Below are positions 1-36,834 of a stretch of DNA of 36,834 bases, piece after piece. The notes beneath the pieces were generated by a model that was not told the DNA's origin, searched no databases, and saw nothing but the letters and a program-made list of their open reading frames with translations. The stretch is from an uncultured Clostridia bacterium. GTDB lineage: Bacteria; Bacillota; Clostridia; Lachnospirales; CALKRZ01. Both the position numbers and the translations under genes were made by a program. Within the stretch, counting starts at the first letter, position 1. Every line of letters begins with the position of its first letter. Where the stretch lies: NCBI GenBank assembly GCA_937989765.1, contig CALKRZ010000072.1, positions 1 through 36,834 on the forward strand. Reading direction: 5' to 3'.

Positions 1-759
1 ATGGATGAAATCATACTACAACCAAAGCTAGAACCAAAGCTAGAACCAAAGATAGAACCAAAGCTAGAACCAAAGATAGAACCAAAGATAGAACCAAAGA
101 TAGAACCGAAAATAAACCCTATAATAGAATCAAATACAAAAATTGAACAGAAAAAAACGAAAGTATATCTTCCAGTACCCATCATCATGCAAAAGCCCGA
201 ACTGCCAAACGGGTGTGAAATTACTTCATTAACGGCTGTTCTTCACTATCATGGGTATGCCGTAAAGAAAACCCATATGGCAGATGTATATTTGCCGAAA
301 CAGACATTCTACTATAAAGAGGGAAAACTCTATGGAGCAAATCCCTATAAAGCCTTTTCTGGAGATCCTAGAAATACCCAAGGGTGGTTTTGTTTTGCGC
401 CACCCATCGTGAAATCAGCCAAGAGTTATTTTGATGCTGTCAAATCCAATAAAAAGCCAGTGGATCTCAGTGGGAGTAAAAAGGAAGTGATCATAGAATA
501 CCTTGACAAGGGCAATCCTGTGGTGATCTGGGTCACACTGGGGCTACAAAAACCAAATAGGACATATTCTTGGTATCTAAGTGATACGGATCAAAAATTC
601 AATGCACCCAGAAATCTACACTGTGTTGTAATCACTGGATATGAAAAGGATAAGGTGCATGTGATGGATCCACTACGAGGACAAGTAACATATCCTGTAG
701 ATACATTCTTTCAAAGTTATTATGACTTAGGAAGCCATGCAATGACGATAGAACCTTGA
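1..759 (+). CDS. C39-like (papain-like) cysteine peptidase family protein with N-terminal EPK(L/I) repeats; true start may lie upstream of the window
   Basis: ORF of 252 aa; PNGCEITSLTAVLHYHGY...LHCVVITGYEKDKVHVMDPLRG matches the Cys...His pattern of Peptidase_C39_2-like proteins. ORF begins at base 1, so the 5' end is uncertain. Confidence 0.75.
   Translation: MDEIILQPKLEPKLEPKIEPKLEPKIEPKIEPKIEPKINPIIESNTKIEQKKTKVYLPVPIIMQKPELPNGCEITSLTAVLHYHGYAVKKTHMADVYLPKQTFYYKEGKLYGANPYKAFSGDPRNTQGWFCFAPPIVKSAKSYFDAVKSNKKPVDLSGSKKEVIIEYLDKGNPVVIWVTLGLQKPNRTYSWYLSDTDQKFNAPRNLHCVVITGYEKDKVHVMDPLRGQVTYPVDTFFQSYYDLGSHAMTIEP
18..111 (+). repeat. 12-bp-period tandem repeat (gaaccaaag[a/c]ta) encoding EPKI/EPKL units
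   Basis: Direct reading: about 7 consecutive 12-nt units in frame. Confidence 0.9.
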
Positions 760-802
760 GAAAGGCACTGAATAAGAGCCATACGACACAATTCCGCAAT
801 GC

Positions 803-831
803 TTGACAGCCCTATAGGATTACAGTATACT
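803..831 (+). promoter_or_regulatory. Sigma-A-like promoter for asnB: TTGACA-17 bp-TATACT
   Basis: TTGACA at 803-808, 17-bp spacer, TATACT at 826-831. Confidence 0.75.
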
Positions 832-886
832 AAAATCGATCTTTCTATAAAGGGGCTCAATAGAATTATTTTGAAGGGTGATTACT

Positions 887-2734
887 ATGTGCGGTTTTGT
901 TGGCTTTGCGGATACTACGGTATCTATTGATACAGTCAAAACGATAAATGATATGATGAATGCAATTGTTCATAGGGGACCTGACCACGCAGGAGTTCAT
1001 ACAGATGAGGCGGTTACATTTGGATTTAGACGTCTTAAGATCATTGATCTATCTGATGAAGCCAGTCAACCTCTATATAATGAAGATAAAAGCTGTGTGT
1101 TGGTCTTTAATGGAGAGATCTATAACTATCAAGAGTTAAGAGTGATTTTGCAGGAAAAAGGCCATATCTTTAAAAGTCAATGTGATAGTGAAGTACTCAT
1201 TCATGGATATGAAGAGTATGGTGTAGATGTATTAAACAAGCTGCGAGGCATGTTTGCCTTCGCTATATGGGATATCAAAAATGAAGTGATTTTTATAGCG
1301 AGAGACTTTCTTGGGATTAAACCCTTATACTATACGCAAAATACGGAGGATCACTCTTTCCTATTTGGATCAGAGATCAAATCCTTTTTGCCACATCCTT
1401 CTTTTAAAAAAGAGCTTAATAAGGATGCCTTAAAACCATATCTAACTTTTCAATATTCCGTGCTAGATGAAACATTTTTTAAAGGGGTATATAAGTTAAA
1501 GCCTGCTCATTATTTGCTATATAAAAAAGGCGAGATCAAGATACAAAGATACTGGGATCCGCGATTTGATGAGAAAGAAAATACCCTAGAATATTATGTG
1601 GAGCAGATCAAACAAACGATGGAAGAGTCTGTTCAATACCATAAGATCAGTGATGTAAAGGTAGGATCATTCTTATCTGGTGGGATCGATTCTAGCTATA
1701 TCGCGGCTCTACTCAAGCCGAATAAGACATTTTCTGTAGGATTTGATCAGTATGAAGCCATGTTCAACGAAACCAATCTAGCAAAAGAGTTGTCTGATAT
1801 CTTAGAGATCGATAACTACAAAAAAATGATCAGTGCAGATGAATGCTTCGACATGCTGCCTACCATTCAATATCATATGGATGAACCACAGTCCAATCCT
1901 TCCTCTGTGCCTTTATACTTTTTGGCAGAACTAGCCAGCAAGCATGTCACGGTAACTTTATCGGGTGAGGGTGCGGATGAAATATTTGGAGGATATGTTT
2001 GGTATCAGATCTCTCGTAAAATGAGTATGTACCAAAAAATACCGTATAAGATTCGTCGATCGATTTCTACGCTAGCCAAAACCCTGCCGGAGAATAAACT
2101 GACTACCTTTTTGGTAAAAGGTGGACAAAGGATAGAGGAAAAGTTTATCGGTCAGGCAAAGGTTTTTGAAGAAAAGGATGCGCTAGATATATTAAAAGAT
2201 GAATATAAGAAGGGTCCATCCATATACAAAATCACCCAAGAAATATATGATCGTGTTCCAGATCAAGATGATGTAACCAAGATGCAGTATCTGGACTTAA
2301 ATCTTTGGCTCCCAGGGGATATACTGCTTAAAGCAGATAAGATGAGTATGGCTCATTCCATTGAACTTCGAGTTCCTTTTTTGGATAAAGAAGTCATGAG
2401 CACCGCTTCACAAATACCAAGCCCTTACCGTGTAAATCATACCAATACCAAACATGTACTACGCCAAGCAGCCAAAGAAGTACTGCCAAATGAGTGGGCA
2501 GATCGTCTCAAAGTAGGCTTTCCAGTACCCATACGGCATTGGTTCCGAGAAGAAAAATACTATAAGATCGTAAAACAGCTTTTTGAATCAGACATGGCCA
2601 AAGAGTTCTTTGATACGGAAGCCTTGGTAAAATATTTGGACGATCACTATACCAGTAAAAATAATCATGCTAGATATATATGGACAGTATATGTGTTCTT
2701 AATATGGTATAAGAAGTTTTTTGTAGAGCTATAG
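887..2734 (+). CDS. asnB: Asparagine synthase (glutamine-hydrolysing)
   Basis: N-terminal MCGFVGF (class II glutaminase, Cys2 nucleophile) and SFLSGGIDSSYIAAL synthetase motif. The ORF track starts at an upstream GTG (878), but the ATG at 887 places Cys at position 2 and has an aagggtg SD. Confidence 0.95.
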   Translation: MCGFVGFADTTVSIDTVKTINDMMNAIVHRGPDHAGVHTDEAVTFGFRRLKIIDLSDEASQPLYNEDKSCVLVFNGEIYNYQELRVILQEKGHIFKSQCDSEVLIHGYEEYGVDVLNKLRGMFAFAIWDIKNEVIFIARDFLGIKPLYYTQNTEDHSFLFGSEIKSFLPHPSFKKELNKDALKPYLTFQYSVLDETFFKGVYKLKPAHYLLYKKGEIKIQRYWDPRFDEKENTLEYYVEQIKQTMEESVQYHKISDVKVGSFLSGGIDSSYIAALLKPNKTFSVGFDQYEAMFNETNLAKELSDILEIDNYKKMISADECFDMLPTIQYHMDEPQSNPSSVPLYFLAELASKHVTVTLSGEGADEIFGGYVWYQISRKMSMYQKIPYKIRRSISTLAKTLPENKLTTFLVKGGQRIEEKFIGQAKVFEEKDALDILKDEYKKGPSIYKITQEIYDRVPDQDDVTKMQYLDLNLWLPGDILLKADKMSMAHSIELRVPFLDKEVMSTASQIPSPYRVNHTNTKHVLRQAAKEVLPNEWADRLKVGFPVPIRHWFREEKYYKIVKQLFESDMAKEFFDTEALVKYLDDHYTSKNNHARYIWTVYVFLIWYKKFFVEL

Positions 2735-2906
2735 GGTGTACTAGTATTGCAAGAGCAAAATTAAGGCAACAAAAGAAATATTAACAGTAAAGCTACAATC
2801 AACAACCACCTTAAGATTATGTGGAAAAATCAATATAGAATTCTCAAATATCTATTTTTGATTTAAGAGCATACTATTAGGAAGTTGGGACGGGTAGTAA
2901 GACTAG

Positions 2907-2938
2907 AAAAAGCTATGAAGCAATGCTTCATAGCTTTT
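2907..2938 (+). terminator. Rho-independent terminator (aaaagctatgaagca / tgcttcatagctttt)
   Basis: Near-perfect hairpin followed by T-run, downstream of asnB. Confidence 0.8.
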
Positions 2939-2993
2939 TGTCATGAAACAAGCTTTATATGCATAATTTGGTATCAAGGGGAGGGGGGAAGTT

Positions 2994-3707
2994 ATGATTG
3001 TATTGGTAAAAAAAAATAATGTACTACTTGGAATTTTGATCTGTGTCATGATATATATGGTGTATTCGGTATATACTCAAAAATCGGTCAGCACCTTTGC
3101 GCTGCCTACTTCTAAACGAGTAATTGTCATTGATGCAGGTCATGGGGGCAGAGATCCAGGCAAGGTGGGTGCATCAGGGGCTTATGAAAAAGATCTAAAT
3201 CTAAAGATTGCAGCAAAGCTTCAGGCGTATTTAGAACAAAGTGGTTCCTATGTTTTGATGACACGGATTGATGATGAAGGTCTATACCAAGAATCTGATC
3301 CTAATAAAAAACGTGCAGATTTAAAGCATAGAAAAGAAATTATTAATAGAGGGCAAGCAGATATTATGATCAGTATTCATCAGAATAGTTTTGTAGAGTC
3401 AAAGTATAAAGGCGCGCAGGTATTTTATCATAATAGCTCTGCAGAAGGAAGGAAGATGGCACAGTATATTCAGAATGAGATCAAAACCTTTGTAGATCCT
3501 GGTAATAACAGACAGTCAAAAGCCAATACAGATTATTATATATTAAAGACAACGGAGATACCTGCTGTGATTGTAGAATGTGGATTTTTATCGAATGAAC
3601 AGGAAGAAGCAAACTTGAATACTGAGCAATATCAAGAAAAGATCGCGTGGGCGATCTATATGGGATTAGTAAAATATTTTCATAGTGCAGGGGCAGAGAC
3701 AAGTTGA
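2994..3707 (+). CDS. cwlD: N-acetylmuramoyl-L-alanine amidase, CwlD-like (Amidase_3)
   Basis: N-terminal TM segment; VIVIDAGHGGRDPGKVG, SIHQNS and VIVECGFLSNEQEE motifs of Amidase_3. Confidence 0.85.
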   Translation: MIVLVKKNNVLLGILICVMIYMVYSVYTQKSVSTFALPTSKRVIVIDAGHGGRDPGKVGASGAYEKDLNLKIAAKLQAYLEQSGSYVLMTRIDDEGLYQESDPNKKRADLKHRKEIINRGQADIMISIHQNSFVESKYKGAQVFYHNSSAEGRKMAQYIQNEIKTFVDPGNNRQSKANTDYYILKTTEIPAVIVECGFLSNEQEEANLNTEQYQEKIAWAIYMGLVKYFHSAGAETS

Positions 3708-3812
3708 AAAATATACATAGAATATTTGATAAAAAGGATATAATAGTCCTTTTTATTTTTTTTGGAACAAAATAGAATAATAGACCAATTGTAAATTATA
3801 ACTCATAATATG

Positions 3813-3841
3813 TTGACTTTATAGACAAGACAATTTACTAT
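3813..3841 (+). promoter_or_regulatory. Sigma-A-like promoter: TTGACT-17 bp-TACTAT
   Basis: TTGACT 3813-3818, TACTAT 3836-3841, upstream of the HD-GYP-like gene. Confidence 0.55.
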
Positions 3842-3925
3842 ATTTAGTATAAGAATACTTGTTTATAGATAGACTGGGGATTTTTACAATAGAAAAAACT
3901 GTAAAACATAAAGGGGGTAGTATGT

Positions 3926-5005
3926 GTGCAGAGAATCCGACGTGTGACTGTTGACTGTTTAGAGCAAGGCATGGTATTGGGGAGAACCTTGGATGCCAAA
4001 ATTGGCAGCAAGCTTTTAGAAAAAGGGTCAAAGCTTGATAAGAAAACGATAGACCGTCTTCAAAGTATGAACTTTGAAGATCCTATTTATATTTTGGAAT
4101 ATATAGAAGAAGATACGGTATCTACTGAGGTAAGGAACCTGCCTGTATTTGATGAAGTATTGTTTCAGTTTTATGTACAGCAGGCATTGGAACAGATGCA
4201 GCTATTGACTGGAAATGTGCGACTAGAACGAGCATTTAGACTCGATAATCTGATTGAGACGATGGGTATGCTGCTACAACAGATCTATGCTAAAGGGAAT
4301 CCGCTATATTGTATGGAGTATATACGCACGCAGGATAAATATCATATTACTCATCCCATCAATGTATGTGTGCTATCAACTTTATTAGGAGAATGGCTTT
4401 ATTTATCGGACGTAGATCGGCAGCAGCTGACATATAGTTCACTTTTGTTTGATTTGGGTAAAAGTAAAATCCCTCTAAAAATTTTAAATAAGCCGAATAA
4501 GCTTACACCGGAAGAATTTGAGGTCATAAAGCAGCATCCGATCTATAGTTATGAATTGGTAAAGGATTGGACTCATTTTACTGAGGCTATGGGATATGGT
4601 ATTTTGATGCATCATGAAAAAGAAAATGGAAAAGGCTATCCCTATGGAATCACGGGTGAGGAGATTCATTTTTTTGCTAAAATTATTGCAGTATCGGATA
4701 TGTATGATGCAATTACCTGTGATCGCGCTTATAGTGAAAAGATATCTCCCATTCGTGCAGCGGAAACATTAGTACAGCAGAGTTTTTTAAGTGTAGATCC
4801 AGAGGTAGCCCAAACCCTTTTATCTAAGTTTAAAGGATTTTATGTAGGCACTAGAGTTGTTTTGAATACAGAAGTCATGGGAAAAGTGATTTATCTTCCA
4901 CCGAATATGGCTACCCGTCCTTTGATAGAATTAGAAGATGGGAAATATATAGACTTAAATAAAGATGAAAATAGGCATATCAGTATCATGCAGCTGCTGC
5001 CATGA
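3926..5005 (+). CDS. HD-GYP-like domain protein with FD in place of HD
   Basis: LLFDLGKSKIPLKILNKPNKLTPEEFEVIKQHP ... MHHEKENGKGYPYGITGEEI ... AVSDMYDAITCDRAY follows the HD-GYP layout. Confidence 0.85.
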   Translation: MQRIRRVTVDCLEQGMVLGRTLDAKIGSKLLEKGSKLDKKTIDRLQSMNFEDPIYILEYIEEDTVSTEVRNLPVFDEVLFQFYVQQALEQMQLLTGNVRLERAFRLDNLIETMGMLLQQIYAKGNPLYCMEYIRTQDKYHITHPINVCVLSTLLGEWLYLSDVDRQQLTYSSLLFDLGKSKIPLKILNKPNKLTPEEFEVIKQHPIYSYELVKDWTHFTEAMGYGILMHHEKENGKGYPYGITGEEIHFFAKIIAVSDMYDAITCDRAYSEKISPIRAAETLVQQSFLSVDPEVAQTLLSKFKGFYVGTRVVLNTEVMGKVIYLPPNMATRPLIELEDGKYIDLNKDENRHISIMQLLP

Positions 5006-5010
5006 TACTA

Positions 5011-5168
5011 AGGCAACTTCAAAAAAAAACTTTGCAATCTGCTGGTCTATTTTGCGTCATACTGCGTCAGCAGAACCCGCTGATAGCCCAACTAGCAACG
5101 GAACCTGCTTCCTTGTCTGACATAAAATATCCACAGCATCTTTGCAAAGTTTTTTCTTTCAGTTGCCT
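5011..5168. mobile_element. MITE-like fold-back element, copy 1 (~158 bp), terminal AGGCAACTT...AGTTGCCT
   Basis: Shares high identity with 26328-26503; both ends are inverted repeats of each other. No coding capacity. Confidence 0.8.
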
Positions 5169-5322
5169 AATGCTGCGAGTTGGAAGAGGATTACATATAA
5201 TATTTAAGAAAATATAAAGGAAAATAATTGCATAAGATAAAATTGTGGTATAATACTAGTGTAGTCAAAAGATACATATTTTTTGGCAGCACATTAAAAT
5301 AAAAAATAAAAAATAAAGGAGA

Positions 5323-5679
5323 ATGAAAATGACGGATCATAACGTTGATTGTGGATGTGACCACGGTCATGATCATGACTGTGGATGCGACCATGATCAT
5401 GACCTTCAGACATTACGTATTATCCTAGATGATGATACAGAAGCAGAATGTAATGTACTAGGTATTTTTGAAATGAATGACAAAGAGTATATTGCGCTTG
5501 TGCCTCAAGATGATGAAACTGTACTTCTATACGAATACAGTGAGAATGAAGAGGGTATTGAACTAAAGAATATTGAAAATGACGACGAATTTGAAGCCGT
5601 ATCTGAAGCATTCTTTTCCGTTTTTGGAGACGAAGATGAAGATGCAGAAGAAGATGAAGAAGAACTGAGCGAAGAATAA
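5323..5679 (+). CDS. DUF1292 family protein with His/Cys/Asp-rich N-terminus
   Basis: LRIILDDDTEAECNVLGIFEMNDKEYIALVPQDDETVLLYEYSENEEGIELKNIENDDEFEAVSEAFFSVF is DUF1292-like. N-terminus is DCGCDHGHDHDCGCDHDHD. SD ggag upstream. Confidence 0.8.
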   Translation: MKMTDHNVDCGCDHGHDHDCGCDHDHDLQTLRIILDDDTEAECNVLGIFEMNDKEYIALVPQDDETVLLYEYSENEEGIELKNIENDDEFEAVSEAFFSVFGDEDEDAEEDEEELSEE

Positions 5680-5834
5680 AAAGAATGTATTGTATCATCA
5701 AAGAAGGTGTGGGAAAAGACACATCTTTTTTTGTATTTCCCTTACCACATACTTTTTCTGAGATTCGATTTTTATTGAATTTTCTACCCAAATTTGGTAA
5801 AATGAAATTACTATATTGACAAGGGGGCGAAAAT

Positions 5835-7088
5835 ATGATCAATAGCATTATCCAGACGTATTACTCACCCGTTGGATTTAAGGATCTGAATAAAGCAGAT
5901 AAGTCTCGTCCTACACAAAAAGTCAATACAGTGGATCACAAAGCGCTCTACTCTATCTATTTAAATAAATCATGGAAAAAAGAAATTACTGGATATGTAC
6001 ATTCTCTCTATCATCATATGGCCCATCTAAAGGATTCCTCTAGTGAATTAATGGGGGATGTAGAAGATTCGGTTTTCTCCTTGAAAGAAATTGTCAGTAG
6101 TAACCAAGAGGTTTTAGAGGGAGAGTTCATTGGAAATGGCAATATCCATAAAGCAGATATTGAAATCATAGAGTTAGCCATGCCACAGCAAAATCGATCT
6201 AAGCCCTTTGTAAGAAGACAATTTAATGGATTTGAAGAAGGACTAAACAGCTTTACTATCCATACAGACGCTGGAGATACGCAGATCAAAGCATTTATTC
6301 GCTTTAATCAGACCAATGAACAGGTGCTGAAATCTTTTTCCCAAAAAATCAATCAAGCGCAGATGCATATTCAGGCACACATTCAGACGAATAAAGATGG
6401 AAATATATGCATGGAACTGACATCTAAGCATACAGGCAATCATCAGCGCTTTACCATAGAAGAACAAACAGGAAATTTTGTTTCGCAGTCTGGAATCAAT
6501 GCAATCACACAAAAATGCAGAAATGCTGTCTTTAAGATCAATGGGGAAGAGGAAACATCTTCTTCTAATCAAGTGTCTAAAGAAGAACAGGATATATACA
6601 TAAATCTGAAGGCACCTGGAAAAGCAAGTCTATCTGTAGTCCATGATTTCAAAGAAATCTATCATACGATTGAGACTTTCATACAGGATTATAATGATGC
6701 CCTTCAGTTTACGGGGGAACAGGATGATAGCCAGCATATATCTGGGTTTACTCACTTACTCCACAAAACTATAGAGCATGAAGCACCTCATCTACGCCAG
6801 ATCGGCATTATGCAGCAGGAGGATGGGACATTGGCTATAGAGCAAGAAACACTTACTTCAATACTTCAAAAAAACATCTCAGCTGTTAAAAATATCTTGG
6901 GTGGGGTACGAGGTGTAGCGGCTAAGATTTATGATATTGCGCAAGATATTTCATCGGAACCCATGGTAAAGTATATGGACTTCCGCAATCTCAAATATAA
7001 TTATAGCTATAACTACGCAAATATTCTACAGCATAAAAACCCTTTTCAACTGATCGAATCAGGGTTACTTGTAGACATTGCAATATAA
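5835..7088 (+). CDS. FliD-like (flagellar hook-associated protein 2-like) protein, orphan
   Basis: FSQKINQAQMHIQAHIQTNKDGNICMELTSKHTGNHQRFTIEEQTG, AVFKINGEEETSSSNQV and C-terminal coiled region NISAVKNILGGVRGVAAKIYDI resemble FliD_N/FliD_C patterns. Confidence 0.6.
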   Translation: MINSIIQTYYSPVGFKDLNKADKSRPTQKVNTVDHKALYSIYLNKSWKKEITGYVHSLYHHMAHLKDSSSELMGDVEDSVFSLKEIVSSNQEVLEGEFIGNGNIHKADIEIIELAMPQQNRSKPFVRRQFNGFEEGLNSFTIHTDAGDTQIKAFIRFNQTNEQVLKSFSQKINQAQMHIQAHIQTNKDGNICMELTSKHTGNHQRFTIEEQTGNFVSQSGINAITQKCRNAVFKINGEEETSSSNQVSKEEQDIYINLKAPGKASLSVVHDFKEIYHTIETFIQDYNDALQFTGEQDDSQHISGFTHLLHKTIEHEAPHLRQIGIMQQEDGTLAIEQETLTSILQKNISAVKNILGGVRGVAAKIYDIAQDISSEPMVKYMDFRNLKYNYSYNYANILQHKNPFQLIESGLLVDIAI

Positions 7089-7101
7089 CCACTGATATAT
7101 G

Positions 7102-7125
7102 ACCTCCACTTTTATAAGTGGAGGT
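7102..7125. terminator. Perfect hairpin acctccactt-ttat-aagtggaggt in the convergent intergenic region
   Basis: 10-bp perfect arms, 4-nt loop. Confidence 0.5.
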
Positions 7126-7127
7126 GG

Positions 7128-7190
7128 AATACTTTGCTGTATACAAAAAGACCATAGAAGCTATGGTCTTTTTGTATACAGCAAAGTATT
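7128..7190. terminator. Perfect 30-bp-arm inverted repeat with 3-nt loop; probable bidirectional terminator
   Basis: aatactttgctgtatacaaaaagaccatag-aag-ctatggtctttttgtatacagcaaagtatt. The right arm encodes the C-terminus (NTLLYTKRP*) of the minus-strand gene. Confidence 0.75.
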
Positions 7191-7877
7191 CCCGCTTTTA
7201 CCTTCTTGTACAATTGCCTCCATTTTTTTGAGGCAGTAAATGATCTTTTGGGCTGTATTAAGAGGTATATGTAGGGTTTCAGACAGATGCTTGCTAGAAA
7301 AAGGTGTGGGTAGTGTATCTGGCAGAAAGCCTAGAAAGTCCTCAGGGCAAGTAAAAACTTGATGCCCCACAACACTTAGGAGTCTTCGGTCAATAATACT
7401 CTCACCCTTCCTTCGCCAGCTGCCTTTTCCATTAGGGCAGCGTATTTCTTCTACCTCTACCAAGAGTACTTCTAGTGAAAAATTGGGGTCAATGAGTAAA
7501 GTGGGTATTCTGATCAATTCTTTAAAAAGTTCATAGATCTTTCCGCGCTTGGGGGATTTTCGTCTAGAGATTTGTGTGAGCGTTTTGGGATCTAGGCGTA
7601 CGATCCATTTGGTATGAGGGATGGGATATAGAAGCCGTATGGGATGATTTTTGACTAACTGCTGTAATTTCTTTCGAATAGAGCCGAAATTACCTGTTTG
7701 GATTTCGATTAATAGATCTCCCCGTACAATATCTATGATCGATCGGTCTACTTTGACCTCGAAACGATCTTCGGGCTTAGCATAATATGCCTTGATCCCA
7801 GCATGGAGGGAGCCTTCATTTTGTAGGTTGATACCGGATTCTTCTGCAACAATGAGTATTTCTGATGATTTTTCCAT
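7161..7877 (-). CDS. Hypothetical protein; possible nuclease-like N-terminal domain plus C-terminal winged-helix
   Basis: 238-aa ORF. SIIDIVRGDLLIEIQTGNFGSIRKKLQQLVKNHPIRLLYPIPHTKWIV is nuclease-fold-like (D...ExQ). C-terminal LSETLHIPLNTAQKIIYCLKKMEAIVQEG is HTH-like. Confidence 0.65.
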   Translation of the reverse strand: MEKSSEILIVAEESGINLQNEGSLHAGIKAYYAKPEDRFEVKVDRSIIDIVRGDLLIEIQTGNFGSIRKKLQQLVKNHPIRLLYPIPHTKWIVRLDPKTLTQISRRKSPKRGKIYELFKELIRIPTLLIDPNFSLEVLLVEVEEIRCPNGKGSWRRKGESIIDRRLLSVVGHQVFTCPEDFLGFLPDTLPTPFSSKHLSETLHIPLNTAQKIIYCLKKMEAIVQEGKSGNTLLYTKRP

Positions 7878-7946
7878 AGCATCCCCCGATGATCATGATA
7901 TACCTATGGTACTAAATCATAAATCTTTTTGCAAGGCAAAAAACTG

Positions 7947-7975
7947 TTTACAATTTTATAAAAATAGAATATACT
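7947..7975 (+). promoter_or_regulatory. Sigma-A-like promoter for the trp operon: TTTACA-17 bp-TATACT
   Basis: TTTACA 7947-7952, TATACT 7970-7975. Confidence 0.75.
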
Positions 7976-7981
7976 ATATAT

Positions 7982-8394
7982 AACTTTATATGTTATGAAA
8001 ATCTATGATTGAAGAGAGTACTTTATGGAGCATGTTGCAGCGAGCCAGCGGCGGTGAGAGGTCTGGTACAAAGCACCTTAAAGGAATGGGTTCAGGAGAT
8101 GCTAGGCGAATAAGGCATAGGAATAAAATAACTATGAGAGTAACAGTTATTTTTCCCATACCTAAGTAGCTGATGCCGTGTCCTCACGTTACAGAGGCAG
8201 GATATCGAGTTTTTTACTCTGTATCCCTAGGAGAGAGTTACACTGTATAATTGGGTGGTTCGCGAATCAGTATTTCGTCCCAAGATGAAGTGCTTTTTTT
8301 ATTGCCATTTTTACAGTATTACTAATTTGGGTGGTACCGCGGAATATAGACCATTTCGTCCCAGAGCATGGGATGATGTGGTCTTTTTTTTAGT
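7982..8394 (+). ncRNA. T-box leader (predicted tRNA-Trp responsive) with two consecutive antiterminator/terminator modules
   Basis: Stem I motifs (gcagcgagcc...ggtctggt), candidate UGG specifier at 8087-8089 (ggaaTGGgttc), T-box 1 TTGGGTGGTTCGCG...CGTCCC and T-box 2 TTGGGTGGTACCGCGG...CGTCCC, each followed by a hairpin and T-run. Confidence 0.88.
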
Positions 8395-8436
8395 TGATTT
8401 TTATAGATCTGTTTTTTAGAAGAGAGGAAGATCGGG

Positions 8437-9840
8437 ATGAAAAATAAAGTATTGATTCCATATACCAAAGTACTTTCAGGAGATACGGAAACTCCTATCA
8501 CTTTATATCAGAAATATGTAGGCAAAGAGATCGGATTTCTTTTGGAAAGCAAAACCGAAGGAAAGGGACGATATTCTTTTCTAGGCAAAAATCCCTATGC
8601 AATCATCAAGGGACGAGAGAAGATTATGATTACACAGCAGGATGAGGAACTTTGCATGGAAGGTAAAGCCTTAGAAATCATTAAAGCGTATATGAGTCGC
8701 TTTGAAGTACGAGGCGGGGACGCTACTATGTTTATCGGAGGCGCTGTCGGAACGGTAGCATATGATGTGATCCGTCAGTATGAAAAGCTTCCTGCTATCA
8801 GTGATGATATTCTAAAAACCCCCGATGTGTATATGATGGTAGTGCTTCAGTTTATCACCTATGATCACTATCATGGGCGCATTATTTTGACCGTATTAGA
8901 AGAAGAATCAGAAGAAGGATCAAAAAGAGCAGATGCTCAGCTTAGTCAGATGGAAGAAGAGATTCAGGCACCCTATGAACTGCAATCCGATTCTCAGGAG
9001 CATATGGCTTTACGTATTCAGTCCAATATGACCAAAGAGGAGTATATGCAAAAAGTAAATAAAGCAAAGGAATATATATATGAAGGAGATATATTTCAAG
9101 TAGTCCTCTCACAGCGGTGGACGGTGGATACAAAGGAAGATCCATTTGTACTGTATCGGAGGCTACGAGCTGTAAATCCTTCACCTTATCTTTTTTACTT
9201 TAATTTTGGGGATGAGCAAGTGGCAGGAAGTTCACCAGAAATGTTGGTAGAAGTACGAGGAAATACAGTCTATACTTGCCCCATCGCGGGTACGCGAAAA
9301 AGAGGTAAGAATGAAAATGAGGATAGGGTGCTAGCAGAGGAACTGGGAAATGATCCTAAAGAGCAAGCAGAGCATGTGATGCTCGTAGATCTGGCTCGAA
9401 ATGATATGGGACGGATTGCGGCAATAGGTACAGTACAGGTAGTAGACTTTATGAAGGTACATTATTACTCCCATGTGATGCATCTAGTATCCTTAGTACA
9501 AGGAAAAAAACGCGAAGGACAGGACAGCTTCTCCATATTAGCTTCTTTTCTACCAGCAGGCACTTTATCAGGTGCCCCAAAAATTCGAGCCATGGAAATC
9601 ATCGAAGAACTAGAGCCAGAGCGGAGAGGATTGTACGGGGGAGCCGCAGGATATTTCGGATTTAATGGAGATATGGATATGTGTATAGCCATTCGTACCA
9701 TGGTGATCCGTGGAGAAAAGGTGTATATGCAAGCAGGGGCTGGCATTGTGGCAGATTCGGATCCAGAAAAAGAGTATGAAGAAAGTGAAAATAAAGTAAG
9801 GGCATTACTCAATGCCATCGGAAAGGGAGGAATAGTATGA
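8437..9840 (+). CDS. trpE: Anthranilate synthase component I
   Basis: GDIFQVVLSQRW, SPEMLVEVRG, GTLSGAPKIRAMEIIEELEP, QAGAGIVADSDPEKEYEE motifs. Confidence 0.96.
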   Translation: MKNKVLIPYTKVLSGDTETPITLYQKYVGKEIGFLLESKTEGKGRYSFLGKNPYAIIKGREKIMITQQDEELCMEGKALEIIKAYMSRFEVRGGDATMFIGGAVGTVAYDVIRQYEKLPAISDDILKTPDVYMMVVLQFITYDHYHGRIILTVLEEESEEGSKRADAQLSQMEEEIQAPYELQSDSQEHMALRIQSNMTKEEYMQKVNKAKEYIYEGDIFQVVLSQRWTVDTKEDPFVLYRRLRAVNPSPYLFYFNFGDEQVAGSSPEMLVEVRGNTVYTCPIAGTRKRGKNENEDRVLAEELGNDPKEQAEHVMLVDLARNDMGRIAAIGTVQVVDFMKVHYYSHVMHLVSLVQGKKREGQDSFSILASFLPAGTLSGAPKIRAMEIIEELEPERRGLYGGAAGYFGFNGDMDMCIAIRTMVIRGEKVYMQAGAGIVADSDPEKEYEESENKVRALLNAIGKGGIV

Positions 9841-10430
9841 TTTTACTCATTGATAATTATGATTCTTTTACCTATAACTTATATCAATATCTAGGTGAAC
9901 TTCATAAAGAGATCCAGGTAGTACGTCATGATGAAATATCTATACAGCAGATCAAAAGCTTATCCCCACAGTGCATTGTATTATCTCCTGGACCAAAGAC
10001 TCCTACAGAAGCGGGGATTTGTATGGAGGTAGTGCAGCAGCTTTCAGGGATGATTCCTATATTAGGCATTTGTCTAGGACATCAGTGTATTGCAGCCTCT
10101 TTTGGCGCTACCGTGACCTATGCAAAAAAACTATACCATGGAAAGACCTCTATGGTCACGCATACAGGGACGGGGATCTTTAAAAATCTGCCCAATCCGA
10201 TGGAAGTAGCCAGATATCACTCCCTAGCCGTGCTGCCTCATACGCTGCCAGAAGAGCTTATCGTTACAGCCCAAACAGAGGATGGCGAGGTAATGGCAAT
10301 CACCCATAAGACCTATCCTTTGGTAGGATTACAGTTTCATCCAGAATCAATTTATACCCCTGAGGGGAAACAACTGATCAAGAACTTTTTGGAAGGGGTG
10401 AATGCATATGTTATACAAACAAATGGATAA
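9837..10430 (+). CDS. trpG: Anthranilate synthase component II (glutamine amidotransferase)
   Basis: MILLIDNYDSFTYNLYQYLGEL, LGICLGHQCIAASFG, QFHPESIYTPEG. Overlaps the trpE stop by 4 bp. Confidence 0.96.
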   Translation: MILLIDNYDSFTYNLYQYLGELHKEIQVVRHDEISIQQIKSLSPQCIVLSPGPKTPTEAGICMEVVQQLSGMIPILGICLGHQCIAASFGATVTYAKKLYHGKTSMVTHTGTGIFKNLPNPMEVARYHSLAVLPHTLPEELIVTAQTEDGEVMAITHKTYPLVGLQFHPESIYTPEGKQLIKNFLEGVNAYVIQTNG

Positions 10431-11427
10431 ATTACTAGAAGGCAGTCACCTTACAGAAGAAGAGATGACCGATGCTATGGAAGCCATCATGGAAGGAGAA
10501 GTGCCCGAAGTAGTACTGGGCAGTTTTCTTACGGCACTGCGGATCAAAGGAGAAGGGATTACCGAATTGACCGCGGGAGCCAAGGTCATGCGGAACAAAG
10601 CAGAAAAGATGGAACTAGCAGGATTATACACGGTGGATACTTGTGGTACAGGTGGGGATTGCGCAGGTACGTATAATATTTCTACGGCGGTAGCTTTTAT
10701 CGCAGCCGCAGCAGGAATCCATGTGGCAAAGCACGGCAATCGTTCCGTTTCTAGCAAAAGTGGTAGCGCGGATGTACTAGAGGCGCTGGGTGCTGTGATT
10801 ACGCTATCTCCACAGCAAGTAGCTAGTTCTGTACACAAGCATCATATCGGTTTTTTGTTTGCACCCGTATTCCATAAAGCGATGAAGCATGCCATAGGTG
10901 TCCGAAGAGCCTTAGGATTTCGCACTGTATTTAATATGCTAGGACCTCTTACCAACCCTGCAGAAGCCAAAGGACAGGTTATGGGCGTATATGATCAAAG
11001 TCTTACAGAGGCGATGGCAGCAGTGCTGAAAAACCTAGGCACGGATCATGCGCTTGTCGTGCACGGTATGGATGGACTGGATGAGATCACCACTACAACG
11101 CAAACCAAGGTTACAGAATTAAAGGATGGCATATTGCATACCTATTATATAACTCCAGAGCAATTTGGGATGAGTAGAAGTAACTTGGAAGACTTGCGAG
11201 GGGGCAGTGCAGTAGAAAATGCAGCTATCATCAGAGCACTCCTGCAAGGAGAACAGGGACCCAAGCGAGAAATTCTTCTGCTAAATAGTGGGGCAGCACT
11301 GTATGTAGGCAAAAAGGCGAACAGTCTTGGTGATGGAATCAAGCTAGCAGCCACATTGATCGATACGGGAATGGCAATGGAAAAAATGAATGAATATATC
11401 GACTTTACCAAAAGTATTGCAAGTTAG
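10408..11427 (+). CDS. trpD: Anthranilate phosphoribosyltransferase
   Basis: VDTCGTGGDCAGTYNIST, AKHGNRSVSSKSGSADVLEALG. Start at 10408 (MLYKQMDKLL) or 10402; overlaps trpG. Confidence 0.95.
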   Translation: MLYKQMDKLLEGSHLTEEEMTDAMEAIMEGEVPEVVLGSFLTALRIKGEGITELTAGAKVMRNKAEKMELAGLYTVDTCGTGGDCAGTYNISTAVAFIAAAAGIHVAKHGNRSVSSKSGSADVLEALGAVITLSPQQVASSVHKHHIGFLFAPVFHKAMKHAIGVRRALGFRTVFNMLGPLTNPAEAKGQVMGVYDQSLTEAMAAVLKNLGTDHALVVHGMDGLDEITTTTQTKVTELKDGILHTYYITPEQFGMSRSNLEDLRGGSAVENAAIIRALLQGEQGPKREILLLNSGAALYVGKKANSLGDGIKLAATLIDTGMAMEKMNEYIDFTKSIAS

Positions 11428-11482
11428 GGCATAAGATGGTATCATTAGCAAAAATATTCAACCAATAGAAGGAGAGATAAAT

Positions 11483-12496
11483 ATGATCGTAGTCATGAAA
11501 TCCAGCGCAACCACAGAACAAATAGAAAAGGTAGAAAACCGTTTGATAAGATTAGGATTTAAAACCCATCCTATTCATGGAGAAAAAAGTACAGTTATCG
11601 GTGCGATTGGAGATAAAACTGTGTTAAGCCAAGAATCCATCATCAATATGGATGGAGTAGAAACCATCATGCCTATTACAAAGCCTTATAAACTCATTAG
11701 TAGAGAACTTGTCAAAGGGAATACTACGGTCACTGTAGGAAATGTCCTCGTAGGAGGAGATGAAATCATCCTTTTTGCAGGACCTTGTGCCGTAGAAAGT
11801 GAAGAACAATATATTACCTCAGCGCTCAAGGTGAAAGAAGCAGGCGGGCACATTTTACGAGGGGGTGCTTTCAAACCTCGTACATCTCCTTATGCTTTTC
11901 AAGGACTAGAAGAAGCAGGACTGAAGATCATGGCCCAAGCAAGAGAAATCACAGGGTTACCTTTTGTAACAGAAGTAGTGGATACGCGTGATGTAGAGTT
12001 AGTCGCAAAATATGCCGATATGATTCAGATCGGCGCTCGTAATATGCAGAACTTTAGACTGCTGACAGAAGTAGGGAAAACTAAAAAACCCGTATTATTA
12101 AAAAGAGGCTTGGCTGCGACTATAGAAGAATGGTTAATGTCAGCAGAATATATTATCGCAGAGGGCAATGCAGATATTATCCTTTGTGAAAGAGGAATTC
12201 GTACCTATGAAACCACCACCAGAAATACACTTGATATCAGTGCGATCCCTGTGATCAAAGAATTAACCCATCTGCCCATCGTAGTAGATCCAAGTCATGC
12301 GACAGGAAAACGTCAATGGATCCCAGCTCTATCGAATGCGAGTATCGCAGCAGGAGCGGATGGTCTTATTATCGAAGTGCATCATAACCCTTGTGAAGCC
12401 CTATGTGATGGACCACAATCTCTAGATCCTGAGCAGTTTAGGAGTGTCGTAAAAGCACTTAAGCCTATTGCAGCGGCGGTAGGACGAAAGCTATGA
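11483..12496 (+). CDS. aroF: 3-deoxy-7-phosphoheptulonate synthase (DAHP synthase, type with N-terminal ferredoxin-like domain)
   Basis: IILFAGPCAVESEEQ, GGAFKPRTSPYAFQGL, LPIVVDPSHATGKR; N-terminal ~70 aa extension. Confidence 0.92.
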   Translation: MIVVMKSSATTEQIEKVENRLIRLGFKTHPIHGEKSTVIGAIGDKTVLSQESIINMDGVETIMPITKPYKLISRELVKGNTTVTVGNVLVGGDEIILFAGPCAVESEEQYITSALKVKEAGGHILRGGAFKPRTSPYAFQGLEEAGLKIMAQAREITGLPFVTEVVDTRDVELVAKYADMIQIGARNMQNFRLLTEVGKTKKPVLLKRGLAATIEEWLMSAEYIIAEGNADIILCERGIRTYETTTRNTLDISAIPVIKELTHLPIVVDPSHATGKRQWIPALSNASIAAGADGLIIEVHHNPCEALCDGPQSLDPEQFRSVVKALKPIAAAVGRKL

Positions 12497-13281
12497 GTAT
12501 TCTCCACGACATCGTAGAGAAAAAAAAGCAGACACTGGCTCTTCAAAAAGAAAATGCACAAATTGATATATGGGAGCAAACGATCCAAGGCATGCCCAAG
12601 CCGCCTAGTTTTTATGAGGCGATAGCAAAAAAAGGTCTGTCCATCATTGGGGAGATCAAAAAAGCATCTCCCTCCAAAGGTATTATAAGAGAAGATTTTG
12701 ACCCAGTAGAACTAGCGAGAGAGTATGGAGATGTGGTAGATGCCTTATCTGTATTAACAGAAGAGCATTTTTTCATGGGAAGCCCCACATATCTACAGCA
12801 AGTTCGTCAAGTGACGGCGCTCCCTCTTCTTCGAAAGGATTTTATCATTGATCCGATACAGATTTATGAAGCCAGAATACTAGGCGCTAGCTGTATACTC
12901 CTCATTACAGCCATATTATCAGAAGAACAACTGAGAGACTATATAAAGCTAGCTACAGCGCTACAAATGGATGCGCTCGTAGAAGTCCATACAGCAGCAG
13001 AAGTAGAAAAAGCACTGGCAGTGGGGTCCAAGATCATAGGCATTAACAACCGCAATCTGGAAGATTTTTCGATCACCCTAGATACGACGATACAATTACG
13101 ACAGAAGATTCCACAGGATATACTTATTATCAGCGAAAGTGGTATTGATTCACAAAAAGACCTGATGACTTTAGGTGCAGTGCATATAGATGGCATACTG
13201 GTAGGCGAAAGCTTTATGAAGGCACAGAGTATCACAGAGAAGGCAGAGGAGTTTAGACGAGGATACGATAGCACAAAGTAA
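12493..13281 (+). CDS. trpC: Indole-3-glycerol phosphate synthase
   Basis: IGEIKKASPSKGIIREDFDP, LLRKDFIIDPIQIYEAR, GINNRNLEDF, ISESGI. Confidence 0.95.
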   Translation: MSILHDIVEKKKQTLALQKENAQIDIWEQTIQGMPKPPSFYEAIAKKGLSIIGEIKKASPSKGIIREDFDPVELAREYGDVVDALSVLTEEHFFMGSPTYLQQVRQVTALPLLRKDFIIDPIQIYEARILGASCILLITAILSEEQLRDYIKLATALQMDALVEVHTAAEVEKALAVGSKIIGINNRNLEDFSITLDTTIQLRQKIPQDILIISESGIDSQKDLMTLGAVHIDGILVGESFMKAQSITEKAEEFRRGYDSTK

Positions 13282-13328
13282 GATTTGTGGTGCGTATGAT
13301 TTCTCAGTGGATAAGGGGTGGTCAAGAT

Positions 13329-13949
13329 ATGGTAGTGCAAATTAAGATCTGTGGACTACGTACGATAGAAGATATACAGATGATCAATGAACTAGATGTA
13401 CAGTATATCGGATTTGTGTTTGCACCCAGCCGACGACAGATCACACCTGAACAGGCTCAAAAAATGAGAAAAGAGGTAAGGCGAGACATCCAGACGGTAG
13501 GGGTATTCGTCAATACTCCTGCTGTGGAAGTCAATCGCATTGCAGAAATAAGTAGACTAGACATTGCCCAACTCCATGGGGAAGAGTCACCAGAAGCATG
13601 TACCAAGGTTCATATCCCCGTATGGAAAGCCATCGCAGTAAAGGACACACAAAGTTTTAGCAGTATGGATCAGTATCGCAGTGCGCAGGGCTTTGTACTA
13701 GATACGTATAGCAAAGAGGCAAAAGGGGGAACGGGTAAAACCTTCTCATGGGAATGGGCGGCAGGGCTGTCAGAAAAGCATTGGATCATTTTGGGCGGTG
13801 GACTCCATGCTCAAAATGTGCAGCAAGCCCTCCAAAGGGTAGCCCCTCAGATCGTAGATGTAAGCTCAGGGGTAGAGAGCGAAGGAAGAAAAGACAGAGA
13901 AAAAGTCTGTCAGTTTGTGAGGAAGGTGAGAGAATATGAAGCTAGATAG
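13329..13949 (+). CDS. trpF: Phosphoribosylanthranilate isomerase
   Basis: [41 protein letters not shown] at 13329 preferred over the GTG at 13287. Confidence 0.93.
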
Positions 13950-15120
13950 GAAATTTGGAAGCTTCGGAGGACAGTATGTACCAGAAACACTGATGAATCC
14001 GCTGATCGAATTAGAGGAAGCATTCAAAGAATACTGTAGTACAGAAGCGTTTCAGAAAGAATATATGTATTATCTCAAACAATATGTAGGCAGACCCACC
14101 TCTTTATATTTTGCAGAAAAATTAACCCGTACATGTGGGGGTGCTAAGATTTATCTCAAACGTGAGGATCTAAACCACACAGGCGCACACAAGATCAATA
14201 ATGTCATCGGACAACTCCTACTTGCCAAAAAAATGGGTAAAACCAAAGTCATCGCAGAAACAGGAGCAGGACAGCATGGCGTTGCCACTGCGACTGGGGC
14301 GGCATTATTTGGAATGGAATGCACTGTATTTATGGGAGAAGAGGACATCGAAAGACAGCGGCTGAATGTATTCCGAATGGAGCTTTTGGGTGCTACAGTC
14401 CAACCAGTAAGCTCAGGCACAAAAACCTTGAAAGATGCTACCAATGAAGCGATTCGGGAATGGGTCAGATGTGCAGAGGATACCTTTTATGTCATCGGAT
14501 CGGTAGTAGGCCCTCATCCCTATCCCACGATGGTACGTACCTTCCAAAAAATCATTGGAGAAGAAACAAAAAAGCAGATCATGGAAGCAGAAGGAGCACT
14601 CCCCCAAGCACTGATTGCCTGTGTGGGAGGAGGAAGTAATTCTATGGGACTTTTTTATCCATTTATCAAAGATACGACGGTCAAAATGTTCGGGGTAGAA
14701 GCAGCAGGGCACGGCATAGAAACTAAACAGCATGCAGCCGCCTTTGCAGAAGGACGAGTAGGCGTACTGCACGGAATGAAAACCTACCTCCTACAGGATG
14801 CAGAAGGGCAGATCCTACCCGCCCATTCCATCTCCGCAGGGCTAGACTATCCAGGGGTAGGGCCAGAACATGCCTATCTATATGAAAACAAACGAGTAGA
14901 GTATACATCCATCACAGATACAGAAGCCATGGACGCTTTTCAACTGCTCGCTAAGCAAGAAGGCATTATCCCAGCTATAGAAAGTGCCCATGCCATCGCT
15001 TATGGCTGCAAATTGGCACCCAGTATGCAGGCGGATGAAGTCATCGTGATCTGTCTGTCTGGCAGGGGAGACAAGGATGTGCATACAGCGGCACAGTATC
15101 TAGAAAGTACGAGGGTATAA
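13936..15120 (+). CDS. trpB: Tryptophan synthase beta chain
   Basis: [48 protein letters not shown]. Confidence 0.97.
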
Positions 15121-15131
15121 GGAGGGGCGAT

Positions 15132-15908
15132 ATGAATCGTATAGAAATGCAGTTCAAAAAGCTTAAAGAAAAAGATAAGAAGGCTTTGATCACCTATATT
15201 ACAGCAGGAGACCCTGATATTCATACTACAGAGCAGCTGATCTATGCAAAGGAGCGGGCAGGAGCGCATATTATTGAGATCGGCATCCCTTTTTCTGATC
15301 CCTTGGCAGATGGCCCTGTGATTCAACGTGCCGCACAGAGAGCACTAGAGCGGGGCATTACCCTGCAGCAGATCTTTGACTGTGTAGATAGCGTGCGCGC
15401 TCATACGCAGATCCCCTTGGTTTTTTTAGTGTACTATAATACGATACTGGCATATGGTGTAGGTGCATTTATCAATAAATGTGAACAAACAGGTATAGAT
15501 GGACTGATTATTCCTGATCTACCCCTAGAAGAAAGAGAAGAAATCCTACCTGCTATTCAAAACTCCGCGGTGGCATTGATTCCCCTAGTATCCATTACTT
15601 CAAGAGATAGAATCTCCGCTGTCGTACAAAATGGGCGGGGATTCGTATACTGTATATCTTCCCTCGGAGTTACGGGTGTGCGCCAAGATTTTAGAGAAGA
15701 TCTGAATGAATTTTTAGGTGCTGTCCGTCAAGCGACAGACTTGCCTTTAGCGATTGGATTTGGCATATCTACGAGAGAAGATATAGAGAGATTTAGCCCG
15801 TATGTAGATGCCGTGATCGTAGGATCAGCTATCGTACAGCAGGTAGAAGAATGCGGTGGAGATGTGGATCGGGTAGAAGCGTTTGTAAAGAATTTGGTGG
15901 TGGGGTAG
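15132..15908 (+). CDS. trpA: Tryptophan synthase alpha chain
   Basis: ITYITAGDPD, IEIGIPFSDPLADGPVIQRAAQRAL, IPDLPLEE, GFGIST. Confidence 0.96.
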   Translation: MNRIEMQFKKLKEKDKKALITYITAGDPDIHTTEQLIYAKERAGAHIIEIGIPFSDPLADGPVIQRAAQRALERGITLQQIFDCVDSVRAHTQIPLVFLVYYNTILAYGVGAFINKCEQTGIDGLIIPDLPLEEREEILPAIQNSAVALIPLVSITSRDRISAVVQNGRGFVYCISSLGVTGVRQDFREDLNEFLGAVRQATDLPLAIGFGISTREDIERFSPYVDAVIVGSAIVQQVEECGGDVDRVEAFVKNLVVG

Positions 15909-15936
15909 GCAGTCATTTTCACAGAGATCCATAGAT

Positions 15937-15979
15937 AATGCGTTGGTTGAGAAGATTGAAATTCTCATGCCAACGCATT
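15937..15979 (+). terminator. Terminator of the trp operon (aatgcgttgg...ccaacgcatt)
   Basis: 10-bp perfect outer stem with inner gagaa/ttctc pairing, followed by T-rich tract. Confidence 0.75.
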
Positions 15980-16067
15980 TTATATTTATATGGAGCAGTG
16001 TAAAAAGAAGATTATATTCAAAAGAGAGCTATTGCTTATAGGTAAAGTATCGCTTTAAAAAAATATA

Positions 16068-16116
16068 TTTACAAAAAGAATGTTCTAGTGTATTATTTAT
16101 ATAGTACACTAGAACA
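16068..16116 (+). promoter_or_regulatory. Promoter (TTTACA-17-TATTAT) overlapped by a perfect 12+12 bp inverted repeat operator (TGTTCTAGTGTA-N12-TACACTAGAACA)
   Basis: -35 16068-16073, -10 16091-16096; palindrome arms 16081-16092 and 16105-16116. Confidence 0.8.
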
Positions 16117-16133
16117 GTGAGGTGGTAACATTT

Positions 16134-16505
16134 GTGAAACCTATATTTAACGATCATACCCCTATATACTTGCAGATTATGACACATATTAAAAAGCAGA
16201 TCGTAGTACATATACTACAACCTGGAGACAAGCTGCCGTCTGTGAGAGAGCTGTCCAAAAACTTAGAGGTAAATCCTAATACTGTTCAAAGAGCCTATCA
16301 GGAATTAGAGCGAGAAGAGATCACCTACACGCAAAGAGGCATGGGAACCTTTGTGACAGATATAGAAGAAAAATTACATATGCTCAAAAAAGAGATGGCA
16401 AAAGATCTGATCACAAACTTTATACAACAAATGAAGAGCATTGGCTTTGTAGAAGATGAACTAGCAGAGATCATCGCAGTATTTATCAAGAAAAACAAAG
16501 AGTGA
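16134..16505 (+). CDS. GntR family transcriptional regulator, YtrA subfamily
   Basis: PIYLQIMTHIKKQIVVHILQPGDKLPSVRELSKNLEVNPNTVQRAYQELEREEITYTQRGMGTFV; short effector region. GTG start at 16134 after a gaggtgg SD (track starts at 16122). Confidence 0.92.
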   Translation: MKPIFNDHTPIYLQIMTHIKKQIVVHILQPGDKLPSVRELSKNLEVNPNTVQRAYQELEREEITYTQRGMGTFVTDIEEKLHMLKKEMAKDLITNFIQQMKSIGFVEDELAEIIAVFIKKNKE

Positions 16506-16515
16506 GGGGAGTATT

Positions 16516-17220
16516 ATGCAAAAACTGATTGGCATATCCAATGTAAAAAAACAATATTCCAAATCTAAGATCGCCTTGGACGGGATCGATCTAGAAATAC
16601 CTGTGGGGAAAATAATCGGCCTACTAGGACCCAATGGTAGTGGGAAGACAACGTTTATGAAGATGTTGGCAGGCATAGCTCGTCCTACAGAAGGGAAAAT
16701 CTACATAGACGGACAGGAACCGGGGGTATATACAAAGTCTATCGTATCGTATCTTCCAGATCAAAATCAACTCTTTAAATGGATGAAGGTGCAGGATGCA
16801 GTAGCATTTTACACAGATTTTTTTCAGGATTTTGAGATGGAAAAAGCAAAAGAGCTGTTGACACGATTTGAGATTGGAAACAAGGAGCGAGTCACATCTT
16901 TATCCAAAGGTACCGTAGAAAAACTCAATTTGATCCTCTGTTTATCCAGAAAAGCAAAGTTATATGTGCTGGATGAACCATTAGGAGGAGTTGACCCTGT
17001 AGCCAGAGATCAGATCATAGATATGATTTTGGATCATTTTCATGAAGACTGCACGATGATCATATCCACCCATATCGTGAGTGAGATGGAGAGATTATTT
17101 GATGAAGTGCTCTTTTTACAGCGGGGTAAGATCGTACTGGGAGGAAATGCAGAGGAGTTACGCTTACAAAGGGCAAAGTCTATCGATGCAGTCTATCGGG
17201 AGGTATTTGCACAATGTTAA
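16516..17220 (+). CDS. ABC transporter ATP-binding protein
   Basis: GLLGPNGSGKTTFMKMLAG, SLSKGTVEKLNLILCLSRKAKLYVLDEPLGGVDPVAR. Confidence 0.95.
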   Translation: MQKLIGISNVKKQYSKSKIALDGIDLEIPVGKIIGLLGPNGSGKTTFMKMLAGIARPTEGKIYIDGQEPGVYTKSIVSYLPDQNQLFKWMKVQDAVAFYTDFFQDFEMEKAKELLTRFEIGNKERVTSLSKGTVEKLNLILCLSRKAKLYVLDEPLGGVDPVARDQIIDMILDHFHEDCTMIISTHIVSEMERLFDEVLFLQRGKIVLGGNAEELRLQRAKSIDAVYREVFAQC

Positions 17221-17960
17221 AGTTGTTGAAATATGGTGTTGTCGATGGATACGGAAACCTCGTAATGAGTCATGGAATGATATATTCCGTCTATGCATCC
17301 ATGGTTATCACCCGTTATCTTATGGGGTTTGAGGATACATTTTCGTATATTTATAAATACTCATTTTTTATGCCGATCGTGGTATTAATAATAATGGATT
17401 TAAGTATTGAAGGAGCAGTAGATAGGAATAAACAGATGATACTATGCCTTCCTAAGAAAGGATGGGAACTTTCAGGTGTTGTCTTGTTAAAAAGTTTGCT
17501 GAAAGTAGGCATTGCATGTATATGCAGCAGCATAGCATTTTATATCCATCTTTCCATAACAAAAAATCCCAGACGTATGATACAAGCAATCATAGAAAAT
17601 GTAAACTTTCCCTTGGGAGCCCTATTTTCTGGTATGTTGATGATCTTTGCAGCAGTATCTATTGTAAGTTGGTTTTCATGGGTTTTAGTACATTCTTGTA
17701 AGATCAAGCATAAAAAGCTGTGTGGGTTTTTTATCACGATAGTGATTATTATAATAGCACAAAGTATTGGTGGAATGATTGCTGTATTATTCCCTCTTAG
17801 AGTCCTAGTACCTAATGCAGTGCTTTATATATTTCCACTGCTCAAAGAAGCAAAGTATATACTGCCAATCAACTTGACTGGAATCATTATACCTATGATG
17901 ATCTATATAGTATGCTTATGGTGGAGTGCAAGATGGATAGATACGAAAATAGATATATGA
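17214..17960 (+). CDS. Membrane protein, probable ABC permease subunit
   Basis: Multiple hydrophobic segments; 7-bp overlap with the upstream ATPase gene. Confidence 0.7.
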   Translation: MLKLLKYGVVDGYGNLVMSHGMIYSVYASMVITRYLMGFEDTFSYIYKYSFFMPIVVLIIMDLSIEGAVDRNKQMILCLPKKGWELSGVVLLKSLLKVGIACICSSIAFYIHLSITKNPRRMIQAIIENVNFPLGALFSGMLMIFAAVSIVSWFSWVLVHSCKIKHKKLCGFFITIVIIIIAQSIGGMIAVLFPLRVLVPNAVLYIFPLLKEAKYILPINLTGIIIPMMIYIVCLWWSARWIDTKIDI

Positions 17961-17972
17961 AGGAGAACGGAT

Positions 17973-18725
17973 ATGGGGAAATTAGTAAGGTATGATTGGA
18001 TAGAAAATAAAGTAACATATAGTATGATTCTGATCCTGATTATAGGCCTTAACATTGGAATGCTCATTTTTCGTGAAACCATATCTATACAAGCAGTATG
18101 CATCAGTCTTTTGGCAGGAACCACTATAGCATTTATCATAGGAATGATGGGAAGTATGGCTGTATTTGTACCTGAACAGCCAAAGTTACTGTTTCACACA
18201 CCCATGCCATGCCATGCTTTTATAGATGCAAAAATTATAAATAATGTAAGTATCTTTCTGCTAGGAATTATTTGTTGGGTATTGAATGTGAATGGATATA
18301 TACGATATCATCATGGAAACATCCCTATAGGACAGATACTAGAACTAGTAGAAGAAATGCAAGGAGCAGATACATATATACCTCTTTTACTATTCATGGG
18401 CTTTTTGTCCGTATGGATATTTGCTTTCATATATGCAGATATAGAAATTTGGAAGATATTTAAAATGATTGATGTGCAATCAAGAATGCCAGTTTGTGTA
18501 TTCATAATTCTAGGATATGCATTCAGCATTAAATGGATCGTGCAGGGATTTGAAAACTGGGTACAGCTTCCTGTTAGGATTCATATAGCAAAAGTTTTAG
18601 GCGTATATGCAGAACATCCTTCTGTAGTAACAATGAATATGATGCCATCTATCGCAGTACTAATTATTACAGTCGGTGTATATTTCCATATGAGATATCT
18701 CTATGATCATCACTTTAGTATCTAA
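17973..18725 (+). CDS. Membrane protein, probable ABC permease subunit
   Basis: Multiple hydrophobic segments; same operon, SD aaggag. Confidence 0.7.
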   Translation: MGKLVRYDWIENKVTYSMILILIIGLNIGMLIFRETISIQAVCISLLAGTTIAFIIGMMGSMAVFVPEQPKLLFHTPMPCHAFIDAKIINNVSIFLLGIICWVLNVNGYIRYHHGNIPIGQILELVEEMQGADTYIPLLLFMGFLSVWIFAFIYADIEIWKIFKMIDVQSRMPVCVFIILGYAFSIKWIVQGFENWVQLPVRIHIAKVLGVYAEHPSVVTMNMMPSIAVLIITVGVYFHMRYLYDHHFSI

Positions 18726-18813
18726 TTCATCCTATCATACCAATTCCTCAGTTGCACCTTGCGCCTATTTATGAAATAATAGGGAAGATGTTTATAAATA
18801 GGAGGGTGTGTGT

Positions 18814-19392
18814 ATGTTTATACCAGATGGATATGGAATCTTGGAAGTAATCTGTGGGCCAATGTTCTCGGGCAAATCAGAAGAATTAATCCGACGAATT
18901 AGACGAGCCAAGATCGGAAAACAAAAAGTAGTGGTATTTAAACCTGCTATTGATGATCGTTATGATGAGGAATGTATTTGTTCTCATGATGGGAATAATG
19001 TAGAGGGAATCAGCATTGTTAATGCGGAGGAAATACTGAAGTATATAGATGAAGATACCAAAGTGATCGGGATAGATGAAGTGCAGTTTATAGAAGGAAA
19101 TACACAGGATGTCATCAAAGCTCTAGTAGATCAAGGGAAGAGAGTAATCTGTGCAGGATTAGATATGGACTTTAAGGGAGAGCCCTTTGGGTGTGTACCC
19201 AAGCTTTTGGCGGTAGCGGATATAGTGACCAAACTTACGGCTGTGTGTATGACCTGTAGCCATCCTGCCAATCTGACCCAACGCTTGGTAGATGGCAAGC
19301 CAGCCAAATATCATGATCCTCTTATCGTCATTGGAGCCCAAGAGTCCTACGAAGCGCGGTGCAGGAAATGCCATAGTGTGCCGAAGGAGTAG
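18814..19392 (+). CDS. tdk: Thymidine kinase
   Basis: LEVICGPMFSGKSEELIRRIRRA, VIGIDEVQF, zinc-binding Cys pairs CMTC...CRKC. Confidence 0.95.
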   Translation: MFIPDGYGILEVICGPMFSGKSEELIRRIRRAKIGKQKVVVFKPAIDDRYDEECICSHDGNNVEGISIVNAEEILKYIDEDTKVIGIDEVQFIEGNTQDVIKALVDQGKRVICAGLDMDFKGEPFGCVPKLLAVADIVTKLTAVCMTCSHPANLTQRLVDGKPAKYHDPLIVIGAQESYEARCRKCHSVPKE

Positions 19393-19444
19393 GAGTTACT
19401 AGCACTGAGTATCATCTTTGAATTGATGTTGCGTTAATGATTTT

Positions 19445-19477
19445 AAAACAGAAAGGATGAAATATCCTTTCTGTTTT
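19445..19477 (+). terminator. Terminator downstream of tdk
   Basis: aaaacagaaaggat-gaaat-atcctttctgtttt. Confidence 0.8.
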
Positions 19478-19491
19478 TTAGTATCCATATT

Positions 19492-20574
19492 TTATAAATC
19501 CTTAAAAGCAGCACCAGATTTTTTTAGATACTCCTCCATTAAATCTTCCGACATGGGTCTGCCGTACAAATAGCCTTGTAATCGTTTAGGTTTTACTAAA
19601 GCAATCCTTTGGGTATTGTCTTTTATATCAGTAGTATTATAATGATTTAGGTGGTCGACTAAAGCAAATATCTGTTTTAACATAGATAAATGTTCTTTTG
19701 TTTCGACACCTTCAATCACTGTATATAAATTTAATCCATCTATGATATAAAATATTCCAGATAGCAAAAGGATATCTTTATTTGTTAACATACCACTTCT
19801 TATAAAAATCTGATCGAGTTTCACAGTATCTATGGATAAGTTCTTTAAATATCCAAGAGATGAGTACCCTGTTCCAAAATCATCAATAGCAATTTTAATG
19901 CCTGTTTGTCTCAGTTTTTCTATAATCCGATCCTCTTTGATCGTATCGATAGATTGAGATTCTGTGATTTCTAATTCGATATATTCAGGGTTTACAGCTG
20001 TGCTTTTAAGAATACCTATGACAACATCCGTAAAATTACTTTGTTGGAGTTGTTTGACAGATACATTTACGCCCATGTGGATATCATACCCCAGGTCATG
20101 CCATTTTTTTAGCTGATTACATGCAGTGTTCATTACGAATTCACCAATGGGAACAATCAGATCACTACTTTCAGCAAGGGGAATAAATTCTCCAGGAGGG
20201 ATTACTCCCTTCGTGGGATGGTTCCATCTAACAAGTGCTTCTACACCTACTATTTGCTGCGTTTTTATGTCGATTTGAGGTTGATAGTAAACAATAAATT
20301 GTCCATTTCTTACTGCTGATTGGAGCTCTTCTATAGAAAAGGTTTGCATATCTTCCTCTTGGATGGATGTCATACTATAAATATGATGAGTAGTGGAGTT
20401 ATCGTGCAGCGTGTATACAGTGCATACAGTATATATACGATATAGTAATTCTAACACCAGTAAGTCTTTGTTTTTATTATTTGCACGGATAGAGCTTTGT
20501 TTAATATAATTAAATAAGGCACACAAAATATGAATCATTGTGGTATCTAGATTTGCTTCATGTATGCTCTTCAT
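19492..20574 (-). CDS. EAL domain protein (putative c-di-GMP phosphodiesterase)
   Basis: GVEALVRWNHPTKGVIPPGEFIPLAE, NVSVKQL, ELEITES, IAIDDFGTGYSSLGYLKNLSIDTVKLDQIF, EGVET, LQGYLYGRPM. No GGDEF domain. Confidence 0.9.
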   Translation of the reverse strand: MKSIHEANLDTTMIHILCALFNYIKQSSIRANNKNKDLLVLELLYRIYTVCTVYTLHDNSTTHHIYSMTSIQEEDMQTFSIEELQSAVRNGQFIVYYQPQIDIKTQQIVGVEALVRWNHPTKGVIPPGEFIPLAESSDLIVPIGEFVMNTACNQLKKWHDLGYDIHMGVNVSVKQLQQSNFTDVVIGILKSTAVNPEYIELEITESQSIDTIKEDRIIEKLRQTGIKIAIDDFGTGYSSLGYLKNLSIDTVKLDQIFIRSGMLTNKDILLLSGIFYIIDGLNLYTVIEGVETKEHLSMLKQIFALVDHLNHYNTTDIKDNTQRIALVKPKRLQGYLYGRPMSEDLMEEYLKKSGAAFKDL

Positions 20575-20891
20575 AGAGAGAATACCTCCTTGTTATGATA
20601 GATCACTAGTACTACTTTTTGATTGTACGATAGTTCATATCTCTATTTTTTGCAGAGAAGTTTTTTATAGCACGGTAGTTAGTATAGTATATTCATGGTT
20701 GTGTAAAATTGGGACAACTAAAAAAATATATAAGGGAGATCCCAATATCCGTGGGAGTTCAAGCTCAAAAGAGTTTGAAAAACTCTTCCAGATAGTTAAT
20801 AAACTGTAGCGTAGCGGAGGTTTATTCTCTTTGACTCATTTGGAACAATAAAAGAAAAAAGTTCGTCTAATTATTTAAAGGGAGTGATTTT

Positions 20892-21491
20892 TTGAAAAAA
20901 ATAATATCGTATTTTATTCTACTTACTGTTTTTATGATCATTTTGGTAGGCTGCAATGAGAAAGAAAAGCCTAGAGTGCAAAATACTCCATTAGAAAATA
21001 CTCAAGTAGAAAATCCACAAGCAACTTTAGAAATTGGAAAAGAAGCAATCGAAGGAGATTTTAGGTATCGTCTTGTCACTGAAAAAGCAGAGTATATTGA
21101 AAATGAACCTGTGAAAATATATGCAGAACTAGAGTATATAGGTAATAAGAAAGAAATAGAAATTTTTCATGCAGCTTCACCATTCTATTTTCCTATGGTT
21201 GAGAAGACACGAGATGTTCAGATTAGTTATGCTATGGCTCAACCATTAGTCAGCACTACGCTTAGTAAGGGAGTGCCAATTAGACAGGACTACGCAGGGA
21301 GCGGTGGATATAGTTCTGAAGAAGAAGAGGAATATATAAATTTTATAAAACGCATTATGAAAAATGAATTTCCAGTGGGGCATTATGTAGTAGATGGAGC
21401 GGCTGCCTTTTCTGTCAGAACAAATGGAGAAACGAGTGAAAAGAGAGAATATAGTATAAAGACTCAGATTGAATTTAAAGTGAACGAATAG
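20892..21491 (+). CDS. Hypothetical lipoprotein
   Basis: Signal peptide with LVGC lipobox; no recognised domain. Confidence 0.8.
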   Translation: MKKIISYFILLTVFMIILVGCNEKEKPRVQNTPLENTQVENPQATLEIGKEAIEGDFRYRLVTEKAEYIENEPVKIYAELEYIGNKKEIEIFHAASPFYFPMVEKTRDVQISYAMAQPLVSTTLSKGVPIRQDYAGSGGYSSEEEEEYINFIKRIMKNEFPVGHYVVDGAAAFSVRTNGETSEKREYSIKTQIEFKVNE

Positions 21492-21643
21492 CATAAAAGA
21501 ATTGCTCAAAAACCACGATGAAAACTTCAGGTGGTTTATTTTTTTAGTAGATGCTGTTAGAAGATATAAAAACAAGTAATCAGACTTTACACCAAAATAT
21601 CAGTATATAGGACTAAAATATCGGAGAATCAAGGGGAGAAGAA

Positions 21644-22804
21644 ATGGAGCATATCACGTATAATCTAAGAGAAGAGTCCAATCATTCAGCGCTTTATTAT
21701 GAAACAATTGCTGCTTTTGCAGAGGAGATAGTAGAAGAGTCAAAGATATATACGACATGGATGATCGATGATTTTATCATGTATATACAAAAATCCAAAA
21801 AAGAAGCCCTAAGAACCCACGAAGAATATATCTTAGAAGTACTGACTTTGGGTGTATTATGGCTACATTATAGCGATGATGCGATTTCTCTATTACAGCC
21901 TGCAAGAAGCCTTTTATCTAGATTGACGGAGCTTAGACAGAAATCAAATACGCTAAAACCTGGAGTAGACTTTTTAAGGGGAATCCTATCAACCATTCTT
22001 TTTTCGCCTACACATGCCCAAGAGATCGTAGATTCCTTGAGTCTGACGATAGAGAATATAGATAAGCTGATCTTGTGGCTTATGTCCACAGGCGAATTTA
22101 CACAGGAAGCTTTGAGACTCACGATATGGAGAGAATTATTTACTACAATACCTAAACAAGATGCTGCCGATCATATTGCATCGGCAATAGCCTTTGCAGC
22201 ATGGTTTGAAGTGCGCAGCAAGGAAATTTTGGGCAGGTATACGGTATATGTGGAAGATTTTTTGGAGGAAACGATAAAACAAGATCGTTGGCGTGAGGAT
22301 CTGGTACTTAGGAGACGAGCAAGGGTAGAGTATCACTTGAATATGGTGGGAGCAGAGCTTATGAATCGAGCCTACCAGCAGGATTTTCTCCGTGCGCCTA
22401 GAAAGATCGTACTATTGCCTACCTGTATGAGAAAAAAACAGGCACAATGCAGAGCCAAAGAGGTAGCCGATGCCTATCAATGCACATCCTGCACCGACAG
22501 CTGTACGATATATCAGCTCAAAAAGGTGGGAGAGGAATATAGATTTGAAGTATATATGATCGCACATGAATCATCTGCTTTCTCAAAGGAATTATTGATC
22601 CCAGGGGAAGTAGGGATTATCGGTATCGCCTGTGTACTGAATCTGATGGCAGGAGGTTGGAAAGCCAAAGCACTAGGTATTCCTGCCCAATGTGTATTGC
22701 TTGACTATTGCGGTTGTAAAAACCACTGGCACAGAGAAGGGTTTTCCACGGATATTCATGTAGAGCAGTTTTTGCGGCTGTTCCACAAAAACGTAACATC
22801 TTAA
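21644..22804 (+). CDS. DUF116 domain protein
   Basis: C-terminal CTSCTDSC..., GIACVLNLMAGGWKAKALGIPAQCVLLDYCGCKNHW resembles the DUF116 signature. Confidence 0.75.
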   Translation: MEHITYNLREESNHSALYYETIAAFAEEIVEESKIYTTWMIDDFIMYIQKSKKEALRTHEEYILEVLTLGVLWLHYSDDAISLLQPARSLLSRLTELRQKSNTLKPGVDFLRGILSTILFSPTHAQEIVDSLSLTIENIDKLILWLMSTGEFTQEALRLTIWRELFTTIPKQDAADHIASAIAFAAWFEVRSKEILGRYTVYVEDFLEETIKQDRWREDLVLRRRARVEYHLNMVGAELMNRAYQQDFLRAPRKIVLLPTCMRKKQAQCRAKEVADAYQCTSCTDSCTIYQLKKVGEEYRFEVYMIAHESSAFSKELLIPGEVGIIGIACVLNLMAGGWKAKALGIPAQCVLLDYCGCKNHWHREGFSTDIHVEQFLRLFHKNVTS

Positions 22805-22963
22805 TAGGAAATTCAAAAGCGACATATGAAAATTCATTTATATACAATCCCAATTGAAATGAGGAGCACAGTACAAAATAATTTTTTTAAAAATAATGGA
22901 ACTTTTTTAACTAGAGCACGTCTAACTTATTATAACAACATTACAATATAGGAGGTATATTTT

Positions 22964-23752
22964 ATGAAAACGAAAATTATCACATTAGGCACAGTAGGGG
23001 TATTGGCTTTAGGTATTTTGGTAGGTTCATTTTATAATCTAAATCCACTGAAAGTAATAGCATCTACTACAACGGCTGCTCAAGATAATAGAGAAGGTAC
23101 TATTGTAGTCAATGGTATGGGAGAATATGAGGTTAAACCAGATACTGCTTATATCAATGTAGGGGTTACGGTAGAAGAAAAAGATGCGAAAGCAGCGCAA
23201 GAAAAAGCAAAAAAATTAATGAACGAGGTGTATGCTTCTCTAGAAAAGCTCAACATTAAAAAAGACGATATTAAAACAATCAACTTCTTTGTGGAACCGA
23301 TCAGAGATTATAACCAACAAAAAGCAGGAAGTGGCAATATACCTTATCCGATCGTAGGATATAGAGTGGATAATCAAGTAGAAATCATCATCAGAAATAT
23401 TGATGAAGTAGGAAAAATCATTGATACAGTCGCAGGAAAGCAGAATGTAACCATTGGAAATATCCGATTTAGCCTTTTAAATGATAAAGAAGCAAAAGCA
23501 AAAGCAATTGAAGATGCAGTGAGCAAAGCCAAATTTGAAGCAGATACCACTGCAAAAGCACTAGGCGTAAAAGTGACAAAAATCAAAATGGTGAATGTAA
23601 ATACAAATAGTGGCGCACATTATCCAGTATATCCTATGATGAATATGGCAAAAACCGAAATGTTATCAGATCAAGCAGCACCCACAAGTATTTCTTCTGG
23701 AAATGTTAAAATCAATGCCAATGTAGCGATTGAGTTTACTTTAATCCAATAA
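22964..23752 (+). CDS. SIMPL (DUF541) domain protein, exported
   Basis: Signal-like N-terminus; GTIVVNGMGEYEVKPDTAYINVGVTVEEKDAKAAQ. Confidence 0.9.
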   Translation: MKTKIITLGTVGVLALGILVGSFYNLNPLKVIASTTTAAQDNREGTIVVNGMGEYEVKPDTAYINVGVTVEEKDAKAAQEKAKKLMNEVYASLEKLNIKKDDIKTINFFVEPIRDYNQQKAGSGNIPYPIVGYRVDNQVEIIIRNIDEVGKIIDTVAGKQNVTIGNIRFSLLNDKEAKAKAIEDAVSKAKFEADTTAKALGVKVTKIKMVNVNTNSGAHYPVYPMMNMAKTEMLSDQAAPTSISSGNVKINANVAIEFTLIQ

Positions 23753-23787
23753 CAAAAAAAGAGTGTGGGAGCCACACTCTTTTTTTT
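23753..23787. terminator. Bidirectional terminator between convergent SIMPL gene and cheW
   Basis: aaaaaaagagtgtgg-gagc-cacactcttttttt. Confidence 0.85.
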
Positions 23788-24205
23788 ATGCCAATTTGTT
23801 CACATCGAGTAGAAAGATAGTTCTTTTATCTTTTTTGCCTAAACCTGTGATATAGTCCGTATTATATCTGATTTCTTCAGGGGGAATAGAAATATTGATT
23901 TCATCTAGCTGTAGGACATGGGAAACTCGATCTACGAGTAATCCGAACACTTTATTTTCGCTTTTTGCAATAATAACCCTTGTTTTTTTGTCAGTTTTTT
24001 TAGGAGGGAGTTCAAATCGTTCTCGTAAATTAAGGATGGGGACGATTTCTCCACGTAGGTTAATGAGTCCTTGGATAAATGAAGGGGCATTGGGCACTTT
24101 ATTCATTTTTAGATCTTTGAGGCGGTTGATTTCTTGGGTATGCAATATATGGATGCCGTATTCTTCTTGATCCAAAAAGAATACAACATATTGTAGTTCA
24201 GACAT
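23786..24205 (-). CDS. cheW: Chemotaxis protein CheW
   Basis: QYVVFFLDQEEYGIHILHTQEINR, INLRGEIVPILNLRERF. Confidence 0.92.
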   Translation of the reverse strand: MSELQYVVFFLDQEEYGIHILHTQEINRLKDLKMNKVPNAPSFIQGLINLRGEIVPILNLRERFELPPKKTDKKTRVIIAKSENKVFGLLVDRVSHVLQLDEINISIPPEEIRYNTDYITGLGKKDKRTIFLLDVNKLA

Positions 24206-24226
24206 AGTACCCCTCCTTTCTAGGTT

Positions 24227-26296
24227 CTACAATCTATGTTTATATACTCTAACAGCACCAATATCCAGTACATATACCAGACTTCCGTTGCCTAATATAC
24301 TCACACCAGATATGCCGTGAATATTGCCTAGCATTTTATCTTCTCCTATAAAAGTTCCGAGGGACTTGATCACGATCTCTTGACCATTGAGGAGCTTGTC
24401 CACGATCAGCGCATATTTTTTATCCGAATGACCCACGATCACAATAAAAGCTTTATGGGTATGCGTAGTAGGATCTATACCAAAATATTTACCAAGTCGG
24501 ATTACAGGAATAAACTGCTCACGCCAGTTAAAAATCTCTATACCTTTGGCAGTGTGAATATACTCTGATATTTCATCATCCTTGAGCCGTATGATTTCTA
24601 TGACGGATGAAATAGGGACTGCAAACTTATATTCATCTTCTTGTATCAAGAGTGCTTGGGCAATGGCTAGCGTGAGGGGAAGTTTGATTGTAAAGGTAGT
24701 GCCTTCCCCTTTTTGTGTCTTTAAATCTACGATCCCGTGAAGCTTTCCGATATTTGCTTTGACCACATCTAAGCCTACCCCACGGCCAGATACTTCGCTG
24801 ATTTGTGAAGCGGTTGAAAATCCTGGTTCGAAAATATACTGCAGTATTTCTGGATCAGAAAGAGCCAAGAGCTGCTCGTGGGAGATTAGATTGTTAGATA
24901 AAAGTTTGGCTTTTACTTTTTCTACATCAATGCCTCGACCATCATCAGATAGGGTAATGACTACCGTATTTTCTTCCTGTTTGGCAGAAAGCACAATCGT
25001 ACCTTTGGGGTCTTTTCCACTTAGTTTTCTATCTTCGGGTGTTTCTAGGCCGTGGTCTAGACAGTTTCGTATCAGATGAGTCAGAGGATCTACTAGTTCT
25101 TCGATCATACCTCGATCGATCTCTGTTTCTTTTCCCTCCATCACAAAATTAGCTTCTTTATGAAGGCGGTGCGCCAAATCTCGCACTAAACGAGGGAATC
25201 GATTAAACGTATTTTCAAGTGGCAGCATACGGGTGGACATAATCGTTTCTTGAAGGTCAGCCCCTACTTGATTGATATGGGGAAGAAGATCTAAAAACTG
25301 ATGAATGAGAGGATCATTTTTGTATTTTGCTTTTAAATCTCGCCCCAATTGATTAAGGGTCTCTTTATCAATGATGAATTCTCCTGCCAGATTGACCAAG
25401 GTATCGATCTTATGCACATCCACACGAATCGTGGCACGTTCTTCAGGTTTTGTTTTATTTTCAAGAGCTTCGGTAGAGTTTTCTGCTTTGTATTTGCTCT
25501 CGTGGATCATCTGGATGCGAATTTCTTTTATTTCAGAGACACTATCGATCGTGCTATAAATAATCTCTTCTTTTTGATGCGAGTCAAGTAAAACTACAAT
25601 AAAATTATCAAAAGTCTCATCGATAATGAGGTCAAGATCATCAGGTTCTTGTTTTAAAATGCTTCCGATCTGTTTTAGATTGTTCAAGATCAAGAATGCT
25701 TTGATCGATTTCATCAGAGCATCTTGCTTCAGCTCTACAACGATCTTATAGATATTACTTCGAAGATCAGACTCTTTGTACAGTTCACCCCGTAGTTCGA
25801 GATTACGACATAAGAAGAGCTCTTCTTGTGTAAGTGCGAGAGATATTTGACCTAGATCGTGAGAGGAAGGAGTCGCGGGAGCATCGATCTGACTCTTTGT
25901 GTTTTTTTGTTGGGCAAACTGATTTAAGTCTGTGATACAAGGCGTGATATCAATATCTAGTTCACTGTCTTCACACAAAGAAGCAAGGATCATACGAATC
26001 ATGTCAAGTCCGCGAAGACATACCGTAATGATCTTTTCAGTGGGAGTCAGCTCATTAGAACGGATCATGGAAAAAACATTTTCCATATGATGAGCAAGCT
26101 TGGTAATGGGCTCAATACCCATGACCCCAGAAGAACCCTTGATAGAATGAGCCGCCCTAAAGATCGTTTTTACGATTTCCTCATTGTACATATCACTTTC
26201 TAGCTGAAGTAGAGACTGCTCTAACTGGTCCAACTGTTCTTTGGTTTCTTCTAGGAACATCTGATGAAGATCATCTTGTAAGTTAAGTACAATCAT
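24227..26296 (-). CDS. cheA: Chemotaxis histidine kinase CheA
   Basis: HPt FRAAHSIKGSSGVMG; VDPLTHLIRNCLDHGLE; SGRGVGLDVVK; C-terminal CheW-like domain. Confidence 0.95.
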   Translation of the reverse strand: MIVLNLQDDLHQMFLEETKEQLDQLEQSLLQLESDMYNEEIVKTIFRAAHSIKGSSGVMGIEPITKLAHHMENVFSMIRSNELTPTEKIITVCLRGLDMIRMILASLCEDSELDIDITPCITDLNQFAQQKNTKSQIDAPATPSSHDLGQISLALTQEELFLCRNLELRGELYKESDLRSNIYKIVVELKQDALMKSIKAFLILNNLKQIGSILKQEPDDLDLIIDETFDNFIVVLLDSHQKEEIIYSTIDSVSEIKEIRIQMIHESKYKAENSTEALENKTKPEERATIRVDVHKIDTLVNLAGEFIIDKETLNQLGRDLKAKYKNDPLIHQFLDLLPHINQVGADLQETIMSTRMLPLENTFNRFPRLVRDLAHRLHKEANFVMEGKETEIDRGMIEELVDPLTHLIRNCLDHGLETPEDRKLSGKDPKGTIVLSAKQEENTVVITLSDDGRGIDVEKVKAKLLSNNLISHEQLLALSDPEILQYIFEPGFSTASQISEVSGRGVGLDVVKANIGKLHGIVDLKTQKGEGTTFTIKLPLTLAIAQALLIQEDEYKFAVPISSVIEIIRLKDDEISEYIHTAKGIEIFNWREQFIPVIRLGKYFGIDPTTHTHKAFIVIVGHSDKKYALIVDKLLNGQEIVIKSLGTFIGEDKMLGNIHGISGVSILGNGSLVYVLDIGAVRVYKHRL

Positions 26297-26327
26297 ATAT
26301 TTTTCTCCTCTACACCAGATTCTACTT

Positions 26328-26503
26328 AGGCAACTTCAAGAAAAAACTTTGCAATCTGCTGGTCTATTTTGCATCATACTGCGTCAGCAGAACCCGCTGA
26401 TAGCGCTACTATAGTAGCGAGCACCTCTAGCAACGGAACCTGCTTCCTTGTCTGACACAAAATATCCTCAGCAGATTGTAAAGTTTTTTCTTTGCGTTGC
26501 CTT
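26328..26503. mobile_element. MITE-like fold-back element, copy 2 (~176 bp), terminal AGGCAACTT...CGTTGCCT
   Basis: Same element as 5011-5168, with an extra segment carrying the perfect palindrome gctactatagtagc. Right end abuts or overlaps the mcp stop codon. Coordinates +/-1. Confidence 0.82.
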
Positions 26504-28448
26504 ATTGTATTTTGAAATTGGAAACAAGCTGCTGTAGTGTGCTCGCTTGATGTGCTAAATGCTCAGCCGCTTTAGCCACTTCTTCACTGGCTGATGAAAT
26601 ATGGCCAGACATTTCGTTCACATTATGGGAGGTAGCCAGTACCTCTTCGCTACTAGCGGACTGTTGCTCAGCTGTGCCTGATACTTCTTGAGAGAGTTGA
26701 TTAATATCGTCGATCGAGCGAATGATTTCCTCCACAGTAGCCACTTGCTGCTCTATAGCAGCTGAACTATGCATAGCCATTTCACTTACGGTACTAGCAG
26801 AATGCATAATGCTTTGGCTTTCTTTTAACTGATCAGAAGTAGATTCTGCGATATTATATAGAAGCTTGGTTGTGTCCTGTATGGCAGAAAATATTTCATC
26901 GAAGGCACGACCCGTATCTTTCACATATTGTACACCCGTATGCACCTTGGCAGCACCTTGCTCTGTGGAAGTGATGGCATGCGTCATGGTTTCCTGCACT
27001 TGTTTGATGAGCTTGGCAATATCTTTGGCAGCATCAGAAGATCTTTCTGCTAGTTTTCCGATCGCGCCTGCTACTACGGCAAAGCCTTTACCATGTTCAC
27101 CAGCTCTGGCTGCTTCTATAGAAGCATTGAGAGAAAGTAGATTCGTTTGTTCAGCGATATCATCGATGACATCTATGATTTCACCGATCTGTACAGCAGA
27201 GTTTCCGACACCTTTGATGATCGTGGTAAGATTAGACATGGCAGTATTAATGGAAGTCATTTCTTCAATCGTATGTTCTACAGTTTTAGTGCCTTGATGG
27301 GCTATTTCTACAGTTTGCTTTCCTTGTGCGCTAGCATGGTGCGCATTTTTTTCTACTAACCCCAAGGAAGAAGTCATTTTTTCCATAGATGTGGTGAGGG
27401 TGGTGATCGTTTCAGTAGTGGATTGGACATTATTGGCGATCTCTTCTGTAGAGCCTCCCATTTCTCTTATGGAAGTCGTAACACCACCGATATGACCAGA
27501 GATCGAAGAAATCGTCATGGCTACATGTTCGATGGATTTACTCATCTGCTCCATAGTAACGGTCAATTCATTCATAGAAGAGGACTGGTTTTGAGAAGCG
27601 CTGGTCATCTCTTCTGAAATACTACTCGTTTCTTGTGCGGAGCTGCTTACTTCATCCGCAGAGAGAAGGATCTGCTTGAGTACTGCACTTTGTTTTTCGA
27701 TCATATTTTTGACAGCTCTAGATAAATCTCCGATTTCATCTTTTTTCTTCAGAAGTTTGGGAGAAAGATTTACAGTATAATCGCCTTCGGATACAGTTTT
27801 GAGAATCTCTACAGATGCTTTGAGAGGATTGCTGATGGCAGCAGCCAGGATCATACTCACAACGATGCCTACGATCATAAGGAGTATGATAATGAGGGAA
27901 AGAAATATATTCAGCTGCATATTCTGAGCTGCGATATAGCTCGAACTTACTCCCACAAACCACATTCCGATCGTCGTTCCATTAACATCCTTGATGGGGC
28001 TATATAATGTCTGATATTTTTCTCCGACAATCTCTGCTTGTCCCTGATAATCTAGACCAGATCGTAATACTTTGTTGACGACTTCTTGAGATGCCTTGGT
28101 ACCGATTGCTCGGTTGCCTTCAGCATTTCGTACATTGGTAGAAATGCGGGTATCCCCTAGAAAAAGTGTAGCAGCTGCGCCAGTATCTTCAAGAATGAGA
28201 TCTACAACTTTATAGTTTTCATTCATCAAGACACTGCCTTTATAAAGCTTGTCGCCTTGGATAGACCACTCTCCAGGATACTCTGCATTCAAGAGGTGAG
28301 ACCCTAAGTGGAGTGAGGAATCTAGGAGTTTTTCCATACTGTGCTGATTCACAGAACTAAATTTGGTGCTGACTACGGTAAAGATGATAAGGCTAAAAAT
28401 CAGTAAAACAGAAGAAAATGTAGCAATAAGTTTATGGCTGGTTTTCAT
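26502..28448 (-). CDS. Methyl-accepting chemotaxis protein with extracellular single-Cache sensor
   Basis: Two TM segments flanking a periplasmic region, HAMP, and [46 protein letters not shown]. Confidence 0.94.
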
Positions 28449-28676
28449 AAGTCTATCTCTCCTTTATGATATAAAAATAAAAAGCAAGGTTTTTCACCTT
28501 TTTGTACCAGAATCTATACATAGTGATGAAGAAAATTAAAACAAACCTGCAGAAGGTATAGAATTTATACAGAAATAAAGCAGGACTTAATACCTATTAT
28601 ATATAATATTAATATATAATTCAACATATTTTGGAAATAAGAGGCATGGTATTGTTATCCACACAACAAAGCTTTA

Positions 28677-28705
28677 TTGCATTTTTATCCAGAAACCGAT
28701 ATAAT
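28677..28705 (+). promoter_or_regulatory. Sigma-A-like promoter: TTGCAT-17 bp-TATAAT
   Basis: TTGCAT 28677-28682, TATAAT 28700-28705. Confidence 0.7.
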
Positions 28706-28722
28706 AAGACTATATTGAATGA

Positions 28723-28760
28723 AAGCAAAGGGGCTTTTTAGCCGTTCTTTGCTTTTTTTT
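28723..28760 (+). terminator. Promoter-proximal intrinsic-terminator-like hairpin upstream of the second MCP
   Basis: aagcaaag...ggct-tttt-agcc...ctttgctt followed by an uninterrupted T-run. Confidence 0.65.
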
Positions 28761-28761
28761 A

Positions 28762-30966
28762 TTGGGAAAGGTGATGAGTATGAAATATTATATGTCGTAT
28801 GCAATCAATAGAAAGCTGAAAAATCAAACAGAAAAAGTTTTTGAAGGCATTGCGAGAGGAAGAAAGAAGGCACTTGAAAACTGGTTCAAAGATACATGGA
28901 TTTCCTTAGAATTGACTCGAGATACCATTCTTACGTATTTGGATCAAGGAGAATTGGACTTTGAGGTACTCAATACAATTCTTGAAAGTAAAAGACAGCA
29001 ATTTAAGGATTTTTCCCAGTTATTTATCATCAATCAGGATGGAAAGGTGAATACTTCTACCTATAAACCACATATAGGAAATATTTGCACCCATCTTCCA
29101 GGATATATAAAAGGGATGAAGGATCAACCCCTTATGTATGGTCCTTATATAGATGAAGAGACTCTAAAGATCGGGCAATGCAACTCCAAGTTCTTTGACC
29201 GAGTAACACTCATGTTTTCTCTTCCTTTTTATAATCATACCACAGGACGAAGGGCGGTATTATGTGGAAGAATTCCCAATGATGTGATGTCTGATGTGAT
29301 TCAGGAAGAAGATACGCATGTATATAAAGAATCAGGAGATAATTATCTCTTTATGGTACAGTCCAATCGGGATATTGCTGTGGGGACGGCAATTTCTAGA
29401 AGCCGCTTTGAAGATAATGCCTTTACCTTAGGAGAAAATCTGAAAGATGGGATTCGAACCAAGAAGTGGGGTACTGTAAAGATTAAAGAGCATACAGAAT
29501 TTGAGATTGTTTTCAATGATCCAGCTACCCAAGCTTTACATAAAGGGGTCAAAAATACCATTACCTATGGAGAAAACCTAGAGGCATGGCCTGGATATCC
29601 TGAGTACCGACATATTCTGGTAGGAGGAAAGGGTGTTCTGATTGAGCCGCCGCATTGTGAAGAGATATGGGGGATGCTTTGTGAAGGAGATATTGCAGAG
29701 ATTTATAAATTCCGAAGTCTTAATTTGAAAGTTCCCTTTTTGGCTGCGGTAGGAAGCGCACTGCTTTTTGGTGTTTATTATGCGTGGACACAATTTACGA
29801 AGTCTCACGGTATTTTGGATTTTATGATCTTATGGCTCTTACATATGGGCGGATTATACTTCCTCATAAAGAAGCTCGTCGTCCGTCCTTTACATAAAAC
29901 CATTTCTATCCTGCAACAGATTGCAGAAGGAGAGGGAGATCTTACCAAACGGGTGCAAATGCTTTCTTATGATGAGATCGGAGAATTAGCCCGGTGGTTT
30001 AATAAATTTGTAAACAATCAGATGACAATGATCAAACGAATGGGCAGAGCCTCAGAGGACTCTGGCAAATCCGCTCACAGCTTATCCGATCTTACTTGTC
30101 ATGTGAAAGAAAGTGTACAGGTAATCGAGGGAGTTGTAATAGAATTAGTGCAGACCGCCCAAACCCAAACAACGGTTTTTCAAACTACCAAAGAAAAAGT
30201 ATCCATCATATCAGAATCAGCAGCGCATATGCATGAGTTGATTCAACAAGTCAATAGGATGACCAACCAAACCAATGATAATGCCATTGAAAGTGGAAAT
30301 GCTTCCAAAAAAGTCTTAGTCACCATGACAGAATTAGAAGAAAAGATGAAACAGACATTGGACAGCATCAGTATTCTTCAAAAATACTCAGACCAGATCA
30401 ATACCATCGTCAGCGTCATTGATGGGATCAGTAAGCAAACCCAACTCTTGGCATTAAATGCATCCATAGAATCAGCCAGAGCAGGAGAAGCAGGAAAGGG
30501 CTTTGCAGTAGTTGCACAGGAAGTTTCAAAACTCGCACAGGAGTCTACTCAAGCAGTGTATTCTATCAGTGAATTGGTTGCCAATGTACAGCATGAAACA
30601 GCCGCTACGATTCAAAATGTACAAGAAATCGGCAGTAAGGTAGAAGCAGAAAGCATCAGTATAAAAGATACCATACAATCTTTTTCTAAAATACAAGCAG
30701 ATATTACAGAAGTCACAAAGAATGTAGAAGGGATCTCCCATTTAGTAGAAGTGCAGACAAAGGAGCTCAATGAGGTCACCGCGAGTACCAGTGAAATGGT
30801 CAATCAGCTCACTGCGGATCTTCAGGATAATCATAGTAGAAGTAGTGATGTGATGGGATTGGTACATTCCATTTTGAGGCAGACAGCACAAGTAGAACAA
30901 TCATCCAAAGTGCTCTCTCATGCGTCAGAAAACTTGAATTCTATTGTGCATGCGTTTAGACTGTAG
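28762..30966 (+). CDS. Methyl-accepting chemotaxis protein, N-terminal sensor region apparently without a preceding TM helix
   Basis: C-terminal [43 protein letters not shown]; hydrophobic segments [19 protein letters not shown] and [16 protein letters not shown] follow a ~315-aa N-terminal region. Start more likely the ATG near 28774-28780 after aaaggtg SD. Confidence 0.9.
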
Positions 30967-30993
30967 AAGTAGATGAACGGTAGAAAATGTATA

Positions 30994-31030
30994 CCCCCCC
31001 CTCATCAAGATATAAAGAGAGGGGGATTTT
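30994..31030 (+). terminator. Terminator-like C-rich/G-rich hairpin
   Basis: ccccccctc...gagaggggg followed by ttttt. Confidence 0.6.
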
Positions 31031-31259
31031 TGTTAGCTTCTATACATTGGGGATGCTATATGTACTGAGCAGGATTGCAGATGCAGTAGATAACAATCGT
31101 AGAGATCAATCTCTATAATTGTGGTCATGACAAAATGATAAATGTGTGGTACTTTTATAGTGGATGAGCAGTATAACAAAGCTTAGGAAAATAAGATGAA
31201 TGCACAAAAGAGTAAAACTGCAGCATTCAAATAATATTGCATAGTGAGGACGTAATAAG

Positions 31260-31961
31260 ATGACTAGAAAATTAACATATAAAGACGGGATCGTTTCGGC
31301 ATTTCCTATTTTTATCGGCTATATACCCATTTCCATCACCTTTGGTTTATTGGCTAAGTCTATAAGCTTGACGATGCTAGATGCCTTTTTGTTTTCTGTA
31401 ATCGTATTTGCAGGCGCCAGTCAATTTGTGGCACTCAATCTGATCAAAATGGGGATCGGTATGGGAGAGATTGTACTCGCGACTTTGCTCATGAACTTTA
31501 GGCATTTTCTGATGAGTGCTTCTTTGGCTGTGCGTCTTTCACGAAAAAGATGGATTCCCATAGTTAGTTTTGGGATTACGGATGAAACTTTTTCTGTAGC
31601 TTCTACCCAAGACGATCAAATCACTTCAGAATACTTAGTAGGGTTAAATGGTACTGCCTATGTGGGGTGGGTTGGAGGCACTATACTGGGATATGGAGTG
31701 GGGCAGTTTTTGCCAGAGATCATGCAAAAGGGTATGGGAATTGCTCTATACGCGATGTTTATTGCCCTTCTTATACCAGAAGCCAAAAAATCAAAGAATA
31801 TTGCGAGAGTGGCAGCGATATCTGCTGTAGTGAATATGCTCCTTACGTATACCCAGTGGATCAATGCAGGATGGGGAATCATTATTTCTATCATCATAGG
31901 GGCGGGAATGGGTTCCATATGTGAAAATAAGGAGGAGAATAAGGAGGCTGAAGTAGTATGA
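31260..31961 (+). CDS. azlC: Branched-chain amino acid exporter subunit AzlC
   Basis: GIVSAFPIFIGYIPISITFGLLA, FAGASQFVALNL, NFRHFLMSASL. Confidence 0.92.
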   Translation: MTRKLTYKDGIVSAFPIFIGYIPISITFGLLAKSISLTMLDAFLFSVIVFAGASQFVALNLIKMGIGMGEIVLATLLMNFRHFLMSASLAVRLSRKRWIPIVSFGITDETFSVASTQDDQITSEYLVGLNGTAYVGWVGGTILGYGVGQFLPEIMQKGMGIALYAMFIALLIPEAKKSKNIARVAAISAVVNMLLTYTQWINAGWGIIISIIIGAGMGSICENKEENKEAEVV

Positions 31962-32266
31962 AAGTCGTTGTGCTTATTATACTGATGGGAGCTGTGACAT
32001 ATATCCCTAGATGGATCCCTATGTTTGCCATAGATCAAGAAAAGATTCCAAAAAGGATGAAAAGTTTCCTATCGCTTATTCCATATGCAGCATTGGGGGC
32101 ACTGATTATGCCGGGCAGTATACAAGCTATTGAGGGCAAACCATGGATATCCTTGGCTGCTATCATATTTACAGGGGCTATAGTCTGGTTTAGGGAAAAT
32201 ATGATCATGACAGTACTGTCATCTGTAGCATTTACCTGCCTACTGTTGTTTTTATTTGGAAGGTAG
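31958..32266 (+). CDS. azlD: Branched-chain amino acid transport protein AzlD
   Basis: Small 3-4 TM protein overlapping azlC by 4 bp; TYIPRWIPMF...LSLIPYAALGALIMPG. Confidence 0.88.
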   Translation: MKVVVLIILMGAVTYIPRWIPMFAIDQEKIPKRMKSFLSLIPYAALGALIMPGSIQAIEGKPWISLAAIIFTGAIVWFRENMIMTVLSSVAFTCLLLFLFGR

Positions 32267-32277
32267 GAGAAAAGTGC

Positions 32278-32306
32278 TTGAGCTTTTTTGGCATTCACTC
32301 TATAAT
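32278..32306 (+). promoter_or_regulatory. Sigma-A-like promoter: TTGAGC-17 bp-TATAAT
   Basis: TTGAGC 32278-32283, TATAAT 32301-32306. Confidence 0.65.
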
Positions 32307-32338
32307 CCAAGTAAGCATTAAGAGCAACAGGAGGAATC

Positions 32339-32389
32339 ATGAAAAATAAAGTAACTATTTTCTTTTGGTTGCCTAAAACAAAAAAATAA
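32339..32389 (+). CDS. Candidate 16-aa small ORF (MKNKVTIFFWLPKTKK) with strong SD
   Basis: aggagg 5-7 nt before ATG; lies between a promoter and the amylase gene. Confidence 0.4.
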   Translation: MKNKVTIFFWLPKTKK

Positions 32390-32431
32390 TGGATGAAATA
32401 GTATAGTAATGATCATAAAGGAGTGATAGTA

Positions 32432-34405
32432 GTGGATATGCCATATTTGCAGTATGATTCTAGAAACTTGCAGTATAAAAGTCCTTTCGGAGCCGTACCT
32501 CAAGGGACAGAGGTAACATTTACACTCGCTGCAGAAGGAGCTAATATTGAAAAAGTTAGACTAGTAGTGGAAATAGAAAAAATAGAAGGAAATAGAGAAC
32601 GAGTAGAGTTTTTGGATACAACCAAGTATCCTATGGAGTCCATCGGTTTTTCAGAAGAAGGACGTAAATTATGGCGTGTGGCTGTTAAGTTTTGCAATAT
32701 TCATGTATACAGGTATTACTTTGAGGTCATTTGCGAAGATCAAACTTTATTGTATGGAAATAACGCGCAGCTTATCGATGTACCTTATAATCCTGTCATT
32801 GGTACAGGGGGCAAGGGAACGGTATATACCCATATCAAGGATGTAGTGCGCTATACCCAAACGGTATATGACCCACAGTTTACCACGCCTGACTGGAGCA
32901 AAGATGTGATCTATTATTATATATTCCCTGAACGATTTAAAAATGGGGATAAAACGAATAATCCGAAACCAGGAATCAGGAAATTTTATGGGGATAAAGA
33001 CATTGAGCTCCATGAGAATTGGCTAGACAAACCATGGGTACCGGGGGATGGCAGTGATGAAGAGTACTGCAATGATTTTTTTGGAGGAGACCTTGCAGGT
33101 GTACGGCAAAAGCTTTCTTATTTAAAGGATCTGGGGATCAATATGATTTACTTTACACCTCTCTTTCAAGCCCCCAGTAATCACAAATATGATACAGCAG
33201 ATTATATGAAAATCGATGAAAATTTTGGCACCAATGAAGAGTTCAAAGAATTGGTACAAGAAGCAAAAGCAATAGGAATCAAGATGATGATCGATACTTC
33301 CCTCAATCACTCTGGAGCAGATTCTATCTATATGGATCGATATGGTAAGTATGAAGGTGTAGGCGCATTTAAAGGAGAAGTGATCAGGGAAGATTCTCCT
33401 TACTGTGCGTGGTATGACTTAGATCAAGAGGCTGTAGATCCAGACCAAGCATACAAGCAGTGGTTCAATCCTACGCTAGCTGAGCTGAAAGAATCGGATA
33501 GCTATAAGGATTTTGCCTATCGAAATGAAGATTCTGTAACAAAGTACTGGTTGGATATGGGGATTGCCGGATGGCGTATGGATGTAGCCCCATGGAAATC
33601 AGATATATTTTGGAGAGAATGGAGAAGAGAAGTAAAGAAAAAAAATCCAGATGCGCTGACAGTATGCGAAACATGGTTTGATTCTTCTAAATTTTTATTA
33701 GGAGATACCTTTGACTCTACCATGAACTATATCTTTCGCCAAGCCATGTATGCGTATGCAAACGGTGAAAAAGCAGTCCATATCGTTAGTATGTTAGAGA
33801 TGGTTCGAGAGAATTATCCCCCAGAGGCTTTTTACTCCTTGATGAATCTTCTTTCTACCCACGATACCCAAAGAGCCCTATATTATTTCGAATATAAGGA
33901 AGAGGGAGAAAGTGAAGAAGTTGTCAAAAAAGCAAAGAAGAAGCTACTACTTGCTATGTTTTTCCAGATGACCTATCCGGGCTGTCCTGCGATCTATTAT
34001 GGGGATGAAGTGGGAGTGACAGGTGGAGAAGATCCGTATAATAGACAAACATACCCTTGGGAAGAAGAGGGAGGATGTCCAGATACAGAGCTATTAGAGC
34101 AGTGCAAAGAGCTCATTAAGCTCCGCAATGACCATCCTGTACTTCGCAGGGGAACGATCGAAACCATTTATCAAGATGATCATGTGATCGTGATGGTGCG
34201 TCGCTACGAAGAAACAACAGCCATAGTGGCAGTAAATAATGCGGATCAAATAAAAACTGTCTGCATAGATACGATAGAGACTTCTCTAGCAGGAACCTTT
34301 GTAGATGCCCTGCAAAAAGAGGATATCATAGAGGTTATAGGAGATGTGCTGCAGATCGAAGTAGGTTCCTGTACAGGAAAAGTATGGATCAATCATATTC
34401 AGTAA
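32432..34405 (+). CDS. Alpha-amylase family glycosidase (GH13; neopullulanase/cyclomaltodextrinase-like)
   Basis: N-terminal beta-domain, DVIYYYIFPERFKNGD, GWRMDVAPW, CETWF, LLSTHDTQR, YYGDEVG. Start GTG 32432 or nearby; track start 32423. Confidence 0.92.
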   Translation: MDMPYLQYDSRNLQYKSPFGAVPQGTEVTFTLAAEGANIEKVRLVVEIEKIEGNRERVEFLDTTKYPMESIGFSEEGRKLWRVAVKFCNIHVYRYYFEVICEDQTLLYGNNAQLIDVPYNPVIGTGGKGTVYTHIKDVVRYTQTVYDPQFTTPDWSKDVIYYYIFPERFKNGDKTNNPKPGIRKFYGDKDIELHENWLDKPWVPGDGSDEEYCNDFFGGDLAGVRQKLSYLKDLGINMIYFTPLFQAPSNHKYDTADYMKIDENFGTNEEFKELVQEAKAIGIKMMIDTSLNHSGADSIYMDRYGKYEGVGAFKGEVIREDSPYCAWYDLDQEAVDPDQAYKQWFNPTLAELKESDSYKDFAYRNEDSVTKYWLDMGIAGWRMDVAPWKSDIFWREWRREVKKKNPDALTVCETWFDSSKFLLGDTFDSTMNYIFRQAMYAYANGEKAVHIVSMLEMVRENYPPEAFYSLMNLLSTHDTQRALYYFEYKEEGESEEVVKKAKKKLLLAMFFQMTYPGCPAIYYGDEVGVTGGEDPYNRQTYPWEEEGGCPDTELLEQCKELIKLRNDHPVLRRGTIETIYQDDHVIVMVRRYEETTAIVAVNNADQIKTVCIDTIETSLAGTFVDALQKEDIIEVIGDVLQIEVGSCTGKVWINHIQ

Positions 34406-34431
34406 AGGTGCAAAACAAATGATGATACAAT

Positions 34432-34456
34432 AGGCCTTTCTATAGGGCCTTTTTTC
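34432..34456 (+). terminator. Terminator (aggcc...ggccttttttc)
   Basis: Hairpin and T-run downstream of the glycosidase gene. Confidence 0.65.
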
Positions 34457-34542
34457 TATTCCTAAGATTGCATTGATTTCATTTGAACAGTACAGTAAAA
34501 TGATATACACTTACAGTATGAAAGTACGAGAGGAGCATAACT

Positions 34543-35601
34543 ATGGAAATCTCAAAATCACAAGTCGCAGTAAAAGAGGGTGTACCCATCATAGCCTATA
34601 AGATGGTGAATGATCATGGGATGGCGGTAGAAATCTTAAATCTAGGCGGAATCATTACCAAAATAATCGTTCCAGATGCCCAAGGAATATCTGAAAACAT
34701 TGTGTTGGGATATGAAGAGATAGAAAACTACTTCACCAATCCTTCTTATATGGGATGTATTGCAGGAAGAACAGCAGGAAGAATCGCAGAGGGAGTAGTC
34801 GATATTGGGGATATTACCTACAGACTGTATCAAAACAACAACGGAAATACTCTACATGGAGGTAAAGAAGGATTTAATAAAAAAATATGGGATGGCTCTA
34901 TCACAGAAGATGAGTCTGATATATCCATCAAGCTTACGTATATGAGTCCAGATGGAGAAGAACATTATCCAGGAAACCTGCATGTTACGGTGATATACAC
35001 CCTAAATAATGACAATGAACTGATCATAGCACATCAAGCAGTCACAGACAAAACGACGATCGTGAATATGACCAATCATTCATATTTTAATCTTTCTGGC
35101 AACGGCAAGAGAAGTATACAGAACCATATGCTTCAGATGGGTGCAAATCAGTTTTGTGAAATAGATGAAGCTTCACTTCCAACAGGGATATTACTGGATG
35201 TAACAGATACTCCTTTTGACTTTACAATGCCCAAGCAAGTACAACAGGATCTAGGTGCTACCCATACGCAATTGGGGTATGCGCATGGATATGATCATCC
35301 GTGGGTACTGCATCATAAGGATTCAGCAGATATCGTTTTCTATGATCCAGAGTCCAGAAGGGTGATGGAGATCCGAACCAATCAGCCAGCAGTAGTTTTT
35401 TATTCGATGAATTTCACCGATGGACTAAAGTTATCAAACGGAGAAAAGCCCAATCTCCATTATGGGGCATGTTTTGAAACACAAAGGCTGCCCATCGGCA
35501 AAAATCAAGTATTTGCAGACCAATCTCTATTACATCCGGGGGAAGTCTATGAAAACAAAACAATATTTAAGTTTTACAATCAATGCAGTGACAAGAAGTA
35601 G
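34543..35601 (+). CDS. galM: Aldose 1-epimerase
   Basis: LNLGGIITKIIVPD, NTLHGGKEGFNKKIW, TNHSYFNLSG, GYDHPWVL, FETQRLP. Confidence 0.93.
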   Translation: MEISKSQVAVKEGVPIIAYKMVNDHGMAVEILNLGGIITKIIVPDAQGISENIVLGYEEIENYFTNPSYMGCIAGRTAGRIAEGVVDIGDITYRLYQNNNGNTLHGGKEGFNKKIWDGSITEDESDISIKLTYMSPDGEEHYPGNLHVTVIYTLNNDNELIIAHQAVTDKTTIVNMTNHSYFNLSGNGKRSIQNHMLQMGANQFCEIDEASLPTGILLDVTDTPFDFTMPKQVQQDLGATHTQLGYAHGYDHPWVLHHKDSADIVFYDPESRRVMEIRTNQPAVVFYSMNFTDGLKLSNGEKPNLHYGACFETQRLPIGKNQVFADQSLLHPGEVYENKTIFKFYNQCSDKK

Positions 35602-35756
35602 AAATGATGAGCAACTTCTAAATTTTATACGGAACTTAAACAATTATCTAGTTAAATGCAGGAGATTTGTCCAATGATGAATTTGGGATACGCAGTGTGG
35701 AATGTCTGAAAGGACTGAAAGGACTGAGTGATGCTGAACGATACTTGCTGAAGTAA
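35549..35756 (+). pseudogene. Possible frameshifted small-protein remnant
   Basis: Frame 1 gives MKTKQYLSFTINAVTRSRNDEQLLNFIRNLNNYLVK-; about 1 nt frame change near 35657 continues AGDLSNDEFGIRSVECLKGLKGLSDAERYLLK*. Confidence 0.3.
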
Positions 35757-35819
35757 AACAAGCAAGGATGGTTCCTGCTTACTAAAATTTAAAAAATGAT
35801 TGAGTAAGGAGGAAAAAGA

Positions 35820-36341
35820 TTGAATATATTTAAAAAGGTTTTACCATTCGCATTGCTAGTGGTATGGGTATTTTTTGTAGGAGGAATGGTGAATGAAAGA
35901 ATGAATATGGAACCAGAAATTCTATTCTATCCGTACTATTACAACGATATTTTAAGAAATGGTAGCTTGTTTTCATATAATGGCGATACCACTTTTTTAT
36001 ATATAATACTTGCCAATATACAGTTGCGTGGTTATTTTTTGATCTTATCTGTTATAGGGGTGATCATTAGTTGTGTAGACTTATTCATTAATAAAAACAG
36101 ATACGTAGTATCCATGCTGATTGTATATCTTATAATATCTTTTTATACTGTTTTGCCAGCAGTAATACTTGATATATTTAATGAAGCAATTCCTTTAATT
36201 TCTTATACAGCTGCGTTTTTATCATTTCAATTTGATTTTAGTGGCTTACTAATCATTACTCTATCGTATAGTAGTATAATAATTTTAGTAGCGTACTACT
36301 TATATAAATGTATTAAACTAGCCAGATTAAACATTAGTTAA
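35820..36341 (+). CDS. Hypothetical membrane protein
   Basis: 173 aa with about 4 hydrophobic segments; SD aaggagg upstream; TTG start. Confidence 0.75.
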   Translation: MNIFKKVLPFALLVVWVFFVGGMVNERMNMEPEILFYPYYYNDILRNGSLFSYNGDTTFLYIILANIQLRGYFLILSVIGVIISCVDLFINKNRYVVSMLIVYLIISFYTVLPAVILDIFNEAIPLISYTAAFLSFQFDFSGLLIITLSYSSIIILVAYYLYKCIKLARLNIS

Positions 36342-36386
36342 GGAGTTGAGGGGGCAGTTCCGATGACTCCTTTGTTCTGTCAATAC

Positions 36387-36440
36387 AAAACCGCAGTTAG
36401 AGCTGTATGGTGAACCGTACCTTAAGTAAATGCGGTTTTT
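36387..36440 (+). terminator. Terminator-like hairpin (aaaaccgca...tgcggtttttg)
   Basis: aaaaccgca and tgcggtttt pair across the interval, with inner tatggt/accgta pairing. Confidence 0.55.
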
Positions 36441-36480
36441 GGCAAGATAGATTATAATTTACATGATTTTAAAAAGGGTA

Positions 36481-36558
36481 ATGATAGATATACATTGGCA
36501 CGTGTATTTTAAAGATGCAGAAGACAATATCGTTGAATTGAACCAATTACCTAAGTAG
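36481..36558 (+). pseudogene. Remnant resembling the C-terminal end of a glyoxalase/VOC-family protein
   Basis: MIDIHWHVYFKDAEDNIVELNQLPK*, resembling the H...YFxDPDGNxIEL motif. Confidence 0.45.
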
Positions 36559-36588
36559 TAATGAGTACAGCAGAAAGAAGGTAATTAT

Positions 36589-36834
36589 ATGACAAAGATC
36601 ATTTCAGAATGTTTCCATATACAAGATATACCCGTAGTCACATTTTTTAAAGAAGGAATAAAAAGATATCCACTAGTATGTGCATCTTTAGAAGAAAAGG
36701 ATGTATTCGATTTTGTAAGAGCTGCAGATCCCTTTAATCAGATTAAGAATTTCTCACCAAGAGCGCTCCTAATGATGAATGGGAGTAGGGATGAAGAAGT
36801 GCCCGCAGAATATGCCCAAGCATTATATGAAAAG
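36589..36834 (+). CDS. Partial alpha/beta-hydrolase-like ORF, truncated by window end; appears to lack the middle of the fold
   Basis: MTKIISECFHIQDIPVVTFFKEGIKRYPLVCASLEEKDVFDFVRAADPFNQIKNFSPRALLMMNGSRDEEVPAEYAQALYEK; SPRALLMMNGSRDEEVP resembles the region near the catalytic Asp. SD agaaggtaatt. Confidence 0.5.
   Translation, partial: MTKIISECFHIQDIPVVTFFKEGIKRYPLVCASLEEKDVFDFVRAADPFNQIKNFSPRALLMMNGSRDEEVPAEYAQALYEK

Follow-up and report, generated by a model that had tools for sequence, protein, structure and literature searches.

Organisation of the trp leader

The window, a 36,834-nucleotide stretch of DNA from an uncultured Clostridia bacterium, carries a trp operon, trpEGD-aroF-trpCFBA, preceded by a leader of ~450 nt in which a T-box leader with one Stem I spans 7996-8392 (Table 1). 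A DAHP synthase gene of the aroF type (NCBIfam NF006421, 11483-12496) sits between trpD and trpC within the operon. The position of a promoter-like site upstream of the T-box is only suggestive, because the count of such sites is not above chance.

A permissive Rfam search matched RF00230 once, at 7996-8366 and over the full length of the model (1-219), with 79 bits and an E-value of 1.6e-17. This score falls under the curated gathering cut-off of 93 bits, and hence a scan at the default cut-off did not match the leader. In the best parse, Stem I, Stem II and Stem IIA/B follow one another in order, then comes a 74-nt insert and then the canonical T-box UGGUACCGCG; the insert is the module-1 region described below, with an additional antiterminator and terminator. 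No second Stem I was found with RF00230 in 7900-8445, and the 26-nt gap between the modules (8301-8326, from the U-run of terminator 1 to module 2) leaves no room for one. The leader is therefore distinct from the fully tandem form, which has a complete Stem I for each module.

The specifier UGG, together with the tRNA-Trp encoded in the same genome (anticodon CCA, 3' end GCCA), indicates that the leader reads Trp. The UGGU of both modules can pair with the GCCA end, with a G-U pair at the discriminator base. Among the 13 credible T-boxes of the genome, the trp leader is the sole one in which a doubled module was seen. By its sequence, the leader is most likely a tRNA-Trp riboswitch of the class I T-box type, partially tandem in form.

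Two hairpins depart from the Rfam model or from the relatives. In the window leader, Stem II contains an AU-rich hairpin of ~48 nt (8113-8165), which is absent from the relatives inspected. Between Stem IIA/B and Stem III, a hairpin of the form ~GGRUAUCGA...UCCGUAYC is conserved in sequence in trp leaders class-wide; it corresponds to 8200-8226 in the window, occurs also in the leaders L167, L172 and L185, and is a mere insert in the Rfam model. This hairpin may be an unmodelled, trp-specific T-box element.

Table 1. Features of the trp leader and operon, with positions numbered from the first letter of the window.
Feature	Positions	Strand	Basis
Promoter-like site TTTACA-17-TATACT	7947-7975	+	Consensus scan, 10/12 matches
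Stem I, single; specifier UGG (Trp) at 8087-8089	7996-8100	+	Rfam RF00230 alignment; tRNA-Trp(CCA)
Stem II with long AU-rich hairpin insert, and Stem IIA/B region	8097-8196	+	Rfam alignment; sequence
Hairpin GGAUAUCGAG...CUCUGUAUCC in the interval from IIA/B to Stem III	8200-8226	+	Fold -11.2 kcal/mol; recurs in related trp leaders
GAGAG, candidate RRRxG purine string 5' of Stem III, single copy	8231-8235	+	Rfam alignment to consensus AAGuG; motif from PMC7583486
Putative Stem III 5' strand AGUUACACUGU, common to both modules	8236-8246	+	Rfam parse; MFE fold; leader-specific pairing tests
Antiterminator 1: A1 UUGGG/CCCAA (5' strand 8251-8255), bulge UGGUUC (UGGU 8256-8259), A2 GCGAA/UUCGU; CGUCCCAA ends at 8283	8251-8283	+	Fold -7.6 to -7.7 kcal/mol; A1-1 covariation, 22 leaders
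Terminator 1: 11-bp stem 8269-8294, loop CCAA, U-run	8269-8300	+	Fold -11.6 kcal/mol; terminator scan; leader-specific T1 halves
Putative second Stem III 3' strand ACAGUAUUACU, then AA, ahead of module 2	8313-8325	+	9/11 pairs with 8236-8246; Rfam Stem III parse; family-wide tests
Antiterminator 2, canonical: A1 5' strand UUGGG from 8327, bulge UGGUACC 8332-8338, A1 3' strand CCCAGA 8360-8365	8326-8365	+	Rfam alignment; fold -9.8 kcal/mol
Terminator 2: stem-loop 8348-8384, U-run	8348-8391	+	Fold -23.7 kcal/mol; terminator scan
Operon trpE-trpG-trpD-aroF (DAHP synthase)-trpC-trpF-trpB-trpA	8437-15908	+	NCBIfam

Two antiterminator/terminator modules behind one Stem I

The window leader has two complete antiterminator/terminator modules behind its one Stem I. 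Module 1 reads UUGGG-UGGUUC-GCGAA...UUCGU-CCCAA, with a relaxed bulge of 6 nt, whereas module 2 has the canonical 7-nt bulge of the UGGNACC type. A terminator scan returned exactly two sites, one for each module, against 0.3 expected in shuffles. From the predicted folds, terminator 1 is the weaker of the two, at -11.6 compared with -23.7 kcal/mol.

A preliminary description of this DNA had claimed two consecutive modules behind a single Stem I, the first with an 11-bp hairpin, a CCAA loop and a T-run, and the one RF00230 match and the two terminators bear it out. It had also described the two T-box cores as different, for which the bulge of module 1 is corrected here to UGGUUC, and had placed the modules about 25 nt apart; the measured spacing is 26 nt. 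A second Stem I between the modules, which it had named as a finding that would speak against it, did not appear in the Rfam covariance search. Likewise, the comparison with leaders of related species for which it called showed both modules to be conserved in them.

A putative Stem III strand shared across module 1

In the window, 5'-AGUUACACUGU can form 9 of 11 pairs with 5'-ACAGUAUUACU, which lies at 8313-8323; GAGAG precedes the first strand, and AA and then helix A1-2 follow the second. The Rfam parse pairs the first part of 8236-8246 with 8317-8323 across module 1, and the MFE fold of 8225-8345 contains most of the 8236-8246/8313-8323 helix. The 26-nt segment upstream of module 2 does not fold by itself into a local Stem III. 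Weighing against the proposed sharing, the local Stem III of module 1 in the window has ~3 bp at best. For the window alone, the pairing of the two strands gave p ~0.08 against shuffles, and the case for a shared Stem III therefore rests on the family.

A strict DNA pattern of the tandem signature, run across 391 genomes of the class, returned only the window and two chance matches. This pattern was too strict, and trpE leaders were therefore gathered through the TrpE protein and the sequence upstream of it. A family search centred on the genome G082 (family f6) gave no tandem leaders.

For the pairing test, the segments of 14-30 nt before each A1 helix (P1 and P2) were compared between true and permuted leader pairs. 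With 14-nt flanks, the 21 leaders of this order gave -4.4 kcal/mol as against -2.3 kcal/mol for permuted pairs (z -5.6, 0/20,000), while two control segments gave z values of +0.7 and -0.2. The result held at p < 0.005 for each of several flank lengths tried (14-30 nt), with the shortest flanks strongest, at p <= 2e-4 with one leader per genus (14- and 17-nt flanks) and at z ~-4 against dinucleotide shuffles; after splitting of the set, p was ~0.06 in each half. In an independent set of nine leaders from outside the order, 20-nt flanks gave -11.5 compared with -6.3 kcal/mol (0/50,000, shuffle z -6.8), a stronger signal than within the order. Computation thus shows the sharing of the Stem III strand to be a conserved, leader-specific pairing in the family.

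Within the order the signal comes from family f24, from the window and from individual leaders, among them L040, L082 and L090. Much of family f22 shows it weakly, and several leaders of that family (e.g. L072, L075, L079, L080 and L084) show it weakly or not at all. The leaders L084, L086 and L088 are very compact, with only 8 nt between terminator 1 and antiterminator 2, too few to accommodate a long 3' strand for a second Stem III.

Individual leaders illustrate both uses of the 5' strand. In L167, AGAUGAUUAUACUAUCA pairs with GAUAGUAGGAUCAUC, and in L164, AAGUG-AGCAAAUGCU pairs with AGCAAUUGCU-AAA. In L185, AGACG has two possible partners: CGUCU-AAC, which is local and precedes module 1, and GGUCU-AAA, which precedes module 2 and leaves one mismatch. 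In the window and L164, the Stem III drawn by Rfam spans module 1; in L185 and L172, Rfam uses the same 5' strand locally, at module 1. From these parses and pairings, the repeated unit in such leaders is Stem III 3' strand-AA-antiterminator-terminator: the predicted 5' strand and its purine string are present once, and the 3' strand is duplicated with each module. The idea that P2 simply duplicates an entire Stem III hairpin, able to pair with itself, was rejected for most leaders, in which P2 alone gives a weak local hairpin or none (0 to ~-2 kcal/mol); L070 and L071 are exceptions, with a local hairpin of -5.6 kcal/mol.

The same helix could be read as no more than a spacer, or a clamp, by which module 1 is looped out. 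The modules would then act in series, with no Stem III identity and no hand-over of the tRNA, and possibly with a separate tRNA binding event for each decision. Any helix at this place would reduce the distance to module 2, and in f24 and L040 the helix directly abuts A1-1 with no obvious RRRxG string, a motif that is not evident in all leaders. However, a purine string does precede the helix in the window, L082, L090, L164, L172, L174 and L185, all eleven leaders of the independent set, like the window, have AA ahead of A1-2, and Rfam's own Stem III coincides with the helix. We consider the spacer explanation unlikely, and favour a Stem III strand that is shared.

Selection on module 1

Across 22 distinct leaders, pairing in helix A1-1 is intact in 97.3% of cells. 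In ten cells both sides have changed (GGG/CCC, GAG/CUC, AAG/CUU), with GC/AU exchange at two positions, and this covariation was reached by 0/500 shuffles. The 3' strand of A1-1 is located in or beside the loop of terminator 1, where the terminator does not need it, and its complementarity is therefore kept for antiterminator 1. Furthermore, the halves of terminator 1 match in a leader-specific manner (z -6.9), and the UGG of module 1 is invariant across the 22 aligned leaders, which were recognised partly by UGG itself. The A1-1 covariation indicates that selection maintains module 1 as a switch. In many leaders, the 3' part of the module-1 bulge and its helix A2 are either relaxed or not present, whereas the regular 7-nt bulge and A2 of module 2 are mostly retained; module 1 looks like a compact, weaker form of the switch.

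Such relaxation would also fit a module 1 that is a duplicate in decay, or an attenuator insensitive to tRNA whose sole effect is to lower basal readthrough while module 2 regulates. The relaxed bulges (UGGUUC in the window; UGGCUAA, UGGCAUA and UGGUUA elsewhere), the short or missing helix A2 in several leaders and the weaker terminator 1 all fit this explanation, as does L083 (genome G195), in which module 1 has a terminator-like hairpin and a U-run with no clear antiterminator and is perhaps a constitutive attenuator ahead of a normal module. Decay is nevertheless disfavoured by the A1-1 covariation: complementarity and UGG are kept throughout the aligned leaders, the changes in A1-1 compensate, and the architecture is maintained over a deep TrpE tree. 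We regard decay or insensitivity of module 1 as improbable, more so than the spacer explanation.

Distribution and evolution of the double module

Within the order, two modules behind one leader were found in families f1 (that of the window), f14, f21, f22 and f24, the last of which includes genomes labelled Candidatus Epulonipiscium. Near trpE, the leaders of family f11 carry either a single module or no module. On the TrpE tree, the double-module state requires two changes, at the base of f11 and in genome G047, and the tree is readable as a double module that is ancestral to several families of the order and was lost at least twice. The single module of L089, from G047, has an antiterminator in which a module-1 5' arm (UUUGAG) is joined to a module-2 3' arm (CGUCCCAA), such as a deletion or recombination between two modules would leave.

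Nine families outside the order (f28, f45, f47, f54, f64, f68, f89, f92 and f98) also have trpE leaders of the partially tandem kind, and each of the seven outside-order leaders scanned with Rfam gave exactly one T-box match. A chance arrangement in one genome, or an assembly artefact of a fragmented draft (244 contigs, 80% complete), is extremely improbable, being contradicted by the same architecture in the trpE leaders of several families of the order and of these nine.

Proposed mechanism

In T-boxes of solved structure, Stem III is essential for the sensing of tRNA. A review (PMC7583486) reports that Stem III with its flanks (5'-RRRxG-StemIII-AA-3') is indispensable if the 3' end of the tRNA is to be read, and that an antiterminator by itself has hardly any affinity for tRNA. 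A second antiterminator without a Stem III of its own is thus a puzzle, to which the shared-strand pairing offers a concrete structural answer.

We think it fairly probable that the leader works as a serial gate, in which one sensor and the shared Stem III 5' strand serve two successive discriminator/terminator modules. Uncharged tRNA-Trp would dock on Stem I, its GCCA end would pair with the UGGU of module 1, and the tRNA would hold antiterminator 1 so that the polymerase passes terminator 1. The emerging 8313-8323 would take over the Stem III 5' strand at 8236-8246, and this strand exchange would loop out module 1 and place antiterminator 2 beside the same tRNA, for a second decision. Charged tRNA would fail at either module, so that the probability of readthrough would be about that of passing one module multiplied by that of passing the other. 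Coarse gating may fall to module 1, which is compact and weaker, and tight gating to the strong module 2, with less leakage and a steeper response as the expected effect.

Termination at both sites, the hand-over of the tRNA and a sharper response are what we infer for this leader, and the tighter or graded control that the preliminary description expected of two modules would be of the same kind. Its suggestion of a single Stem I for two decisions stands; it missed the sharing of Stem III, which bears on how one tRNA might serve both modules. We would extend the scheme to partially tandem T-boxes generally with evenly divided confidence: these would have a single Stem III 5' strand and purine string, a local 3' strand followed by a duplicated one, and one tRNA handed on.

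Comparison with known systems

Like other class I T-boxes (RF00230), the window leader has a Stem I with a UGG specifier, Stem II, Stem IIA/B, Stem III and a UGGN antiterminator competing with an intrinsic terminator ahead of a trp operon. It differs in the second antiterminator/terminator module, scoring 79 bits where the cut-off is 93, with the module-1 region as an insert. A class of T-boxes with duplicated terminator-antiterminator elements was reportedly defined by Vitreschak et al. in 2008 (RNA).

Judged by its letters, the window leader belongs to the known, rare partially tandem class, with one Stem I and two terminator-antiterminator elements, and the preliminary description rightly warned that such an architecture might not be new. 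Examples of double T-boxes have been published (PMC9413887, PMC12452182), and the form with one Stem I is termed "partially tandem", with its mode of action stated as unknown in a 2020 review (PMC7583486). The shared Stem III strand is new as far as the literature searched shows; no account of Stem III sharing in partially tandem T-boxes was found in that search, which did not take in Vitreschak et al. 2008.

The fully tandem T-boxes of trp operons (PMC12452182) also place two successive T-box decisions ahead of trpE. However, they are complete sensor-plus-platform units, whereas the window leader has just one copy of Stem I, of Stem II and of the Stem III 5' strand. Tandem pseudo-cooperative riboswitches (reviewed in PMC9481103) share the expectation that serial terminators sharpen the response, but they duplicate the aptamer, while the window leader duplicates the expression platform and keeps a single sensor. 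The platform rather than the sensor can thus, it would seem, be duplicated to sharpen control, in a form readable as ancestral to several bacterial families.
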